Shown here piece by piece: positions 1 through 64,000 of a DNA stretch of 64,000 nucleotides. The position numbers were made by a program, and so were the translations under genes. This DNA comes from Thermoproteus uzoniensis 768-20. Its GTDB lineage: Archaea > Thermoproteota > Thermoprotei > Thermoproteales > Thermoproteaceae. Position 1 is the first letter of the stretch. Each line of letters begins with the position of its first letter. The stretch spans positions 124,001-188,000 of the forward strand of contig NC_015315.1 of the NCBI RefSeq assembly GCF_000193375.1, written 5' to 3'. Under the pieces are notes generated by a model, which saw only the letters and a program-made list of their open reading frames with translations, did not search any database and was not told the origin of the DNA.

Positions 1-725
1 GCGCGCAGGACGCCAGGCATATCAGGAGGCCGGATCTAGGAGAGGCGGAGGCCTACATATCGACCGGGGTCTTGAGGATAATGACCGTCGCGCCCGAGCT
101 TGAGGGCGGGCTGGAGCTGGTATCGGCACTGGCGAGAGCCGGCGTGGTGCCCAGCGTGGGCCACACCGACGCGGACTACAAGACTGCGAAGGCCGCCGTG
201 ATCGCCGGCGCCTCTAGGGCGACCCACATATTCAACGCCATGAGGGGGTTCCACCACAGAGAGCCGGGGCCCGCGCTGGCCCTCCTGGAGTCGGAGCACG
301 TCTACGTCGAGTTCATAGCGGATTTCGTCCACCTGGCGCCGGAGGTCGTGCGGGTCGTGGTCGAGGCGGCGGGGCACCGCGCCGTGGCGGTGACGGACTC
401 GATAGCCGCGGCGGGCCTCGGCGACGGCGTATATAGGCTGGGCGGCGTCGAGGTCCGCGTCGAGGGGCCGAGGGCGTTTCTCGAAGACGGCACGATCGCC
501 GGCAGCGTCATCACGTTGGATCAAGCCGTGAGGAATCTGATAAGCCTAGGCGTAGACCCCAGACGCGCGTTGGCCGCCGCGACGACAGCGCCCGCCAGAT
601 CTGTCGGGAGGGGCGATCTGGGCTGTCTAAGGCCGGGATGCGCCGCCGACATAGCGGTGTTCGACAGAGGCTTCAAGCCCGCCGCGTCGCTCGTGGGCGG
701 ACAACTCCTCTGGAGTTTAACGTGA
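1..725 (+). CDS. nagA: N-acetylglucosamine-6-phosphate deacetylase, 3' part
   Basis: Removes the acetyl group from GlcNAc-6-phosphate in the cytoplasm, giving glucosamine-6-phosphate and acetate. The reading frame is already open at base 3, so the gene is cut by the window edge and about 240 C-terminal residues remain. Family marks visible are VGHTDADY (metal-binding His region), THIFNAM, and VTDSIAAAG, which carries the catalytic Asp. The end of the frame, at a TGA, matches the usual end of the amidohydrolase fold. The missing N-terminus should hold the first metal ligands. It lies next to a block of glycoside and sugar-acid genes, which suggests amino-sugar salvage. Assignment is firm; substrate range is from the family. 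Confidence 0.88.
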   Translation, partial: AQDARHIRRPDLGEAEAYISTGVLRIMTVAPELEGGLELVSALARAGVVPSVGHTDADYKTAKAAVIAGASRATHIFNAMRGFHHREPGPALALLESEHVYVEFIADFVHLAPEVVRVVVEAAGHRAVAVTDSIAAAGLGDGVYRLGGVEVRVEGPRAFLEDGTIAGSVITLDQAVRNLISLGVDPRRALAAATTAPARSVGRGDLGCLRPGCAADIAVFDRGFKPAASLVGGQLLWSLT

Positions 726-877
726 GTGTAGCTGAGGTAAAGCCGACAATACTTGATCTCTCTCAATGCTTTACTATTATATCAGCATAGCCTTATTTCC
801 CCATATATCAAGATCCTTTAAACAAAAATAATATAGCTTGTATTTACATAAAATCCTCTTTGTGCTTAAGCAAAAGG

Positions 878-885
878 TTTTTATA
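878..885 (+). promoter_or_regulatory. TATA box for the 37-aa gene
   Basis: TTTTTATA lies about 26 nt before the ATG at 907, inside an AT-rich stretch between two GC-rich genes. The spacing fits a leaderless transcript starting at the ATG. Confidence 0.5.
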
Positions 886-906
886 GCCGCATCAATAAGC
901 GGATCG

Positions 907-1020
907 ATGTTCGCCGACGAGATATGCGAGGGCATACCGGACGCAAAGGAGCGGGCCAAGTGCAGGGAGAGGGCCGCCAGGACCCTATGGAACTTGCTGG
1001 TATCCTGGGGGCGCGCATAA
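907..1020 (+). CDS. Small hypothetical protein, 37 aa
   Basis: I do not recognise this protein. It begins MFADEICEG and is mostly a charged amphipathic helix (about residues 11-30) with two cysteines, at about positions 7 and 19, and a hydrophobic end, TLWNLLVSWG. The case that it is a gene rests on the TATA box 26 nt upstream of its ATG and on GC-rich codon use that starts at the ATG, whereas the flank before it is AT-rich. It ends 27 nt before the 3' end of the converging GH116 gene. The frame stays open upstream to 838, but that part is AT-rich and contains the promoter, so I start at 907. Confidence 0.45.
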   Translation: MFADEICEGIPDAKERAKCRERAARTLWNLLVSWGRA

Positions 1021-1047
1021 GGAGGCGGCCCTCAGCGCGGTAAAACA

Positions 1048-3030
1048 TCAACGCTTTTTGGGAGGCCAAAGACCTCTCCTCTTCCTCTCGGCCAAATAGA
1101 CCAGCCAGACCGTAGGGCTACTTATGTAGTACTGGAGCCCCACGTTCCTCCCCTCGACGGCGTCTATACGGGAGTTTATGTTCCAGGGATCCAGCTCCGC
1201 TATCGTCCTCCACTCCCTCGACGCCACCTCCATCCCCTCCCTCTCCATGCCTCTCAACAACATGTGGGCAGCCACGGCGAAGTTCACCCTGGTCCAGCAA
1301 GAGCGGAGCTGGGGCGTCTCCTCGTCGGGCTTGCCGTCGGGGGTCACCGAGTTGGGTATGCAGTACTTAGAGGCCCTCATGCCGAGCTCGTATATGGACC
1401 TCAAAGCCGCCGCCACCTTATCGTCGGGCGCTATGGGCGGGAGGTCCAGCATGTCGCACCAGAACTGGCCGAGGAGTTGGGAGCTCATGCAGGCGTCCTT
1501 GCGCCTAGGCCCGTCGGCCCACGCCACGTAGTACCTGCCGTTCCACAGCTCGTCGAGGGACCGCTTGCCCCTCTCGAGACATTCGAGGTATTTGGGCTCC
1601 GGCTTGAGGCCCAGCCTCTCGGCCGCCTTTATGTAGGCGGTCAGGGCGCAGAGGAAGAGAGAGGCCACGTAGGCGACCCTCCCGTACATGTTGGAGCCGT
1701 CGTAGGAGTTGTCGTTCCTTCCCCGCGAGTCCGGCACGCAGTCGCCGTCTCTGTCGAGCGACATTAGCCAATCCACGGCGTCCTTCATGGCGTCTATGTT
1801 CCTCCTCAAGATCTCCACGTCGCCTGTGTAGTAGTAGTCGCGGTAGATCATCAAGACCCAGGTCGATGCCAGGTCCTTCCACGGGGTTAGGTACGTCGCG
1901 CCGTATATGGGATCCTCTATGCTCTCCTCGCCGTAGTCGTGGGGTATCTCGCCGCCTCTCCTATACATAGCGAACACCTCGTCGGCCCTCACCACCAGGT
2001 CGGGGAACAGCTCCAGCAAGGCGAAGCCGGCCCCGTCCCACGTCATGGACCCTATGGTGTTCATCAGCGGAGCTATCCACGGGGACTCGTATAGGGCAAA
2101 TCTGCCGTCCTTGGTGAGCCAAGACGTCGCCGAGAGCACGTAGAGGCTGTTGAGGAGGGCGTCTCTCAGCCACCCCTCGGCCTCGACGTCGAGCCGCGGC
2201 TCGAGCCTCTTGTCGAGGGCGTACTCGGCGATGCTTATTGCGTCGGGGAACCAGTTCTCGTAGTAGTGGCCGTAGGGATAGTGGTAGGGCCTCCCCCTGG
2301 CGTACCAAGTCAAGACGAAGAGATCCTCGCCGTCGATCTCCTTCCACACGACGCCGGCCATCTCCTCCCTGGCGTACTTCTCTATGTAGTAGTGGCCGGG
2401 ATCCTCCGACTCCCTCAGCTTGTAGAATATCGAGATGTCCTCGGTCATCCCCCTCGTCTCGGCGGGGACGTAGAGGGAGTAGCCGGCGTAGGTCCTACAG
2501 CCGACGCACCCTATGAATATCTCGCCGTAGGCTGGGTCGGACTGCGACGACCTTAGGTTGGTCATGAGGACGCCCGAGAGAGGCCCTCTACGTACGGAGA
2601 ACGCGGCTCGCCCGTACCTTCTGCCCGTGACGTTGGGGAACGAGAGGGCTACGGCGCCTCTCCCCCTTACCTTGAAGTATATCAACGGCAACGAGGAGTT
2701 CCTCACGTCGCGTTGAACTATCGGCGTGTAGATCTCGACCTCCTTTATGGGGCCTTCGAAGGAGTACCTTATCTTGGGCCACACTGCGTCGACGTCGACT
2801 ATCTCGGCAGTCCGGTAGCGCGGCGGCGTCTCGACGTTTCTGCCGGGATTTCTCTGCAAGAACACCGGCTCGTCGCCGAGCAGGATCAGGTGGAACCCGC
2901 GGACGACCCTCATGGGGTTGGACCAATCGTTGAATAGCGCCATTCTGTCTATAGTCAAATCTGCGTCGAACGCCACGTAGCCGGCCCCTATGCCGCCTAT
3001 GGGCACGGACTGGCCCGGCTTAGGCCTCAT
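1048..3030 (-). CDS. GH116 family beta-glycosidase (glucosylceramidase/SSO1353-like)
   Basis: A 660-aa protein of the GBA2/SSO1353 family (GH116), which hydrolyses beta-glucosides and, in Sulfolobus SSO1353, also beta-xylosides. The N-terminal part starts PIGGIGAGYVAFD, the typical family opening. The catalytic domain shows YESPWIAPLMNTIGSMTWDG, with Glu315 as likely nucleophile, and NDNSYDGSN, with Asp444 as likely acid/base. Their spacing of 129 residues is close to that reported for SSO1353. No signal peptide or membrane segment is seen, so it probably acts in the cytoplasm on imported oligosaccharide or glycoside. It follows the dehydratase gene by 42 nt but has its own TATA-like GTTTTAAC at 3051-3058. 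The true sugar released is not shown by sequence. Confidence 0.88.
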   Translation of the reverse strand: MRPKPGQSVPIGGIGAGYVAFDADLTIDRMALFNDWSNPMRVVRGFHLILLGDEPVFLQRNPGRNVETPPRYRTAEIVDVDAVWPKIRYSFEGPIKEVEIYTPIVQRDVRNSSLPLIYFKVRGRGAVALSFPNVTGRRYGRAAFSVRRGPLSGVLMTNLRSSQSDPAYGEIFIGCVGCRTYAGYSLYVPAETRGMTEDISIFYKLRESEDPGHYYIEKYAREEMAGVVWKEIDGEDLFVLTWYARGRPYHYPYGHYYENWFPDAISIAEYALDKRLEPRLDVEAEGWLRDALLNSLYVLSATSWLTKDGRFALYESPWIAPLMNTIGSMTWDGAGFALLELFPDLVVRADEVFAMYRRGGEIPHDYGEESIEDPIYGATYLTPWKDLASTWVLMIYRDYYYTGDVEILRRNIDAMKDAVDWLMSLDRDGDCVPDSRGRNDNSYDGSNMYGRVAYVASLFLCALTAYIKAAERLGLKPEPKYLECLERGKRSLDELWNGRYYVAWADGPRRKDACMSSQLLGQFWCDMLDLPPIAPDDKVAAALRSIYELGMRASKYCIPNSVTPDGKPDEETPQLRSCWTRVNFAVAAHMLLRGMEREGMEVASREWRTIAELDPWNINSRIDAVEGRNVGLQYYISSPTVWLVYLAERKRRGLWPPKKR

Positions 3031-3072
3031 GGAGCTACCGTCGATGAGAGTTAAAACGGTGCTCTGTATACA

Positions 3073-4197
3073 CTACCGCGAGTGGTAGTCCAGGGCCTCG
3101 CCTTCCTTGGGCGGGTAGAGGCCGAACCAGCCGTCGTCCTTAACCCCTATGCCCGGGACGTCGGGTACCTTGACGGCCCCGTCCTTGAACTCGACGGCTA
3201 CGGCGAGCGGCTCCTGGACGGGCGGAGTCGGCGGTATCTCGACCACGGACTCGTAGGGGAGCGTCGACACGAAATGGACAGCGACGAGTATGTTGGCCCA
3301 GAGCGAGTGCGGCCGCGAGTGCGGCGCCACGATTGCCCCCAACGCCTCGGCCAGCCCCTCTATCTTGACCATCTTCCCCAGCCCCCCTACCTTGGCCGCA
3401 TCCGGCTGGAGCACGGAGACGCCGCCTTCCTCCACCAGATCGGCGAATCCCCTAAGCGTGTACTCGTTCTCGCCCGCCGCTATCGGTATCTCGACCAGCC
3501 TCGCCAGACGGCCGAGAGACTTGTAGTCCTCGGGCGGCCATATGGGCTCCTCCACCCACGCCAGCTCGTACCTCTCCAGCTTCCTCAAGACGCCGAGGGC
3601 CGACCTCCTGCCGAGAGTGGTGTTCAAGTCGACCATTAGCTCGAAGCCGTAGCCCAGATCGCCCCTTATCCTGGCAACGCACTCCACCACCTCGTCTCCG
3701 TGTTGGTGCAACTTCACGGCCTTGAAGCCTCTGCCCAAGGCGTACTCGACCACCTTCTCCGCGTCGCCGCACGTCTTGTAGCGGGCCAGGCTCGCGTAGG
3801 CCTTGACCCAATCCCTCCGCTTCCCGCCGAGGAGGCGGTGCAACGGGACGCCGAGGCTTTTGGCCGCGAGGTCGTAGACGGCCACCTCTATACCCCCTAC
3901 GACCGACGCCACGATGCCTCCCCTCCCTATCGAGTAGGTCCTCCTCTCGAGCACGTCGACGACGGCGTTGGGGTCTGCGGGGAGCCCGGACACGTGGCGC
4001 CCCAGCTCCTCGATGAGAGATAGGTAGGGGCCGTAGCTCGACGTGTTCATGAATATCTCCCCGACGCCGCATACGCCGGAGTCGGCGCAGACCTTAACCA
4101 ACACCTGTCTGCTCCAGGCATCGGCCCAAATCTGCCTCGGCTCCGTCGACACCAGCGGCACCGACAGCGGAATTCCCTCAACCCTTGTTATTTTCAT
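3073..4197 (-). CDS. Mandelate racemase/muconate lactonizing family sugar-acid dehydratase
   Basis: Enolase-superfamily enzyme of 374 aa, probably a dehydratase giving a 2-keto-3-deoxy acid from an aldonate. Metal ligands sit at the ends of barrel strands: Asp in LMVDLNT, Glu in WVEEPIWP and Glu in AAGENEY. The general acid/base Asp-His dyad of the mandelate racemase subgroup is visible as QPDAAKVGG and VAPHSRPH, and the second-strand lysine region reads AVKLHQHG. Gluconate, fuconate, rhamnonate and xylonate dehydratases share this layout, so the substrate is open. I take ATG 4197 (MKITRVEG) rather than the in-frame TTG at 4206, because the TATA core at 4218-4226 is then about 25 nt upstream. 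It is divergent from the GntR regulator. Confidence 0.82.
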   Translation of the reverse strand: MKITRVEGIPLSVPLVSTEPRQIWADAWSRQVLVKVCADSGVCGVGEIFMNTSSYGPYLSLIEELGRHVSGLPADPNAVVDVLERRTYSIGRGGIVASVVGGIEVAVYDLAAKSLGVPLHRLLGGKRRDWVKAYASLARYKTCGDAEKVVEYALGRGFKAVKLHQHGDEVVECVARIRGDLGYGFELMVDLNTTLGRRSALGVLRKLERYELAWVEEPIWPPEDYKSLGRLARLVEIPIAAGENEYTLRGFADLVEEGGVSVLQPDAAKVGGLGKMVKIEGLAEALGAIVAPHSRPHSLWANILVAVHFVSTLPYESVVEIPPTPPVQEPLAVAVEFKDGAVKVPDVPGIGVKDDGWFGLYPPKEGEALDYHSR

Positions 4198-4206
4198 GTA
4201 CTTCAA

Positions 4207-4249
4207 TCTAGAAAAAACTTTTTAAGCCAGTTGCTCTTTTAAATTCGCC
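4207..4249. promoter_or_regulatory. Divergent promoter with one shared near-palindromic TATA
   Basis: The 43-52 bp gap between the dehydratase (minus) and GntR regulator (plus) contains a core around 4218-4226 (ACTTTTTAAG) that reads as a TATA box on both strands, about 25 nt from the minus-strand ATG and 28 nt from the plus-strand ATG. A second AT core, CTTTTAAAT, is at 4236-4243. Any operator for the regulator must overlap the core promoters here, so self-regulation by steric block is plausible. Confidence 0.5.
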
Positions 4250-4891
4250 ATGTTGCACGAAAAGGCATATAGGCTTATACTCGAAGCCATCCTCGACGGC
4301 AGACTGCCGCCCGGCCGTTTGTTGAAGGAGGAGCACCTCTCCGCCTGGCTCGGCATGAGCAGGACCCCCATAAGGGAGGCCCTCGCCCGCCTGGAGAGGG
4401 ACGGCTTCGTGGTGAAGAGGGGGAGGTCCTACGCCGTGGCCCTCCTCAGCAAGGAAGAGGTGCTGGAGATGTACGAGGTCAGGATACCCCTCGAGATGAC
4501 CTCGGCGAAGCTCGCCGCCCTCCGCGCCCCCTCACACGTCCTTGACAAGCTCAAAGAGATAGTCTCGGCCATGTCCGTCGAGAGTAGCAGAGACGTCTCC
4601 CCGGACCCGCTCAGGCTGATGGCCCTCGGCGGCGCCTTCCACGAGATCATATCTGAGGGGGCCAGCAACAAGTTCCTCCGCGACGGGCTCGCCAACATAA
4701 GGATGAGGCTCACGCCTGCCCGGCTACAGGTCTTCCTCGACACGTCGAGGAGGCGCCAGGAGGTGGAGGAGCACAGGGCGGTCTTCGAGGCCATAGCGTC
4801 GAGGAACCAGAGCGACGCCGAGTATTACATGGAGCTCCACGAGACCAACGTGTTGAGGTTTCTGAGGGACAACTTCGCCGTTATGCGCTGA
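4250..4891 (+). CDS. GntR family (FadR/FCD type) transcriptional regulator
   Basis: A 213-aa regulator. Residues about 1-65 form the winged helix with the typical stretch LSAWLGMSRTPIREALARLE. Residues about 75-210 are an all-helical FCD ligand domain, with E-MYEVR at its start and histidines (FHEII, EEHRAVFEAI) in positions that in the family bind a metal and a carboxylate ligand. GntR/FCD proteins are common in bacteria and less so in archaea. It sits inside a sugar-acid degradation cluster, divergent from a dehydratase and tail-to-tail with the UxaA-like gene (11-nt overlap), so a sugar acid or keto-acid effector is the natural guess. Confidence 0.85.
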   Translation: MLHEKAYRLILEAILDGRLPPGRLLKEEHLSAWLGMSRTPIREALARLERDGFVVKRGRSYAVALLSKEEVLEMYEVRIPLEMTSAKLAALRAPSHVLDKLKEIVSAMSVESSRDVSPDPLRLMALGGAFHEIISEGASNKFLRDGLANIRMRLTPARLQVFLDTSRRRQEVEEHRAVFEAIASRNQSDAEYYMELHETNVLRFLRDNFAVMR

Positions 4892-6038
4892 TGTAGAGCT
4901 TTATCGGGGAGAACTCTTCGTGTTGTAGCACCTCCGCCGCCGTCAGTCTGCCGTTCATTACCCTGAACGCGTACTCCAGTATCCTCTCGCCGGCCTCCGC
5001 AACGCTGATCTTGAGACGCAGGAGGTCGGAGACGTCAACGTCTATGTGCTCCGACATCGTTGCGGCCGTCTTGGGATTCGCCGTGATCTTTATGACCGGC
5101 ACTATGGGGTGGCCCACGACGTTTCCCTGGCCCGTCGTGAAGAAGTGGAGGACCGACCCCTTGGCGGCGGCGAGCGTTATGAACTCTGCCGCTGCCGACG
5201 ACGTGTTGACGAAACAGAGCCTGCCCTTGCCGGGCGGCAACGGGTCGAGGTAGTCGAGGACGCAAGTTATGGGCTTGGTCCCCAGCTTCTGTATGTTCCC
5301 CAGCGCCTTCTCCTCTATGGTCGAGATCCCTCCCTTTATATTGCCCTCGGTCGGCTGTGAGCCTAACATCTCGGCGCCCTCCGCCTCTATTACCGAGACG
5401 TACTCTCTGTAGATCTTGTAGAACTTCTCGCGCAACGCCGGGTCGGGTATCCGCGACGCGACTATATCCTCGGCGCCTGTCAGCTCAGAGGTCTCGCCGA
5501 ACATCACCGTCGCGCCCATGTCGATAAGCCTATCCACGGCGGCGCCCAAGGCGGGGTTCGACGCGAGGCCGGAGGTCGTGTCAGACTCTCCGCATTTTAT
5601 CGAGGCGGTTAAGGCCGAGACGTCGACCTCGGTCCTCTGCTTCTCGCTCGCCTCTTGGACTAGCTTGACGGCCTTGCGGGACGCCGTCTCTATGGCCTTC
5701 AGATCTCCGCGCCCCTCTATGGATATGGCCTCGACGGGCTTGCCGGTCCTCGCTATCATGTCGGCTACTTTGTTGGACCAAGACTCGTCTATGCCCACGA
5801 CTATGGCCGCGGCGACGTTGGGGTTCGAGCCGGTGCCGGCCAGTATGTGGAAGAGGAGCTGTAGGTCGCGGCCGAACTGGAGCCTGCCGTAGGGGTGGGG
5901 TATGGGGACGACGCCCTTGACGAGCTTGGCTATGCCGAGGACCGCCGTATTGCTCAAGTCGTCCACCGGTATGGCAACTACGTAGTTCCTCACGCCGACG
6001 CGCCCGTCTTCCCTTATGTAGCCCTTGAAGGTCCTCAT
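4881..6038 (-). CDS. UxaA family dehydratase, large (C-terminal type) subunit
   Basis: A 385-aa protein matching the large domain of altronate/galactarate dehydratases (UxaA/GarD). It begins MRTFKGYIREDGRVGVRNY, the family start, and carries SIKCGESDTTSG, the cysteine-containing catalytic and metal-site motif, then GLASNPALG and a late GQGNVVGHP. In most bacteria this domain is fused behind a small SAF domain; here the SAF part is the separate upstream gene. I start at ATG 6038, which overlaps the stop of that gene as ATGA with GGGAGG just before it, rather than at the longer GTG 6056. It should dehydrate an aldonate to a 2-keto-3-deoxy acid. Substrate is unknown. Confidence 0.83.
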   Translation of the reverse strand: MRTFKGYIREDGRVGVRNYVVAIPVDDLSNTAVLGIAKLVKGVVPIPHPYGRLQFGRDLQLLFHILAGTGSNPNVAAAIVVGIDESWSNKVADMIARTGKPVEAISIEGRGDLKAIETASRKAVKLVQEASEKQRTEVDVSALTASIKCGESDTTSGLASNPALGAAVDRLIDMGATVMFGETSELTGAEDIVASRIPDPALREKFYKIYREYVSVIEAEGAEMLGSQPTEGNIKGGISTIEEKALGNIQKLGTKPITCVLDYLDPLPPGKGRLCFVNTSSAAAEFITLAAAKGSVLHFFTTGQGNVVGHPIVPVIKITANPKTAATMSEHIDVDVSDLLRLKISVAEAGERILEYAFRVMNGRLTAAEVLQHEEFSPIKLYISA

Positions 6039-6334
6039 CGCCTCCCGAAATTCCACCTTGTGCTAACCAGGTTGTGCACGTGGACGTGCTCCCCCGCCCT
6101 TATTTTCCTAGTGGCCTTCCCTATAGGCCTGCCGTATTTGACGACGACCTCGCCCTCCTCTATGTCCCTCAACGCTATTTTGTGGCCGAGCGGTATGTCC
6201 TCGAGCGCCTTGACCGAGGGGCCAGGGGACCTATCCTCTATGTAGACGCCGGCCACCAGCTCGCCGGCCTTTATGTCCTCGATCGCCACGCCCACGTTGT
6301 CGGCCTTGTGGTGTATGGCGAACTTAAAAGACAT
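6035..6334 (-). CDS. UxaA family dehydratase, small SAF-domain subunit
   Basis: A 99-aa protein equal to the N-terminal SAF domain of UxaA/GarD dehydratases, beginning MSFKFAIHHKADNVGVAIEDI, with ALEDIPLGHKIALRDI and KYGRPIGKAT in the usual places. It should pair with the large subunit, to which it is coupled by an ATGA overlap. The open frame runs further upstream (to 6388), but ATG 6334 gives the family start and has TATATAAAG-like DNA (6352-6361) about 23 nt in front. Split small and large UxaA genes are also known from the Campylobacter fucose locus. Confidence 0.82.
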   Translation of the reverse strand: MSFKFAIHHKADNVGVAIEDIKAGELVAGVYIEDRSPGPSVKALEDIPLGHKIALRDIEEGEVVVKYGRPIGKATRKIRAGEHVHVHNLVSTRWNFGRR

Positions 6335-6351
6335 ACGCCGGCCTTTCCTTA

Positions 6352-6419
6352 TCTTTATATAACTTCTTCTGCTTTCCACGATATACAATTACATAAAATA
6401 TATAGAATAGTTTAAAATA
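6352..6419. promoter_or_regulatory. Divergent promoter region between uxaA-like genes and ALDH
   Basis: Two separate TATA-like elements face away from each other: TTATATAAAG (6352-6361) serving the minus-strand SAF gene and TTTAAAATA (6411-6419) about 24 nt before the ALDH ATG at 6439. The AT-rich DNA between them is where the local GntR regulator would be expected to bind; I see no clear palindrome. Confidence 0.45.
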
Positions 6420-6438
6420 CCGCGCCGCGGTAGATGCC

Positions 6439-7884
6439 ATGAAGGTGCCCATAGGGGCCAACTGGGTCGACAGAGACGAGAAGACCCCCGTGATCAACCC
6501 CGCCACCGGGGAGCCCGTGGACTACGTGCCGAATCTCTCCATAGACGACGTCAGGTCGGCGATAGACTCGGCCCACGAGGCCTTGAAGGCCATACAAGCC
6601 CTCACCATAGCTAAGAGGGCCAGGCTCCTCTTGAAGGCCGCGGAGCTCATAAGGCAGAGGCTTGAGGACCTCGCGAGGACCATGGCGCTGGAGATAGGCA
6701 GACCCATAAAGAGCGCGAGGCTCGAGGTCGAGAGGGCGGCCCAGATCTTCGAGCTGGCGGCTTCCGAGGTCAGGCGGGCCTTGACGGGCGAGTTCGTCCC
6801 TCTAGAGATGTACGAATGGCCGGCGGGGAACGAGAACAGAGTCGCCATAGTTAAGAGGGAGCCGGTGGGCGTCGTCGCCTCGATAACTCCGTTCAACTTC
6901 CCGGCGGCCAGCTTCGCCCACAAGGTGGCGCCGGCCCTCGCCGTGGGGAACACAGTGGTGCACAAACCTGCGCCTAACGCCCCGCTGACGCAGATAAAGA
7001 TAGCGGGCATATTGCTGGAGGCGGGCTTCCCGCCCGGCAGCATAAACGTGGTGACGGGCGACCCGGCCAAGATAGGCGACGAGTTTGTTACAAACGACAA
7101 GATAGCGCTAATCACCTTCACCGGCTCTGACAGGACAGGCCTCGGCGTGATAGCGCCTAGGGCCATATCGAGAGGCAAGCGGCTCATCATGGAGCTGGGC
7201 GGAAGCGACGCCATGATAGTTCTGGAGGACGCCGATTTGGCCAAGGCCGCCAGAGCCGCGGTGTACGGCCGCTTCGACTACTCCGGCCAGTTCTGCAACG
7301 CCACCAAGAGGCTGATAGTCAGGAAGGAGGTGGCCCAGAAATTCGCCGAGGTCTTAACGGAGGAGGTCCGCCGTCTGAAAGTCGGCGACCCTCTCGACGA
7401 GGGGACCGACATAGGGCCGTTGATCTCCCAAGACGCCGTGAGGTCCATGAAGGCCTTCCTCGAAGACGCCGTGGCGAGAGGCGGACAGATATTGGTCCAG
7501 CTGAAGGCCCCGGAGAAGGGCTTCTACTTCCCGCCCACGGTGATACGGCTCGACGCGCGCTCCGGCGCCAGGGCTCTGAAGGAGGAGGTCTTCGGCCCGG
7601 TCTTCCCGGTCGTTGTGGTCGAGGACGACGAGGAGGCGGTGGAGGTCGCCAACTCCACCGACTACGGCCTCGACGCCGCGATATTCACGAAGGACTTCGC
7701 GCGGGCCTACAAGCTCGCGTCTAGGATAAAGGCCGGCACCATAATGGTGAACGACACGACGAGGCTTAGGTGGGACGCTCTGCCCTTCGGCGGCTTCAAG
7801 CGCAGCGCTGTGGGCCGCGAGGGCGTCTACCACACCATGCTCGCCATGACTGAGCTGAAGGTGATAGCATGGAGGTTAGACTAG
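6439..7884 (+). CDS. NAD(P)-dependent aldehyde dehydrogenase
   Basis: A 481-aa ALDH-superfamily enzyme. The cofactor region reads [20 protein letters not shown] and [10 protein letters not shown] (Lys for NADP/NAD ribose), the general base Glu is in MELGGSDAM and the nucleophile Cys in GQFCNATKR. Sequence character is that of the lactaldehyde, succinate semialdehyde and glyceraldehyde oxidising branches. In this cluster it would oxidise the aldehyde left after aldol cleavage of a keto-deoxy acid (lactaldehyde or glycolaldehyde), or 2,5-dioxopentanoate if the pathway is of the Weimberg type. It is first in a three-gene operon with the SDR (16-nt overlap) and the SMP-30 lactonase. Confidence 0.86.
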
Positions 7885-8633
7885 ACGGGAAGACGGTGCT
7901 GATAACGGGGGCGACCCACGGCATAGGGGAGGCCGCCGCCAAGCTGTTCGCGGAGCTGGGGGCCAGAGTGGTTGGGGTCGGGCTGGACGAGGCCAAAGGC
8001 GAGGAGTTGAAATCCCGCGGCATAATCTTCAGAAGAGTTAACTTGGCCAAGAGAGACGAAGTCCTGGCCTTCGTCAAGTGGTTCGAGGAGGAGATCGGCG
8101 TGATCCACGTCTTGATAAACAACGCCTCGCGGAACTCCCGCCACACCGTCCTCGACACGGAGCTCGACGAGTGGGACGAGATGCTGGAGCTGAACCTGAC
8201 CGCGCCCTACCTCCTCTCCAAGATGGCGGCGAGGATAATGATCTCCAAGGGGATAAGAGGCAAGATCATAAACGTGGCGGCCATACAGGCGCACTTCCCT
8301 CTGGAGAGGTCGTTCCCCTACGTGACGGTCAAGGGAGGCCTCATAGCCATGACGAGATCGCTGGCGGTGGATCTGGGCAGATACGGGATACAGGCGTTCG
8401 TGGTGTCCCCAGGCCCTATATACAACAGAGCCGAGGAGGCGCCGCCAGACCTCGACAGACGCGCCGCGACGCTGCTCGGCAGGATGGGGAGGATGAGGGA
8501 GGTGGCGTACCTCCTCGCCTTCCTGGCCTCCGACTACAACACCTTCATAACGGGGAGCGAGATAGTGATAGACGGAGGCCGCATGATAAGCAGAAAGCCC
8601 GACCCCGAGGAGATAACGGCCGGAGTGCTGTGA
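7869..8633 (+). CDS. SDR family sugar dehydrogenase
   Basis: A 254-aa short-chain dehydrogenase. Visible are the Rossmann motif TGATHGIG (residues about 12-19), NNAS replacing the usual NNAG, the catalytic Asn in ELNLTAP, and the Tyr-Lys pair in PYVTVKGG. The C-terminus ends with the usual GSEIVIDGG. The start ATG lies within the ALDH 3' end and has GGTGAT close in front, so translation is probably coupled. The likely role is oxidation of the free sugar to its lactone, because a lactonase gene follows directly; a keto-deoxy-acid 4-dehydrogenase role is the alternative. Confidence 0.83.
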
Positions 8634-9472
8634 GGCCCGTAGGGTCGTACAAGGCGGTTCTGGGCGAGAGCCCAGTCTACGACCCGCGGACGGACAGGCT
8701 CTATTGGGTAGACATAGAGGGCATGTACGTCAGATATCTGGACCTCTCCACGGGCCGGGAAGGCGGCGTGAGGACGCCCGACCTAGTAACGTCGGTCCAG
8801 CTCCACGCCGATGGGGAGCTCGCCGCCACCCTGCGCCACGGCTTCTACAGGGTGTATCTGGACGGCGGAATTGAGGAGGTGGCCCTCGTCGAGGCGGACA
8901 TGCCGCACAACAGGTTCAACGACGGGAAGTGCGACGCCGCCGGCAGATACTGGGCCGGGACCATGAATCTGGACCTAGCCACCCCGACAGGCTCCCTCTA
9001 CAGCCTCGGCCTAGATAGGAAAGTGAGGAAGCACTTGAGCGGCCTCGCCGTGTCGAACGGCATTGCCTGGAGCCTCGACTGGAAGACCATGTACCTCGTG
9101 GACACCCCCGTCAAGAGGATATACGCCCTCGACTTCGACCTGGAGAGGGGGGAGGCGTCGGGGGCCAGAACGGCCATAGACATGTCGGGCGAGGCGGGCA
9201 GGCCCGACGGGATAGCCGTGGACTCTGAGGGCCTCCTCTGGATCGCACACGCGAGGGGCGGCAGGATCTCCCGCTGGGATCCCTCCACCGGCGAGAAGGT
9301 CGAGGAGATAGAGATGCCCGTCAAGGCCGTCACGTCTCTGACCTTCGGAGGGCCGGACCTAGGCGTGTTGTACGTCACCACGGCTTCCTGGAGCGGCGAG
9401 GAGTGGAGCGGCCGCGTGATAGAGGTGGAGGTGGACGCGAGGGGCCTCGCCCCCTCCCTATGCAGATTTTAG
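8630..9472 (+). CDS. SMP-30/gluconolactonase family lactonase
   Basis: A 280-aa six-bladed beta-propeller lactonase. Metal ligands of the family are seen: Glu in LGESPVYD near the N-terminus, Asn and Asp in [16 protein letters not shown], Asn in LAVSNGIAW, and Asp in [11 protein letters not shown]. It opens the sugar lactone made by the SDR to the free aldonate. I start at GTG 8630, which overlaps the SDR stop as GTGA; the longer open frame upstream is only a shadow of the SDR. Its 3' end overlaps the converging small membrane-protein gene by 15 nt. Confidence 0.84.
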
Positions 9473-9640
9473 GCTTCTCCTGACCGAGAAGACGACGTAG
9501 GCGAGGAAGGCCAAGTCTATAACTATCACCATCAGATCGACGTATAGGGAGGCGCCGCTGGAGAAGGGGAGCGCGAAGAGGGCTAATATCAGGATTATGA
9601 CGGCGAGCGCGTAGCCGGCGCGGCCCTGCTCCGGCGTCAT
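9458..9640 (-). CDS. Small two-helix membrane protein of the Dpp-type transport operon
   Basis: A 60-aa protein, MTPEQGRAGYALAVI onward, with two hydrophobic helices (about residues 9-26 and 32-52) and a positive tail RRSLKSA, so the ends probably face the cytoplasm. I know no family for it. Its ATG overlaps the stop of the permease gene upstream as ATGA, which makes it the fourth gene of the binding protein-permease-permease operon. A helper or stability subunit of the transporter is a fair guess and no more than that. Confidence 0.6.
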   Translation of the reverse strand: MTPEQGRAGYALAVIILILALFALPFSSGASLYVDLMVIVIDLAFLAYVVFSVRRSLKSA

Positions 9641-10506
9641 CTACGGAGCCTCGGGTTCACGATCTCCTCTATGCCGTATGCGAGCTCCATCAACGCCACC
9701 ATGTAGAGCGATATGAAGAGGACGGGGAAGAGGAGGTACCACACGGCGTTGGTGCCGTAGACCGCCCCCAGCTGTAGCGCGAAGTTTATCATGGCCCCCC
9801 AGTCGTAGTTCTTGAAGGGCAGGAGGCCCAGGTAGTACAGGCCCACCGCGGCGTATATGGCCCCCTCGACGTTGAGTATGAGGTTTATCCAGATGTAGGG
9901 CATCAGAGGCGGCAGGATTTCGCGGAACAGGATGTAGCCCGTCCCGAGGCCGAGGACGCGGGCGGCCTCTATGTAGGGCAGATTCTTGATGGCCAGAACC
10001 TGCGACCTCACGGCCCTCGCGAGGCCGGTCCAGCCCGTTATGCTCAGTATGCCGGCCAGCACTAGGGGGTTTTCGGTCTTTATCATGGTGGCTATTATGA
10101 CGACGAGGAGCAGGCTGGGTATGGTCAAGAGGGTGTCCGTTATCCACATAAGCACAGCGTCGACGTATCTACCGAGGTAGCCGGCGACGACGCCGACGGC
10201 CAGCCCTATCAAGGTGGTGAAGAGTCCGGCGAGGAAGCTGACCTCGAGGACGAACGGCGCGCCGTTAACTATATCCACCAATATGCCCTCCCCCGTCATG
10301 TCGGTGCCGAGCCACATAGACGGCGGCCAGGGCTGCGGCGGGAGCAGTATCTCCGACTGGTTGGGAAAAGACACTGGCTTGTACGGGAGCAACACGGGGC
10401 CCACCGCGGCCATGACCACGTAGGCTATTATCACCAGGAGCCCGAACCTCGCCGGAAGGCTACGCCAGATGAGGGAGAAATTTCTCTTTATGCTGGCGGT
10501 CTTCAT
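9637..10506 (-). CDS. ABC transporter permease, DppC/OppC type
   Basis: A 289-aa inner-membrane permease of the peptide/nickel (Opp/Dpp) family, which in hyperthermophilic archaea often carries oligosaccharides. It has the long N-terminal extension with one helix (RFGLLVIIAYVVMAAVGPVLL), a core of about five further helices, and an EAA loop, IEAARVLGLGTGYILFREIL. The frame allows a GTG at 10509, but ATG 10506 overlaps the upstream stop as TGATG and gives the tight coupling seen in the rest of the operon. It pairs with the DppB-type subunit. Confidence 0.88.
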   Translation of the reverse strand: MKTASIKRNFSLIWRSLPARFGLLVIIAYVVMAAVGPVLLPYKPVSFPNQSEILLPPQPWPPSMWLGTDMTGEGILVDIVNGAPFVLEVSFLAGLFTTLIGLAVGVVAGYLGRYVDAVLMWITDTLLTIPSLLLVVIIATMIKTENPLVLAGILSITGWTGLARAVRSQVLAIKNLPYIEAARVLGLGTGYILFREILPPLMPYIWINLILNVEGAIYAAVGLYYLGLLPFKNYDWGAMINFALQLGAVYGTNAVWYLLFPVLFISLYMVALMELAYGIEEIVNPRLRR

Positions 10507-11546
10507 CACCCAACCCTCACTCTGGGGTCTATCAAGGAATACGTCAAGTCGGCCACTATCATCCCGACCGCTATGGCGACCACTATGATGAACAAAATGC
10601 CCATCGCAAGGAGCCAGTCGCTGTTGGTCAAGGAGCTGACGTAGAGGCTACCCACTCCGGGATAGGCGAAGGTCTGCTCGACGAAGACCGATCCGGCGAA
10701 GGAGAAGCCGATAGATATTATCAGCGATGTGTAGAGCGGCAGTATGGCGTTGCGGCCCACGTATCTGCTCCTTATATAGCTCGACGGAAGCCCTCTAGCC
10801 TCGGCGTACGTCACGTAGTCCTCGCCCAACTGCGATATCACGTTGCCCCTCATGGCAAGTGCCCAGCCGCCGAAGGTGGCGAAGAAGAGGGTGAATATGG
10901 GCATCGCGGCGTGGTGCAACACGCTTAGGATAAACGGCAGGTTAAGGCCCGGCGTGACGTTGACCCCGTAGGCGCCAGAGGTGGGTACAATACGTAGATA
11001 GAAGCCGAAGAACATGAGGAAGAGGGCAGCGTATATATAGACCGGTATAGCCCTCTTGACAGTTATGAACTGGGTGAGGACTTGGTCCAGCTTCTTGCCT
11101 CTGTTGTACGCCATCAGCTGGCCTAAATACACTCCTATAAAGAAGTTCAAGATATTCGCCGTAGCCACCACGAATAGGGTCCACGGAAGCGCCGATCCTA
11201 TCAACAGAGTGACCGGCTCTATGTATATCAAAGAAATACCCCAATTTCCTCTAAGTATATTGTATATGTATTTCAAGACATTTATGACAGGATTACCGTG
11301 CGGCAGAAAGGTCTCTAGATACGCCACGATCTGCTCGTACTGTTGCTGAGACAGAGTCCCGCTTAGAAGCGAGCCTCTAGAGGCCACGAGCCCGCCGCCT
11401 TGGGTAGGCACTAGACCTAACTGATTGAGCAGATAGTCTATCGGCTTCAGCGGAGAGTACTCGAAAAGTATATATGTTAATAATAGAACAAAAAATATAG
11501 TAGATATAGCAATTCCAATTCTTCTAGCTAGGTATTTCCAATTCAC
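10506..11546 (-). CDS. ABC transporter permease, DppB/OppB type
   Basis: A 346-aa membrane subunit with the N-terminal helix (IGIAISTIFFVLLLTYILFE), a long extracellular loop of about 100 residues, five core helices and the EAA loop YAEARGLPSSYIRSRYVGR that docks to the ATPase. It starts with GTG at 11546, 28 nt after the binding-protein stop. The first 90 bases are strikingly AT-rich compared with the remainder. Together with DppC it forms the channel of the transporter. Confidence 0.88.
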   Translation of the reverse strand: MNWKYLARRIGIAISTIFFVLLLTYILFEYSPLKPIDYLLNQLGLVPTQGGGLVASRGSLLSGTLSQQQYEQIVAYLETFLPHGNPVINVLKYIYNILRGNWGISLIYIEPVTLLIGSALPWTLFVVATANILNFFIGVYLGQLMAYNRGKKLDQVLTQFITVKRAIPVYIYAALFLMFFGFYLRIVPTSGAYGVNVTPGLNLPFILSVLHHAAMPIFTLFFATFGGWALAMRGNVISQLGEDYVTYAEARGLPSSYIRSRYVGRNAILPLYTSLIISIGFSFAGSVFVEQTFAYPGVGSLYVSSLTNSDWLLAMGILFIIVVAIAVGMIVADLTYSLIDPRVRVG

Positions 11547-11574
11547 AAAAAGAAAAAATCTATTATTTAAAAAT
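11547..11574 (-). terminator. T-rich spacer with possible terminator and internal promoter
   Basis: Between the binding-protein stop and the permease GTG the minus strand reads a TATA-like TTTTTAAATAAT followed by runs of six and five T. Archaeal RNA polymerase can release at T-runs, so most transcripts may stop after the abundant binding protein, while the TATA-like core could restart weak permease transcription. Confidence 0.35.
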
Positions 11575-13683
11575 TTATCTCCTCCGCAACGCCAGTACCG
11601 CCACTACTATTATGACTACTATTAGGAGGCCTATTACGCCCCATACCCAAGACGGCACTGCAGAGACAGTAGTGGTGACGGGCACAGTCGTCGTAGTGCC
11701 CGATATCACAGTAGTCGAGTAGGTGGTGGTGACTGTCATAGTCGCAGGAGTCGTCGTGGTTGTGGTGGTCATGGCGGCCTTAGGCTTCACTGACGTCACT
11801 ATGCTCCACCAGAAGGGTCCTCCTATCTCCAGCGAAGGCGTCTCGGCCCAGACCCAGCTGTCGCTCGGCGGGAACTGTAGGTATTGGTCGTTGTACCAGA
11901 CCATTGCGTACGGCGTGTAGAGGTGTATGAACCACGGGAAGTTGTTGGCCAGCCAGGCGTATATGGCGATGCAGTCTATCTGAGCCGTGTAGTTGCCCGG
12001 CGCGCTGCTGGAGCAGATTCCCAGTATTGAGTTCCCGCCGAACAGACGTACGGGAGTGCCCGCGGGTATTACGGTGCCGTTTGGCAACTTCAGCGATATG
12101 GGCAGTTGGACCACGCCGTTCCAGTGGGTGATGTTTATGGGATAGCCCTCGAAGTAGCCGTTTACGGGGAACAGCGACGGCACGATTATGGAGAAGCCAG
12201 GCGTCATGTAGCGGAACAGCAGAGCGTACTTATCGGCGTCTGTTGTGACTACCTTGGGCCACGCCGCGTCGGGGAATATATAGATCGAAGTGCTTATGCC
12301 GAAGTTGGTCAGCTGGCTGGCTATCGTGGAGAGCACGGCCATGGTCTGCGGGTTGGAGGCGTCGCCGGAGCCTATGTAGATCGTCAAGGTGAACGGCTTG
12401 CCGTCTGGCGTGTACCAGGTGTTGCCCACCTTCTTGAAGCCGACCGACTCCAGCAACTGCGCAGCCTTTTGCGGGTCGTATGTGTAGTTGATCAGAGGCA
12501 ATCCGGCTATTTGGAAGTATTGATCCATGACGGCGCGCGCGTGCGGGTTTATCGCCGGCGATACTAACGTGTTTAGCGGCGTGAACGGCGGGGTGTACGG
12601 CGGGCCCGCCGCCTGTACGGCGGCGTTTATGTCTATGGCGTATATTATCGCCTGTCTGACCTGAGTGTAGTTGATATAGGGCCACAAGAAGTTGAAGTAT
12701 AGGCCGAAGCCCGGCGCGCCTGTCAGCAAGGCGTAGTGGTTATACGGGTTCTGGAGCAACTGCGACGATATGCTCGGCGGGAAGGAGCCTACATACACGG
12801 TTATCTGGCCGGACTTCAGGGCCGGTATGAGCTGTGCCGTGGAGCCGAACTGATATACAACTACGTAGTCTATTGCTATCTTGTTCGCCGCCCAGTAGTA
12901 CGGGTTCTTGCACAAGACGTACTCGGCCGGCGTCACCTTGCACACGTAGAAGGGCCCGTTCATGGGCGGCGGGAATGTGAACTGCGGCTTATACTGCTTG
13001 AAATACTGGAACATCTGCCTCGCATACGCAGTGCCGTTCTGTATCTCCGCAGGGGTCCCTACGCCGAAGTTCGCCGCATATAGGATATTCCAATAATTAG
13101 ATATATTATCAACTAATGGTTTCCATATTTTATAATTTATAAACATCGGAAGTCCTCCATTGCTTATTATATAGAATATTATTAGATTAGTGTTATTTAC
13201 CGGGAAGGAGCCCGGCGGGACTAGGATCGAACAGGTGTAGTTGTTGATTATGGTGACGTTGCCCAACGCGTCGAAGAACAACGACTGTATTAGGTTCTGG
13301 GCCCAGACATCCCAGCACGTGAATGGCGTGCCGTCGCTCCAGCCCGTCTTGCGGAGATGTATGGTTATGTTGACCCAGCCGGCCAACGGGCCGCTGGTGA
13401 TCCACTGGATGGTCCAGTTATCTGCAAGATCCGGTATCCACTGGCCGCTACTGAGGTTGTACAGGGCGAGGTATGCGTAGGTGAGGCCGTACTGCTTCCA
13501 GGAGGGGCTGAAGACGTTGGGGTTATAGCTAGCGTTGGAGAGCAAAGGCGTCGAGGTGATGATCGCGGTGTACAGCGTGTTCTGGGGGGTCATCGGCGGC
13601 AGGGACTGGGCGGCCGCCGGGCGTAGCATAAGCGCGGCCGCTAACGCCAGTGCTATCACGATAAACAGATTTATTCTTTCCAT
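11575..13683 (-). CDS. ABC transporter substrate-binding protein, family 5 (Opp/Dpp type)
   Basis: A 702-aa extracellular binding protein. The N-terminus is a signal peptide (MERINLFIVIALALAAALM, cleavage probably after AAA), followed by the family-5 solute-binding fold with the motif WSDGTPFTCWDVW. After residue about 640 comes a Thr-rich linker, then a single membrane helix (VWGVIGLLIVVIIVVAVLAL) and RRR, so the protein is tethered to the membrane by its C-terminus. I take ATG 13683 rather than the TTG three codons earlier; a TATA core at 13702-13710 fits. Substrate unknown, but the sugar-acid cluster next door points to oligosaccharides. Confidence 0.88.
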   Translation of the reverse strand: MERINLFIVIALALAAALMLRPAAAQSLPPMTPQNTLYTAIITSTPLLSNASYNPNVFSPSWKQYGLTYAYLALYNLSSGQWIPDLADNWTIQWITSGPLAGWVNITIHLRKTGWSDGTPFTCWDVWAQNLIQSLFFDALGNVTIINNYTCSILVPPGSFPVNNTNLIIFYIISNGGLPMFINYKIWKPLVDNISNYWNILYAANFGVGTPAEIQNGTAYARQMFQYFKQYKPQFTFPPPMNGPFYVCKVTPAEYVLCKNPYYWAANKIAIDYVVVYQFGSTAQLIPALKSGQITVYVGSFPPSISSQLLQNPYNHYALLTGAPGFGLYFNFLWPYINYTQVRQAIIYAIDINAAVQAAGPPYTPPFTPLNTLVSPAINPHARAVMDQYFQIAGLPLINYTYDPQKAAQLLESVGFKKVGNTWYTPDGKPFTLTIYIGSGDASNPQTMAVLSTIASQLTNFGISTSIYIFPDAAWPKVVTTDADKYALLFRYMTPGFSIIVPSLFPVNGYFEGYPINITHWNGVVQLPISLKLPNGTVIPAGTPVRLFGGNSILGICSSSAPGNYTAQIDCIAIYAWLANNFPWFIHLYTPYAMVWYNDQYLQFPPSDSWVWAETPSLEIGGPFWWSIVTSVKPKAAMTTTTTTTPATMTVTTTYSTTVISGTTTTVPVTTTVSAVPSWVWGVIGLLIVVIIVVAVLALRRR

Positions 13684-13787
13684 GTAGCTCAAGTCCGCTT
13701 AACTTTTTAAATCTTTTCTATAATGTAAATATAAAATATATATTTGTATACATTTTGTGCTTATATAGTTTTGCGATGTCGGCCTCC

Positions 13788-14816
13788 ATGGTCAAGGTGA
13801 AGGAGGTGGGGAGGCTCCCCGTGGATCTGCCGGGGGGCCTCGCGTGGAACCCCGGGGTCATACTGAGGGAGGACATGTTCGCGTTCCAGATAGTGCCGGG
13901 CTCCAGGGGGGACTACGCCGTGTTGTACGCCCGCGGCGCGGTGGTCGCTCTGGCCGACAACGTGAGGTCGTTCGAACGCGACGTCGATTACTCCAACATA
14001 ACGGGCTCCCAGATAGTCGGCGGGGTCTACTTCTTCGGCGGCGGCGAGGTGGCCCAGTACAATCTCTGGTCTCCCTGCTCCCACCCGACAGAGCTCTGCG
14101 TGCCTTGGATAGGCGTGTACGACGGGACTTTGCGGGTTCTGAAGGTGCCCAGCGGCAGTTGCGGCAACATGAACTTGACGGGGGTCGCCTTCGACGGCAG
14201 GTACTACTACGCGGTGGGGGGCGGCAACTATCCGCCCTATGGGCCCGACGGGCTGATCCACTTCACGGGCGTCGTCGTGTTGGACAAGTACTTCAGGATA
14301 AGGGGCTACGGCCTCATAGACGTCGTGGATACCGCGGGGAACAAGCTCGGGATGTACCGGTCGGGCTCTAAGGCCTACGCCGGGGGCTGGATATACACGT
14401 TGGCCTACGACGTGGAGAGGAGGGGGCTTCTGTACCTCGAGAGGGTTAGGTTTAGGCCGTCGCCGGACCTCTGCCAGAGGACGCCGTCCATGAGGCCGGA
14501 GTACGTGTCCACAGTTGCGGAGGACTTCGACGGGAGCGCGGCGCCTGTACTGGCCGACGACCTCTCAGCGGCCTATTGGGACGGACGCCGCGTGAAGTGG
14601 AGGGGGCAGTCCGTCGAGGCCCCGACGGCTCCATATATAAGGATAGCGGCGGGGAGGCTTGTCGTGGCCTACAACGACGGCGGCGAGTTCCGCGTGGAGA
14701 GCCCCGTCAAGTTCAGGAGCGCCGGCATGGGCTTCGTGGACTGGAGCGGCGCCGCCATACTCTTCGAGGGCTTCGGGAAGGGGTCCAGGATATATTACGT
14801 GGACCTAGAGCTTTAG
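13788..14816 (+). CDS. Hypothetical protein, likely repeat/propeller fold
   Basis: I do not recognise this 342-aa protein. It has no signal peptide or membrane helix and is rich in short beta-like segments with Gly-Asp turns (FDGRYYYAVGGG, GGVYFFGGGEVA, YWDGRRVKWRG), which resembles a beta-propeller. Cysteines cluster at SPCSHPTELC and SGSCGN. ATG 13788 (MVKVKEVG) is preferred over ATG 13776 since TTATATA at 13761-13767 lies 24 nt before it. It is alone on the plus strand inside the Dpp-type transporter locus, between the binding-protein gene and the ATPase genes, and its 3' end overlaps the ATPase gene by 12 nt. Confidence 0.6.
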   Translation: MVKVKEVGRLPVDLPGGLAWNPGVILREDMFAFQIVPGSRGDYAVLYARGAVVALADNVRSFERDVDYSNITGSQIVGGVYFFGGGEVAQYNLWSPCSHPTELCVPWIGVYDGTLRVLKVPSGSCGNMNLTGVAFDGRYYYAVGGGNYPPYGPDGLIHFTGVVVLDKYFRIRGYGLIDVVDTAGNKLGMYRSGSKAYAGGWIYTLAYDVERRGLLYLERVRFRPSPDLCQRTPSMRPEYVSTVAEDFDGSAAPVLADDLSAAYWDGRRVKWRGQSVEAPTAPYIRIAAGRLVVAYNDGGEFRVESPVKFRSAGMGFVDWSGAAILFEGFGKGSRIYYVDLEL

Positions 14817-15614
14817 CGGCCTCCTAACGTCCGGCACCGACTCGACCAGCTGTTTTGTGTAGGCCGACTTGGGGCTCTTGACTACTGACTCTATGTCGCC
14901 CTCCTCGACTATCACGCCGCCGTGCATAACCACCGCCCTCCCGCCCCCTGCCTTGTAGGCGAGGTACCTCGCTATGGCCAAGTCGTGGGTTATGAAGAGC
15001 AACGACATGCCGAGCTTCCTCTTCAGCTCGGCCAAGACGTCAAGTATGCTTATCCTGAGCGAGGCATCTATCATGGTGACGGGCTCGTCGGCCACCAGCA
15101 ACTTCGGCCCGGTGGCGAGGGCCCTAGCTATGGCGACTCTCTGCCTCTGGCCCCCCGACAGCTGGTGTGGATACTTGTCGAGGAATAGGCTGGGCGGCTT
15201 AAGCCCCACGAGGTCCAACAGCCTCTCGGCCGCGCCCTCGACGTCGTCTGAGCCCCAGCGCCTGAGGGGGGCCGCCAACGCCTCCCTCACGGTTAAACTG
15301 GGGTCTAGGCTCGAGTAGGGGTCTTGCGGGACCCACTGCACGGCGCGGCGGAACTCGGCGTAGTCCCTGCCCCTCAGCTTATAGATGTCCTGCCCCCTAT
15401 ACAGGGCATGGCCCGACGTGGGCTTCTGGAGGCCCAGCACGACTCTGCCCATCGTCGTCTTGCCCGAGCCGCTCTCCCCGACGACCAGGATCACGTCGCC
15501 GTCGTTGATTGTCAACGACACGCCGTCTAGCGCCTTCACAACCCTCTTCTTCATTAGGCCGGCGCTCTCCTCGAAGTACACCTTGACGTCCCTAAGCTCT
15601 ACGAGGGGCTCCAT
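14805..15614 (-). CDS. ABC transporter ATPase, DppF/OppF type
   Basis: A 269-aa ATPase with Walker A GESGSGKTT, signature LSGGQRQRVAIARAL, Walker B KLLVADEP and switch His in FITHDLAIAR. It is shorter than the DppD-type partner and lacks the C-terminal Cys-rich tail. ATG 15614 (MEPLVELRD) is chosen over the GTG three codons before it; it lies within the end of the dppD-like gene, so the two are coupled. It should power the permease pair at 9637-11546. Confidence 0.87.
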   Translation of the reverse strand: MEPLVELRDVKVYFEESAGLMKKRVVKALDGVSLTINDGDVILVVGESGSGKTTMGRVVLGLQKPTSGHALYRGQDIYKLRGRDYAEFRRAVQWVPQDPYSSLDPSLTVREALAAPLRRWGSDDVEGAAERLLDLVGLKPPSLFLDKYPHQLSGGQRQRVAIARALATGPKLLVADEPVTMIDASLRISILDVLAELKRKLGMSLLFITHDLAIARYLAYKAGGGRAVVMHGGVIVEEGDIESVVKSPKSAYTKQLVESVPDVRRPLKL

Positions 15615-16567
15615 AGGAAACACGCCACCTTTCTATTATCGACGGAGCTCAGAGCGGGCTCCCTCTCCCTACAGACCTCCTTTACATAGGGGCAACGGGG
15701 CCAGAAGGGACAGCCCCTTATCTCCTCCACCATGCTGGGCGGCTCGCCTCTTATGGGCTTCACCGACGCGACGTCGGCGTAGAGAGACGGTATCGATGAT
15801 ATGAGGGCGGACACGTAGGGGTGGAGGGGCTCGTATATCACGCCGTCGGTTGGGCCGACCTCCACGACCTTCCCCGCGTACATGACGGCCACTCTATCTG
15901 CCAGGGAAGGCATTAGGGACACGTCGTGCGTTATGAACACTATGGCCACGCCGAGCTTCTTGTTCACCTGCTTTATAGCCCTCAGAATCCCCGCCTGCGT
16001 CACCACGTCGAGAGCCGACGTGGGCTCGTCGAGGATCAACACCTCGGGCTCTAACAGGAGGGAGAGCGCTATCAAGACGCGTTGCTTCATCCCGCCGGAC
16101 AGCTGGTGTGGATAGAGCTTGAGCACCCTCTCGGGGTCGAGCCCGGTCATGGCCACGAGCTCCCTGGCCCTCCGCTCGACCTCAGACCTGTCGCCCAGCC
16201 CGTGCGCCTTCCCTGTGTCGAAGAAGTGATCTAGGACTCTCATGGTCGGGTTCAGCGCGTTCTGGCTGGCCTGCGGCACGTAGGCGATGCGGCGCCATCT
16301 ATACTCCCTATCGAATACGGACTGATCCAGCGACAGTATATCCACCCCATCTAGGATCACCTTGCCCGACACGAGGCGGGCCGGCGGCTTGAGTATCCGC
16401 ATCACGGCGTGCGCCAACGTGCTCTTGCCCGAGCCGCTCTCGCCCACAAGCCCCAATATCTCGCCACGCTCCACGTCGAGGTCGACGCCCCTCAGCGCCT
16501 TGACTTCGAGGCCTAGGTCCGGCATCCGGTAGACGACCCTCAAATCTCTGATCTCCATCAACGCCAC
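15599..16567 (-). CDS. ABC transporter ATPase, DppD/OppD type
   Basis: A 322-aa ATPase with Walker A GESGSGKST, signature LSGGMKQRVLIALSL, Walker B VLILDEPTSALD and switch FITHDVS. The C-terminal extension carries the oligopeptide-transport Cys motif, CPFWPRCPYVKEVC then ACFLW, which in some relatives holds an iron-sulfur cluster. The start could be GTG 16567 or ATG 16558 (MEIRDLRVVY); TATA-like AAATTAATA at about 16588-16596 is 25 nt from the GTG, so I keep 16567. First gene of the two-ATPase unit. Confidence 0.87.
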   Translation of the reverse strand: MALMEIRDLRVVYRMPDLGLEVKALRGVDLDVERGEILGLVGESGSGKSTLAHAVMRILKPPARLVSGKVILDGVDILSLDQSVFDREYRWRRIAYVPQASQNALNPTMRVLDHFFDTGKAHGLGDRSEVERRARELVAMTGLDPERVLKLYPHQLSGGMKQRVLIALSLLLEPEVLILDEPTSALDVVTQAGILRAIKQVNKKLGVAIVFITHDVSLMPSLADRVAVMYAGKVVEVGPTDGVIYEPLHPYVSALISSIPSLYADVASVKPIRGEPPSMVEEIRGCPFWPRCPYVKEVCREREPALSSVDNRKVACFLWSPS

Positions 16568-16662
16568 GCCACCTCATCGTTGACACTATTAATTTGCTTT
16601 GCTCTACAATAGTCGCCTATCCGCTATAGATCAAAGCCCCTCGCTATGTATATGTATACTAT

Positions 16663-16872
16663 TTACGACGACAAGATCTTCAGGCGTGTTTCCTCCTTGA
16701 CCGGCATCTTCCCGGCCATGACCTTCATCTTTATCCTGTAGATCTGGTACTTGTCCTCAGGGCTGTACTTGGGCGGGTGGGGCACCTCTAGAGGCCCCCC
16801 GCACTTAGGGCAGACGTCCTTCCTCAGCGTATACGCGCCGCATTTGGCGCAACGCCGTAATAGAGATCTCAT
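16663..16872 (-). CDS. nop10: Ribosome biogenesis protein Nop10
   Basis: A 69-aa core protein of the H/ACA ribonucleoprotein that makes pseudouridine in rRNA. The N-terminal zinc ribbon has CAKCGAYTL and CPKCGGPL. The C-terminal part, PHPPKYSPEDKYQIYRIKMK, is the conserved Nop10 segment that contacts Cbf5. The gene starts by overlap with the stop of aIF2-alpha, an association common in archaea. Confidence 0.92.
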   Translation of the reverse strand: MRSLLRRCAKCGAYTLRKDVCPKCGGPLEVPHPPKYSPEDKYQIYRIKMKVMAGKMPVKEETRLKILSS

Positions 16873-17666
16873 TGCTCGATGCGCTGTATGGACGCGACCA
16901 CCTTATGCCTCTTAGCGGCCTCCTGGAGGGCTTGGGAGACGTCGTTGAAGGCCGCCTCGAGCTGTTTGGGGTATTTGCCCACTAGGTCTATGCGGTAGCG
17001 GGGCGGGCCCACGACGTATAGCTTCACCGATATGTTGGGGTACTTCTTCTTGACGGCCTCCTCCACCGCCTTGAGCACCTCGCGGATTCTATCAACGCCG
17101 TCGCCCTCTATGCTGACGGCCTTCAAAATGCCCGAGATCTTGACGTCGGGGAGCTCCACGTGTTGCCTCGCTATCTCGAGGACGGCCTCCTCCAGCCGCG
17201 GCGGGAGCTTCAGCGCCTTCAAAACCTCCGGCCCCGTCTTGACGGCCTCCTCGAACGCCTTGAGGGGATCGCCGAAGGCGTCCTCAAAGGACCAGAGCAA
17301 CTTGAGGACGTCTTGTTGCGGGATCCCGGCCTTCGAGGCCGCCAGCTCCAACAGCTTGTACGCCCTGAGCTCCCTCCTCCACTGCAACAGCTTCTTCTCC
17401 TTCTCCTGCTCCCTCACCCTCCTCAACGACACCTCCACGACCCTCATCTTGGGGTTGACCGAGGTGACCTTGAACACGGCCTTCTGCCCCTCCTTGACGT
17501 ATTCCCTTATGCTGTGGAACCAGGACTGGACCACCTCCTGCGTGGGCGCAAACGCCTCGACCTCGTACTCGTCGAGGAATACGTAGACGCCGTGGTCCGC
17601 GATCTTCTTCACGGTCCCTATCACGAGCTCCCCCACGTCGGGGAGATCCTTGCGAGCCAACTTCAT
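16869..17666 (-). CDS. Translation initiation factor aIF2 alpha subunit
   Basis: A 265-aa subunit of the aIF2 heterotrimer that brings initiator tRNA to the ribosome. Residues about 10-85 are an S1 RNA-binding domain (GELVIGTVKKIADHGVYVFL). The helical middle domain follows, and residues about 175-265 form the C-terminal alpha/beta domain that binds the gamma subunit. The Ser51 region of eukaryotes reads HSIREYVKEGQ here. A TATA core at 17687-17695 sits 25 nt before the ATG. Operon with nop10. Confidence 0.93.
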   Translation of the reverse strand: MKLARKDLPDVGELVIGTVKKIADHGVYVFLDEYEVEAFAPTQEVVQSWFHSIREYVKEGQKAVFKVTSVNPKMRVVEVSLRRVREQEKEKKLLQWRRELRAYKLLELAASKAGIPQQDVLKLLWSFEDAFGDPLKAFEEAVKTGPEVLKALKLPPRLEEAVLEIARQHVELPDVKISGILKAVSIEGDGVDRIREVLKAVEEAVKKKYPNISVKLYVVGPPRYRIDLVGKYPKQLEAAFNDVSQALQEAAKRHKVVASIQRIEQ

Positions 17667-17696
17667 AGCCTGCCCCGAGGCCTCTCTATAAAAACT

Positions 17697-20072
17697 TTAG
17701 GTTATCTGGTACACCACGACCCAGCCGTAGGGCTTAGAGACGTAGACCAGCCTCAAGTTGGGCGGGAGCGAGGTGGTGGCGAAGCCCGTGGCGTTGAGCC
17801 CTGCAATCGGGTAGCAGAAGCCCGCCGAGGAGACTGTGCAGAGAGAGCCCAATATGACCTGGTTCTGCGGCGGTATCTTGGCGTACGCGTAGTAGACGTC
17901 CCACGGCACGTAGGTCTCGTTGCCCGTCAATATATTGGCGGCCGGCACCCCGGCGAATATCCACGTCGGGTAGCCGTAGGGGCTGTAGGTCGTCCACATC
18001 CAGTAGACCCTCTCCATGTTGAAGAGCATTGTGTAGAGCAACGCGGTGAGGTTGAGCGGCACTATGAGGAACTGGTTGCCTACGACGAAGTAGGGCCCGG
18101 TCTGGGACGTGCCGGTGAAGAAGTAGCCGAACGGGTTGGCCAGATGCTGGGCGTAGCTGGCCGGGAGGCCGAACTTGGTCACGTCCGTCCCGTATATCTG
18201 GTTAGCTATCTGCGCCATCCAGTACGACTTGAGGAAGTCGCCGCCGGCAGGTATCTCGGGGACCAAGGTGCAGAAGGGCAGGGCGAACCAGCCCGTCGCG
18301 TTGCCCAGCTGGACTATCTGGCTACTCCACAGCCCGAACTGGCTATAGCCCGGATACGCGCAGAGGGCGCTCCAAGGCATGAAGGCCGCTATGTAGTGCG
18401 TCTTGAGGTCCTTCGAGAATATGTTTATCCCCGTCTCCACCGGCGACATGAAGGCCAGGCCTATGGTGCCTATCTGCGTCGAGTTTATGGTCGAATTGTC
18501 GGCGAGGCTCGGGCGGTGGCCCAATATGGTGACCCAGTAGCCGTAGTCCCACCACTCGGCCACCGACGCGTTGGGCGGCAACCTGGTAGCCATCCACATA
18601 AGCGCGTCGAGCCAGTCGGCGCTGGGAACCGAGGGACCGGCCGTCGCCGACACCACTATCTGCTGGGGAGAGGTGGCGGTGCCCCAGCCCAACGCCGTGA
18701 ACAAAGCCAGCGAGGCTATCGCCATCAAGGCAACGGCCCAGCCGAACCTCCTTATTTTGAGCAACTGAGCCATGCCGACGGCCGCGGCGGCGACGGCCGC
18801 CGGGGCTACGAGTATCAGAAGACGGACCTCGGTGACCGCCGTGTAGCTGCCGGTCACTAGGTAGGCCAGAAGCGGCAGGGCGTAGGGGCTGGCAAGTGAG
18901 GGTATGGAGGCTATTATGAACGGTATCACGGGCCCGTAGGAGCCGAGCTCAAGCTGGAAGGTGGAGTAGGTGTGCTCCGCCACGCTCTGCACTATGGCGG
19001 ACCTGCCGAAGGGCAGTATGGTCGCCAGGAACTTGCCCGATATCACGTGGAAGTAGGCGAGTATGGGTATCGAGGCGGCGACCAGGACAACCGCGGCGGC
19101 TATGACCCAGGCAAACCTCTTGAGGAATCTATAGGACCGGGCCAAGCCCACCCTGGCCTCCAGGAAGTAGTAGCCCACGACGGCCAGCAACCCGAGGGTC
19201 GGTATGAAGTTGTATATAGATTTGAGCATGTGCGGGCCATACCTCAGCACTGCCGACTCGAACGCGGCGAAGAGGAAGTAGAATATGGCGTACGATATGG
19301 CGAGGTTCCTCGTGGAGAATCCGGGCGACATCCCCTGCGCGGCCCTCAGAACCGCGTAGGCTACCAGCACGAGGGCCGAGAGGCCGACTAAATTCCAGAT
19401 GTAGAACTGGGCTCCCCAAGTCCAGGCAATGAAGCCTATGGCGACGGTCCCCAACACCCCGTATAGGACCGGCCTCTTCTTGAGGGCCTCTATCAAGAGA
19501 CCGAGGCCGAGCGGGGCCAGGAAGAGCGTCAACGCCTCGTCGTCGAACCACCCGCCGAAGCCTCTCTGCAGGTAGGTGGGGGCTATGGCTGTCAGCAACG
19601 CGGCCAAGACGGCGGCTTTCTTGTCGGAGAACCGCGACACGAAGTAGTACATGGTGAAGACGGCGAGCGCGTTGTAGAGCGCCGGGGCCACGACCACGGC
19701 GTGCCATAGGTCGAAGCCGAAGGGCTTGAGCAGGAAGTACACGGAGAGGCCATAGAGGGAGACGCCCGGTATTAGGACGCGGGCCCAGTCGACGCCCCAG
19801 GGATACCAGAAGTCCGGGAAGTACGCGCCCTTGAACCACCAAGATATGCCGTGTTGCAACGTGTAGAGGGCCAGGTAGTACCTTATATAGGGGTCGAACT
19901 CGTCTATCCACCAGCCCCAGTAGAAGACCCTGTACATCCTGAAGTAGAGAGCCATAGCGAACGAGGCGACGAGTGCGCTGGCCACCACTCCTGTCCAGAG
20001 AAGGTCTCTTCCCCCAGCCGAGGCGCTTGTCTGAGCGCCTTGGGCGGAGGAGCTCTTGCCGGTGAGAGCCAT
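17697..20072 (-). CDS. aglB: Oligosaccharyltransferase STT3/AglB
   Basis: A 791-aa membrane enzyme that moves the lipid-linked glycan to Asn in N-X-S/T sites of secreted proteins. Residues about 20-500 hold some 11-13 membrane helices; the first outer loop has WIDEFDPYIRYY with the catalytic acidic residues, and WFDDEALTLF is the second acidic site. The soluble C-terminal domain begins with SVAEWWDYGYW, the WWDYG acceptor-binding signature. I start at ATG 20072 (MALTGKSS), which is 23 nt after a TATA core at 20089-20097; the 36-residue upward extension crosses that promoter and is not protein-like. Confidence 0.93.
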   Translation of the reverse strand: MALTGKSSSAQGAQTSASAGGRDLLWTGVVASALVASFAMALYFRMYRVFYWGWWIDEFDPYIRYYLALYTLQHGISWWFKGAYFPDFWYPWGVDWARVLIPGVSLYGLSVYFLLKPFGFDLWHAVVVAPALYNALAVFTMYYFVSRFSDKKAAVLAALLTAIAPTYLQRGFGGWFDDEALTLFLAPLGLGLLIEALKKRPVLYGVLGTVAIGFIAWTWGAQFYIWNLVGLSALVLVAYAVLRAAQGMSPGFSTRNLAISYAIFYFLFAAFESAVLRYGPHMLKSIYNFIPTLGLLAVVGYYFLEARVGLARSYRFLKRFAWVIAAAVVLVAASIPILAYFHVISGKFLATILPFGRSAIVQSVAEHTYSTFQLELGSYGPVIPFIIASIPSLASPYALPLLAYLVTGSYTAVTEVRLLILVAPAAVAAAAVGMAQLLKIRRFGWAVALMAIASLALFTALGWGTATSPQQIVVSATAGPSVPSADWLDALMWMATRLPPNASVAEWWDYGYWVTILGHRPSLADNSTINSTQIGTIGLAFMSPVETGINIFSKDLKTHYIAAFMPWSALCAYPGYSQFGLWSSQIVQLGNATGWFALPFCTLVPEIPAGGDFLKSYWMAQIANQIYGTDVTKFGLPASYAQHLANPFGYFFTGTSQTGPYFVVGNQFLIVPLNLTALLYTMLFNMERVYWMWTTYSPYGYPTWIFAGVPAANILTGNETYVPWDVYYAYAKIPPQNQVILGSLCTVSSAGFCYPIAGLNATGFATTSLPPNLRLVYVSKPYGWVVVYQIT

Positions 20073-20097
20073 AGGGATTACGGGGGCTTTATTAAGA

Positions 20098-20255
20098 TAC
20101 TTTTCCGGCGTCCCCGGGCCGAATGGCCAGCTCGGGCCCCGTGCTCCCCAGGTCGTCCGAAGAGCAAAAGGGGATATCACCCGGGGCTCGGCAACCTCTG
20201 GACAGAAGGCCTACGCCGCCAAGGTTGCGGATGCGGGGGCAACCGGCCGTTAAAT
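20098..20255. other. GC-rich non-coding spacer with strong folding potential
   Basis: About 160 bp between the STT3 promoter and the end of the zinc-ribbon gene have no credible reading frame. On the minus strand a TATA-like ATATTTAAC (about 20249-20257) is followed some 25 nt later by GCAACCT (about 20223-20228) that can pair with AGGTTGC (about 20190-20196), and then by GGG-TGATAT-CCC and GGCC-ATTC-GGCC hairpins. This may be a small RNA gene, or only an unusual spacer. Confidence 0.3.
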
Positions 20256-20276
20256 ATGCGCCGGGCTGAAGCAATC

Positions 20277-20450
20277 CTATCGGGGCCTTGTCAGGAGCTT
20301 GGCCGCTATCTTTATCGGCCTCCTCTCTATGGGGGAGAGGCATTTGGGGCAGTAGCCGCCCCAGATCTTCGCGACGGCCTCCACGGTCTTGGGCTCGGGG
20401 CCCCTGTAGAGCTCAAAGCCGCAACTAACGCACCTAACCGTGTACACCAC
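20277..20450 (-). CDS. Small zinc-ribbon protein, 57 aa
   Basis: A 57-aa protein beginning with two GTG codons and reading VVYTVRCVSCGFELYRG, later GGYCPKCLSPIERRP and ending KIAAKLLTRPR. The two CxxC pairs, about 23 residues apart, form a zinc ribbon. The positive C-terminal half suggests nucleic acid or ribosome contact; I cannot name the family. TATA-like CTTAATAA at 20469-20477 lies about 25 nt before the GTG at 20450, which supports a leaderless start there. It stands alone between the STT3 gene and the RNase H-fold gene. Confidence 0.72.
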   Translation of the reverse strand: MVYTVRCVSCGFELYRGPEPKTVEAVAKIWGGYCPKCLSPIERRPIKIAAKLLTRPR

Positions 20451-20471
20451 TTCTGGATCCGCCCAGAGTTA

Positions 20472-21026
20472 TTAAGGTTTCCGGCATATGTCCAGTGCAA
20501 TACCCTGCGACAAGACAAAGCTCAAGGCGTCTATCTCGTCCTCGGCGAGGCCGGGGTACTTCCGCCTCAGCCAGTAGCGGCCCCGCGAGGCTCTCCTCTC
20601 GTCGACCAGCTTGACGCGCGGAGCCGCCCCGCAGAGGGTCTTCAGACCGCCGAACAGCTCCGAGGGGTCAACGTAGGGGGAGAAGCCAACCGATATCTCG
20701 GCCACGCCCTTGACGGCGGACAGGATTTTTTTGAGAACGTCGGCGGAAACCACGGCGTGTAGCAGGGGGTTGCCCCGCCAGACCATGACCAAGCCGTTCC
20801 TAACCGCGCCGAGATCTACGCCGAGCTCCGCGCCGGGGAGGACAGAGCTGAGGCCCGAGAAGAGCTGGAGGGGGACGTCGCCGGAGCAGTCCAACGCCAC
20901 GCCGTCGCCGCCGAGGGCGGAATCGACTATGGTGACGTCGCGCGGGCCGTAGGCTAGCCCGAAGACGTACCTCCTCGCCTCCTCGAAACACCGCCGGCGC
21001 CCCACGAAGCCCAGCTCCAACGCCAA
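20472..21026 (-). CDS. Putative RNase H-fold (RuvC/YqgF-like) protein
   Basis: A 184-aa protein without a name I know. Three segments follow the RNase H-like nuclease pattern: a first strand GAELGVDLGAVRNGLVMVW with Asp71, a mid-protein acidic pair in KLVDERRASRGRYW, and EDEIDALSFVLSQG near the end, very like the last helix of RuvC-type resolvases with its metal-binding Asp. That would make it a nuclease or resolvase acting on DNA or RNA. The start is TTG at 21026, or TTG 21020, which sits better (about 23 nt) behind the shared TATA core at 21039-21048. Divergent from the DHH phosphoesterase gene. Confidence 0.5.
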   Translation of the reverse strand: MALELGFVGRRRCFEEARRYVFGLAYGPRDVTIVDSALGGDGVALDCSGDVPLQLFSGLSSVLPGAELGVDLGAVRNGLVMVWRGNPLLHAVVSADVLKKILSAVKGVAEISVGFSPYVDPSELFGGLKTLCGAAPRVKLVDERRASRGRYWLRRKYPGLAEDEIDALSFVLSQGIALDICRKP

Positions 21027-21038
21027 TCCGGCGTAGGC

Positions 21039-21048
21039 TATTTAAATA
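21039..21048. promoter_or_regulatory. Palindromic TATA shared by divergent genes
   Basis: TATTTAAATA is a perfect palindrome in the 39 bp between two divergent starts, 22 nt from the GTG of the DHH gene and 18-24 nt from the two possible TTG starts of the minus-strand gene. One TBP site may serve both directions. Confidence 0.5.
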
Positions 21049-21065
21049 TCCTTCGCCCCTCTGCC

Positions 21066-22052
21066 GTGAGGCTCCTCGACGCGCTTTACGCCAAGATCGC
21101 CGGAAGGCCGCTGGCACTCTGCGACGCCAACGACGTGGACGGCATAGCGTCGGCCGCGTTGTTCCTCAGAAGGCACCCTGACGGCGTCGTCGTCCTCGCG
21201 TACCCCACCGACGTCCAGAAGGGGCGCTGGATCAAGTGGCTCCGGTGGAACTTCGTCGCCGACCTGCCCTGCCCCGGCAAGGCCGATCTGCGCGCCGACC
21301 ACCACGTGACGAACAAGCCGTGCGCCGCCGCCGAGTTCTACGACCCCGAGGCGCCCGCCTCGGCAGTGCTGGCCCTAAAGGCTCTCGGCCTCTCCGGCGA
21401 TCCGGTAGCCGAGGAGATAGCGGAGGCCGCCCGGCAGACCGACACCGCGAACATCGTGGACGACGCCGTGAGGGACCTCGACCTCGCCGTCCGCTACGCC
21501 AAATACGGCGAGAAGCTCCTAGTCGCCAGAGCCCTAGCCGAGAAGGGCCTCAAGGCCCTCGAGGACCCGGCGATCGCGGCGCTCGTCGAGAGGGGGAGGA
21601 AGCTGGCGGCAATAGTGGACGCCTTGGCCCAGGCCATACCGGCCAGAAAGACGCTCGCCGTGTACAGCGCGGTCAAGCTACCCATATCGTACAGATCGCT
21701 CGCCATAGCCCTACAGAAGAAGGGCGCGGTCTACGTCAACATATTCGTGAAGCTGGGCAGGGGCAGATACAGGCTGTACTGCGGCGCCGAGAGGGGGAGC
21801 GGGTACGACTGCACCAAGATAGCCGCGGCCATGGGCGGAGGCGGCCACAGATACGCGGCCGGCGCCGTCGTCAAGGCCCCCTTGCTGGACCCAGACAAGC
21901 CCTTGAGGGCCTTCTTGGAGCTCGCCGCGCCCGACGTCCTCTACGTCATAGGGCAGTGCCCCAGCAACATAAAAACCCAATGCGTCCCGATACGGTATGA
22001 TGAGAAGGGGGTTCAGCCGAACAGTGAGAGGACTTCAGCGGAGCTGACCTAA
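21066..22052 (+). CDS. DHH family phosphoesterase (RecJ-like)
   Basis: A 328-aa DHH/DHHA1 protein. The N-terminal domain has DANDVDGIASAALFL and the DHH triad in RADHHVTNK, which bind two metal ions; a further Asp is in TDTANIVDD. The C-terminal DHHA1 domain ends with MGGGGHRYAAGA. Members are 5'-3' single-strand exonucleases (archaeal RecJ/GAN), nanoRNases or cyclic nucleotide phosphodiesterases; this short form could be any of these. The last 25 residues or so look unlike the family and lie on top of a candidate C/D box RNA, so the 3' end serves two purposes. Confidence 0.8.
   Translation: MRLLDALYAKIAGRPLALCDANDVDGIASAALFLRRHPDGVVVLAYPTDVQKGRWIKWLRWNFVADLPCPGKADLRADHHVTNKPCAAAEFYDPEAPASAVLALKALGLSGDPVAEEIAEAARQTDTANIVDDAVRDLDLAVRYAKYGEKLLVARALAEKGLKALEDPAIAALVERGRKLAAIVDALAQAIPARKTLAVYSAVKLPISYRSLAIALQKKGAVYVNIFVKLGRGRYRLYCGAERGSGYDCTKIAAAMGGGGHRYAAGAVVKAPLLDPDKPLRAFLELAAPDVLYVIGQCPSNIKTQCVPIRYDEKGVQPNSERTSAELT
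21992..22052 (+). ncRNA. Candidate C/D box guide RNA (overlaps DHH gene end)
   Basis: Boxes in order: C ATGATGA (21997-22003), 13 nt, D' CCGA (22017-22020), 3 nt, C' GTGAGAG (22024-22030), 13 nt, D CTGA (22044-22047). C and D are perfect; the inner boxes are weak, as is common. A TATA-like ATAAAAA at about 21969-21975 lies some 25 nt before the C box. The order and spacing are those of archaeal 2'-O-methylation guides bound by L7Ae, Nop5 and fibrillarin. Targets were not determined. Confidence 0.5.
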
Positions 22053-22189
22053 CTACCCCGCAACCCCGGCTAGGACGCAACCGCCCGCATCAACCGACGC
22101 CGCTCTCTGACGGCCGGGATCTCGGCGCCTCGGCTAATGTCGAGGCCGCGCCGGGCGGAAGGGATAGGAGGACCTACGCCGACAGACGG

Positions 22190-22945
22190 CTAGATAACCT
22201 CGGGCGCCCTGACCTCGACGCCCAGCTCCTCGGCCAGCTCAAGCGCCCTCCTCCTGATCGCCGGTCCGACTATGAGTAGCCTAGGCTTCACCTTGTTAAC
22301 CCTCTCGTAGAGAAGGCCCTCTCTATACAGCTCGGCCACATCCCCGCGGTCTATGGCGGCCTTGTACTCGACGAGCACGTGTTCGTTGTCCCTAACGAGG
22401 ACGTCTACATCGATGACGGAGGGATGGCCGAACACGACGCCCTCGCCGTCGAAATAAGTCCAGCGCCGAACCTGGTAGACCTTGAGCAAGTCGCTCACCA
22501 GATACTTGACGGACTCCCTAAAGGCCTCCTCGGTGAATAGCCCATAGCGGTAGCCCAACGCCGTTACCGACGAAGCTAGCTTCTCGACGGTGTTCTGCAT
22601 GAGGAGTATAGCCTCTCCGTGCCTTCTAACGTCCTCGCTCAAGACCTCCACTACTCTCCTCGAATCCTCGGAGGATCTCGACAGAATCTCGACGGTCCCC
22701 CTCAGACTATCAACCGAACTCCTCAACCCCTCGACCGACTTGCTTAGGGCCTCCACGGCCTTCCTCAACTCGCCGATCTCCTCGCCGTGTTTAGCAACGA
22801 CGTCCTTCAACTCGCCAATTGCCCTCACTAGCTTGTCTATAGACGCCCTAATATCCGCGATTCCTAGGAGCCCCATCACCGCATACCTAAACTCCTCGTC
22901 CTCCCTCAACAACGCTAGGATCTCCCTTTTCAGATCAGAACCCAC
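22190..22945 (-). CDS. Coiled-coil protein with PD-(D/E)XK nuclease-like domain
   Basis: A 251-aa protein of a kind multiplied in Thermoproteales (DUF3782-like, from memory). Residues about 25-120 are a long coiled coil (heptads such as IGELRKAVEALSKSVEGL). Residues about 135-250 form a nuclease-like fold in which VIDVDVLV and LVEYKAAID give the D...ExK core of PD-(D/E)XK enzymes. Whether it cuts DNA is not known. GTG 22945 is supported by a TATA core at about 22963-22975. Stands alone. Confidence 0.7.
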   Translation of the reverse strand: MGSDLKREILALLREDEEFRYAVMGLLGIADIRASIDKLVRAIGELKDVVAKHGEEIGELRKAVEALSKSVEGLRSSVDSLRGTVEILSRSSEDSRRVVEVLSEDVRRHGEAILLMQNTVEKLASSVTALGYRYGLFTEEAFRESVKYLVSDLLKVYQVRRWTYFDGEGVVFGHPSVIDVDVLVRDNEHVLVEYKAAIDRGDVAELYREGLLYERVNKVKPRLLIVGPAIRRRALELAEELGVEVRAPEVI

Positions 22946-23418
22946 ATATAGAGGAGGTACCAGATTATTTAAACCCTATAATCCCTCGGATATACAACGC
23001 CTATGCTGGGGCAATGCCCGCGCCGCAACGGCCGCCGCGACGTAAGGCAAGTCCGCTAATTATGACGGCCTCGCGATCGCGAGGCATCGGCCCTAAGGTT
23101 TATCGATCCTCAATTTTATTAAAAATGCGGCGCCGCACTGCCTATTTTTCAACGACGGGCGCCTCTACCCTCTCCGCGAATATTTATGCCGGAATTCCTC
23201 GGCAACTGCTGCGGCTAAGGCTAGAAATCTCGCGGGAATCTACAGATACGCTTGTTGGACGCTCGGGTAAGCGCCACACGGCTATAAGGAGGAGCCGGCC
23301 TCGCCTTTTGGAACGAGGGGTCTGAGGGCTTGGTACGGCCTCCATTTCGGCGATCTCCAGACGCCGCCGGCTGGCTTGAGTGACGCCAAATATTAATAAG
23401 GTTCAATTCAGCCGTTCC
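22946..23418. other. 473-bp gene-free region upstream of alaS
   Basis: No credible protein gene: a 103-codon frame across it has a composition unlike the neighbours. It holds the promoter of the minus-strand gene at the left, several AT cores (about 23114-23125, 23175-23186), the alaS TATA at about 23388-23398, an 18-bp perfect palindrome at 23068-23085 and a 10-bp one at 23127-23136. A foldable stretch between 23200 and 23340 includes CCTCG...CGAGG. Confidence 0.5.
23068..23085. repeat. 18-bp perfect palindrome
   Basis: GCCTCGCGATCGCGAGGC is its own reverse complement with no loop. It could be a dimer-binding site or form a very stable hairpin. It lies about 330 bp before alaS. Confidence 0.7.
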
Positions 23419-26100
23419 GTGCTTTCCACCAAGCTCTTCGAGGTGGGCCGTTTCCACAGGAAGCAGTGTCCCCTATGTAGGTCGTACTTCTGGACGAAGA
23501 GGGCGGACCAGATATACTGCGGGGACCAGCCCTGCGTCCCCTACGGCTTTATAGGCAACTCGCCCATAAGAGTCGCAGTCGACAGTATAAGGGATTTGAG
23601 GGAGCGGTTCTTGTCGTTTTTCGAGAGGCGGGGACATACGCGGATAAAGAGGTATCCCGTAGTTGCGCGGTGGAGGGACGACGTCTTCCTAGTAGGCGCG
23701 TCGATATACGACTTCCAGCCTTGGGTCACCAGCGGCGCGGTGCCGCCCCCCGCCAATCCCCTGACCATCTCGCAGCCGTCCATAAGGCTGACCGACGTGG
23801 ACAAGGTGGGGAGGAGCGGGAGGCACCTCACGGGCTTTGAGATGATGGCGCACCACGCCTTCAACTACCCCGACAAATACGTCTACTGGATCGGCGAGAC
23901 CACCGAGTACGCCTACGAGTTCTTCACCAAGGAGCTGGGCATAGCTGAGGACGAGGTGACGTTTAAGGAATCGGTGTGGGAGGGCGGAGGGAACGCGGGG
24001 GAGTCGTTCGAGGTTCTCGTGAGAGGCCTCGAGGTAGCTACGTTGGTGTTCATGCACTACGAGGTGAAGGACGGGAAGTACGTGGAGCTCCCGCTGAAGA
24101 TAGTGGACACCGGCTACGGCCTCGAGCGCATATACTGGATGGCGAAGGGATCCCCGACGGTGTACGACGCAGTCTTCGGGCCGTTCCTCTCGGCGGCTAG
24201 GCAGAGGCTGGGCGTGCCGGAGCCGCCCGCCGACCTCCTCGGCAAGGCGTCGGTCTTCTTCGGCCAGATGGACCCCGAGGTGCTCGGCCTCGAGAAGGCC
24301 TACGACGAGGTGGCCAAAAGGATAGGCGTCTCCCCGCAGGAGTTCCGCGACGTCATGAGGCCCCAGGAGGCGCTCTACGTGCTCGCGGACCACAGCAGGA
24401 CCGTCTCCTGGATGGTGGCCGACGGCGTGGTGCCCTCCAACACAGGCGCCGGCTACCTCGCCAGGCTCCTCATACGCAGAGCGCTCCGCGGGCTTTGGCT
24501 GGCCGGAATAGAGGCCCCCCTAGTGGAGCTGTTCGACCTCCATCTGAAGTACCTCAAGGAGGACTACCCCGAGGTCTGGGAGAGCCGCGACGTGATTCTG
24601 GAGCTGATAGATCTGGAGGAGAAGAAGTACAAGGAGGTCTTGAAGGCCGCCCCGTCGCTGGTGAAGAAAGCCTTGGAGAAGGCGGGGCGGAGGGCCCTAA
24701 GCGCCGAGGATCTGGTGGAGCTCTACGACAGCTTCGGCGTGCCGCCGGAGGTGGCGAGGGACGCCGCAAGGAAGCTCGGCGCAGACGCCGAGGTCCCCGA
24801 CGACTTCTACTCGCGGCTCGCGGCGCGGCACCAGGCTAGGAAGGCCGGAGGCGGGGAGGCGGCGAAGGTGCCCATAGAGCTGGCCAAGGTGGCCGATCTG
24901 CCCAGGACGAGGGAGCTGTTCTACGAGGATCCCTACAGGCGCTCGGCGAGGTCTAAGGTCTTGAGGGTGATAGACGGGAGGTACGTGGTGCTCGACGCAA
25001 CGGTGTTCTACCCGGAGGGCGGAGGCCAGCCCGCCGATAGAGGCGTCTTGAGGCACAGCGGGGGCGAGGCCAAGGTCGTCGACGTCCAGAGGCTGGGCAA
25101 CGTCATAATCCACGTCATAGAGGGGCCGGCGCCTAGAGAGGGGGAGGAGGTCTACGGCGAGATAGACTGGGACCGCCGCATATCCCTCATGAGGATGCAC
25201 ACGGGGACCCACGTGTTGATACAGAGCATAAGGAGAGTCCTCGGGAAGCATATATGGCAGGCGGGCGCCCAGAAGGACGTGCCCTACAGCCGCCTCGACG
25301 TGACCCACTACAAGTTGCCGACGGAGAAGGAGATAGCCGAAATAGAGAGGCTCGCCAACCAGGTGGTCATGTCTAACCTGCCCGTCAAGGCGTTGATAAT
25401 GCCGAGGAACGAGGCCGAGGCCAAGTTCGGCTTCATAATATATCAAGGCGGCGTCGTCCCCGCGAGGGAGATAAGGATCTTGAGGATAGGGCCCGAGGAC
25501 AGCCCCTACGACGTCCAGGCATGCGGCGGGACCCATCTGTCGAGCACCGGCGAGATAGGGCCGATAAAGATAGTCCGCGTGGAGCGCATAGCCGACGGCG
25601 TCATCCGCTTCATCTTCACGACGGGCAAATACGCCGTGGACTACATACAGAAGATGGAGGCAGACCTCTCGGCGGTCGCCAAGGCGCTGGGCTCCGGCAA
25701 GGAGGACGTCCCGGCTCAGTTGGCCAAATATCTGGACAAGGCGGCCGACCTCGAGAGGAGGTACAAGAAGCTCGCCGCGTCGTATGCGGAGCTGTTGGCC
25801 GAGAGGCTACGCGTGGAGGGCTTGCCGAAGGCCGACCTAGCCTACCTAGAGCTCGACGACGAGGATCTGGCGAAGGCCGTCGCGGCCCACGCCACTTCGA
25901 AGAACCCGCGCCTGTTGCTTGTCGTGAGGAGAGGCGACAAGCTGGAGCTCTACAGCGGCAGGGAGATCGACGTGGGCCCCATAGCCGCGGAGCTGAGGAA
26001 GCACGGATTCAAGGGAGGCGGCTCCAAGACCTTCGCCCAAGGCGTCTACCAAGGCGACGTGGAGGCCATACTTAAAGCCCTCAGGAATTTGTTGGGCTGA
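23419..26100 (+). CDS. alaS: Alanyl-tRNA synthetase (archaeal type)
   Basis: An 893-aa enzyme that charges tRNA-Ala and edits mischarged Ser/Gly. Class II aminoacylation core at about residues 50-330, tRNA recognition after it, editing domain with HTGTHVL (HxxxH) and CGGTHL (CxxxH) zinc ligands, and a C-terminal DHHA1-like end [10 protein letters not shown]. The N-terminal CPLCRSYFW plus CGDQPC is the archaeal zinc-like insert. I start at GTG 23419, 26 nt after TATTAATA, rather than at the far end of the open frame. The following NAC gene overlaps its stop as TGATG. The window also holds a tRNA-Ala at 59179-59268. Confidence 0.94.
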
Positions 26101-26492
26101 TGTTCTCGCTAAACCCCAGAGAGCTGGAGCGCTACTTGAAGAGGATGGGGATAAAGATGGAGGAGGTCGACGCCGCCTATGTGGAGATAGGCCTCAGGAA
26201 CGGCGACGTGTTGCGCATAGAGGGGCCCGCCGTCGCCTTGTTGAGGCTCCCCAACAAGATCCTGGTCTATCAGGTACAGGCCCAGGAAAGCTCCGTCAAG
26301 ACCCAGAAGAGGCAAGTCCAGCAACAGACTGCCGGCGGCTACACGCCGACGGACGAGGACATCAGCCTGGTGATGGAGCAGACTGGCGCCACGAGGGAGG
26401 AGGCGGAGCAGGCGCTGAAGGAGACGAAGGGCGATCTTGTACAGGCCGTGATGCTGTTGATGCAGAGGAAGAAAGCGGGGAGCCAAGCTTAG
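26100..26492 (+). CDS. Nascent polypeptide-associated complex protein
   Basis: A 130-aa archaeal NAC, which forms a homodimer at the ribosome exit and shields new chains. Residues about 1-60 give the NAC strand fold (NPRELERYLKRMGIKMEEV at the start). A Gln-rich link follows, and residues about 88-128 form a UBA domain (TDEDISLVMEQTGATREEAE). ATG 26100 shares its A with the alaS stop codon, so the two genes are coupled. Confidence 0.92.
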   Translation: MFSLNPRELERYLKRMGIKMEEVDAAYVEIGLRNGDVLRIEGPAVALLRLPNKILVYQVQAQESSVKTQKRQVQQQTAGGYTPTDEDISLVMEQTGATREEAEQALKETKGDLVQAVMLLMQRKKAGSQA

Positions 26493-26522
26493 AGATTTAA
26501 ATAGGGGGATTTCCTCCTCCTC

Positions 26523-27062
26523 ATGCCAGTACGCCCTGCTAGATGCTACAGGAGGATTAAGGGGCCTCCCTACACGAGGCTCGACTACATACACGGGGCC
26601 CCCTACGTGCAGATACCCAAGTTCGACATGGGGAACACGTCGCCGTCGGCCAGAGAGGGCTTCACCATGGTGGCTAGGCTGGTCGTGGAGGCGCGGGGCC
26701 AGATCAGGGCGCAGGCGCTGGAGGCGGCACGCCAGATGGCGTATAAGTACCTCTCCGTGAAGGTCGGCGACGCCAACTACTACTTCCGCCTCGAGGTCTA
26801 CCCCCACCACGTGCTTAGGGAGAACAAGATGTTGGCCATGGCAGGCGCCGACCGCCTCCAGGAGGGCATGAGGCTGAACTTCGGCTCGCCCGCCGGCAGG
26901 GCGGCCAGAGTGGAGAGGGGCCAGGTCCTCATGACCATAGAGTTCAAGCCGGAGCACCTGCCGCATATCAAGGAGGCGTTGAGGAGAGCCGCGTCGAAAC
27001 TACCGCTTCCCACAAGGCTGATCGTCGAGCCCAAAAATGGAGATAAAAAAGCTGCATCGTGA
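26523..27062 (+). CDS. rpl10e: Large-subunit ribosomal protein L10e (uL16)
   Basis: A 179-aa archaeal/eukaryal L10e, counterpart of bacterial L16, placed near the peptidyl transferase centre and A-site tRNA. It starts MPVRPARCYRRIKGPPYTR and carries PKFDMGN, the usual family stretch. TATA-like ATTTAAATA lies at about 26497-26506. Its 3' end overlaps the next gene by 26 nt. Confidence 0.95.
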   Translation: MPVRPARCYRRIKGPPYTRLDYIHGAPYVQIPKFDMGNTSPSAREGFTMVARLVVEARGQIRAQALEAARQMAYKYLSVKVGDANYYFRLEVYPHHVLRENKMLAMAGADRLQEGMRLNFGSPAGRAARVERGQVLMTIEFKPEHLPHIKEALRRAASKLPLPTRLIVEPKNGDKKAAS

Positions 27063-27777
27063 AAGGGTAGAGGCGGCTCTGGAGGTCCTCGAGAAGGCGC
27101 TGAGGGGCGAGGTAGCCTCCAGGCTGGAGCTCGTCGAGGCCCTCAGAGAGGCCTACAAGAAGCGCGGTGTGGAGCCGTTGAGGGGCTTCTCCACAGAGTC
27201 CATATTCGACAAGGAGCTCGCCACCGTCCACATAGTCGGCGTCTACGGCGCCGGCGTCATTGCGCCCGGCGATCTGGACAACCTCTTCTATATAGAAAAC
27301 AAGGCCCACGCAGTCCTCGACATAGTCAAGAACATAACGGAGGTCGTGACCGACGAGATTAAGGGAAATATAAAGAGGTCTGTCGCGGACATAAAGGGCA
27401 AGGATCTGGAGGACAAGATCTTCCGCTTTTTGAGGTATGCGTTCACCGGCACTGTCTTGGGAATCTTCGCCGAGCCTCTCTTCGTGAAGGCCGTCAGGAC
27501 GGCGGAGGCTGTGTACCCCGATCTTGAGGAGAAATTCGTGAGGTATATGGCGTTTTACACCGCGTATAAAGTCGCCGAGCTCATAGCGACAGACGCCATA
27601 AGGAGCCCCAACGACCTCAAGATATACAAGTACAGCTACTGCCTACAGCTCGGCTTCCAGAAGTGCAAGCCCTCCGACAAGCTGATAAAGGAGGTGGCCG
27701 TCAACGTCTACAAGGTCGAGAAGGCCAAGGTGAACAGGCTAATCGCGGGGAAAGGGATAATACCCAAGGTCTCCTAG
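27037..27777 (+). CDS. Conserved crenarchaeal protein (DUF2192-like)
   Basis: A 246-aa, mainly alpha-helical basic protein that I place, from memory and with moderate certainty, in the crenarchaeal DUF2192 group. It has no signal or membrane helix and no visible catalytic motif; features are VHIVGVYGAGVIAPGDL near residue 65-80 and two cysteines in YCLQLGFQKCKPS. It overlaps the L10e gene and should be co-expressed with it, which hints at a link to translation or ribosome assembly. Confidence 0.65.
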   Translation: MEIKKLHRERVEAALEVLEKALRGEVASRLELVEALREAYKKRGVEPLRGFSTESIFDKELATVHIVGVYGAGVIAPGDLDNLFYIENKAHAVLDIVKNITEVVTDEIKGNIKRSVADIKGKDLEDKIFRFLRYAFTGTVLGIFAEPLFVKAVRTAEAVYPDLEEKFVRYMAFYTAYKVAELIATDAIRSPNDLKIYKYSYCLQLGFQKCKPSDKLIKEVAVNVYKVEKAKVNRLIAGKGIIPKVS

Positions 27778-27858
27778 CCCGCGCTACATCCTCGGCGATC
27801 TCCGCGCCCGAGAGTACGGCGATTAGAGGCGTCCATGCCTATGAGGTCAGGAAAGGGG

Positions 27859-28455
27859 CTAGGGCCTCCTCGCGCACTTCTCGACAAAGTTGGCGATGAC
27901 TCTGGCTATCTTCTCCTTCTCCTCGTCTGTCTTCGGCGTGTGGCCCATGCCCGCGATCTCCACCACGTCTACGTGGAAGCCGAACTTGTCGGCGAGGCCT
28001 ACCAAGATATCTATATGGGCCCTCGGCACCACGTCGTCTCTATCGCCCCTTATGTAGAGCACCGGCGGCATGCCCTGGCCTATATAGCGCGACGGCGACG
28101 TCTCGTCGAGCTGGGAGCCCAACGCCGCCAGCTCGTGGGCAAGCCTCTTAGAGAACTTGTCGCCCTTGCTCTCGAGCCACTGCAACTGGAGCCTCCTGTC
28201 GACGGGCCCAGCGACAGACACGACGCAGCCCACCTTCCCCGGGTTCCTCGCGGCGAGGAGGAGAGCGGCGGTCCCGCCCATGCTGTGGCCAGCCGCGACG
28301 TCCACGGGCAACGACGAGAGGCCTATCTCGTAGGCGTCCGCAACGTCCCTAATGGCGGGGGCCACCACTTCGTAGCCGAGCCCCCTCAGAGGTTCAATAA
28401 GCCAGTCTATCTTCTCGGGGGAACTGCCCCTGCCGTGGTACGCGATCGCCTTCAT
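27859..28455 (-). CDS. Alpha/beta hydrolase
   Basis: A 198-aa serine hydrolase. The nucleophile elbow is AGHSMGGTAAL (Ser about 59), the acid is in YIRGDRDDVVP, and the base His is in AGMGHTP. It has no cap domain to speak of and no signal peptide, so it is a small cytoplasmic esterase or thioesterase of unknown substrate. It is divergent from the PAC2 gene with a shared TATA core at 28471-28480. Confidence 0.82.
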   Translation of the reverse strand: MKAIAYHGRGSSPEKIDWLIEPLRGLGYEVVAPAIRDVADAYEIGLSSLPVDVAAGHSMGGTAALLLAARNPGKVGCVVSVAGPVDRRLQLQWLESKGDKFSKRLAHELAALGSQLDETSPSRYIGQGMPPVLYIRGDRDDVVPRAHIDILVGLADKFGFHVDVVEIAGMGHTPKTDEEKEKIARVIANFVEKCARRP

Positions 28456-28470
28456 GGCACAAGATAGTGT

Positions 28471-28480
28471 TTTTAAAATA
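28471..28480. promoter_or_regulatory. Shared TATA between hydrolase and PAC2 genes
   Basis: TTTTAAAATA is palindromic over eight bases (TTTTAAAA) and lies 20-23 nt from the two divergent ATG codons (28455 minus, 28498 plus), the third such arrangement in this window. Confidence 0.45.
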
Positions 28481-28497
28481 ACAGTTACGACGGTTGC

Positions 28498-29301
28498 ATG
28501 AAGCTGGAGTTCAAGATAAGCGCCTTGCCGAGGGACAGGAGGACCAGCCTGCTCTTGGCCTGCCCCGAGCCCTCTCTGGCCGGGGTGATAGCCGTCGAGT
28601 ACATAATCGACCTCCTCAAGATGGAGGAGATCGGCGCCATAAGGATACCGGAGTTGCCGCCCGTCGTGGCTGTGGTCAACGGCGCCGCCAAGCTACCCCA
28701 CAGGATATTCTACAGCAAGGACTCCGGCCTGCTCGCCATAAGGCAACACATGCCGGTGCCGCCCCAGATATACGCCGAGTTCGTGGGGAAGGTCTTGGAC
28801 TGGGCCGAGGAGAACAAGGTGCGGGACGTCGTGTGCCTCTCCGCCACAGCCGCCGTGGGCGAAGGCGACTCCGTCTACTTCGTCACGGAGGAGCACCTCG
28901 TGGAGAGGTTCCAGTCCTACGGCCTCGTGCCGCTCAAGGAGGCCACCGTGGCCGGACTCGAGGGGGCGTTCCTCGACGCCGTTCTGGGCCGCTCCATAGA
29001 CGGCGTGTTGATACTGGCCGAGTCCAAGCTCCTCACGGCGGTCAAGAGGCTCGTTGAGAGCGGCAAGATAGGCAGCCATAGGGACGTAATGCTCATACTC
29101 AACGACCTCGTGGGCAGGGTAGGTCCCGACGTGGCGGCGGCCCTCAAGCTCATAGATGCGGTGAGCAAGATAACCGGCGTGCAGATAGACACCTCCAAGC
29201 TACAGGAACACGCCCAGAAATACGCGTTCCTCGTCGAGAAGAACATAGAGGCCTTGATGCAACCGGCCCAGCAGAAGCGGGAGATACCCCTAATGATATA
29301 G
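28498..29301 (+). CDS. PAC2 family protein (proteasome assembly chaperone-like)
   Basis: A 267-aa protein of the PAC2 superfamily (eukaryal Pba2/PAC2, archaeal PbaB). Visible marks: LACPEPSLAGVIAVEYIID in the first fold segment, LSATAAVGEG in the middle and LVPLKEATVAGLEGAFLDA, where the family has its small-residue loop. In archaea these proteins bind proteasome alpha rings. The end lacks the HbYX-type tail (it ends EIPLMI), so ring docking may differ. Confidence 0.8.
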   Translation: MKLEFKISALPRDRRTSLLLACPEPSLAGVIAVEYIIDLLKMEEIGAIRIPELPPVVAVVNGAAKLPHRIFYSKDSGLLAIRQHMPVPPQIYAEFVGKVLDWAEENKVRDVVCLSATAAVGEGDSVYFVTEEHLVERFQSYGLVPLKEATVAGLEGAFLDAVLGRSIDGVLILAESKLLTAVKRLVESGKIGSHRDVMLILNDLVGRVGPDVAAALKLIDAVSKITGVQIDTSKLQEHAQKYAFLVEKNIEALMQPAQQKREIPLMI

Positions 29302-29414
29302 CCTGGAGTGTAACGACATATCACCTTTGTTATAGTTTCCTAGACAGATGTTATTAAATAGGAATACTTTAACACCACACTAATGTTTAAAAACCAGTAA
29401 AATATCGTAGAAGT

Positions 29415-30821
29415 ATGAAGCAAATAATTATTATCGGTATTGTTGTAGCAGTCTTGGTTATAGCGGTTACCGCATATCTAGTGCTTCAATCTCAGCAAGC
29501 AGTCCCACCCTCTCCTCCGCCTACTCAGGCCACCTCGACGGCTACTTCAGCCCCATCATCTACGTCGGTAGCTTCATTCACGTCATCGGCTACTGCGACG
29601 ACTGCTGGATGCCCCGACGTGATCGTGATAGGCACGCCCGCAGCAATAAGCGGGAGGTACTCCACCGAGGGTCAATACATCTTGTGGGGGGCTATGGCCG
29701 CCGTGAATTGGATTAACGATCATGGAGGCATAAACTGCGGCGGCAAGATGGTCAAGGTCCGCCTTATATATAGGGATAGCCAATCCAACGCGCAACTAGC
29801 GGCGAGCATAGCCGAGAGCCTCATAACCCAAGATCACGTGAACTTCTTATTGAGCCCCTATGGGTCCGATCTAGCCATCGCGGTGTCGCCAGTGGCCGAG
29901 AAATACGGCGTGTTGATGGCCGTGGTGGGCGCCTCCTCCGACCGTATATTCCAGCAAGGCTTTAAATATGTAATAGGTGTAGCCTCCCCAGCGAGCCATT
30001 ATTTCTGGTCCGTCCTAGATATGGTCAGATCCATAGATCCGTCCGCCAAGACCGTGGCGATACTCTACAGCGACGATGAGTTCGACCGCTACGTCGCTTC
30101 TGGCGCTAAAACGCATGCGCAACAGCTAGGCTTCCAGGTAGTGGTCTACGATCCGTATCCGCCGACGACCCAAGACGTGACCTCTCAGGTACTGGACGTA
30201 AAGAACGCCCATCCGGACATAATACTAGTCGCCGCCCACTACGCGGACGGACAGCTAGTTACGCAGACACTTTACCAACAGAACGTGACAGCTAAACTAA
30301 TCGCCCTGACCGTAGCTCCGCTGGTGCCGGACTACTACAAGGCCCTCGGGACTTTGGCCGAATGTATAGTGGGGCCGTCCCACTGGGAGCCCGGCGTAAA
30401 TTACAGCCCCGAACTGGCTAAACAGAAGGGCATTGATTGGTTTGGCCCAACTCGCGACGAGTTCATCAACTACTTCGAGCAAGTGGCGAAGCAGATGTCG
30501 GGCAAGACAGTTGAACCCGGCTACGAGGCGGGGTGGGCCGCCGAGGGCGTATTGGTGCTCCTCTACGGCGTGCAGAAGGCGGGCAGCGTGGATCCTAACC
30601 TAGTGAGGCAAGCCCTCGCCAATTCCGACTTTATGACTTTCTTCGGCGAATTTAAGATGAACGCCACGAACGGCCTCAATGTGGCCCACTCAATGGTAGT
30701 GACACAGTGGCAGGGCGGCCAGAGAGTGGTCATATGGCCCTCGTCGGCAGCGCAGAGCAAGCCGTTTTACCCATCCCTGACTTGGAGCCAAAAAGCCGCC
30801 GGCCAGCTCTGCAAACCCTGA
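29415..30821 (+). CDS. Branched-chain amino-acid type ABC substrate-binding protein
   Basis: A 468-aa type I periplasmic-type binding protein (LivJ family). An N-terminal membrane helix (IIIIGIVVAVLVIAVTAYLVL) anchors it outside the cell, a Ser/Thr/Pro-rich linker of about 45 residues follows, and then the two-lobed fold starts at PDVIVIGTPAAISGRYSTEG. Ligand is not evident; the family carries amino acids, amides, urea or aromatic acids. TATA-like GTTTAAAAAC lies at about 29383-29392. First gene of a five-gene operon. Confidence 0.88.
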   Translation: MKQIIIIGIVVAVLVIAVTAYLVLQSQQAVPPSPPPTQATSTATSAPSSTSVASFTSSATATTAGCPDVIVIGTPAAISGRYSTEGQYILWGAMAAVNWINDHGGINCGGKMVKVRLIYRDSQSNAQLAASIAESLITQDHVNFLLSPYGSDLAIAVSPVAEKYGVLMAVVGASSDRIFQQGFKYVIGVASPASHYFWSVLDMVRSIDPSAKTVAILYSDDEFDRYVASGAKTHAQQLGFQVVVYDPYPPTTQDVTSQVLDVKNAHPDIILVAAHYADGQLVTQTLYQQNVTAKLIALTVAPLVPDYYKALGTLAECIVGPSHWEPGVNYSPELAKQKGIDWFGPTRDEFINYFEQVAKQMSGKTVEPGYEAGWAAEGVLVLLYGVQKAGSVDPNLVRQALANSDFMTFFGEFKMNATNGLNVAHSMVVTQWQGGQRVVIWPSSAAQSKPFYPSLTWSQKAAGQLCKP

Positions 30822-31699
30822 TGATCGACCTAATCCCCTATTTTTTGAACGGCTTAATAGTCGGATCGATCTACGGATTGATAGCCATAGGGCTCAGCTT
30901 CATATTCGGCATATTAAGGATAATAAACGTGGCCCACGGCTCCTTCGTCATGTTGGGGGCCTACACGGCCTACTTCTTCTTCGTGCTATGGGCCTATCCC
31001 CCTCTGCTGTCGATATTCGCAGGTCTCTTCTTCGGCATGTTGATGGGCCTTGCATTGTACTACGCCATAATAAAGCCCCTCAGCAAAATCGGCGAGCTAC
31101 ACGTCTTGGTGGCGCTCTTCGCGTTGGGCTCCCTCATAGCAGAGATCGCGCGCATAGTGTGGGGACCTGACGTGGTGGGCTTCACCTGGAACGTGGGGTC
31201 GGTGGCCGTCTCGGGCTACGTCATACAGTTCTCCCAGCTCGCCGGCGCGGCGGCTGCGCTGTCTATAGCGCTTCTCCTCCAGCTGATGCTCTATAGGACA
31301 AACTTCGGCAGATCTATAAGGGCTGTCGTGCAGGATCCGGTAGGGGCGCAGATGGTGGGCATAGACGTAGATAGGGTATTTGCCTTGAGCACGGCTATCG
31401 GCATAGGCTTGACGACGGCCGGCGGGGTGTTATTGACGCTGTTTATACCTGTCGGCATAAATCCCTACATGGGCGATCCCTATACCCTAATGGCGTTCGT
31501 GATAGCCGTCATGGGCGGCCTAGAGTCCACTATGGGCGCCTACATAGCCGGCCTTATATTCGGCGAGATACTGTCGTTGGGATACCCGCTTTTCAGCAGA
31601 TTGGGTTTCGCCGGACCGTACCAGATGTCTCTGTTTATAGGATTCGTCATATTGATACTGTTCCTATTGTTCAGACCCACAGGTCTTTTCAGATCATGA
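30821..31699 (+). CDS. livH: Branched-chain amino-acid type ABC permease LivH
   Basis: A 292-aa permease with about eight hydrophobic helices, beginning MIDLIPYFLNGLIVGSIYGL and carrying the GLSFIFGILRIINVAHGSF stretch of LivH and the ATPase-docking region REXVQDPVGAQMVGI-like (RAVVQDPVGAQMVGID). ATG 30821 shares its A with the stop of the binding-protein gene (TGATG); the longer frame upstream is a shadow. Ends by ATGA overlap with livM. Confidence 0.9.
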   Translation: MIDLIPYFLNGLIVGSIYGLIAIGLSFIFGILRIINVAHGSFVMLGAYTAYFFFVLWAYPPLLSIFAGLFFGMLMGLALYYAIIKPLSKIGELHVLVALFALGSLIAEIARIVWGPDVVGFTWNVGSVAVSGYVIQFSQLAGAAAALSIALLLQLMLYRTNFGRSIRAVVQDPVGAQMVGIDVDRVFALSTAIGIGLTTAGGVLLTLFIPVGINPYMGDPYTLMAFVIAVMGGLESTMGAYIAGLIFGEILSLGYPLFSRLGFAGPYQMSLFIGFVILILFLLFRPTGLFRS

Positions 31700-32661
31700 A
31701 GCCCTATCTGCCGCTGGCCACATATTCTTCCTTGCTCGTCTTAGCCTTCATAAAGCCAGACATGTCGCAGACGATAGCGACTATAGCCTTCTACATGGCG
31801 CTGGGCCAGGCGGTCAACATCTTCGTCGGGCTTACGGGCTACGTCAACTTCGGCTACGCCGCCTTTCTGGCTATGGGGGCGTACGGGCTAGGGGTAGCTA
31901 TAGCCTATATGCCCCAGCTCGGCGTATGGACCCTGCCGGTGGGGCTACTCCTAGGGATGGCGCTCGCGGGAGGGCTGGCGCTGGCCATAGGAGCAGTCGC
32001 GTTGAGGTTAAGAAGCGCCTATTTCGCCATAGCGACTATAGGAATAAACGAGGCGTTGAAGGACCTAATAATAGGGGCAGGGATATGGGGCGGTAGCTCT
32101 GGCTTGGTCCTCGGCTACAACATGTTTCAGGAATATGGCCGCGACACGGCACTGTTCCTCTCGACGGTGGGCTCCACCGTATTGATACTCGCCACCGGCT
32201 TCCTGGCCGTGGTAGCCACCTATCTGCTCCAAAGCAAAGAGGCGGGATATGCGCTCGCCGCAATTAGGCAAGACGAAGACGCGGCGAAGGTCATGGGCAT
32301 AAACCCGACAAAGTACAAACTCCTCGCGTTTACGCTCAGCTCTATATTCTCAGCTCTATTAGGATCCGCCGTTTTTCCGCTGGCGGCTACACAAGTATTC
32401 CCCGACACTGCGTTTAAGGTAGACTACATCCTAGATGGCTTGGCCGTCATGTTCCTCGGCGGCGCGGGCACCGTCACCGGCGCAATCGCCGGGGGACTCC
32501 TCTACGTCCCTCTGAGGCTTTTCGTCGGGCAGTTCTTCCCGAACTACCAGTCGTTGGTGACCCCATTATTGGTGTTGCTGTTGGTGTTGTTCGCGCCTAG
32601 GGGAATAATAGGTGAGCTGAGGACGCGTTTGCCCCTCAAGCTTAGGGACTGGGTGCCATGA
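31696..32661 (+). CDS. livM: Branched-chain amino-acid type ABC permease LivM
   Basis: A 321-aa second permease with 8-10 helices. It has the LivM core GLTGYVNFGYAAFLAMGAYG and the docking segment AIRQDEDAAKVMGINPTKYKLLAF. Linked to livH and livG by ATGA overlaps at both ends, so equal amounts of subunits are likely. Confidence 0.9.
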   Translation: MKPYLPLATYSSLLVLAFIKPDMSQTIATIAFYMALGQAVNIFVGLTGYVNFGYAAFLAMGAYGLGVAIAYMPQLGVWTLPVGLLLGMALAGGLALAIGAVALRLRSAYFAIATIGINEALKDLIIGAGIWGGSSGLVLGYNMFQEYGRDTALFLSTVGSTVLILATGFLAVVATYLLQSKEAGYALAAIRQDEDAAKVMGINPTKYKLLAFTLSSIFSALLGSAVFPLAATQVFPDTAFKVDYILDGLAVMFLGGAGTVTGAIAGGLLYVPLRLFVGQFFPNYQSLVTPLLVLLLVLFAPRGIIGELRTRLPLKLRDWVP

Positions 32662-33386
32662 AGCTACTCGTGGTAGAGAACGTGACCAAGAAGTTCGGGG
32701 GCCTCGTTGCGTTAAACGGAGTGAGTTTCGAAGTGGATCGGGGGGAGTTCGTGGCTATCGTGGGCCCCAACGGCTCCGGCAAAACCACGCTCCTGAACGT
32801 CATCAACGGCGTCTATAAGCCAGACGGAGGAAGAGTTCTATTCGAGGGCCGCGATATAACCAATCTGCCGGCGTATGCCCGGGCCAAGCTAGGCATGTCG
32901 AGGGCTTTCCAAGTCCCCAGACCGTTTCCGGAGCTCACAGTATTGGAGAACGTTATCGTGGGCGCCGTCTTCAACGGCGGTTACGATCTCCATAAGGCGA
33001 GGGAGGTCGCCAGAGAGGTCGTCGACTATGTCGGGCTCGGCAGAAGGGCCAACGAGCTGGCTGGCAGGCTCACTTTCAACGAATTGCGGCTTCTAGAGCT
33101 TGCCAGAGCCCTGGCGGGGAGGCCCAAACTCTTGATGCTGGACGAGGTCATGGCCGGCCTCAACCCCGGCGAGATCGATAATATGACCAAGCTGATTAGG
33201 AAGATAGTCGAGGAGAAGGGCATCTCGGCCCTATCCCTCGTGGAGCACAGAATGAAGGCCGTAGTGCAACTGGCCCATAGAGTCGTCGTAATGCACCAAG
33301 GCAGAGTTATAGCGGAGGGGCCGCCCAATATCGCCCTCAACAATCCGGTAGTGGTGGAGATATATCTGGGGAAGCCATGGCGTTGA
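32658..33386 (+). CDS. livG: Branched-chain amino-acid type ABC ATPase LivG
   Basis: A 242-aa ATPase with Walker A GPNGSGKTT, Q-loop region MSRAFQVPRPFPELTV, Walker B KLLMLDEVMAGLNP and switch His in LVEHRM. The ABC signature is unusual: where LSxGxxR is expected it reads LTFNELRLLELARALA, with no Ser-Gly-Gly. In the ABC dimer this half would have a weakened ATP site, the partner LivF having a normal one. ATGA overlap with livM. Confidence 0.87.
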   Translation: MKLLVVENVTKKFGGLVALNGVSFEVDRGEFVAIVGPNGSGKTTLLNVINGVYKPDGGRVLFEGRDITNLPAYARAKLGMSRAFQVPRPFPELTVLENVIVGAVFNGGYDLHKAREVAREVVDYVGLGRRANELAGRLTFNELRLLELARALAGRPKLLMLDEVMAGLNPGEIDNMTKLIRKIVEEKGISALSLVEHRMKAVVQLAHRVVVMHQGRVIAEGPPNIALNNPVVVEIYLGKPWR

Positions 33387-34081
33387 GGGTCGAGGAGCTG
33401 AGCTCCGGATACGGGAAGGTGCAGGTGCTGTTCGATATATCTCTTGAGGCGAACGACAAGAGCATAACCGCGCTTATAGGGCCTAACGGCGCCGGGAAGA
33501 CGACTACTCTTCTCTCGATAATGGGCGTAGTCAAGCCGTGGAGGGGGCGCATCACGTTCAACGGCAACGATGTGACCTACATGCCGCCCCATAAGAAGGT
33601 CGAGCTCGGGATAGTCCTCGTCCCCGAGGGGAGGAGGCTGTTCCCCAACATGACGGTTGAGGAAAACCTCATCATGGGCGCCTATATTAAGCGAGCTCGA
33701 CAACACCTGCACGATTCGCTGGACTATGTCTACACGCTCTTCCCGAGGCTGAAAGAACGGAGGAAACAAAAGGCGGGAACTCTCAGCGGGGGCGAGCAAC
33801 AGATGCTGGCTATCGCCAGAGCGCTGATGTCCAGGCCCAGCCTGCTCCTCGTTGACGAGCCTTCGGCGGGTCTGGCCCCCAAGGTGGTGTCGGAGCTCTT
33901 GGAAACCTTCAAACAGATAAAGGAGAACATCACGATAGTGTTGGTCGAACAGAACGTATCCGCGGCGCTGGCCGTAGCCGATACGGGATATGTGCTAGAG
34001 AATGGAAAAATAGTCTTGTCAGGCCCAGCCGCCGATCTTCTCGAATCCGATCACGTGAAAAAGGCCTACTTAGGCGTTTAG
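33377..34081 (+). CDS. livF: Branched-chain amino-acid type ABC ATPase LivF
   Basis: A 234-aa ATPase with Walker A GPNGAGKTT, signature TLSGGEQQMLAIARAL, Walker B LLLVDEPSAGLAP and switch VLVEQNVSAAL. It overlaps livG by 10 nt and is the last gene of the operon. A CCGAC...GTCGG inverted repeat at about 34118-34132 lies in the gap before the converging DUF169 gene. Confidence 0.9.
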   Translation: MALRVEELSSGYGKVQVLFDISLEANDKSITALIGPNGAGKTTTLLSIMGVVKPWRGRITFNGNDVTYMPPHKKVELGIVLVPEGRRLFPNMTVEENLIMGAYIKRARQHLHDSLDYVYTLFPRLKERRKQKAGTLSGGEQQMLAIARALMSRPSLLLVDEPSAGLAPKVVSELLETFKQIKENITIVLVEQNVSAALAVADTGYVLENGKIVLSGPAADLLESDHVKKAYLGV

Positions 34082-34135
34082 AAGAGGGAGATACCCAATG
34101 ATACAATCCCAAGGGCCTCCGACTTCTTGTCGGTG

Positions 34136-34933
34136 TCACTGGTCGACGGATTTTCTATAATAGTCGAAGGTCAGCTCCTCGTACCATTTCGGAACCTTGG
34201 GCTCATAAAGCGAGAACTTAGCCAAAGGATACGGGTGTATCCTCTTCACGGCCTCTATGCCGGGAACTATTAGGTGTAGGTATTTGGCCGGGATCACGAT
34301 GCTCACCTCGTGGCTCTCCGTCCTCCCGAGTATCAATTCGCCGGTACCCGGTATGTTTATCTGGACCTTGCCGTACTTGTGCGAATACGGTATCAACGTA
34401 CATGAGGCCATCCCTATATACGTAATCTCGCCCGGCATAACGCCGTTCCATATTAAGGCCTTCGCCACCGTCGCTATCTGCGCAGGTAGGCCGTAGATGA
34501 CCGCGACGTGAGGCTCGAAGTCTATCCTATCCAGCGGCGATATCAACACGAGCTCCGTCGAGCCTGGTTCCAGAAATCTCGCGTGCATCACAGAGACTAT
34601 TCTCTCCATAGCACCCTTGTCGGACGTGTGCCACTTCGGTATATCCCTGTCTATGTAGTCCAGATAGGTCTTGGTCAAGCCTAAAGCCTCGGCGCCTATC
34701 ATGCAATAGGAGTCCTCGAGGCCTATCGCCAGCTTCCAGCCGTACGTCCTCGCGATGTTTATGGCTTGGCAAAACGCAACTCTAATGCCGAGATCTCTAT
34801 ACGGCCTCTTGAAGCCGGTGCCCCCACACTGCTCGCCTCTGCTACAGAATCTGATCCCTATAGGCCACGTAGCCAAGCCCAAGACCTCCCTTAATGTGCT
34901 ACCCTGCTGTCTGATCTCGTCAAGCGACGCCAT
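34136..34933 (-). CDS. DUF169 family protein
   Basis: A 265-aa protein like the DUF169 family, whose function is not established. Several conserved-looking Cys and Gly sites are seen: RFCSRGEQCGG near the N-terminus, FCQAINIARTYGW, LEDSYCMIGAEALGL and GMASCTLIPYSHKYG. Family members are often near anaerobic or metal-linked genes, and cysteines could hold a metal or cluster. ATG 34933 (MASLDEI) is chosen because TATTTAAAATA at about 34953-34964 is 25 nt before it, whereas ATG 34942 is too close. Confidence 0.72.
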   Translation of the reverse strand: MASLDEIRQQGSTLREVLGLATWPIGIRFCSRGEQCGGTGFKRPYRDLGIRVAFCQAINIARTYGWKLAIGLEDSYCMIGAEALGLTKTYLDYIDRDIPKWHTSDKGAMERIVSVMHARFLEPGSTELVLISPLDRIDFEPHVAVIYGLPAQIATVAKALIWNGVMPGEITYIGMASCTLIPYSHKYGKVQINIPGTGELILGRTESHEVSIVIPAKYLHLIVPGIEAVKRIHPYPLAKFSLYEPKVPKWYEELTFDYYRKSVDQ

Positions 34934-34987
34934 AACACGCATTCTAACTTTATTTAAAATAGTATGCCCGTGCTGGTTGCCAAAAGC

Positions 34988-35557
34988 CTAGATCGGCCTC
35001 TTCAGCTCGTAGGGCTTCCACCCGAGCTCCTCCCTGAACTTGTTTATGAGCTCGACGGCCTTCCTCTTCTCCTCCGGAGGCATGTCCTTCTTCTTCAGAA
35101 CGCCCATAAAGAGCGCGTATAGCCTGGCGTTGACGACCTTTGGCGACAGTCCGTACTCCATATCTTCCCTCAGCTCGTCCAGTATCTCCTTGACCTCCTC
35201 GGCGGTTGAGAGCCCCTTGGAGCCCACGTCCTTGACCTTCCGGCCGAGGTAGAGGCGGCCCTTCTCCACCACGACGGCCTTCCCGTCCTCGAAGGTTATC
35301 CTGCCCTTGAACACTCTGTCGTAGAACTGCCAGGCATCGGCGACCTCCGGCTCCAGACGCCTCAGCCTCGTCAACACGAACCTCCTAATCTCGTCGGTCG
35401 AGATCTTGCCCCGCCCGCCGCTCTTCAGCCACTCGTCGAGCTCCTTCACTATCTCGCGGGCGACCTCGTCGCTGGCGCCCGCGTCGAGGAGGGCCTTGTA
35501 GACCTTCTCGTCGAGGTATTCCTCCTCCTTCCCCGACCTCTTGACTACTTTAACCAC
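34988..35557 (-). CDS. ATP-cone domain protein
   Basis: A 189-aa protein whose first 90 residues are an ATP-cone nucleotide-sensing domain (MVKVVKRSGKEEEYLDEKVYKA, with KISTDEIRRFVLTRL). ATP-cones sense ATP/dATP in ribonucleotide reductases, NrdR and related kinases. The remaining half is helical and basic without a known partner domain. No zinc ribbon is present, so it is not a bacterial NrdR. It follows L5 closely and has a TATA-like ATTAATAAGG at about 35574-35583. Confidence 0.75.
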   Translation of the reverse strand: MVKVVKRSGKEEEYLDEKVYKALLDAGASDEVAREIVKELDEWLKSGGRGKISTDEIRRFVLTRLRRLEPEVADAWQFYDRVFKGRITFEDGKAVVVEKGRLYLGRKVKDVGSKGLSTAEEVKEILDELREDMEYGLSPKVVNARLYALFMGVLKKKDMPPEEKRKAVELINKFREELGWKPYELKRPI

Positions 35558-35576
35558 TAGGGAATTGACTACCTTA

Positions 35577-36131
35577 TTAATCTACCTGCACGCCGAGGAC
35601 TTTCTGGAAGAACTCTATCGCCTCCTGCTTCGTCACGATCTGGCCCTTGCCCACCTCGCCCCTCCTCCGCCTCCTCAACTGGACCCTCAGCCCCGGCTTG
35701 GCCAGCCTGACGCAGACGTCCATGCCCCAGACGCCCACCGCCGGGTCGTACTTGACGCCCGGAAGCATTATGTGTTCCTTAATGCCGAAGCACACGTTGC
35801 CCCTATCGTCGAAGCTTGAGGCCTTAACTCTGTTGTTGACGGCCTCCAGAGCCCTGGCGAGGAACTTCACGGCCTTGTCCCTCCTCAACGTGACGGCCAC
35901 CGCGATCGGCTCGCCCCTCCTCACGTTCCACTCCTTTATGCTCTTCTTGGCCTTCCTGACCGACGGCGCCTGGCCCGTCAACTCCTCCAGGAGAGCCCTC
36001 GCCTTCTCGAGCCTCTCGCCCCCCTCGCCGACGCCTATGTTGACCACAACCTTCTCTATGTATATACGCTTCATTGGGTGGTCCTTAACCAAGACCAGCT
36101 CCTTCCAGCTCTTCTGGGCTAAAGCCGACAT
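35577..36131 (-). CDS. rpl5: Large-subunit ribosomal protein L5
   Basis: A 184-aa archaeal L5, which binds 5S rRNA in the central protuberance. Motifs: RIYIEKVVVNIGVGEGGERL, LTGQAPSVRKAKKSIKEWNVR and a basic QLRRRRRG. It stands apart from the usual S10/spc ribosomal gene cluster. A TATA core (CTATTTAAAG on the minus strand, about 36150-36160) precedes it, and a GGCCCC/GGGGCC inverted repeat lies between TATA and ATG. Confidence 0.95.
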   Translation of the reverse strand: MSALAQKSWKELVLVKDHPMKRIYIEKVVVNIGVGEGGERLEKARALLEELTGQAPSVRKAKKSIKEWNVRRGEPIAVAVTLRRDKAVKFLARALEAVNNRVKASSFDDRGNVCFGIKEHIMLPGVKYDPAVGVWGMDVCVRLAKPGLRVQLRRRRRGEVGKGQIVTKQEAIEFFQKVLGVQVD

Positions 36132-36223
36132 GGCCCCTCAATAGGGGCCGCTTTAAATAGTTTCGCCCGGCGCCGGGTTGCGGGATTAACGTCCAATATT
36201 TTAATAGCAGCCCGATACGGCCC

Positions 36224-36826
36224 GTGAAGGCCGCTCTGTTCTCGGGGGGAAAGGACAGCGTCTACGCCGCGTTGCTGGAGTGGCCGGTCGACATATTCAT
36301 TACGTTTATCTACGATTTCCCCAGGCCGTCGCCGCATCTGCTGAACCTCCACAAGGTCGTCGAGCTGGCCGCCGCGATGGGGATCCCTCTGGCGATACTC
36401 AAGGTCGACAAAGGCCGCGAGTTCGAGCAGGAAGTCGCGTTTCTGAGGAAGCTCGGCGTCTCGGAGCTCGTGGCTGGGGACCAGGCCGTCGAGGACCACC
36501 TGCGCTACATGGAGAGGCTGGCCGGCGAGGCCGGGGCTAGGCTGAAGGAGCCTCTCTGGGGCCTCGACCCCGGCGAGCTGTTGTTGAGGGAGGCCGGGGC
36601 ACTGGACTTCCTCGTCATAGGCGCCAACGTCGCCGATCTGGTCTGCGATTTAGTGAGCCGCGACAACGCCGAGGCGTTCCTCGCAAAGACGAGGGCGTTG
36701 GGGGCTGACCCCATAGGGGAGCGCGGCGAGTACCACACCTTAGTCGTCAAGGTGGGGGGCAAGGGCATAACCTACAGATGCCGCGATGTGAGGAAATACG
36801 GCGACTACTATATAGCCCACCTATGA
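36224..36826 (+). CDS. dph6: Diphthine-ammonia ligase-like PP-loop ATPase (Dph6)
   Basis: A 200-aa protein of the DUF71/Dph6 family, which amidates diphthine on elongation factor 2 in the last step of diphthamide synthesis. The PP-loop SGGKDSVYAAL is at residues 7-17, and the C-terminal mark is DPIGERGEYHTLVV. GTG 36224 is supported by ATATTTTAATAG about 22 nt upstream. Its stop overlaps the ATG of the next PP-loop enzyme (ATGA). Confidence 0.85.
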   Translation: MKAALFSGGKDSVYAALLEWPVDIFITFIYDFPRPSPHLLNLHKVVELAAAMGIPLAILKVDKGREFEQEVAFLRKLGVSELVAGDQAVEDHLRYMERLAGEAGARLKEPLWGLDPGELLLREAGALDFLVIGANVADLVCDLVSRDNAEAFLAKTRALGADPIGERGEYHTLVVKVGGKGITYRCRDVRKYGDYYIAHL

Positions 36827-37710
36827 GCCTCCCCGAGCTTCTGGCCGCTGCCGCTTCGCGGGCGCGTTGCGACGGCGTCTTGCTGTCCGGCGGCCTCGAC
36901 TCCGCCACGGTGGCCTGGGCCTTGACCAAAGCCGGCCTCAAGCCGGTAGGGTTCAACACACAGTACGCCCCGGCGCCGGGTTCCGACGTGCCGCACCTCA
37001 TGGAGGTGGCGAGAGCTCTGCGGCTGAGGGTAGTCGTCAGCTGGGTGGGCGAGGAGGAGGCCGTGAAGGCGGCCGAGGAGGTGGTGGGCATCCTCAAGGT
37101 CTTCAACCCCATGGAGGTCGTCAACTGCGCCGCCGCGTACGTCAGCATGAGGGCCGCCGCCGAGATGGGCGTGAGAAGGATATGCACCGGCGACGGGGGC
37201 GACGAGCTCTTTGCGGGGTACGAATACATGCAGAGGATGGAGCCGAGGGAGCTCGACGAGTATATCCGCAGGCTGGCCGAGGGCAGGTGGTACTTCTGCG
37301 CCTTCGACGTGGGGAAGGCGCTCGGCGTCGAGGTCGCCGCCCCCTATCTGGACCCCGAGGTGGTTCGGTACGCCCTGTCCGTACCCGCCGAGGAGAAGGT
37401 GAGGGGCGGCGTGGGGAAATACGTCGTGAGGAGGCAGTTCCAAGGCCTTCTGCCCGACTCGGTGGTGTGGAGGCGGAAGGACCCCATAGAGGTCGGCAGC
37501 GGCTTCTCGGCCCTATACGACGTCCTGGCGCGTAGGGCCGAGGGCTACTCCGCCGATATACCCGTCCAGGGCGCGGCGAAGTACCTCTACAAGGCGTTTA
37601 GGGAGAGGGGCTTGACCTACGAGAGGGATAAGGAGTCGCCGTGTCCCGTGTGCGGGTACAAGCTGAGGGACGGCTACTGCCCCATGTGCGGGTACTACGC
37701 TAGGGCTTGA
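36823..37710 (+). CDS. Asparagine synthetase-domain PP-loop enzyme with C-terminal zinc ribbon
   Basis: A 295-aa protein with the ATP-pyrophosphatase domain of class B asparagine synthetases: LLSGGLDSATVAWAL (residues about 20-34), TGDGGDELFAGYEYM and a late RRKDPIEVGSG. There is no N-terminal glutamine amidotransferase domain, so it must use ammonia or another donor, or another substrate. The last 30 residues carry CPVCGYKLRDGYCPMCGYY, a zinc ribbon like those of tRNA-thiolating PP-loop enzymes. It is coupled by ATGA to a Dph6-like gene. Asparagine synthesis and tRNA or protein modification are both possible. Confidence 0.75.
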   Translation: MSLPELLAAAASRARCDGVLLSGGLDSATVAWALTKAGLKPVGFNTQYAPAPGSDVPHLMEVARALRLRVVVSWVGEEEAVKAAEEVVGILKVFNPMEVVNCAAAYVSMRAAAEMGVRRICTGDGGDELFAGYEYMQRMEPRELDEYIRRLAEGRWYFCAFDVGKALGVEVAAPYLDPEVVRYALSVPAEEKVRGGVGKYVVRRQFQGLLPDSVVWRRKDPIEVGSGFSALYDVLARRAEGYSADIPVQGAAKYLYKAFRERGLTYERDKESPCPVCGYKLRDGYCPMCGYYARA

Positions 37711-38593
37711 CCGAGTAGACCCTCAAGCCGCCTACTATCTTCGCCTCGACCAGGCCGGCCTTCCTCAACGCGTTTAGGGCGTATTCGACGGTCCTTAAGG
37801 GCAGTCCGGTGAACTCGGCTATCGATCTAGACGTGAGGGGGCCCCTCTCCTCGAGGGTCTTGAGGACGTACCTCATGGAGGGCGAGAGCCTCCCGGCCGG
37901 CTCGGCCTCCTTCCTGGCCACTACGGGCCTCAACAGCCTAGCCGTGGAGCCCGCCCACACGACTGCCCTCCCGTCGGCGAGCGGGATCCTCACGCGGCCG
38001 TCGGCGATCAGCTCGGGCAGGAATCTGGACCTCACGTCGGATATCTCTATTCTCTTGCCTAGGGGGACTATATAGGGCGGCCTCCTGGCGGTCGAGTTCA
38101 CCGGCACTATTTCCAGAACCTCCGCCTCCAGATCTATCACGGAGCCCCCAGCTGATCTGGCGTAGGCGGAGGAGCCGAGCGGCGTCGACACCAGCACCCC
38201 GTCGGCGACGTCGCTGAAGAGGATCCGGCCGTCCACGCTTACCCTGTAGGAGGTCAAGGCGGCCGACCTCCTGGGGAATATGGCCACCTCGTTGACTGCC
38301 CTCACCAAGGACCCGCCGGACTCGGCGTGTAGTCTGGGGATCTTGACCACGGTGCATTCGGCGCGGGAGGCCACAAGGGGGTAGAGATCCTCCGAGGCGA
38401 AGGCTAGCTCGGCGTCTACGCCCCTAGGCGAGATGCCCACCACCACCTCGTCCCTGCCCCTCAACGCCTCCAATATCTCGCGGTCGGCGCCGTAGACCAA
38501 GACGAAGTCCGCGTCGTCGCTGAGCCTTATCCCCAGCCTCTTGGCGGCCTTCTCAGACTCGGGCGAATAGGCCCTCACCGCATCAATACACAC
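37700..38593 (-). CDS. NAD kinase-like domain fused to winged-helix domain
   Basis: A 297-aa two-domain protein. Residues about 1-225 follow the NAD kinase fold: VNEVAIF (NE motif, residues 101-102) and DGVLVSTPLGSSAYARSAG (residues 131-149). The usual GGDG loop is altered to YGADREI (residues 34-40), keeping the Asp but losing two glycines. Residues about 235-297 are a winged helix, LTSRSIAEFTGLPLRTVEYA being the recognition part. It may be an active kinase with a DNA-binding tail or a regulator that senses NAD(P). Start GTG 38593 has CTAAAA about 25 nt before it. Confidence 0.72.
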   Translation of the reverse strand: MCIDAVRAYSPESEKAAKRLGIRLSDDADFVLVYGADREILEALRGRDEVVVGISPRGVDAELAFASEDLYPLVASRAECTVVKIPRLHAESGGSLVRAVNEVAIFPRRSAALTSYRVSVDGRILFSDVADGVLVSTPLGSSAYARSAGGSVIDLEAEVLEIVPVNSTARRPPYIVPLGKRIEISDVRSRFLPELIADGRVRIPLADGRAVVWAGSTARLLRPVVARKEAEPAGRLSPSMRYVLKTLEERGPLTSRSIAEFTGLPLRTVEYALNALRKAGLVEAKIVGGLRVYSVKP

Positions 38594-38696
38594 GGGAGCT
38601 TAATCCCGGAGGGTTTTAGGTATTACTTGCCGTAGAGCCGCGTTGTGTCAGAGCCGGCCGACGGATCCCCAAATATTTTTAGGGAGGCTGTACCGT

Positions 38697-39920
38697 ATGG
38701 AGCCCATATCTCCTTTCGATTGGCGGTACGGCTCGGAGGAGCTCCGCAGGCTGTTCTCTAGGCAGTCGATCGTCGATGCGTACCTCGAGGTCGAGAGGGC
38801 CCTGGTCTGCGCCTTGGAGGAGCTGGGCGTGGCCGAGAGGGGGTGTTGCGAGGCGGCGTCGCGCGCGTCCATCTCAGCCGAGGAGGTCTACAGGCTGGAG
38901 AGGGAGCTGAGGCACGACGTGCTCGCGTTGGTCCAGCTCCTCGAGGAGAGGAGCGGTTGCCGCTTCGTCCACTACGGCGCTACGTCAAACGACGTGATAG
39001 ACACTGCCTGGGCTCTCTTGATAAGGAGAGCGCTCGGGGCAATTAAGGAGAGGGGCCGCGCCGTCGCCGAGGAGTTGAGGAGGCTGGCGCTGAAATACGC
39101 GGACCTCCCGGCGGTGGGGAGGACCCACGGCCAGTGGGCCGAGCCGATCACCTTGGGCTTCAAATTCGCCAACTACTACTACGAACTCTACATAGCCTGC
39201 AGGGCGCTTTACGCCGCCGAGGAGCACGTGAGAGGGAAGCTGGGCGGAGCCGTGGGCACCATGGCGTCTTGGGGACCGCTAGGCCTCAAGCTGAGGGAGG
39301 CCGTGTCGAGGAGGCTCGGCGTGCCTTTCCACCCCATCTCCACGCAAGTCGCCCCCAGGGAGTCGTTCGCCTTCCTCGCCTCGGCGTTGGCTCTCTTGGC
39401 GGGCTTCGCCGAGAGGTTGGCGACTGAGGTGAGGGAGCTCTCGCGGCCCGAGATAGGCGAGGTGTTCGAGACGGTGGGCGGGGGATCGTCGGCGATGCCC
39501 CACAAGGCCAACCCCACCAACAGCGAGAGGGTAGTGAGCCTTGCGCGGTACGTCAGATCCCTCCTGGTGGTCGCCCACGAGAACATCGCCCTCTGGCACG
39601 AGCGCGACTTGACCAACTCGGCCAACGAGAGGGTCTGGATACCCGAGGCCCTGCTGGCCGTGGACGAGATACTGGCGACGACGGCCCGCGTTCTGAGGAC
39701 CCTCCACGTCGACGAGGAGAGGGTCAGGCGCAACCTGGAGGCCGCTCTGCCCCAAATAACCAGCGAGTTCCGCATGTTGGAGCTGGTCAGGAAGGGCATG
39801 CGGAGGGCCGAGGCGTATAGGGCCGCCAGAGCCGAGGGAGGAAGCGGCGAGCTACCGCGCGGCTGGCCGGTAAGGGAGTTGATAGATTCGGCGCTTGCGC
39901 TGGAGGCTTGTCCGCAGTAG
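38697..39920 (+). CDS. purB: Adenylosuccinate lyase
   Basis: A 407-aa enzyme of the fumarase/aspartase superfamily that releases fumarate from SAICAR and from adenylosuccinate in purine synthesis. Signature GGGSSAMPHKANPTNSE contains the catalytic flexible-loop Ser; the base His is in GRTHGQWAEP. ATG 38697 (MEPISPFDWRYGS) is preferred; AATATTTTTA at about 38669-38680 is about 22-25 nt before it. purA lies 800 bp downstream and two purP genes 8 kb further, so the window carries several AMP/IMP steps. Confidence 0.94.
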   Translation: MEPISPFDWRYGSEELRRLFSRQSIVDAYLEVERALVCALEELGVAERGCCEAASRASISAEEVYRLERELRHDVLALVQLLEERSGCRFVHYGATSNDVIDTAWALLIRRALGAIKERGRAVAEELRRLALKYADLPAVGRTHGQWAEPITLGFKFANYYYELYIACRALYAAEEHVRGKLGGAVGTMASWGPLGLKLREAVSRRLGVPFHPISTQVAPRESFAFLASALALLAGFAERLATEVRELSRPEIGEVFETVGGGSSAMPHKANPTNSERVVSLARYVRSLLVVAHENIALWHERDLTNSANERVWIPEALLAVDEILATTARVLRTLHVDEERVRRNLEAALPQITSEFRMLELVRKGMRRAEAYRAARAEGGSGELPRGWPVRELIDSALALEACPQ

Positions 39921-39936
39921 ACCTGCACCGCCGCTA

Positions 39937-39970
39937 TGGGTAGACCAATAAGTTTATATTTGGGTAGACC
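39937..39970 (+). promoter_or_regulatory. vapBC promoter with direct-repeat operator
   Basis: TGGGTAGACC occurs at 39937-39946 and again at 39961-39970, 24 bp apart, on either side of the TATA-like TTTATATT (about 39953-39960). The second copy covers the start region just before GTG 39980. This is where a VapB dimer could sit to repress its own operon. Confidence 0.5.
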
Positions 39971-39979
39971 TAGACGGCC

Positions 39980-40210
39980 GTGGCTGTCGTGAGCTTCAAA
40001 GTGCGGCGCGAGGTTAAGGAGAAGATGGCCAAGTATAGGGACAGAGTAAACTGGGCCGAGGAGTTGAGGAGATTCGTCGAGGAGCGGATCAGGCAGTTGG
40101 AGGCGGAGGAGAACATGGAGCGGGTGCTGAAGGAGCTCGAGGCGGTTCCGGTCGAGGCGCCTCGGGGCTTCTCCGCCGGCTCCGTAAGAGAGGATCGTGA
40201 TAGTCGTTGA
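39980..40210 (+). CDS. vapB: VapB-like antitoxin
   Basis: A 76-aa protein with a short N-terminal strand-helix-helix typical of ribbon-helix-helix DNA-binding antitoxins (MAVVSFKVRREVKEKMAKYR) and a long charged helix that would wrap around the toxin. It starts with GTG and overlaps the vapC gene by 14 nt. Expected to neutralise VapC and to repress the operon through the flanking repeats. Confidence 0.75.
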   Translation: MAVVSFKVRREVKEKMAKYRDRVNWAEELRRFVEERIRQLEAEENMERVLKELEAVPVEAPRGFSAGSVREDRDSR

Positions 40211-40607
40211 CGCGTCGGCCCTATCCGCCTTCCTCTTGAAGGAGCCGGGTTGGAGAACGATTTCGAGGTATATAGCCAGGTCGACTTCGGTGGATCTAGT
40301 AGTGAAGGAGGCCGCAAACGCTATCTGGAAAGCCCATATGAGGGGCCTCGTGGATAGGAGCGCGGCCTTGAGGCTCTTGGAGATCCTCCTGTCGTTGGTC
40401 GAGAAGAATATAGAGCTGGAGCCCGAGGCGGCTTACCTTCCCGACGCGTTTAGGCTGGCGCTCGACCTCCGCATCACCGTGTACGACGCGTTGTACATAG
40501 CCCAGGCGCTGAGGCGAGAGGCCCCGTTGCTGACGCTGGACGAGAAACAAGCCGAGGCGGCCGCCAAGTCGGGCGTCGACGTGATAAGCCGCGACGCGCC
40601 GCCGTAG
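40197..40607 (+). CDS. vapC: VapC toxin, PIN-domain ribonuclease
   Basis: A 136-aa PIN domain. The acidic metal-binding residues are visible: Asp in IVVDASALSAF (about residue 5), Glu in KEAANAIW, and Asp in RITVYDALYIAQAL, then TLDEKQAEAA. Such toxins cut tRNA or rRNA. Start GTG lies within vapB, so the pair is translated together. Confidence 0.82.
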   Translation: MIVVDASALSAFLLKEPGWRTISRYIARSTSVDLVVKEAANAIWKAHMRGLVDRSAALRLLEILLSLVEKNIELEPEAAYLPDAFRLALDLRITVYDALYIAQALRREAPLLTLDEKQAEAAAKSGVDVISRDAPP

Positions 40608-40718
40608 GCCTGCCGAGATCCGCCCCCAGACGGCGCCTAATCAAGTGGGATCTTCGCCTGCGGCCGCGAGGAGGCGTCTGGAACGGCTGTGTTTAAAAGT
40701 GGGGCTGATGTCTGACAT

Positions 40719-41723
40719 ATGCTGTATATAGTGGTCGACGGGTTTTTCGGCGATACGGGCAAGGGAAAGGTCGTCGCGTACCTCGCCGCGGCCGACAAGC
40801 CGTCGCTCTGCGTGAGGACCGGCGCCCCGAACGCCGGGCATACCGTCGTCTGGAGGGGGGAGGCCGCCGTGTTGCGGAGCCTGCCCGCCTGTTTCGTCAA
40901 CCAAGAGTCCAAGCTGGCGGTGGCGCCCGGGGCCTTGATCAAGGTCGACGTCTTCCTCTCGGAAGCGGGCAGATTCGGCCGGGGGAGGAGCTTCGTCGAC
41001 TTCAACACGGGCGTGATCGAGGAGGCCCACGTGGAGCGGGAGAGGAGCGACGAGTTCCTCATGAAGACTGTGGGCTCTACGGGGCAGGGCGTCGGGGCCG
41101 CCATGGTGGACAGAGTCCTGCGCAGGCTTAAGCTGGCGAGGGAGTTCGACGCGCTCAAGCCCTATCTGGCCGACGTCCCCGCGATGGTGCGGGAGCACAA
41201 AAACCGCGGCGTTATCGTCGAGGGGACCCAAGGCACCTTCCTCTCGCTCTACCACGGCACCTACCCCTACGTCACCAGCAGAGACACGACGGCATCCGGC
41301 ATAGCCAGCGAGGCAGGAGTGGGGCCCAAGGACGTCGACGAGGTGGTGTTGGTCTTCAAGTCCTTCGTGACGAGGGTGGGCAACGGTCCTCTCCCCGGGG
41401 AGCTCCCGCCCGAGGAGGCGGAGAGGAGGGGATGGGTCGAGAGAGGCGCGGTGACCGGCAGGCCCAGGAGGGCGGCCCCCTTCAACTTAGACCTCGCGAG
41501 GAGGGCCGTCTTGCTCAACTCGCCCACGCAGATAGCCATAACCAAGCTCGACGCCCTCTTCAAGGACGCCGCAGGTAAGACGAGGTGGGAGGACCTCCCG
41601 GCGGAGGCCAGGAAGTGGGTCGACCAAGTGGAGGCGGAGCTCGGGAAGCCAGTCACTCTGCTGGGCACGGGGCCGGAGGCAGAACACATGGTGGATCTAC
41701 GCAGGGCGAAGGGGCTTCTATAG
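40719..41723 (+). CDS. purA: Adenylosuccinate synthetase (short archaeal form)
   Basis: A 334-aa enzyme joining IMP and aspartate with GTP. The N-terminal GFFGDTGKGKVVAYLA replaces the usual GDEGKGK loop with GDTGKGK; the catalytic His region is NAGHTVVW. It is about 100 residues shorter than bacterial PurA, as in other hyperthermophilic archaea. Further marks: VGSTGQGVGAAM, EGTQGTFLSLYHGTYP and TGRPRRAAPFNLD. ATG 40719 has GTTTAAAAGTG about 25 nt upstream. Confidence 0.92.
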   Translation: MLYIVVDGFFGDTGKGKVVAYLAAADKPSLCVRTGAPNAGHTVVWRGEAAVLRSLPACFVNQESKLAVAPGALIKVDVFLSEAGRFGRGRSFVDFNTGVIEEAHVERERSDEFLMKTVGSTGQGVGAAMVDRVLRRLKLAREFDALKPYLADVPAMVREHKNRGVIVEGTQGTFLSLYHGTYPYVTSRDTTASGIASEAGVGPKDVDEVVLVFKSFVTRVGNGPLPGELPPEEAERRGWVERGAVTGRPRRAAPFNLDLARRAVLLNSPTQIAITKLDALFKDAAGKTRWEDLPAEARKWVDQVEAELGKPVTLLGTGPEAEHMVDLRRAKGLL

Positions 41724-41975
41724 GCCGAGCGGGCCGGAAGGCTTGTATCGACACGCCGCGTTGCTGAGGCCGGTACGTAGATGGCCAAAGCCGGCCTATA
41801 TACACTATGTACTTAAACAATTCGCCGGATTAATAATTCAGATACGGCATGTTTTTAATCATATGTTTAAATTAAGGCCGGAGCGCCGGAGGGTCTGTCT
41901 CTGGTGTTGTCGGCCCGCCACCTCCCCTGTACCGTTTCCGGCGGCATGTTTTTAAGCACCATCATGGTGGGTGCG

Positions 41976-43418
41976 GTGATAGGGCAGTACCTCTCCCGCC
42001 TCAAGACGCTCGACGCCTACGTGGGGAAGTTCGACGTGGTCATAGTCGGGGCGGGGCCCGCCGGCATGTTCGCCGCCTACGAGTTGGCCGAGGCGGGCGG
42101 CCTCAGAGTGGCCCTCCTCGACGGAGGGCTCCGCGCATCGCAGAGGGTGTGCCCCCTGCAGACGCCCATGGAGAAGTGCACGTTCTGCGTTCCGTGCCAT
42201 ATAATGTACGGCGTCGGGGGCGCCGGGACCTTGAGCTCCGGCCTCATAAACCTGCGGCCCGACGTGGGGGGCGACCTCCACGAGCTGGTGGGCGACTGGG
42301 ACAAGGCCATGGGCCTCATAAACTACGTCGACTCTGTCTTCGTCAAGTTCGGCGCGCCCGGCGACGTGTACGAGCCCAACATGGAGGCCATAGAGAAGCT
42401 CTCGTCAATCGCCGCCAAGGTTAACGCGAGGATCGTGCCCATAAGGCAGAGGCATCTGGGCACCGACGGGTCGCGCAAGGTCGTCGAGGCCATGACGCGG
42501 TATCTGGAGGGCCGCGGCGTCTCTCTCCACACCTCCACCTGGGCCTTGACCGTGGAGAGGAGCGGGGGCGGGTTCGTGGTGAAGACCAACAGAGGAGTCT
42601 TCGAGGCCCCGGCCGTCCTGCTGGCTCCCGGGAGGGGAGGGGCCGAGTGGCTGGTCTCCCAGCTGAAGCGGCTGGGGGCCAAGCTCGACTTCGGACCCAT
42701 AGATATAGGGGTCAGGGTCGAGGTGCCCTATCAAGTCATGAGGCCGCTGACTGACGCGGTGCACGACCCCAAGGTCATCCTCTACACGTCGAAGTACGAC
42801 GACAAGGTGAGGACCTTTTGCACAAACCCCCGCGGCTTCGTGGTGAAGGAGGTGTACTCCGACGGGACTGTCGGGGTGAACGGCGAGGCCTATCTGGAGA
42901 AGAAGAGCGACAACACAAACTTCGCCTTCCTAGTCACTCTGAGGCTCACCGACCCCATGGAGGACACAATAGAATACGGCAAGTCCATAGCCAGGCTGGC
43001 GACGAAGCTGGGAGGCGGCAAGCCCCTCATCCAGCGCCTCTACGACCTAGAAAGGGGGCAGAGATCCACTTGGGAGAGGATAAGGAGATCCAGCATATCC
43101 CCCACCCTCAAGGACGTAACGCCCGGCGACATATCGCTGGCCCTCCCCCACCGCGTCGTGGAGGACATCATCGAGGGCCTGAAGAGGCTCGACGAGCTGG
43201 CCCCCGGCGTCGCGAGCCCCCAGACCCTCATATACGCGCCCGAGATAAAGTTCTACTCGGCGAGGCCCGCCGTGGACGCCAACCTCATGACGACTGTGCC
43301 GGGGCTCTTCGTGGCCGGCGACGGCGCCGGGCTCTCCAGAGGCATAAACGTGGCCGCGGCGACCGGCGTGCTGGCCGCCCACGGCATCTTGCGGTACTTG
43401 GGCTCCGCCAAGGCGTAA
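41976..43418 (+). CDS. FAD-dependent dehydrogenase (COG2509-like)
   Basis: A 480-aa flavoprotein. The FAD-binding Rossmann fold begins [40 protein letters not shown] and a C-terminal [19 protein letters not shown] (FAD end) follow. A Cys-rich loop [16 protein letters not shown] might bind a metal or cluster. The family has no settled reaction. The start is uncertain: GTG 41976 is 24 nt after TTTTTAA (41949-41955), ATG 41964 and TTG 41904 are in frame, and another AT core at about 41862-41872 could drive the longest form. Confidence 0.78.
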
Positions 43419-43512
43419 TGAACGCCGTTCATCAGATCTCCCGACGAGCGACTTCGACTACATTCTGGAGGCCAGCTAACACAATATTTAAGGCCTCACG
43501 TACGTAGGCAGT

Positions 43513-43971
43513 ATGCCGACGCTCTATCTTGCGCAACACGGCAAGTCCTTCAGCGAGGCCGAGGATTCCGAGAGGAGGCTTACGCCGGAGGGGGCCGCCG
43601 AGACTGAAAAAGTCGCCAGGCTGTTGGCCGTAGCCGGCGTCAAGGTCGCCGAGGTGCTCCACAGCGGGAAGACGAGGGCGAGGCAGACCGCCGAGATATT
43701 CGCGCGCCACCTCGGCGCCCCCGTCAGGGAAGCCGACGGGCTGGCCCCCAACGACGACCCGCGGATCTGGGCCTCTCGGGCCGAGGCCTTGACGTCCGAC
43801 GTCCTCCTCGTCGGCCATCTGCCCCACCTCTCGCGGCTGGCGTCGCTCCTCCTGGTGGGCGATCCCCAGAAGGAGGTGATAAGGTTCAGGTATTCGGGCG
43901 TCGTAAAGCTCGAGAGGGGCGAGGCCGGCTGGAGGCTCGTCTGGTATATCACCCCGGAGATCGCGCCGTGA
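43513..43971 (+). CDS. SixA-like histidine phosphatase
   Basis: A 152-aa member of the histidine phosphatase superfamily. The active-site motif is AQHGKS (QHG in place of RHG, as in SixA), with SGKTRARQTAEIF and the second His in LLVGHLPHLSR. SixA removes phosphate from His-containing phosphotransfer domains; archaea of this group lack such kinases, so the substrate is probably another phospho-compound. TATA core AATATTTAAGG at about 43482-43491. Confidence 0.8.
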   Translation: MPTLYLAQHGKSFSEAEDSERRLTPEGAAETEKVARLLAVAGVKVAEVLHSGKTRARQTAEIFARHLGAPVREADGLAPNDDPRIWASRAEALTSDVLLVGHLPHLSRLASLLLVGDPQKEVIRFRYSGVVKLERGEAGWRLVWYITPEIAP

Positions 43972-44978
43972 GGCTCTCCGTTGACAGGAGGCGTAGGCTG
44001 ATATCGGTCCTGCCCGAGAGGGAGGAGGACCTCTACTTCGTCTACCTCCTGGTGGATCGGGGTGACGTCGTTAGGGGCTGGACTGTGAGGGAGTATAGGC
44101 CTGAGGGCGCCAAGGAGGGGGAGAGGATAAAGGTGTACCTCGCCGTGAGGGTCGAGGCGTTGGAGTACCACAAGTTCAGGGGGAGCCTCAGGGTGAGGGG
44201 CACCGTCGTGGAGGTCGGCGGCGATTTGGAGGGCGTCAAGGGCAGGAGGCACACCTTCGACGTATTGCCCGGGAGGGAGATAGAGATAGAGAAGCCGGAC
44301 TCCTACCCCATGGAGCTCGTCGACGAGGTGGCCCGGCTGGCCTCCGCGGCTCTGCCCAAGATCCTCCTGGTCTCCATAGACGGGGACGAGGCCGCGGTGG
44401 CGCACATAACCGCGCTCGGCGTCGAGGTGTTGGGGGTCCTCGAGAACCGGAGGCCTAAGGACGCGGGCTCGGACTCCGAGGAGGAGGCCCTCGGGCCTTT
44501 CTTCAGGGAGGTGGCCAAGGCCGTGGAGCAATATAGGCTGAGGCTTAGGCCCGACAGGCTGGTCCTCGCCGGGCCTCAACTGTATATAGAGATCGCGGCT
44601 CAGTACATAAAAGGCGATCTGGCTCCTCAATCGGCGGGAGGCCTCGCGGGCGTCTACGAGTTCCAGCGAGGTGGGCACTTCGAGAGGTACCGGGAGGCGT
44701 TGGGGTCGGAGGCCGTCTCGGAGATCCTCAAGCTCGCCTCGGAGAGGCCCGAGCTCATCGCCGTGGGCCTAGACGCGGTTAGGGAAGCCGCGTCGCAGGG
44801 CAGAGTGCGCACGTTCGTCGTCGTCGACGAGGCCTTGAAGGAGCGGGCCGAGGAATACGCCGAGGTGCTCAGGCTGGTGTTCTCGACGAGGGGCTCCACG
44901 AGGATTGTGCCCGCCGAGAGCGAGGCGGGGCAGATGTTGAGCGCCATGGGCGGATGCGCCGCCGTCCTGCGCTATTAA
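43968..44978 (+). CDS. pelA: Pelota, mRNA surveillance and ribosome rescue factor
   Basis: A 336-aa homologue of Dom34/Pelota, which with aEF1-alpha/ABCE1 splits stalled ribosomes. It shows an N-terminal Sm-like domain (RLISVLPEREEDLYFVYLLV), the central domain (ILLVSIDGDEAAVAHI) and the C-terminal domain with VDEALKERAEEYAEV and STRIVPAESEAGQML, related to eRF1. GTG 43968 overlaps the preceding stop as GTGA. Confidence 0.94.
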   Translation: MRLSVDRRRRLISVLPEREEDLYFVYLLVDRGDVVRGWTVREYRPEGAKEGERIKVYLAVRVEALEYHKFRGSLRVRGTVVEVGGDLEGVKGRRHTFDVLPGREIEIEKPDSYPMELVDEVARLASAALPKILLVSIDGDEAAVAHITALGVEVLGVLENRRPKDAGSDSEEEALGPFFREVAKAVEQYRLRLRPDRLVLAGPQLYIEIAAQYIKGDLAPQSAGGLAGVYEFQRGGHFERYREALGSEAVSEILKLASERPELIAVGLDAVREAASQGRVRTFVVVDEALKERAEEYAEVLRLVFSTRGSTRIVPAESEAGQMLSAMGGCAAVLRY

Positions 44979-45006
44979 GCTTTTAAATATATGAGCTGGA
45001 ATAGTT

Positions 45007-45180
45007 ATGGCAGAGGGGATGAGGGCGCTCCTCTACGCCTTGAGCGCGTTGTCTATCACGTTCGGCGTTTTGTTGCTCTTGATGTATCCCGGCAGGAGGT
45101 CGCTGGCGCTCGCCGCGTTGGGCATATCCATAGGCGCCGCCGCGCCCTTCATCTATAGGGCCGTCTCCCGCCGGGAATAG
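45007..45180 (+). CDS. Small two-helix membrane protein, 57 aa
   Basis: A 57-aa protein, MAEGMRALLYALSALSITF onward, with two hydrophobic helices (about residues 7-26 and 32-50), a turn YPGRRS and a positive end YRAVSRRE. I know no family. TTTTAAATA at 44980-44988 is 23 nt before the ATG, and the GC-rich third codon positions fit the neighbours. It lies between Pelota and an aldolase gene that has its own promoter. Confidence 0.62.
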   Translation: MAEGMRALLYALSALSITFGVLLLLMYPGRRSLALAALGISIGAAAPFIYRAVSRRE

Positions 45181-45206
45181 ATATTAATCGTCCCCCAGCC
45201 CTCTTC

Positions 45207-46115
45207 GTGAAGCTGGAGGGAGTGATAGCGGCGACCGTCACGCCGTTTACTAAAGACGGCGTCAACTACCAAGCGTTGCGGGCGCTCTTGGAGAGGCTCG
45301 CGTCGCAGGGATACGGCTTGTTCCCCTCCTCGTCGACCGGCGAGGTGACTAAACTGACCCCCGAGGAGAGGGTCAAGGTGGCGGAGCTGGCCGTCGAGGT
45401 CGGGGGCGGCAAGGTCCCCGTGATCGCCGGGACGGGCACCGGCGACCACATAAGCACGGTGGAGATGGCTAGGAGGTACAAGGACGTGGGGGTCGACGCC
45501 GTGTTGATCACCCCGCCGTACTACGTCCAGGGCGATTGGGCCGGCATCTACGCCTTCTACAAGAAGGTGCTCGACGCGGTGGACACGCCGGTGATCCTCT
45601 ACACGATACCTCTGGCGGTCGGCTACAACATACCCGCCGAGGTCTTCGACCTAGTGTCCTCCGAGTACAGCCAGGTGGTGGCGGTCAAGGACAGCTCCGG
45701 CGACTTCAGATACCACATGGAGCTCATATATCTTGTGGGGAGCCGGATCTCCGTGCTCCAGGGAGTCGACATGTTCTTCGTGCCCAGCCTCGTGGTGGGC
45801 GCACACGGCGGGATCCTCGGAGGCCCCAACTTCCTGGGCCCGCTCCAGCTCCGGCTCTACAAGATGGTCAAGGAGGGGAGAATCGCCGAGGCCGTCGAGA
45901 TACACAAGAGGCTTATGGAGCTCTGGCGCTTCATGGGAGGCTGCGGGCTGACGGGGAAGCTCGGCGGCAAGTGGCCTACCCTGTACAAGCTGGCGACCCA
46001 GATAGTGACAGGCATAGATATGGGGCCTCCGCGCGAGCCTCTGCCGCCGGTTGACGACAAGGACAGAGAAGAGTTGAGGAAAATCTTGGAGAAGCTGTCG
46101 CCGCTGATCCGCTAG
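45207..46115 (+). CDS. DHDPS/NAL family aldolase (possible keto-deoxy sugar acid aldolase)
   Basis: A 302-aa (beta/alpha)8 barrel of the dihydrodipicolinate synthase/N-acetylneuraminate lyase family. The Schiff-base Lys is in VVAVKDSSGDF, the proton-relay Tyr in LYTIPLAVGYNIP, and the carboxylate loop reads SSSTGEVTKLTPEER. Thermoproteales make lysine by the LysW route, so true DHDPS activity is unlikely; cleavage of 2-keto-3-deoxy sugar acids to pyruvate is the better guess. GTG 45207 has AGATATTAAT about 25 nt before it. Confidence 0.78.
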   Translation: MKLEGVIAATVTPFTKDGVNYQALRALLERLASQGYGLFPSSSTGEVTKLTPEERVKVAELAVEVGGGKVPVIAGTGTGDHISTVEMARRYKDVGVDAVLITPPYYVQGDWAGIYAFYKKVLDAVDTPVILYTIPLAVGYNIPAEVFDLVSSEYSQVVAVKDSSGDFRYHMELIYLVGSRISVLQGVDMFFVPSLVVGAHGGILGGPNFLGPLQLRLYKMVKEGRIAEAVEIHKRLMELWRFMGGCGLTGKLGGKWPTLYKLATQIVTGIDMGPPREPLPPVDDKDREELRKILEKLSPLIR

Positions 46116-46157
46116 CCCGCCGGCGCCCAGCCTTTATATATCCTCTATAGTGTCCCC

Positions 46158-46430
46158 GTGGAGCTAGTGGTGGTCTCAGTGCTGGGCGCGGATAGGGTCG
46201 GCATAGTGGCCGGGATAGCCAACGTCTTGGCGAGGCACAACGCCAACATCGTCGACATAGCCCAGACGGTCGTCCGCGACATATTCTCCATGATAATGGT
46301 GGTGGACATATCCAAGGCCGACGTGGATATCGCGGGCCTCCGCGCCGAGCTCGAAGAGGCCGGCAAGAGGCTGGGCGTCATGGTGGCCGTCCACCACATA
46401 GACGTGTTCCGCTACATGCAGAGGATATGA
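46158..46430 (+). CDS. ACT domain protein, UPF0237 family
   Basis: A 90-aa single ACT domain: MELVVVSVLGADRVGIVAG, ANIVDIAQTVVRDIFSMIM and VAVHHIDVFRYMQRI. ACT domains bind small ligands such as amino acids. It overlaps the UPF0210 gene by 4 nt, a pairing kept in many bacteria and archaea, so it probably senses a ligand for that partner. TATA core CTTTATATA at about 46132-46140. Confidence 0.88.
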   Translation: MELVVVSVLGADRVGIVAGIANVLARHNANIVDIAQTVVRDIFSMIMVVDISKADVDIAGLRAELEEAGKRLGVMVAVHHIDVFRYMQRI

Positions 46431-47776
46431 GGCTCTTCTCGCCCGAGGAGATAGGGGAGGTCCTCGAGATGGTGCTTTTCCGCGAGCTGGACATACGCGC
46501 GGTGACCCTCAGCGTCAACACGTTGCCGGCGATACGCGGGGATGTGGGCTCCGCGATATCGGCGTTGAGGGACCTCCTGAGGCCGTACCTCGAGCATTTT
46601 AGGCCGGCCGTCGACAAGGTAGCGGCGAAGCTCGGCGTCAGGATCGTGACGGCGAGGCTGGCCGTGAGCCCGATCAGCATCATGCTGGAGCCTCTGGGCC
46701 GCGCCGAGGACGCCGTGGAGATAGCGAAGTCCCTCGACGATCTGGCGGAGGCCTACGGCGTCGACATGGTCGGAGGATTCGCCGCGTTCGTCCACGCCGG
46801 CGTATCCAGAGGCGACCGGGCTCTGCTGGACGCCTTGCCCGACGCCTTGAACTCCACGAAGAGGCTCGGCGGATTCGTCAACGCGGCGTCCACCGCCACG
46901 GGCATAAATATGGACGCCGTGTACGAGGCGGCCGAGGCGGTGCTCTCCATGAGGCCTGAGGCCGCCGCCAGATTCGCAGTGACCGCCAACGTCCCCGAGG
47001 ACGTGCCGTTCATGCCGGCCGCGCACCACGGCCTGGGCCTGCCCGACGCTGTGGTGAACGTGGCCGTAAGCGGCCCCGGGGTCATAGAGGCCGTCGTGAG
47101 GAACATGAAAGACGCCGACTTGAGGACGCTACACGACGCGATCAAGAGGGCGGCGTTCAAGGTGACTCGGCTCGGCGAGCTCGTGGGCAGAGAGGTGGCG
47201 AGGGAGCTCGGCGTGAGGTTCGGGGCCGTGGACCTCTCGGTGGCGCCTTCGCCCAAGGTCGGCGACAGCGTGGCCGGGATACTCGAGGCCATGGGCTTGC
47301 CGAGGGCCGGCGCGCCCGGCTCGGTCCTGGCGCTCCACCTCTTCGTCGACGCCGTGAAGAAGGGAGGCGCCATGGCCACATCGACGATAGGCGGCTTGAG
47401 CGGCGCCTTTATACCAGTCAGCGAGGACGCCTTGATGGCCAGGGCGGCCGAGGAGGGAGCGCTCAGCTTCGACTCGTTGAAGGCCATGTCGGCTGTCTGC
47501 AACACGGGCATAGACATGGCCGGCATACCGGGCGACTCCCCGCCCGACGTCGTCGCCGCGCTTATGGCAGACGTCATGGCTCTGGCCACGGCCCTCGACA
47601 AGCCGCTGGGGGTGAGGCTGGTGCCGATTCCCGGCGGCAAGCCCGGCGACGTCTACGAGCTGGGGGGCCTCTACGGGAGGGTTGTAGTCATGGATCTAGG
47701 CAAGTACTCCGAGATACCTCTGGCCAGAAGAAGCGGCGTCGTGCCTCCGAGCGTCTGGAGGCTGCGGGCTGGATAA
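46427..47776 (+). CDS. UPF0210 family protein
   Basis: A 449-aa conserved protein (DUF711/UPF0210), reported to have a barrel related to pyruvate formate-lyase and ribonucleotide reductase. It begins MRLFSPEEIGEVLEMVLF and has VGGFAAFVHAGVSRGD, GFVNAASTATGINMDA, AAHHGLGLPDAVVNVAVSGP and CNTGIDMAGIPGDS. No reaction is established. It is coupled to the ACT-domain gene. Confidence 0.87.
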   Translation: MRLFSPEEIGEVLEMVLFRELDIRAVTLSVNTLPAIRGDVGSAISALRDLLRPYLEHFRPAVDKVAAKLGVRIVTARLAVSPISIMLEPLGRAEDAVEIAKSLDDLAEAYGVDMVGGFAAFVHAGVSRGDRALLDALPDALNSTKRLGGFVNAASTATGINMDAVYEAAEAVLSMRPEAAARFAVTANVPEDVPFMPAAHHGLGLPDAVVNVAVSGPGVIEAVVRNMKDADLRTLHDAIKRAAFKVTRLGELVGREVARELGVRFGAVDLSVAPSPKVGDSVAGILEAMGLPRAGAPGSVLALHLFVDAVKKGGAMATSTIGGLSGAFIPVSEDALMARAAEEGALSFDSLKAMSAVCNTGIDMAGIPGDSPPDVVAALMADVMALATALDKPLGVRLVPIPGGKPGDVYELGGLYGRVVVMDLGKYSEIPLARRSGVVPPSVWRLRAG

Positions 47777-47853
47777 TTAACCATCTGCTTAATATATCGC
47801 CGGAAATCTTCTAGGAGCCCGCAAATTTTTTAAATTCATAACTTAAAGCAAGT

Positions 47854-48894
47854 ATGTCGGTATCGATATCCGTCTTGGCCTCCCACAGCGCTTTGGACGT
47901 GCTCGACGGCGCGAAGGACGAGGGCTTCAGGACCATAGCCGTCGCCAAGAGGGGGCGGGAGAGAGCCTACAGAGAGTTCCCGGTCGTCGACGAGCTCGTG
48001 GTCCTCGACGACTATAGGGACATCGTCAGGGAGGCCCATAGGCTCAAGGGCTCTGTCTTCGTCCCCAATAGATCCTTCGCAGTCTACGTGGGTTACGACG
48101 CCATAGAGAGGGAGTTCCCGGTCCCCATCTTCGGCAACCGCTATCTGTTGAGGTGGGAGGAGAGGACGGGGCCGCACAACTACTACAGACTCCTCGACGA
48201 GGCAGGCATAAGGAGGCCTAGGACATACGCCTCGCCTGAGGAGGTCGACAGGCCGGTCATAGTGAAGTTGCCCGAGGCTACGAGGAGGGTGGAGAGGGGC
48301 TTCTTCGTGGCGAGGGATAGAGACGACTTGATGCGCAAGGCGAAGAGGCTCGCCGAGAGGGGGTTGATAAGGCTGGAGGACCTCTCGGGCGCCGCCATAG
48401 AGGAGCTCGTGCTGGGGGCCCACTTCAACGCCAACTTCTTCAACTCTCCGATGTACAGACGCCTGGAGCTCCACAGCTTCGACAGGAGGATTCAGAGCGA
48501 TCTCGACGGCGTCCACCGGCTTCCGGCGAGGGACCAGCTTGACCTAGACCCGGACGTGAGGTATATAGAGGTGGGCCACGAGCCGGCGACCTTGAGGGAG
48601 AGCCTCTTGGAGAAGGTCTTCGACATAGGGCACCGCTTCGTCGACGCCGTCGCCAGGCTGGTCAAGCCAGGCGTCATAGGGCCCTTCACTCTCCAGTTTG
48701 TCGTGACGCCGGAGCTCGACCTAGTGGTCTACGACGTGGCGCCGAGGATAGGGGGCGGCACCAACGCCTATCTGGGAGTGGGCGGCCAGTACTCCAAGCT
48801 CTACTGGGGGAGGCCCATATCCATGGGGAGGAGGATAGCCGTGGAGATAAAGGAGGCGGTGAGGCAGGGGAAGCTCGAGGAGGTCACCACATGA
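47854..48894 (+). CDS. purP: PurP, FAICAR synthetase (first copy)
   Basis: A 346-aa ATP-grasp ligase that formylates AICAR with free formate in archaeal purine synthesis. Marks: [22 protein letters not shown] at the start (PurP N-domain), [17 protein letters not shown] for ATP binding and [16 protein letters not shown] in the grasp core. TTTTTTAAATTC at about 47824-47834 is the promoter core. It overlaps a second purP by 4 nt. Confidence 0.88.
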
Positions 48895-49895
48895 TCGAGA
48901 CGGTAATTAAGAGCTACGACCTAGATAGGCTGGCCGTCGCCACGATAGCGTCCCACACGGCCCTCCAGATACTCAGGGCGGCGAAGCGGCGCGGCTTCAA
49001 GACCTTGGCCGTGGCCCGCCCCAGCTCCGCCTGGTTTTACAAGCGTTTCCAGTTCATAGACGAGGTGTGGGAGGCCGACTTCTCCAACTTCCGTCTTGTG
49101 GCGGAGAAGCTCGCCGAGAACAACGCCGTCTTGATACCCCACGGGTCCTACGTGGAGTACGTCGGGTGGCGGCAGGCCCTCGAGGCGCCGGTGCCCACGT
49201 TCGGCGTCAGGCGCCTTATCGAGGTCGAGGCCGACCAATACAAGAAGATGGATCTCTTGAGGAGGGCCGGCATACCAATACCCAGGAGCTACGCGCCGGA
49301 GGAGGTCGACAGGCCGGTCATAGTGAAGCTGTTTGGGGCCAAGGGCGGCAGGGGCTACTTCTTGGCTAGAAATAGGGAGGAGCTCGTCCAGAGGCTCAGG
49401 GAGGTGAAGGAGCCCTACATAATCCAGGAGTACGTCTTCGGCGTCCCGGCGTACTATCACTTCTTCGCGTCGCCCATGTACGTCAGAGTGGAGCTGTTCG
49501 GGATGGACGTGAGGTACGAGACGAACGTCGACGGGAGGACCTTCGGCCTCGTGGAGCCGACCTTCGTCGTCGTGGCCAACCTCCCACTGGTCTTGAGGGA
49601 GTCGTTGCTCCCCACGGTGCAGAAATACGGAGAGGCCTTCGCCGACGCGGTCCGCGAGGCTCTCGGCGAGGAGATGAAGGGGCCCTACAGCCTGGAGTCC
49701 ATAATAAGAGACGACCTCTCCATAGTCGTCTTCGAGTTCTCGGGGAGGATAGTGGCGGGGACCAACGTCTACATGGGCGTCGGGTCGCAGTACTCCGTCC
49801 TCTACTTCGACGAGCCCATGGACATGGGGGAGAGGATAGCCCACGAGCTCCAGCTGGCCAGGGAGAGGGGGAGGCTGGAGGACGTCGTCAGTTGA
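48891..49895 (+). CDS. PurP paralogue (second copy)
   Basis: A 334-aa protein with the same domain order as its neighbour: [38 protein letters not shown] and [20 protein letters not shown]. The first copy has RIGGGTN where this one has RIVAGTN, and PEATRR is replaced by FGAKGG, so one of the two may have a changed role or both may form a mixed hexamer. ATG start overlaps the first copy (ATGA). The plus-strand operon ends here. Confidence 0.83.
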
Positions 49896-49896
49896 C

Positions 49897-49954
49897 GGAG
49901 TCAGCCAGCTGCCGCCAGCTCACGCCTCGCGGTTGGTCAGGATCATCACCGCGG
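49897..49954 (-). ncRNA. Candidate C/D box guide RNA
   Basis: On the minus strand: C GTGATGA (49949-49943), 12 nt, D' GCGA, 3 nt, C' GTGAGCT, 12 nt, D CTGA (49904-49901). C and D are perfect, D' and C' degenerate, and the 12/3/12 spacing is that of archaeal C/D guides. A TATA-like CTTTTAAC lies about 22-26 nt before the predicted 5' end (49971-49979). The 12 nt before box D, GGCGGCAGCTGG, could pair with the universally conserved 530 loop of 16S rRNA with a mismatch; that target is a guess. It lies between purP2 and vapC2 without overlap. Confidence 0.58.
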
Positions 49955-50045
49955 TTAGGCCCCGGCCGCAGTTAAAAGATTTAATCCGGCGGCGCGCGTG
50001 GGGAAGGAGGCAGTGCGGCTCGCCTAGGCGGCCCGATCGCCGCAA

Positions 50046-50444
50046 CTACGCCGACAGTCTCGAGAGGAACGTGGCCACGTCTATCGCGGCGCGCGACTTG
50101 CGCAACAACTCGCCGTCCTGCGTCACCAACGACAAGCCCAGCGTCTCCGCGACGTATGCGTAGCTCGCGTCGTAGAACGTCAGATCCCTCTCGACAGCCA
50201 GCCTCAGAACCTCCTCCAGGGGAGGATCGTCCAGCACCCTCAAGCCGGAGATCACGCGGGAGAGAGGCCTCGCGGCTCTCTGCCACTGCAGTCTCCCCGC
50301 CCTCGCCTCCTTCCATAGGGCGTTGCCGACCTCGTATATTGTCAAGTGGAGTATCGCGAGCCTCTCCCTATATTTCAGCCATCTGTCGTAGTGTGTAGCC
50401 AAGCCGTAGAGAGCAGAGGCGTCGAGCAGATACTCAACGCTCAT
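50046..50444 (-). CDS. vapC: VapC toxin, PIN-domain ribonuclease (second pair)
   Basis: A 132-aa PIN domain starting MSVEYLLDASALYGLA with the first Asp, YEVGNALWKE with the Glu, DLTFYDASYAYVAETLG with the third acidic site and LVTQDGELLR with the fourth. It overlaps the end of its antitoxin gene by 11 nt. Predicted RNA-cutting toxin; the sequence is not close to the copy at 40197. Confidence 0.82.
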   Translation of the reverse strand: MSVEYLLDASALYGLATHYDRWLKYRERLAILHLTIYEVGNALWKEARAGRLQWQRAARPLSRVISGLRVLDDPPLEEVLRLAVERDLTFYDASYAYVAETLGLSLVTQDGELLRKSRAAIDVATFLSRLSA

Positions 50445-50661
50445 CCCTAGAGCCGCGCACTGCCCTCACCCACTCCTCCTCGGTTATTCGCGACAAGGCC
50501 TCTTTCAACTCCTCAAGCGCCTTGGCCAGCTCCTCCTCTTCCCTCCTCCTTATGGCCTCCTCAAGCGCCTTCTCTAAGACCTCCCTGATATCTATGCCGA
50601 GCTCCCTCGCCCTCTCCTTCAGCTCTTTCCTGACCCTCACGCTTATTACCGTAGTCGACAT
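50434..50661 (-). CDS. vapB: VapB-like antitoxin (second pair)
   Basis: A 75-aa protein, MSTTVISVRVRKELKERA at the start (ribbon-helix-helix DNA-binding part), then a long Glu/Lys-rich helix that should mask the toxin. ATG 50661 is chosen: it is about 25 nt after the TATA-like CTTATATA at about 50684-50691, and the longer frame upstream crosses the operator. Coupled to vapC. Confidence 0.75.
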   Translation of the reverse strand: MSTTVISVRVRKELKERARELGIDIREVLEKALEEAIRRREEEELAKALEELKEALSRITEEEWVRAVRGSRDER

Positions 50662-50675
50662 CGAGAAACTACAGG

Positions 50676-50717
50676 CATCCGTATATAAGCTTATAGTATA
50701 CGCACATCCGTATACGG
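50676..50717 (-). promoter_or_regulatory. vapBC promoter with repeated CATCCGTATA operator
   Basis: CATCCGTATA is found at 50676-50685 and 50705-50714, 29 bp apart (close to three helical turns). The first half-site also pairs as an inverted repeat with TATACG at 50697-50702, and the second lies in the perfect palindrome CCGTATACGG (50708-50717). The TATA box lies between the copies. Confidence 0.5.
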
Positions 50718-50763
50718 GGCGGCGGGGCCTCGAGCGATAAATAGTGGAGCTCTCTAGACCTCT

Positions 50764-51477
50764 ATGAAGGTGGTGGTCTTGGGGCTGGGCGGCTGGATAT
50801 CCAGCCCTTGGCTGGGCTACCCGGCCATATACGTCGAGACCGATAGGCGGATTCTCCTGGACGCAGGCGAGGGGACCTACGCCAAGCTGGCCCAATGCGG
50901 CCTCCCGCTCCCGGAGGTGTTGATCCTCACGCATGCCCACGGGGACCACATACTGGGCGCGCCGACCCTCCTCTTGATGGCCCGCCAGAGGGGGACTAGG
51001 ATCAAGGTCGTCGCCGCCGCCTCCGTGATGTCGTCGCTCGTGAAAATACTAGAGGCCGTGAACATGCCCCACCTGCGACAATATATGGAGCCGGTCGAGG
51101 TGCCGCCGGGCGGCGAGGCCAGAGAGGGCGATACGAGGATCGCGCTCGCCGCGGCAAGGCACTCGGTGGAGGCCGTGCACGTGAGGGTGGAGCACGGGGG
51201 GAGGTGCGTCGCCTACAGCGGGGACACAGCGCCGAGCGACGAGCTTGTCGAGCTGGCGAGGGGGTGCGACCTCTTGATACACGAGGTCTCTGGAAACCCG
51301 GGACAGGAGGAGCCGGCCCACGCCGTGGGCCACAGCACCACGAGCGACGCCGTGGAGATCGCCAGAAGGGCGGGCGTCAAGGCCCTCCTCCCCGTCCACT
51401 ACTACCTCAACACGCCTCTGGTGCCCCCCGGCGCCTACGTCTACCTGCCCTACCCATGCGCCTCGGTGGAGCTGTGA
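50764..51477 (+). CDS. Metallo-beta-lactamase fold hydrolase
   Basis: A 237-aa enzyme of the MBL/RNase Z-like kind: LTHAHGDHILG (zinc ligands), RHSVEAVHVRVEH, AYSGDTAPSD and VHYYLN. Exosite features of tRNase Z are not evident, so general phosphodiesterase or other hydrolase activity is open. GATAAATAG at about 50737-50745 is the promoter core. It is coupled by a GTGA overlap to the dephospho-CoA kinase. Confidence 0.82.
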   Translation: MKVVVLGLGGWISSPWLGYPAIYVETDRRILLDAGEGTYAKLAQCGLPLPEVLILTHAHGDHILGAPTLLLMARQRGTRIKVVAAASVMSSLVKILEAVNMPHLRQYMEPVEVPPGGEAREGDTRIALAAARHSVEAVHVRVEHGGRCVAYSGDTAPSDELVELARGCDLLIHEVSGNPGQEEPAHAVGHSTTSDAVEIARRAGVKALLPVHYYLNTPLVPPGAYVYLPYPCASVEL

Positions 51478-51983
51478 GGTGCTTGAAGGTCCCCGAAGGC
51501 CGGAGGCACCTCTTCGCCTTCCCGTACCCGGTCGCCATCTGGCGCGACCCTCCCCGGTCGGTGGAGCTCGCGGCTGAGATAGCCAGAGACCTCGGCGCCG
51601 CGAGGATCTTCACCGTAGGCGACGTCGTGACCGCCAACTTCCTCGCCGCGGGCCTCGCCCCAGACGCCGCCGCCGTCGACCTCAAGACCAGGAGGAGCGA
51701 GTACGTGAGGACTGTTGAGGCGTTCCCGAGGATCTTGAGGGTGAGGAACCCCCCAGGCTATATAACGGAGGAGGCGTGGGCCGCCGTGGAGTACGCCGTC
51801 AAGACGCCGGGGACCTTGCTGTTAGTCGACGGGGAGGAGGACATGCTCTCCCTAGCCTTTATCGCGCTGGCCCCCGACGACTCGGCCGTCGTCTACGGCC
51901 ACTATAAGGGAGCTCTAATAGTAATACCGGTAGGCAAATATAAAGAGATTAGGGAGTTGCTAAAATATATGGAGCCTTGTTAG
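51474..51983 (+). CDS. GTP-dependent dephospho-CoA kinase (DUF359)
   Basis: A 169-aa protein of the DUF359 family, shown in Thermococcus to phosphorylate dephospho-CoA with GTP in the last step of coenzyme A synthesis. Marks: FTVGDVVTANFL, VDLKTRRSEY, LLVDGEEDMLSLAFIALAP and YGHYKGALIVIPVG. GTG 51474 overlaps the previous stop (GTGA); the longer frame upstream is a shadow. Its 3' end overlaps a small minus-strand gene by 4 nt. Confidence 0.86.
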   Translation: MRCLKVPEGRRHLFAFPYPVAIWRDPPRSVELAAEIARDLGAARIFTVGDVVTANFLAAGLAPDAAAVDLKTRRSEYVRTVEAFPRILRVRNPPGYITEEAWAAVEYAVKTPGTLLLVDGEEDMLSLAFIALAPDDSAVVYGHYKGALIVIPVGKYKEIRELLKYMEPC

Positions 51984-52135
51984 TCGGTCGCCGGCGTTAG
52001 GAAGGCCTCGCGCTCGAGCTCCAGCACGATCTTCCTGGCCTCCTCAAGCAGTCGCGCGGCCTCTATGTAGCCGTGTTCGTAGAGCTCGCTCGACAGTCTG
52101 GCCAGCTCGTCGGCCATCTTAGGGTTGGGCTGCAT
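51980..52135 (-). CDS. Small helical protein, 51 aa
   Basis: A 51-aa acidic helical protein, MQPNPKMADELARLSSEL onward, with a likely helix pair (about residues 7-20 and 22-44) and the tail FLTPATD. Function unknown. AAATAAATA at about 52156-52166 lies 25 nt before its ATG, and codon use matches neighbours. It converges on the dephospho-CoA kinase gene, overlapping by 4 nt. Confidence 0.65.
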   Translation of the reverse strand: MQPNPKMADELARLSSELYEHGYIEAARLLEEARKIVLELEREAFLTPATD

Positions 52136-52196
52136 AGGGGTAGGACTGCTCCACTATTTATTTCTTTCGTCTTCTGGTGAAATGATTTATCGTCAA

Positions 52197-53012
52197 TTAT
52201 CGTAAATTACCGATCCGCCAGCGCCCCTCCTCGTCGGGATGCGCCTTGCCCTCGGCCGCCAGCTTCGTGAGCACCGCCCTGACGATGACGGAGGTCAGCA
52301 ACACGTTCTCCCAGCTCCTCTCGGCGTCCAGCTCCTTCAATACCTTCACGGCGATCTCGGTGGGCTCCCCCGGCAACATGGACTCCACGAGCTTCACCGA
52401 CCTCTCCACGGCCGATCTGTTGACCTCCACGAGCTCCTTCACCCTCTTCTTGCTGCCGGCCACAGGCCCGTGGCCCATCACGAGAGTCTCCGGCTCGAGA
52501 GACTCTATCCTGTCCAGAGACGCCAGGAAGAGGTCCACGTCGTTGAGGTAGGGCACTCCGTACCTCTTAAGCACCATATCGCCGAATATGGCGTCGCCGG
52601 CGTACAGGACCCCCTCGACGAGATACCCGACGTGGCCGAACGTGTGGCCTCTCAGATCGACGACCTCTATGTTCTCGACCCTATCGCCAGGCCTCACCAG
52701 CCCGGCCACCGCGAGGTCGCGCCCGACGTATAGGGCGTCGGGCACGTAGAAGCCGTGGGTGAAGAAGAGGCGGGCCCTGGTGTTGGACACGAGGATCTCC
52801 TCGCCCCATGGGGCGTATACCTCGGCCCCGTCCGGCACCGCGGATAGGTGGTCGGCGTGGTGGTGGGTTAGAAGAACCGTCGGCCTCCCGCCGACGGCCT
52901 TGAGAATCTCGGCGGCTCTCTCGGCGGGGTTGCCGGGATCTATCACGTATCTGCCCACTATCAACGTGTTGGGAGATCCCTTGAGCAACGATATGCCCTT
53001 ACGCAACTCCAT
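52197..53012 (-). CDS. Metallo-beta-lactamase fold hydrolase (glyoxalase II-like)
   Basis: A 271-aa protein with LTHHHADHLSA, DLRGHTFGHVGYLV, LYAGDAIFGD and VMGHGPVAG, the zinc ligands of MBL thiolesterases. The C-terminal 70 residues are helical and may bind substrate. It is not close to the MBL protein at 50764. A TATA-like TATATATAG lies at about 53030-53040. Downstream of tiaS on the same strand. Confidence 0.82.
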   Translation of the reverse strand: MELRKGISLLKGSPNTLIVGRYVIDPGNPAERAAEILKAVGGRPTVLLTHHHADHLSAVPDGAEVYAPWGEEILVSNTRARLFFTHGFYVPDALYVGRDLAVAGLVRPGDRVENIEVVDLRGHTFGHVGYLVEGVLYAGDAIFGDMVLKRYGVPYLNDVDLFLASLDRIESLEPETLVMGHGPVAGSKKRVKELVEVNRSAVERSVKLVESMLPGEPTEIAVKVLKELDAERSWENVLLTSVIVRAVLTKLAAEGKAHPDEEGRWRIGNLR

Positions 53013-53039
53013 GGGGATCTTTCCGGGGCCCTATATATA

Positions 53040-54281
53040 CTATCTAATCCAGCCCTCGGCCTTTCCCACCAAATCCACCGGCGTGGGGTCTAGGCCGGGC
53101 GGCTTGAAGAGGTGCCGCCACTCGCCGGGCCTCGGGACGTAGAGCCCGCGCTCCGACGTGGATAGGAAATAGCGCACCTCGGCCGTCTTGAACACCGTGC
53201 CGCACTTGACGCACCGCCGGCCCTTCCCTCTGCCCAAGCTCTCCAAGGCGCCGCCGCAGTACGGACACCTCGGCGTCTGTCTGACGACCCTATATATCAC
53301 CTCCATGGACTCTATATATAGATAGAGGCCGCCGGCCCTCGGCTTGACGCCGCCCCTCAGCTCCACGTAACACCCGACGCACCTCTCCAACGCCGCGGCG
53401 ATCTTCCCAAGATGCCTATAGGCGACAGCCACGAGGCCGTTGGAAAGCCCGGCGAAGACGTGGCGTCTATGCCTCTTGGCCCAAAGCACCAGAGCCTTGG
53501 TCCTATACACGGAGTAGGGGAGAGGCCTATCGGGCAACACGCCCAGCTCTATGTGGGCGTCCGTGGCCTGGTTCGTGCGGTATATCACCCAGCCCGCCGG
53601 CCTCACGCCGTTGGCCTCGAGGAAACGCGCCGCGTAGACAAGGTGGGGCGGCGAAAGGCCGCGCACGCCGTAGAGGACGGGGTCGGGCCCCCTCGGCTCT
53701 ATGAGGACTCTCCTCCCGTCGAGGTTGTGGAACGTGAAGGGATATGTCAAGAGCTCCATGGCCTCGACAAGGCCCGGCCCTATGGCGGGCCTCTCGCCCT
53801 CCCTATACGCCAGGAGCTCGAAGGTGGACTTAGGCAACTCGGCCCCCACAGCGGCCACGGCCCCGATCGTCCCGCGGCCGCCCCAGAGCCTGACGCCGAC
53901 AACCCTCTCCACCACGCTCCTCGGCACTATCTGGGAGAGAGCGAGTCTGTAGACCCGCCTGGCCCTCTCCGGCACCTGTCCCACCGCCATGGCGACGCCG
54001 GGGCTCGTCTTGCCTGTGACGTCCGCGTTTTCAGAGACTGTCTTGACGGCCAGCTCCCATAGGTCCTCCTCGGCGCCTTCCGGCGCGTCGAGTACTAGAG
54101 CCACCGCGGCGTTGCCTCTGGTCTTGAAGGGGACGTAGGGGTTCAGCCTTATGAGGCGGGGGTAGTCGGCCAAGATATCGCCGTATTTCCTCAAGATCTC
54201 CTTCACCAGCTTGTAGCCCACGTAGGTCGTGCAACCCCCTCTATGGGAGTCGGTGTCGTCTATCCCGATGTGGACCAACAC
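53040..54281 (-). CDS. tiaS: tRNA(Ile2) 2-agmatinylcytidine synthetase TiaS
   Basis: A 413-aa enzyme that converts C34 of tRNA-Ile(CAU) to agmatidine so that it reads AUA. It begins MLVHIGIDDTDSHRGGCTTY, the TiaS start, continues with NADVTGKTSPGVAMA and ends with a zinc ribbon, CPYCGGAL and CVKCGTVF. The start GTG is one base after the stop of the sugar permease gene, so this essential tRNA enzyme is probably co-transcribed with a transporter. Confidence 0.92.
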   Translation of the reverse strand: MLVHIGIDDTDSHRGGCTTYVGYKLVKEILRKYGDILADYPRLIRLNPYVPFKTRGNAAVALVLDAPEGAEEDLWELAVKTVSENADVTGKTSPGVAMAVGQVPERARRVYRLALSQIVPRSVVERVVGVRLWGGRGTIGAVAAVGAELPKSTFELLAYREGERPAIGPGLVEAMELLTYPFTFHNLDGRRVLIEPRGPDPVLYGVRGLSPPHLVYAARFLEANGVRPAGWVIYRTNQATDAHIELGVLPDRPLPYSVYRTKALVLWAKRHRRHVFAGLSNGLVAVAYRHLGKIAAALERCVGCYVELRGGVKPRAGGLYLYIESMEVIYRVVRQTPRCPYCGGALESLGRGKGRRCVKCGTVFKTAEVRYFLSTSERGLYVPRPGEWRHLFKPPGLDPTPVDLVGKAEGWIR

Positions 54282-54282
54282 G

Positions 54283-55965
54283 TCAGCCCTTCAGCCCGCC
54301 GATGTTAAAGCCCTCCAGCAACTTGCCCAGTATGAGGTAGTTCAACACCATCACCGGCAGGGCAACCACAAGGGCCGAGGCGGCCAACATGCCCCAGTCC
54401 ACGGCCTCGCTCGTTATGGACTCTATGGCGTAGATGGTCACAGTCTGGGCGCCCGTCGGTGGGAAGTTAAACGCCCAGGGAGTCTCGGTGAGGACTATGG
54501 GGTAGAAGAGCAGGTGCCAGTTAACTATGAAAGACAGAACGAACATAGTGTACCAAGCGCTGGCAGTTATCGGCGCTATTACCCTGAACAGCATCCGGGT
54601 CGACGACACGCCTTCAAGCTCCGCTATTTCTTGGTACTCGTTGGGCACGTCCCTATATATGTTGAAGAAGATCCAGGCAGAGAGCGTGACAGTGAACAGC
54701 GGGGTGGACAGTATTAAGGCCCACCACGTGTTGAGTAGATTGGCGGCCGAGAAGAAGAGGTAGATGGGCAGTATGAAGCTCGCCGAGGGCAACGAGTAGA
54801 GGTATATCGTCAAGAGAAGCAACCAGTATATGTTGTTCTTCGACATTATGTAGGCCGCGGTCCCCGCCAAGACTACAGATATGGCGGCCGCCGCAAGGCC
54901 CACGACCACGTTAGTGGCTATGTAGGGCACCGCGCCGGACAGCGCCTTTTGGAAGTACCGATCTGTGAACACGTTTGGGTAGAGCACCGGAGGGCTCACG
55001 AAGTCGTACTGGGTAGGCCTAAAGGCTATCACGAACATCCAGTATATCGGGAAGAGCAGGAAGAGGAGGATCAAGGCCGTGGCTATCCACAACAACGCGT
55101 CGTATAGCTTGTCCGGGATCCTGACGGGCGGGAGCTTGACGTAGAGCCCCCCTCTGCTCTTCATCACGGCCAGCAAAACCACCGCGGGGACTGTGGCCAT
55201 CGCGGCGAGCAGAGCCGCGGCGGCTTCCCCGGCTTGGAAATCCCCTATGAAGTAGAGCAGGTCGTACACCATCAACGGGAGCGTAGTCGAGGAGTAGCCG
55301 GGCCCTCCCTGGGTTAAAATAAACGGTATGTCGAAGTTGCCCAGCTGGATTACGAATATTATCAAGAACGCCGTAGCCACTATCTTGAAGACGTACGGCA
55401 AAGCGACCCCGCTGTAGTACTGGGACTCCGACGCCCCGTCCACCTGGGCGACCTCGCGCATCTCCTTGCCTATGGCCTTGAACCCGCCGATTATGACGAG
55501 GTAGGCGAACGAGACGCTGCTCCAGATCCCCACTATGGAGACCGCCCATATGGAGAGGCCGGGCACTGTGGTCAGATTGAGCCTGGGCAAGTGCAGGAAT
55601 TTTATAAGGTAGTAGAGCGGGCCGTAGAGCGGATCGAACATCGTGTACCAGACCATCGTCGACGCCGTGAAGGGTATGGTATATGGCGAAAGTATGAGGA
55701 GGGAGAGCGGCATCTGCCACCTCTTCGGGAGGCTGTCGACTCTTATGGCCAACACCAGCGCCAGCAAGGTGGCGAAGAGGGCTGAGGTGGCGGCGAAGAG
55801 GAGCGTGTTCTCCACAGCCAGCTGGAAAGTGCCTGGAGGGAAGTCGAGGAACAGCGCCTTGATGGACGACAAGTTCAGGCCGACGAAGTAGAACGTCAGG
55901 GCGAACGGGATGAGGCCGAAGCCGGCTATGTACGCGATATAGGGCACAAGCCACCACCTCCTCAT
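54283..55965 (-). CDS. Fused sugar ABC permease (MalF-like plus MalG-like)
   Basis: A 560-aa membrane protein containing both permease subunits of a CUT1-type sugar transporter in one chain. Residues about 1-275 are MalF-like, with EAA loop MREVAQVDGASESQYYSGVA; residues about 290-560 are MalG-like, with EAA loop YQEIAELEGVSSTRMLFRVI. Each half has six membrane helices. A linker (KSRGGLYVKLPPVRIPDKLY) joins them. No ATPase gene is next to it, so a shared MalK-type ATPase must serve. An ATTAAAAC core lies about 25 nt before the ATG. Confidence 0.87.
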   Translation of the reverse strand: MRRWWLVPYIAYIAGFGLIPFALTFYFVGLNLSSIKALFLDFPPGTFQLAVENTLLFAATSALFATLLALVLAIRVDSLPKRWQMPLSLLILSPYTIPFTASTMVWYTMFDPLYGPLYYLIKFLHLPRLNLTTVPGLSIWAVSIVGIWSSVSFAYLVIIGGFKAIGKEMREVAQVDGASESQYYSGVALPYVFKIVATAFLIIFVIQLGNFDIPFILTQGGPGYSSTTLPLMVYDLLYFIGDFQAGEAAAALLAAMATVPAVVLLAVMKSRGGLYVKLPPVRIPDKLYDALLWIATALILLFLLFPIYWMFVIAFRPTQYDFVSPPVLYPNVFTDRYFQKALSGAVPYIATNVVVGLAAAAISVVLAGTAAYIMSKNNIYWLLLLTIYLYSLPSASFILPIYLFFSAANLLNTWWALILSTPLFTVTLSAWIFFNIYRDVPNEYQEIAELEGVSSTRMLFRVIAPITASAWYTMFVLSFIVNWHLLFYPIVLTETPWAFNFPPTGAQTVTIYAIESITSEAVDWGMLAASALVVALPVMVLNYLILGKLLEGFNIGGLKG

Positions 55966-55998
55966 CGGGGAGTGGAAAAAGGGTAGGTTTTAATGGGT
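55966..55998 (-). terminator. Spacer with T-run between sugar-binding protein and permease genes
   Basis: After the binding-protein stop the minus strand has an ATTAAAAC core and then CCCTTTTTCC just before the permease gene. As in the Dpp-type operon, partial termination plus an internal promoter would explain a higher level of binding protein. Confidence 0.3.
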
Positions 55999-57498
55999 TC
56001 AGCCGCAGGCTCCGTACGTCTGCCTCAACGCGTTTATCCAAGAAGCGGCCGCCGTGTCCATCGCCGTCTTGGCGTCGATCTGGCCCATGAGGTATTGGTA
56101 CACCGCTTGGTTGAACGTGGGTATCAGGACCTGGGCCGTGGGCGGAATGTTGGGCGGATTGGCCCACGCCTTCTGGGCGGCCGTGTACACGGCTTGTAGG
56201 AGCTCCTTGTCGTGGGCGCTCAGCGTCTGGTTGCTCAACAGCATCAGGTAGGCCTCCTTGGATATGGGGAAGTGGCGGAAGCGCAGGAACTCGTAGACCT
56301 GTACCTGCGGCGAGACCAAGAAGGCCAAGAACTGGAGGGCGAGGTCCACATGCTCCGAGTACTTATTCACTGCGAGGAAGGTGGTGCCCGTCTCGGCATA
56401 GCCTCCGGGAAGCCAGCCCAGACAGGTGTCGTTGTAGACAGCCGGGGGCAGATAGGACAGCTGGCTGGTGAAGAATATGACCGCGGGGGCGTACTGGGCG
56501 TATAGCTGGGGGTCGTTGTTGTAGGAGACGGGCGTCTCGTTGGGCGGCGGCTCGTAAGACACAAGCTCCTTGTAGACCCTCAACGCCTCTATGCCCTCCG
56601 TGGTGTTGAAGTCGGGGAGCGGGTAGGGGCAGTTGGGCGCCGGCGCGCCGTAGAACATTATGTTGAATGTCGGGAGGCCGCCCAGCCTGCCCTTGTTGAG
56701 ATCGGGGCTGTTCATGTACCACCACCCGAAGACGGCCGGATACGCGTCTATGATGTCGTGCGACGGGTCGTCAGCTATTATTACTCCGTATTTGGTTATG
56801 TGATGGCCGACGAAGAACTGGTCGACGTGGAGCACCACCGTCCAGTTCTGCCAAGTCGCAGGGTTGAGCTCCTCGTGGTACTCGTCGTAGAACTCCTGGG
56901 CCAGGGTCTGGTTGTTGAAGAGGGAACAACGGTAGGCCAGAGTGAATAGGTCCGTCTCGAAGGGCACGCCTATGTAGACGGTCTGGCCGTTGGTCGTGTT
57001 GTAGTAGACGCCGCCGAAGTCCACCTGCGGCTCTATCAAGTCGCTCATGTTGAACAACGTGCCGATGTAGGGATTGAGCGGGACCACGTAGGGCACGAAC
57101 CTCAAGGAGGACGTCGAGGTGAACTCCACCAGGTCGTACTTAGAGGAGTGCGCCTGCAGCGCCGTGAGCTCGTTGGTCAGATACTGGCTGAACGGGTAAG
57201 TTATCACCACCACCTTCACGTTGGGGTGCAATTTGCTGAAGAGCTCGCCGGCGAATTGTATATAGTCGGCGGTTATGTCCTTGTAGGCCACAACGTAAAG
57301 CGTGACGTTCTGCGTGGTCGTCGCAGTGGAGGTCGACGTAGTGGCCGAGGATGTCGCGGCCGATGTAGTTGGAGCCGTTGTCGGAGTCGGCGGGGCCTTC
57401 TGTTGCGAGCTCAACACGTATAGCAGAGCCGCGGCGATCGCGATTACCAAGACCACCACGATTGCTATCGCCGCGCCTCGGGAGATCCCCCTTAACAT
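55999..57498 (-). CDS. Sugar ABC transporter substrate-binding protein (CUT1 type)
   Basis: A 499-aa lipoprotein-like binding protein. An N-terminal membrane helix (AAIAIVVVLVIAIAAALLYVL) holds it outside the membrane, then a Thr/Ser/Ala-rich linker of about 30 residues, then the family-1 binding fold starting VTLYVVAYKDITADYIQFAGE. No Cys lipobox is seen. Many N-X-S/T sites in the outer part (NTTNGQT, NMSD, NQT) could be N-glycosylated by the STT3 enzyme of this window. First gene of the transporter operon; TATA at about 57515-57524. Confidence 0.87.
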   Translation of the reverse strand: MLRGISRGAAIAIVVVLVIAIAAALLYVLSSQQKAPPTPTTAPTTSAATSSATTSTSTATTTQNVTLYVVAYKDITADYIQFAGELFSKLHPNVKVVVITYPFSQYLTNELTALQAHSSKYDLVEFTSTSSLRFVPYVVPLNPYIGTLFNMSDLIEPQVDFGGVYYNTTNGQTVYIGVPFETDLFTLAYRCSLFNNQTLAQEFYDEYHEELNPATWQNWTVVLHVDQFFVGHHITKYGVIIADDPSHDIIDAYPAVFGWWYMNSPDLNKGRLGGLPTFNIMFYGAPAPNCPYPLPDFNTTEGIEALRVYKELVSYEPPPNETPVSYNNDPQLYAQYAPAVIFFTSQLSYLPPAVYNDTCLGWLPGGYAETGTTFLAVNKYSEHVDLALQFLAFLVSPQVQVYEFLRFRHFPISKEAYLMLLSNQTLSAHDKELLQAVYTAAQKAWANPPNIPPTAQVLIPTFNQAVYQYLMGQIDAKTAMDTAAASWINALRQTYGACG

Positions 57499-57532
57499 AG
57501 GGGCGTGTGGCCACGTTATTTAAAGATTTCCA

Positions 57533-57556
57533 GAGAAAGCGCCTCGGCAGAGGCGC
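57533..57556 (-). terminator. Hairpin terminator after the HAD gene
   Basis: GCGCCTC (57539-57545) and GAGGCGC (57550-57556) form a perfect 7-bp stem with a 4-nt loop, just after the HAD stop on the minus strand and followed by TTTCTC. It separates the HAD transcript from the sugar transporter operon. Confidence 0.45.
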
Positions 57557-57561
57557 GGCGG

Positions 57562-58269
57562 CTACTTGGCCGACTCGAGATTGGCCAAGACCTGCCTGAC
57601 ATATCTCGGGAGCTCTTCGTAGGCGATCGGTATGGCTCCCTCCACCGGAAGATCCCTATTGAGGGCGTGCCTCACGACAATCCTCACGTCGGCCTCCGCC
57701 CAGGCCGGCAGATCGTTCTCGCTATCGCCCATATAGACCACGTGATCTACGCCGAGGAGCGCCTTGAGGAGCCTCACCGCGCGCCCCTTATCCACGTCGG
57801 CGCCGTATATGTCGACGAAGGGGTGGCGCGAGTACCTCACCAACTTGAGGCCCAGGGAGGCGGCCTCGTCCAAGACCCGGTCGAGCCCGCGGGGCGGGGC
57901 GCCGCGCTCCCTCCAGTCTATTGTGACGCCAGCGAGCCTCCCGTCCCAAGTCCTCTTGGCCTCCACCAACGCGTCCAGCGAGCCGGCGGATCTGAGGACG
58001 CGGTCCAGCTCGGCCGACCTAAGCCTCTCGAACACCGCCACGTAGCCGCCCGCCCTCACCTCTATGCCGTTCACGCACGCGTAGGCCGCCGCGAAGGGCA
58101 CGGCCCTCGCGGCGAGGCCGCACTCCTTGGTTGTCACGACAGCGAGGGGAATTCTGTGGGCCAGCTCCCTCAAGGCGTACTCAAGCTCTAGAGGGAGGGA
58201 GGGGTCCCTCCTCATAAGCTCCGGCGGCACCAGAGTCCCGTCCAGGTCGGCGAACAGCGCGATCGACAC
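57562..58269 (-). CDS. HAD superfamily phosphatase (subclass IIB, sugar-phosphatase-like)
   Basis: A 235-aa HAD enzyme: motif I ADLDGTLVPP, motif II VTTKE, Lys in DVDKGRAV and motif III YMGDSENDLPAW. The cap between motifs II and III is of the IIB kind found in trehalose-, sucrose- and mannosylglycerate-phosphate phosphatases. The sugar phosphate is not shown. GTG 58269 has its own GCTTTAAGCAT element about 23 nt upstream. Confidence 0.82.
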   Translation of the reverse strand: MSIALFADLDGTLVPPELMRRDPSLPLELEYALRELAHRIPLAVVTTKECGLAARAVPFAAAYACVNGIEVRAGGYVAVFERLRSAELDRVLRSAGSLDALVEAKRTWDGRLAGVTIDWRERGAPPRGLDRVLDEAASLGLKLVRYSRHPFVDIYGADVDKGRAVRLLKALLGVDHVVYMGDSENDLPAWAEADVRIVVRHALNRDLPVEGAIPIAYEELPRYVRQVLANLESAK

Positions 58270-58298
58270 CTGGGGCGGTGCGCCCTATGCTTAAAGCT

Positions 58299-58679
58299 TT
58301 ACGCCTCCAGAAGCCTCGCTATCCCGTAGTCGTCCACTATGACGACCGCGCCGCGGAGGGCCTCGCGCCACCAGGGCTTGGCTAGGGCTTTCAGAGCCTC
58401 CTCGGGAGTCCAGCATATGGGCTCCAGCCTAGGCGGCGCGTCGGAGAGCTCCACGCACCTCACCACGAAGTCCACGCCGGCGAAGCGCTCCGAGACCACC
58501 ACCGCGTCGACGTCGCTCCAGAGGTTGAAGTCGCCCCTCGCGTAGGAGCCGTAGAGGATGACAGTCACCTTGCCCAGCCTCTCCCTAAGCCTCTCCGCGT
58601 ACCGCCTCAGCTCGTCCACGACGGCCTCCCTCTCCAGAAGCCTCGCCCTTATCACCTCGTCGATCGGCACGGCGAACAC
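58299..58679 (-). CDS. MNT-type nucleotidyltransferase (antitoxin of HEPN/MNT pair)
   Basis: A 126-aa minimal nucleotidyltransferase. The active site follows GSX10DXD exactly: GSYARGDFNLWSDVD. In HEPN/MNT systems this enzyme adds AMP to the HEPN toxin and silences it. The start is uncertain between GTG 58679 and GTG 58670, both within the end of the HEPN gene; GGGGTG upstream of 58670 would serve as a ribosome site. Confidence 0.8.
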   Translation of the reverse strand: MFAVPIDEVIRARLLEREAVVDELRRYAERLRERLGKVTVILYGSYARGDFNLWSDVDAVVVSERFAGVDFVVRCVELSDAPPRLEPICWTPEEALKALAKPWWREALRGAVVIVDDYGIARLLEA

Positions 58680-59071
58680 CCCTTCACCCAATCGATTAGG
58701 GCCCGGGCGCATTCGGCCGCCTCGACCGCCTCTTCGCGGGTATACCGCTCGTACGGGACGCCCTCAGCCAAGGCGTCGGGGTAACGCGGCGTGACGTACA
58801 TCTTGTCTAAATAGCCGACGCAGAACTTGAGCCTCTCGGCGACGCCGCCGCAGAGGCCCGAGAGCTCGTTGAACAACGCGACCAGGTTGTGGCCGAAGGC
58901 GGGCTTGCCGAGGGCCCTCAGAAGCGCTTTGATGGCGAACTCGGCCGCCTGTTGCGCCTTGAAGCAAGCCCACGCGTATGCCTGAAGCCCCATGTCGCCC
59001 TCTATCGATCTGTACGTGTACTCCGCCTGCTTAATCCACCTGTCGTACTCCTCGCAGTCGAGAGGCTCCAC
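58652..59071 (-). CDS. HEPN domain protein (toxin-like partner)
   Basis: A 139-aa four-helix HEPN protein: YDRWIKQAEYTYRSIEGD, AWACFKAQQAAEFAIKALL and GKPAFGHNLVALF. The RNase motif RX4-6H of active HEPN toxins is not evident: the only nearby Arg is eight residues before the His. It may be inactive as an RNase or of the substrate-binding archaeal class. Overlaps the MNT gene. A TATA-like ATTAATAG lies at about 59088-59098. Confidence 0.82.
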   Translation of the reverse strand: MEPLDCEEYDRWIKQAEYTYRSIEGDMGLQAYAWACFKAQQAAEFAIKALLRALGKPAFGHNLVALFNELSGLCGGVAERLKFCVGYLDKMYVTPRYPDALAEGVPYERYTREEAVEAAECARALIDWVKGCSPCRSTR

Positions 59072-59149
59072 GGCATTCCCGGAGCCCCTCTATTAATCCT
59101 TTGGCCAACGGGCATCGATGGGCCATACACTAAGGTTATACGGTGTTTC

Positions 59150-59169
59150 AAAAAGGCGAGCTATCGCCT
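59150..59169 (-). terminator. Hairpin terminator after tRNA-Ala
   Basis: On the minus strand AGGCGA-TAGC-TCGCCT, a 6-bp stem, is followed directly by a run of T (plus-strand A's at 59150-59154). It starts about 10 nt after the tRNA 3' end. Confidence 0.5.
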
Positions 59170-59178
59170 CCAGATGAG

Positions 59179-59268
59179 TGGACCGGCCGGGATTTGAACC
59201 CGGGATCTCCCGCGCGCGAGGCGTACGCGGGCTTGGCCCTGGGCGTCCTTCCGCTAGACTACCGGCCC
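59179..59268 (-). tRNA. tRNA-Ala(CGC) with 18-nt intron
   Basis: On the minus strand the acceptor GGGCCGG pairs with CCGGTCC, the D arm is GTCT-AGCGGAA-GGAC, the T arm CCGGG-TTCAAAT-CCCGG, discriminator A, and no CCA is encoded. The anticodon arm only folds if bases 59223-59240 are removed: CCC+GC pairs with GCGGG around loop CTCGCGC, giving anticodon CGC (Ala). The intron thus lies between positions 29 and 30, not at 37/38. TATA-like GATATAAG is about 25 nt upstream (59289-59297). Mature length is 72 nt. Confidence 0.9.
59223..59240 (-). other. tRNA-Ala intron, position 29/30
   Basis: Eighteen nt beginning AGGGCC on the minus strand interrupt the 5' strand of the anticodon stem. GGGC-CAA-GCCC within it can form a short hairpin, so a relaxed bulge-helix-bulge for the splicing endonuclease is likely. 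Such non-canonical sites are known in Thermoproteales tRNAs. Confidence 0.75.
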
Positions 59269-59422
59269 GTCCCTCCTTAATTAACGGCCTTATATCCTTT
59301 TCCCCTTATCGGCTCGGCGTAGGCCCTGGCCGGCCAGCGGGATGTCAAATACTACCCGCGGCGTCTATAGACCGCTTGCCCGCGTCGCCGGAGTAAATTT
59401 AAGAAGCCGGCCGCCGCCCTTC

Positions 59423-59875
59423 GTGGATAGGGCGTCGATCCTCAAGACCGCGCTTACGGCGTTGGGCGTCTACGACGTGGCGGCGATCTTCCTGTTCAAC
59501 CTACAGGGCTATCTCCTGTACGCCGCGGCCCCTACCGCCGTGGCTTTGGCCCTCGCCTACTTTTTGTATAGGCTTTCCCCCGCGGAGAGGCGGCGGCATT
59601 TCCTCGACGTGAAGGTAATAGGCGGCGACGCCGCGGCTGCCGCAGATAGGCTGAGAGCTAGGGTGGAGGAGCTGGAGAGGAGGGGAGTCGGCGGCGAGGA
59701 GATGCTCGCCCTAAAGCTCATGTTAGTCAAGGCGTTGCTAGACAGCGGAAGGCGCGAGGAGGCCCGGCGCCTCTTCGGGGAGATCGAACGCGCCGTGAGC
59801 TCCGCCGAGCTTGATAGACACCTAGAGGTCATGTACAGGGCCCTAAAAGAGGAGCTTGAGAGTTCTGGCCGGTGA
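59423..59875 (+). CDS. Membrane protein with helical C-terminal domain
   Basis: A 150-aa protein: a hydrophobic N-terminal hairpin of two helices (about residues 9-55, YDVAAIFLFNLQGYLLYAA and TAVALALAYFLY), then a cytoplasmic helical part with repeat-like MLALKLMLVKALLDSGRREEA that resembles a TPR pair. No family recognised. I start at GTG 59423 (MDRASIL), 24 nt after AAATTTAAG, instead of the ATG at 59342. It ends one base before the symporter gene on the other strand. Confidence 0.6.
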   Translation: MDRASILKTALTALGVYDVAAIFLFNLQGYLLYAAAPTAVALALAYFLYRLSPAERRRHFLDVKVIGGDAAAAADRLRARVEELERRGVGGEEMLALKLMLVKALLDSGRREEARRLFGEIERAVSSAELDRHLEVMYRALKEELESSGR

Positions 59876-61333
59876 TTATTCTAGGTCCTGCGGGGCGTAT
59901 ATCGGCATCTTGAGCGACCTAACAACTACGTGGGCCATCAACAGAACAGCTAGGTTAACCGCCAAGCCTAGTATGCCCACGTAGATGTTGTAGAACCAGG
60001 GCAGTAGAGATCCGGAAAACCCCACAGTGAATAGGCCGTAGGTCACTAATACAGTGCCGGCGAGCCAGCCCAGTATCACGCTGTATTTGTCCAAGCTACG
60101 CCAGTACATGGAGAGTATGACGGCCGGCAACGTCTGGAGGAGCCAGGCATAGGAGAAAGTCAATAGGAAGAATATCAAGCCGCTTGCGGCAGGCACCATG
60201 GCGAATATCAGGGACGCGATTATCACCACGAAGACAAATATCCTGGACCAGAACACTTGTTGTTTTTCTGAGGCATTTCTATTTATAAATGCAACATATA
60301 TATTTCTAGTTATTAGGCTGGCCGCACTGAGGCTCTGTAGGCCGGCCGGCACCATGCTGCCTATAACTATCCCGGCGAAGGCCAACACGACGAAGCTCGT
60401 GGGGAAGTAGGTCTCCAGCACGGAGGGGAAAGCAAGGCTCGACACGCCGTTGGGCACTAGGTTCTGGGCGAGCGCGACGAGGCCCATGATCGCCAAGAAG
60501 ATCAACCAGACTTGGTAGACCGGCAGGAATATCGAGTTTCTCTTTATCACGTCTTCGCTCTTGGAGCCCAACAGACCCACCAGAAGGTTCGGGAAGAGCA
60601 TCCAGGATATGCCGCTACCCAAAGCCAGAGTAATGTAGCCCACCATTAGCTTGTTCGGTATCAGATAATGCGATGGCCCCAGCTGGGCGAACACGGGCCC
60701 GAAGCCGCCCAGATTGGTGCCGATATATATCACCACAGTCAGTATGACAGCCCACAACACCACGTCCTTTATTAATGAGCTGAGGGCCGGCCCTCTCAAG
60801 CCGCTCAGAGCAACAAACGCGGCCACTATTAGGTAAGCTATCGCGTAGCTTGGAAGGACTGGAAAGCCCATCGCGTTTAGGACATAGCTTATCCCGACTA
60901 TCTGGAGGGCAATATAGGGCAACATGGCAATAATCCCCGTAAGCGAGACCAGCAAAGCGGCCAAGTCGCTGTTAAACCTGTACTTGACGTAGTCGCCGGC
61001 CGTTATGAAGCCGTGCCGCTTCGCGATTCTGTAGAACTTAGTCGCCACGATGTAGAGGAAGGGGTAGGACACGGAGCCATATACTGCCGAGTACAATATG
61101 AAGCCGCCCAACGAGTAGGCGGCGCCGGGCACCGAGATCAGCGAATATGCCGTGTATATGTCGGCGCCCATTAAGAACCACACTATCACTGTGCCGAATT
61201 TTCTGCCGCCGAGCGTCCACTCGGCTATCTTCGAGAAGTCGGGCGCCCTCCACCTGCTCCCGAGGAACCCCGCCGCTACTGTCAAGCCAACAATGGCGAA
61301 GAATATGGCGTAGTCGAGCTGAGTGAAGATCAT
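59876..61333 (-). CDS. Sodium:solute symporter (SSS family)
   Basis: A 485-aa transporter with about 13 membrane helices of the SSS/LeuT fold: TQLDYAIFFAIVGLTVAAGF at the start, WTLGGRKFGTVIVWFLMGAD with the usual WxLGGRxxG mark, and KRHGFITAGDYVKYRF. The substrate is open; carboxylates, proline-like amino acids and pantothenate are family options. It is coupled by ATGA to a DUF3311 gene and lies divergent from an M20 peptidase gene. An AT-rich patch in the coding sequence at about 60251-60315 stands out. Confidence 0.87.
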   Translation of the reverse strand: MIFTQLDYAIFFAIVGLTVAAGFLGSRWRAPDFSKIAEWTLGGRKFGTVIVWFLMGADIYTAYSLISVPGAAYSLGGFILYSAVYGSVSYPFLYIVATKFYRIAKRHGFITAGDYVKYRFNSDLAALLVSLTGIIAMLPYIALQIVGISYVLNAMGFPVLPSYAIAYLIVAAFVALSGLRGPALSSLIKDVVLWAVILTVVIYIGTNLGGFGPVFAQLGPSHYLIPNKLMVGYITLALGSGISWMLFPNLLVGLLGSKSEDVIKRNSIFLPVYQVWLIFLAIMGLVALAQNLVPNGVSSLAFPSVLETYFPTSFVVLAFAGIVIGSMVPAGLQSLSAASLITRNIYVAFINRNASEKQQVFWSRIFVFVVIIASLIFAMVPAASGLIFFLLTFSYAWLLQTLPAVILSMYWRSLDKYSVILGWLAGTVLVTYGLFTVGFSGSLLPWFYNIYVGILGLAVNLAVLLMAHVVVRSLKMPIYAPQDLE

Positions 61334-61542
61334 ACCTCTCCACCTCTATCTATAAACTTGTATACTATATAGGTAAGCGCCGGCTGTATAAATACCCATA
61401 GGAAGAGATACCACCAAAGGAACGGCCAGCCGAACAGCTCTGGGTCTTTCCTGTTATATAGTGGCGCTGAGAATATCAAGAAAACCCACGGGACTACTAT
61501 AAGTAGAACTATTTTTATTATGGTCCTACTGTTAGCCGCCAT
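61330..61542 (-). CDS. DUF3311 small membrane protein
   Basis: A 70-aa protein with two membrane helices and the DUF3311 mark FSAPLYNRKDPELFGWPF. Such proteins are encoded next to SSS symporters and are thought to be their small partner. Its stop overlaps the symporter start. Confidence 0.82.
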   Translation of the reverse strand: MAANSRTIIKIVLLIVVPWVFLIFSAPLYNRKDPELFGWPFLWWYLFLWVFIQPALTYIVYKFIDRGGEV

Positions 61543-61619
61543 ATTTAAATCAATTTATCCTATATTTAACTTTTAGAGAATAGAAAAAAAGTTTTATTAA
61601 ACCAGGACCTATATGGGCT

Positions 61620-62858
61620 ATGGGAGACAGTAAGGCCGACCAACTGTCGGAGCTCACGGCTTCGCTCGTCCGCATAGACACGACGAATCCGCCGGGCGAT
61701 GTGACCAAGGCCGCCGAGTACATAAAGGAGTGGCTGGCGAAGAGGGGCTTTTCGGCAAAGATCTACGAATACCAGAGGGGGAAGCCCAACGTGGTGGCGC
61801 GCGTCGGCTCGGGGAAACCCGTCCTAATACTGAACGGACACACCGACGTCGTCCCGCCGGGCGACGTGGGCAAGTGGACCGTCCCGCCGTTCTCGGGCAA
61901 GATCGTCGAGGGGCGGATCTACGGGAGGGGCTCCACCGACATGAAGGGAGGGCTCGCCGTGATTATGGCCGCGTTCGCAGACATCGCCCCAGCCGTGGAG
62001 AAGGCCGGCGCCGGCTCTCTGGTGCTGGCGGCGACGGCGGACGAGGAGGTCGGCGGCCACGCCGGCGTCGAGGCCTTGGTCAAGGACGGCGTGTTGTCGG
62101 GCGACGCCGCGATAGTCGCAGAGCCCTCGGGCCCGGACAAGTACTGCATAGGCGAGAAGGGCCTTAGCCAAGTCAAGCTGGTGGCTAGAGGCAAGCCGGC
62201 CCACGGCAGCCTCCCCCTGTTGGGCGAAAACGCCATAGTGAAGCTGATTAAGGCCGTCGAGGAGGCCTCGAAGATAGTCGACGAGATAAATAGGGGCATC
62301 GCCCTGCCCCGCGATCTGGCCGAGGCAGTGGAGAATTCGGCGAGGCTGTATCTTGAGAGCGCCTTGAGGAGCGGCTTGAGGCTCAGCGAGGAGGACTTCA
62401 GAAAAGTCATCGGCTCTGTGTCGTTCAACCCAGGCGTGATAAGGGGCGGCTCCAAGATAAACATGGTGCCCGACTACGCCGAGCTGGAGCTCGACATGAG
62501 GGTCCCGCCCGGCGTATCGCCGAAAGACGTCGTGGAGCGGCTGAGGAAAGGCTTGGCGGGCCTCGCCGAGGTCGAGGCCATAGACACCAGCGAGCCCAAC
62601 TATACGCCCTCCGGCGAGAGGATAGTCGGGCTCGTGCGCGAGGGGATCGCGGCCCAGGGGATGCGGCCGAAGCCGATAATAATGACAGGCGCGACCGACG
62701 GCAGATACCTCAGAATGAGGGGCATACCGACCGTGATATACGGCCCCGGCGAGCTGACGCTGGCACACACTTACGACGAATATGTCTCTGTAGAGGATCT
62801 AGTACTTACATATAACACAATAATATATACTATTAAGAAATATTTTAATATATCTTAA
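61620..62858 (+). CDS. M20 family metallopeptidase (ArgE/DapE/succinyl-diaminopimelate-like)
   Basis: A 412-aa two-zinc amidohydrolase. Ligands: His in LNGHTDVVPPGD, Asp in GRGSTDMKGG, Glu pair in ADEEVGGH, Glu in AEPSG and the last His in LAHTYDEY; the dimerisation lid lies between residues about 190 and 300. It removes an acyl group from amino acids or cleaves small peptides. It faces the symporter operon, whose substrate it may process. TATA-like TTTTATTAAA at about 61592-61601. Confidence 0.87.
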   Translation: MGDSKADQLSELTASLVRIDTTNPPGDVTKAAEYIKEWLAKRGFSAKIYEYQRGKPNVVARVGSGKPVLILNGHTDVVPPGDVGKWTVPPFSGKIVEGRIYGRGSTDMKGGLAVIMAAFADIAPAVEKAGAGSLVLAATADEEVGGHAGVEALVKDGVLSGDAAIVAEPSGPDKYCIGEKGLSQVKLVARGKPAHGSLPLLGENAIVKLIKAVEEASKIVDEINRGIALPRDLAEAVENSARLYLESALRSGLRLSEEDFRKVIGSVSFNPGVIRGGSKINMVPDYAELELDMRVPPGVSPKDVVERLRKGLAGLAEVEAIDTSEPNYTPSGERIVGLVREGIAAQGMRPKPIIMTGATDGRYLRMRGIPTVIYGPGELTLAHTYDEYVSVEDLVLTYNTIIYTIKKYFNIS

Positions 62859-62925
62859 ATTCATTTGCTTTTATTATATAAATCAATATGTTATCTAATT
62901 ATTTAATTATTTGTGATATACTCAT

Positions 62926-63000
62926 ACGGCGTCCGATTTGGTGAAGGCCGGCAAACCCGGCGTGAACATATCCGCGACGGCGGCAGAACAACGAATCGGG
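62926..63000 (+). ncRNA. Candidate structured RNA in AT-rich gap
   Basis: CCGATT (62933-62938) pairs with AATCGG (62994-62999) to close a domain that holds GCCGG-CAAAC-CCGGC (62947-62961) and CCGC-GACG-GCGG (62972-62983). In a hyperthermophile such GC islands in AT-rich spacers often mark RNA genes. An AT core TATTTAATTAT at about 62900-62910 could be its promoter on the plus strand. The RNA family is unknown; the strand is a guess. Confidence 0.4.
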
Positions 63001-63054
63001 ATAAATATATTGCTCAATATACTATATAATAATTTATATAATTACATTTATCAC

Positions 63055-63088
63055 TTACGTAAATATATTAAATTATATTGTTACGTAA
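63055..63088. promoter_or_regulatory. Twin TTACGTAA sites upstream of acetyl-CoA synthetase gene
   Basis: The 8-bp palindrome TTACGTAA occurs twice, 26 bp apart start to start, about 150-180 bp before the ATG at 63236. Each copy runs on into AAATATA or AAAATATA. This could be a regulator site for the acetate gene or for a transcript from the GC island. Confidence 0.35.
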
Positions 63089-63235
63089 AATATACGATAG
63101 GTAAAATGTAACTGGCCGCTAATAGCTGATATATCGCTTTTTCATTAATATTTTGTTAGTATATTTTTATTCTGCCTCGTATACACGACATCAGTCTATA
63201 CCAATAGATATATAAAAAACCTCGTATATTTAAGC

Positions 63236-64000
63236 ATGTCGACCGGCCAGGATCTCGAAGTGAAGCTCCCCTTCGATACATATGTCTCCAATGAGCGATA
63301 TAAAGCAGGCCCCGAGGCTATAAAGGCCTACTGGGAGCTCCATAGACGCACCGTCGAGGACATAGAGGGCTACTGGGCCTCCATCGCTAGGGAGCTTGAG
63401 TGGTTTAGGCCTTGGGAGAAGGTTCTTGACGCCTCTAATCCGCCGTTTTATAAGTGGTTTGTTGGGGGTGAGCTGAACCTCTCCTATCTGGCTATTGATA
63501 GGCATGTCAAGACTTGGCGTAAGAACAAGCTGGCGCTGATATGGGAAGGAGAGCCGGTAGACCAGACAGGATACCCCACAGACAGGAGAAAATTCACCTA
63601 CTACGACCTATGGAGAGAAGTAAACAGAGTGGCTTGCATGCTCCACTGCAACTTCGGGATAGGCAAGGGCGACCACGTGGCGTTGTATATGCCCATGATC
63701 CCCGAGGTGTTGATAGCTATACTCGCGATATGGCGCATCGGCGCGGTCCACACCACGATATTCTCCGGCTTCTCGGCAGACGCGTTGGCGGATAGGCTTG
63801 CGGACTTCAAGCCCAGGATGATCATAACGACGGACGGCTTCTGGAGGAGGGGGAAGGTAGTGAGGCTTAAGGATATCGTGGACAAGGCTCTGGAGAAGGC
63901 GCCTGGGGCCGAGGCCGTCCTGGTTGTGAGGAGGCTCGGCCTCAACGACGTGCCCATGACGGAGGGCAGAGACTGGTTCTGGGAGGACTCTCTGAGGGGC
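63236..64000 (+). CDS. Acetyl-CoA synthetase (AMP-forming), 5' part
   Basis: The first 255 codons of an acetyl- or acyl-CoA synthetase; the gene runs out of the window before the ATP-loop. The N-terminal part has AIKAYWELHRRTVEDIEGYW, WFVGGELNLSYLAIDRHV and YYDLWREVNRVACML, and then GDHVALYMPMIPEVLIAIL and IWRIGAVHTTIFSGFSADAL, the typical ACS order. ATG 63236 has GATATATAAAA about 23 nt before it. Codon choice drifts: T-ending codons at 63380-63530, A-ending at 63540-63630, then GC-rich, hinting at a mosaic origin. Confidence 0.87.
   Translation, partial: MSTGQDLEVKLPFDTYVSNERYKAGPEAIKAYWELHRRTVEDIEGYWASIARELEWFRPWEKVLDASNPPFYKWFVGGELNLSYLAIDRHVKTWRKNKLALIWEGEPVDQTGYPTDRRKFTYYDLWREVNRVACMLHCNFGIGKGDHVALYMPMIPEVLIAILAIWRIGAVHTTIFSGFSADALADRLADFKPRMIITTDGFWRRGKVVRLKDIVDKALEKAPGAEAVLVVRRLGLNDVPMTEGRDWFWEDSLRG

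Follow-up and report, generated by a model that had tools for sequence, protein, structure and literature searches.

The window, by which we mean the whole 64,000-nucleotide stretch of DNA that was analysed, carries on its minus strand a gene in which a NAD-kinase-like domain is joined to a winged helix. The features of this gene and its protein are summarized in Table 1.

Table 1 Features of the fusion gene and its product in the window.
Feature	Position	Strand	Details and basis
NAD-kinase-like / winged-helix fusion gene	37700..38593	(-)	297 aa, GTG start; ORF, domain matches and orthologues
NAD-kinase-fold domain, residues 1-225, proposed NAD(P) sensor	37919..38593	(-)	PF20143 8e-17, AF2, Foldseek E 3.5e-22
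Altered GGDG loop, residues 35-38, Gly-Ala-Asp-Arg	38480..38491	(-)	family alignment
NE motif, N101-E102	38288..38293	(-)	fused family: N 65/65, E/D 65/65
STPLGSSAYARSAGG nucleotide-site motif, residues 136-150	38144..38188	(-)	family conservation
D128	38210..38212	(-)	fusion 65/65, ordinary NAD kinases 0/40
C-terminal winged helix, residues 237-297, and stop	37700..37885	(-)	HTH_24 2.7e-7, AF2
Presumed DNA recognition helix, residues 266-278	37760..37798	(-)	AF2 and conservation; R267 invariant, T268 63/65

Domains of the fusion protein and its neighbours

Pfam NAD_kinase_C (PF20143) matched residues 101-217 of the fusion protein (E 8.1e-17, above the curated cut-off), and HTH_24 (2.7e-7) and HTH_5 (3.1e-6), both above cut-off, matched residues 237-283. 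The relatives found by sequence in the PDB were NAD kinases. An AF2 model, for which 24 aligned family members were used as input, had a mean pLDDT of 90.7 and consisted of a NAD-kinase fold and a C-terminal winged helix in the order helix-helix-helix-strand-strand (helices 238-250, 255-262 and 266-278; strands 282-287 and 290-295). When this model was compared with the PDB using Foldseek, the top match was P. aeruginosa NADK with NADP (E 3.5e-22), and all 50 listed matches were NAD(H) kinases. By Pfam and Foldseek, the kinase domain is of the NAD-kinase type and not a riboflavin kinase. The fusion protein gave no Pfam match to a Nudix domain, to the adenylyltransferase or nicotinamide ribose kinase domains of the NadR type, or to a NiaR-type ligand-binding domain. 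Orthologues in four congeneric genomes were 91, 82, 79 and 68% identical, with alignments spanning residues 1-296 or 1-297.

The original prediction, made from the sequence alone, had described NE (N101-E102) and VSTPLGSSAYARSAGG motifs, a changed GGDG loop (YGADREI) and a C-terminal winged helix. Both motifs are present in the ORF, and the winged helix is supported by the Pfam HTH matches and the AF2 model. The changed loop also held, with the refinement that the first Gly and the Asp are kept (G35 and D37), and that three positions have changed: the second Gly (now A36) and the Gly-Thr pair following the Asp (now R38 and E39). Within the STPLGSSAYARSAGG motif, T137, P138, G140, S141, Y144, G149 and G150 are nearly or fully invariant in the family.

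The neighbours of the fusion gene in the window's genome are purB and genes for asparagine-synthase-like and ATP-pyrophosphatase-like proteins; no nad gene is adjacent, and this neighbourhood is conserved only within the genus. Control of purB and the asparagine-synthase-like gene by the fusion protein was considered and rejected because of this narrow conservation and because no palindrome was found between the fusion gene and purB, where the best score (3.7) was below the background median (4.2). The asparagine-synthase-like protein (window 36778-37710) is short, with 310 aa, lacks the glutaminase part and has zinc-ribbon-like cysteines at its C-terminus (CPVCGY...CPMCGY). The start of its gene is overlapped by a TTX_0299-family putative ATP pyrophosphatase gene (window 36224-36826; NF052347, 317 bits).

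The fused family, its altered loop and the second NAD kinase

Of 250 Thermoproteota genomes sampled, 99 from 13 families had the fusion in a profile search, and a pattern scan detected it also in Njordarchaeota and Nitrososphaerales contigs. In a maximum-likelihood tree of the kinase domains, fused and ordinary sequences were split by one branch with a support of 100/99. Its occurrence in 99 genomes as one clade rules out a chance fusion or frame artefact.

GGDG is the distinguishing motif of this kinase superfamily (PMC11233901). We aligned 65 fused and 40 ordinary sequences, and the loop region was present in 63 of the fused ones. The fused loop was G-x-D-x, with G and D in 63/63 and GGDG in 0/63, and all 40 ordinary paralogues had GGDG[T/S], indicating that the loop change is not due to chance. 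Arg or Lys followed the loop Asp in 53 of the 64 fused rows with a residue at that position. G35, D37, N101, D131, G132, T137, G140, S141, G150 and D198 were common to fused and ordinary sequences, and A111, Y116, D128, N166, S167, R171 and R202 were invariants specific to the fusion. The NE, ADG and TPxGSxAY motifs are all kept, as is the Asp of GGDG. Nearly all members have a basic winged helix, with a net charge of mostly +4 to +10, and the kinase domain is mostly acidic.

The window's genome (1.94 Mb, one contig) contains a second NAD-kinase-like gene at C1:1663189-1663476, whose open frame of 248 aa includes VVGGDGTLL with GGDGT intact. Thus, the fusion protein is not the only NAD kinase of this genome, and the condition of a sole NAD kinase, under which the original prediction would have been refuted, does not hold. 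PF01513 misses both of these genes. Using PF20143, another NAD-kinase-like gene was found in 50 of 52 fusion carriers; the two without one are drafts of 89-91% completeness. A sole or ordinary NAD kinase was rejected on the basis of the second kinase and the loop loss. Residual kinase activity, which would make the protein bifunctional, remains possible because the Asp at the catalytic position is retained. Three genomes of one family (f26; G091, G196 and G223) each have three NAD-kinase-like genes: the fusion, an open frame of 353-363 aa and a short divergent one of ~250 aa. Of these genomes, G091 and G223 resemble Sulfolobaceae.

NAD-biosynthesis genes and a shared palindrome

Neighbour clustering over 25 loci showed that two families, NadA and NadC/NadX, recur beside the fusion in distant lineages. 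Their identities were assigned using NCBIfam (NadA, 375 bits; NadC, 296 bits; both above cut-off), and the aspartate dehydrogenase NadX scored 211 bits, above the TIGR03855 cut-off. The nadA-nadC-nadX genes are those of de novo NAD synthesis. In 17 genomes of families f1, f5, f11 and f15, the fusion gene is the direct neighbour of nadA, 106-254 bp away, and the two genes are divergent in 14 of these genomes. Two Nitrososphaerales contigs have the fusion gene in divergent orientation to a nadC-nadX-nadA operon.

A de novo palindrome search of the divergent intergenic regions identified TGCAA-N3-TTGCC just upstream of the TATA-like region of nadA in f5, f11, f15 and f1. Its score was reached by none of 200 dinucleotide-shuffled sets (one sequence per genus). 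A second, related palindrome overlaps the regulator gene start in f5 and f11. The core GCAANNNTTGC (GCAA-N3-TTGC), with at most one mismatch, was found upstream of nadA in 38 of 42 carriers versus 3 of 29 non-carriers (Fisher 4e-12), and the perfect core in 25/42 carriers versus 1/29 genomes without a detected fusion (Fisher 6e-7). The 42 carriers include the adjacent loci used to discover the motif, and the Fisher values overstate independence since many carriers are related. The family-level statement, that the site at nadA was seen in all 8 carrier families examined, is safer. Nineteen Nitrososphaeria-type genomes (f12, f45 and f47) were left out of motif discovery; the perfect core was present in 17 of them, typically ~100 nt upstream of nadA, and where measured the fusion lies at least 70 kb from nadA or on another contig. 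The site in Nitrosopumilaceae-like genomes is located between nadX and nadA, and a scan upstream of nadX gave none. The palindrome often takes the longer form GGCAA-N3-TTGCC, and in nearly all lineages the sites are upstream of the TATA-like region.

NadA was not found in the window's genome, and of nadC only a C-terminal fragment was present (C1:1900812-1901105). Thus, the de novo NAD pathway has likely been lost in this genome, with the regulator persisting. The genome encodes nicotinate phosphoribosyltransferase, pncB (NF006415, 544 bits versus a cut-off of 243; PF04095 fails to detect archaeal-type PncB), and a PncA-like isochorismatase-fold protein (PF00857). Palindromes with one mismatch each precede both genes: CGCATATTTTGCG, beginning 48 nt ahead of the pncB start (~C1:639749-639761), and CGCATAGATTGCG, beginning 49 nt ahead of the pncA start (~C1:1869255-1869267). 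By chance, a site with at most one mismatch occurs in ~13% of 280-bp stretches, and these two sites are individually weak; the argument rests on the position shared across genomes. The congeneric genome G001 has CGCATTTCTTGCG, with one mismatch, at the same place before pncB. In three Vulcanisaeta-type genomes (f2), a site lies 62-64 nt before pncB; its core is perfect in two of them and has one mismatch in the third. In the congener G002, two of the five genome-wide matches are perfect sites ahead of nadA; at pncB the palindrome was absent in G002 and G003. In G004, another congener, perfect sites before nadA and before the pncA-pncB operon are two of the four genome-wide matches (C148:4324 and C142:1767). 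The fusion gene was not found in this draft of 210 contigs despite the perfect palindromes, which could reflect a missing contig, a loss or a different factor at the palindrome.

A genome-wide scan of other families for further regulon members using the exact motif gave mostly matches inside genes, and in Vulcanisaeta-like genomes the exact motif also occurs several times, mostly inside genes. A perfect CGCAAATTTTGCG in G002 (C1:975212-975224) lies upstream of an MFS transporter gene of the aromatic-acid/H+ symport-like kind, which has a second MFS gene in divergent orientation beside it; the transporter encoded downstream of the palindrome might carry niacin. Another perfect palindrome is located in the window's genome (C1:97007-97019) between glutamate-dehydrogenase-like and MCM-helicase-like genes.

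A putative NAD(P)-sensing regulator and its alternatives

These results suggest that the fusion protein is likely a transcription regulator that senses NAD(P), controls NAD synthesis and is derived from a duplicated NAD kinase. The original prediction had left this reading beside that of a kinase that binds DNA; the regulator is now strongly favoured because of the second NAD kinase, the NAD-gene neighbourhood and the shared palindrome. Our computation supports the fold, the fusion, the single clade, the second NAD kinase, the gene linkage and the palindrome, while DNA binding, the ligand, the loss of kinase activity and the direction of regulation are inferred.

In the proposed mechanism, the kinase-fold domain, with its NAD(P)-binding residues kept and its GGDG loop lost, would act as a sensor of NAD(P)(H), binding NAD(P) without efficient NAD phosphorylation. 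The C-terminal winged helix, probably in a dimer or tetramer, would bind GCAA-N3-TTGC before NAD-biosynthesis genes, and occupancy of the kinase fold would control this oligomer on GCAANNNTTGC. The predicted DNA target of the protein is GGCAATAATTGCC-type DNA, for which there are no binding data. Binding of NAD(P) would shift the fit to DNA, adjusting the pathway to the cofactor pool. The predicted targets are nadA-nadC-nadX where the de novo pathway exists, and pncB, probably with pncA, in genomes left with salvage alone, such as that of the window. Since nearly all sites are upstream of the TATA region, we lean slightly towards the protein activating its targets at low NAD(P); repression is not excluded. 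Autorepression may occur in lineages where another site lies at the start of the regulator gene itself.

No experiment stands behind the regulator reading. Counting against it are also the conserved loop Asp and, in the window's genome, a fusion gene that is not beside a nad gene, the absence of nadA and the mismatched sites. The perfect sites of G004, in which no fusion gene was found, and the mostly intragenic exact motifs of Vulcanisaeta-like genomes also count against it. The protein could be bifunctional, with kinase activity on NAD or a different substrate combined with DNA binding and control of NAD genes, a combination resembling that of RbkR for riboflavin. The retained Asp of GGDG and the NE, ADG and TPxGSxAY motifs would fit this, and an archaeal bifunctional riboflavin regulator is a precedent. 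However, this is unlikely, as the GGDG motif (PMC11233901) is intact in 0/63 sequences, Arg or Lys follows the Asp in 53/64 rows and nearly all carriers have a separate intact kinase. Even less probable is an ordinary, somewhat divergent NAD kinase whose winged helix serves only protein contacts: similarity to NAD kinases does extend across the whole domain, but the second intact kinase, the consistent loop loss, the basic winged helix, the nadA linkage and the shared palindrome all speak against it.

A regulator of NAD genes that senses another ligand (ATP/ADP, NaAD, NMN or polyphosphate) instead of NAD(P) remains conceivable. The fusion-specific D128, N166, R171 and R202 may mean an altered specificity, and bacterial NrtR responds to ADP-ribose (PMC6800001), whereas the nucleotide-site residues common with NAD kinases are retained.

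Relation to known regulators and significance

The reviewed types of NAD regulator, NadR, NiaR and NrtR, were all described in bacteria (PMC6800001). By analogy, NrtR is the closest in logic to the NAD(P)-sensing regulator proposed here: it has a degenerate NAD-related enzyme domain N-terminal to a winged helix, adjoins nadA/B/C and has a palindromic operator between genes (PMC6800001). Its sensor, however, is derived from a Nudix hydrolase, it is bacterial and its operator sequence is different, so that the fusion would work like NrtR without being a member of that family. NadR, the enterobacterial NAD-liganded repressor, is likewise a regulator of NAD biosynthesis with enzyme-type domains (PMC6800001), but it combines an N-terminal repressor domain with adenylyltransferase and nicotinamide ribose kinase domains. 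NiaR resembles the fusion as a DNA-binding protein for transcriptional control of NAD genes and differs in being a niacin-responsive repressor (PMC7713382). RbkR is an archaeal protein with a kinase and a DNA-binding domain, which controls its own cofactor pathway. It appears, by analogy, closest in organism and design, whereas its pathway is that of riboflavin and not NAD, its kinase fold is different and its catalytic activity is kept. NAD kinase itself (NadK/PpnK, COG0061) shares the fold and the NE, ADG and TPxGSxAY motifs; the fusion differs in that GGDG is lost, a winged helix is added and a true NAD kinase exists alongside.

The original prediction knew of no described system of this kind, and no NAD-kinase-derived regulator was found in the open-access literature searched. 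Subscription journals and regulon databases were outside this search, and thus an earlier prediction elsewhere is possible. In a bolder reading, which we also regard as likely, the fusion is the first regulator of NAD biosynthesis to be recognised in archaea. It would sense NAD(P) with a domain derived from NAD kinase and act through a single ancient operator, GGCAA-N3-TTGCC, retained from the hyperthermophilic Thermoproteia through to the ammonia-oxidising Nitrososphaeria. The fusion points to a second NAD-metabolic enzyme having been turned into a sensor, and it cautions that archaeal genes with a NAD kinase annotation may in many cases not encode kinases. For the matching of NAD supply to demand in archaea, the fusion offers a concrete protein, ligand class, operator and set of targets, all of which could be examined in archaea that can be cultivated, probably ammonia oxidisers among them.
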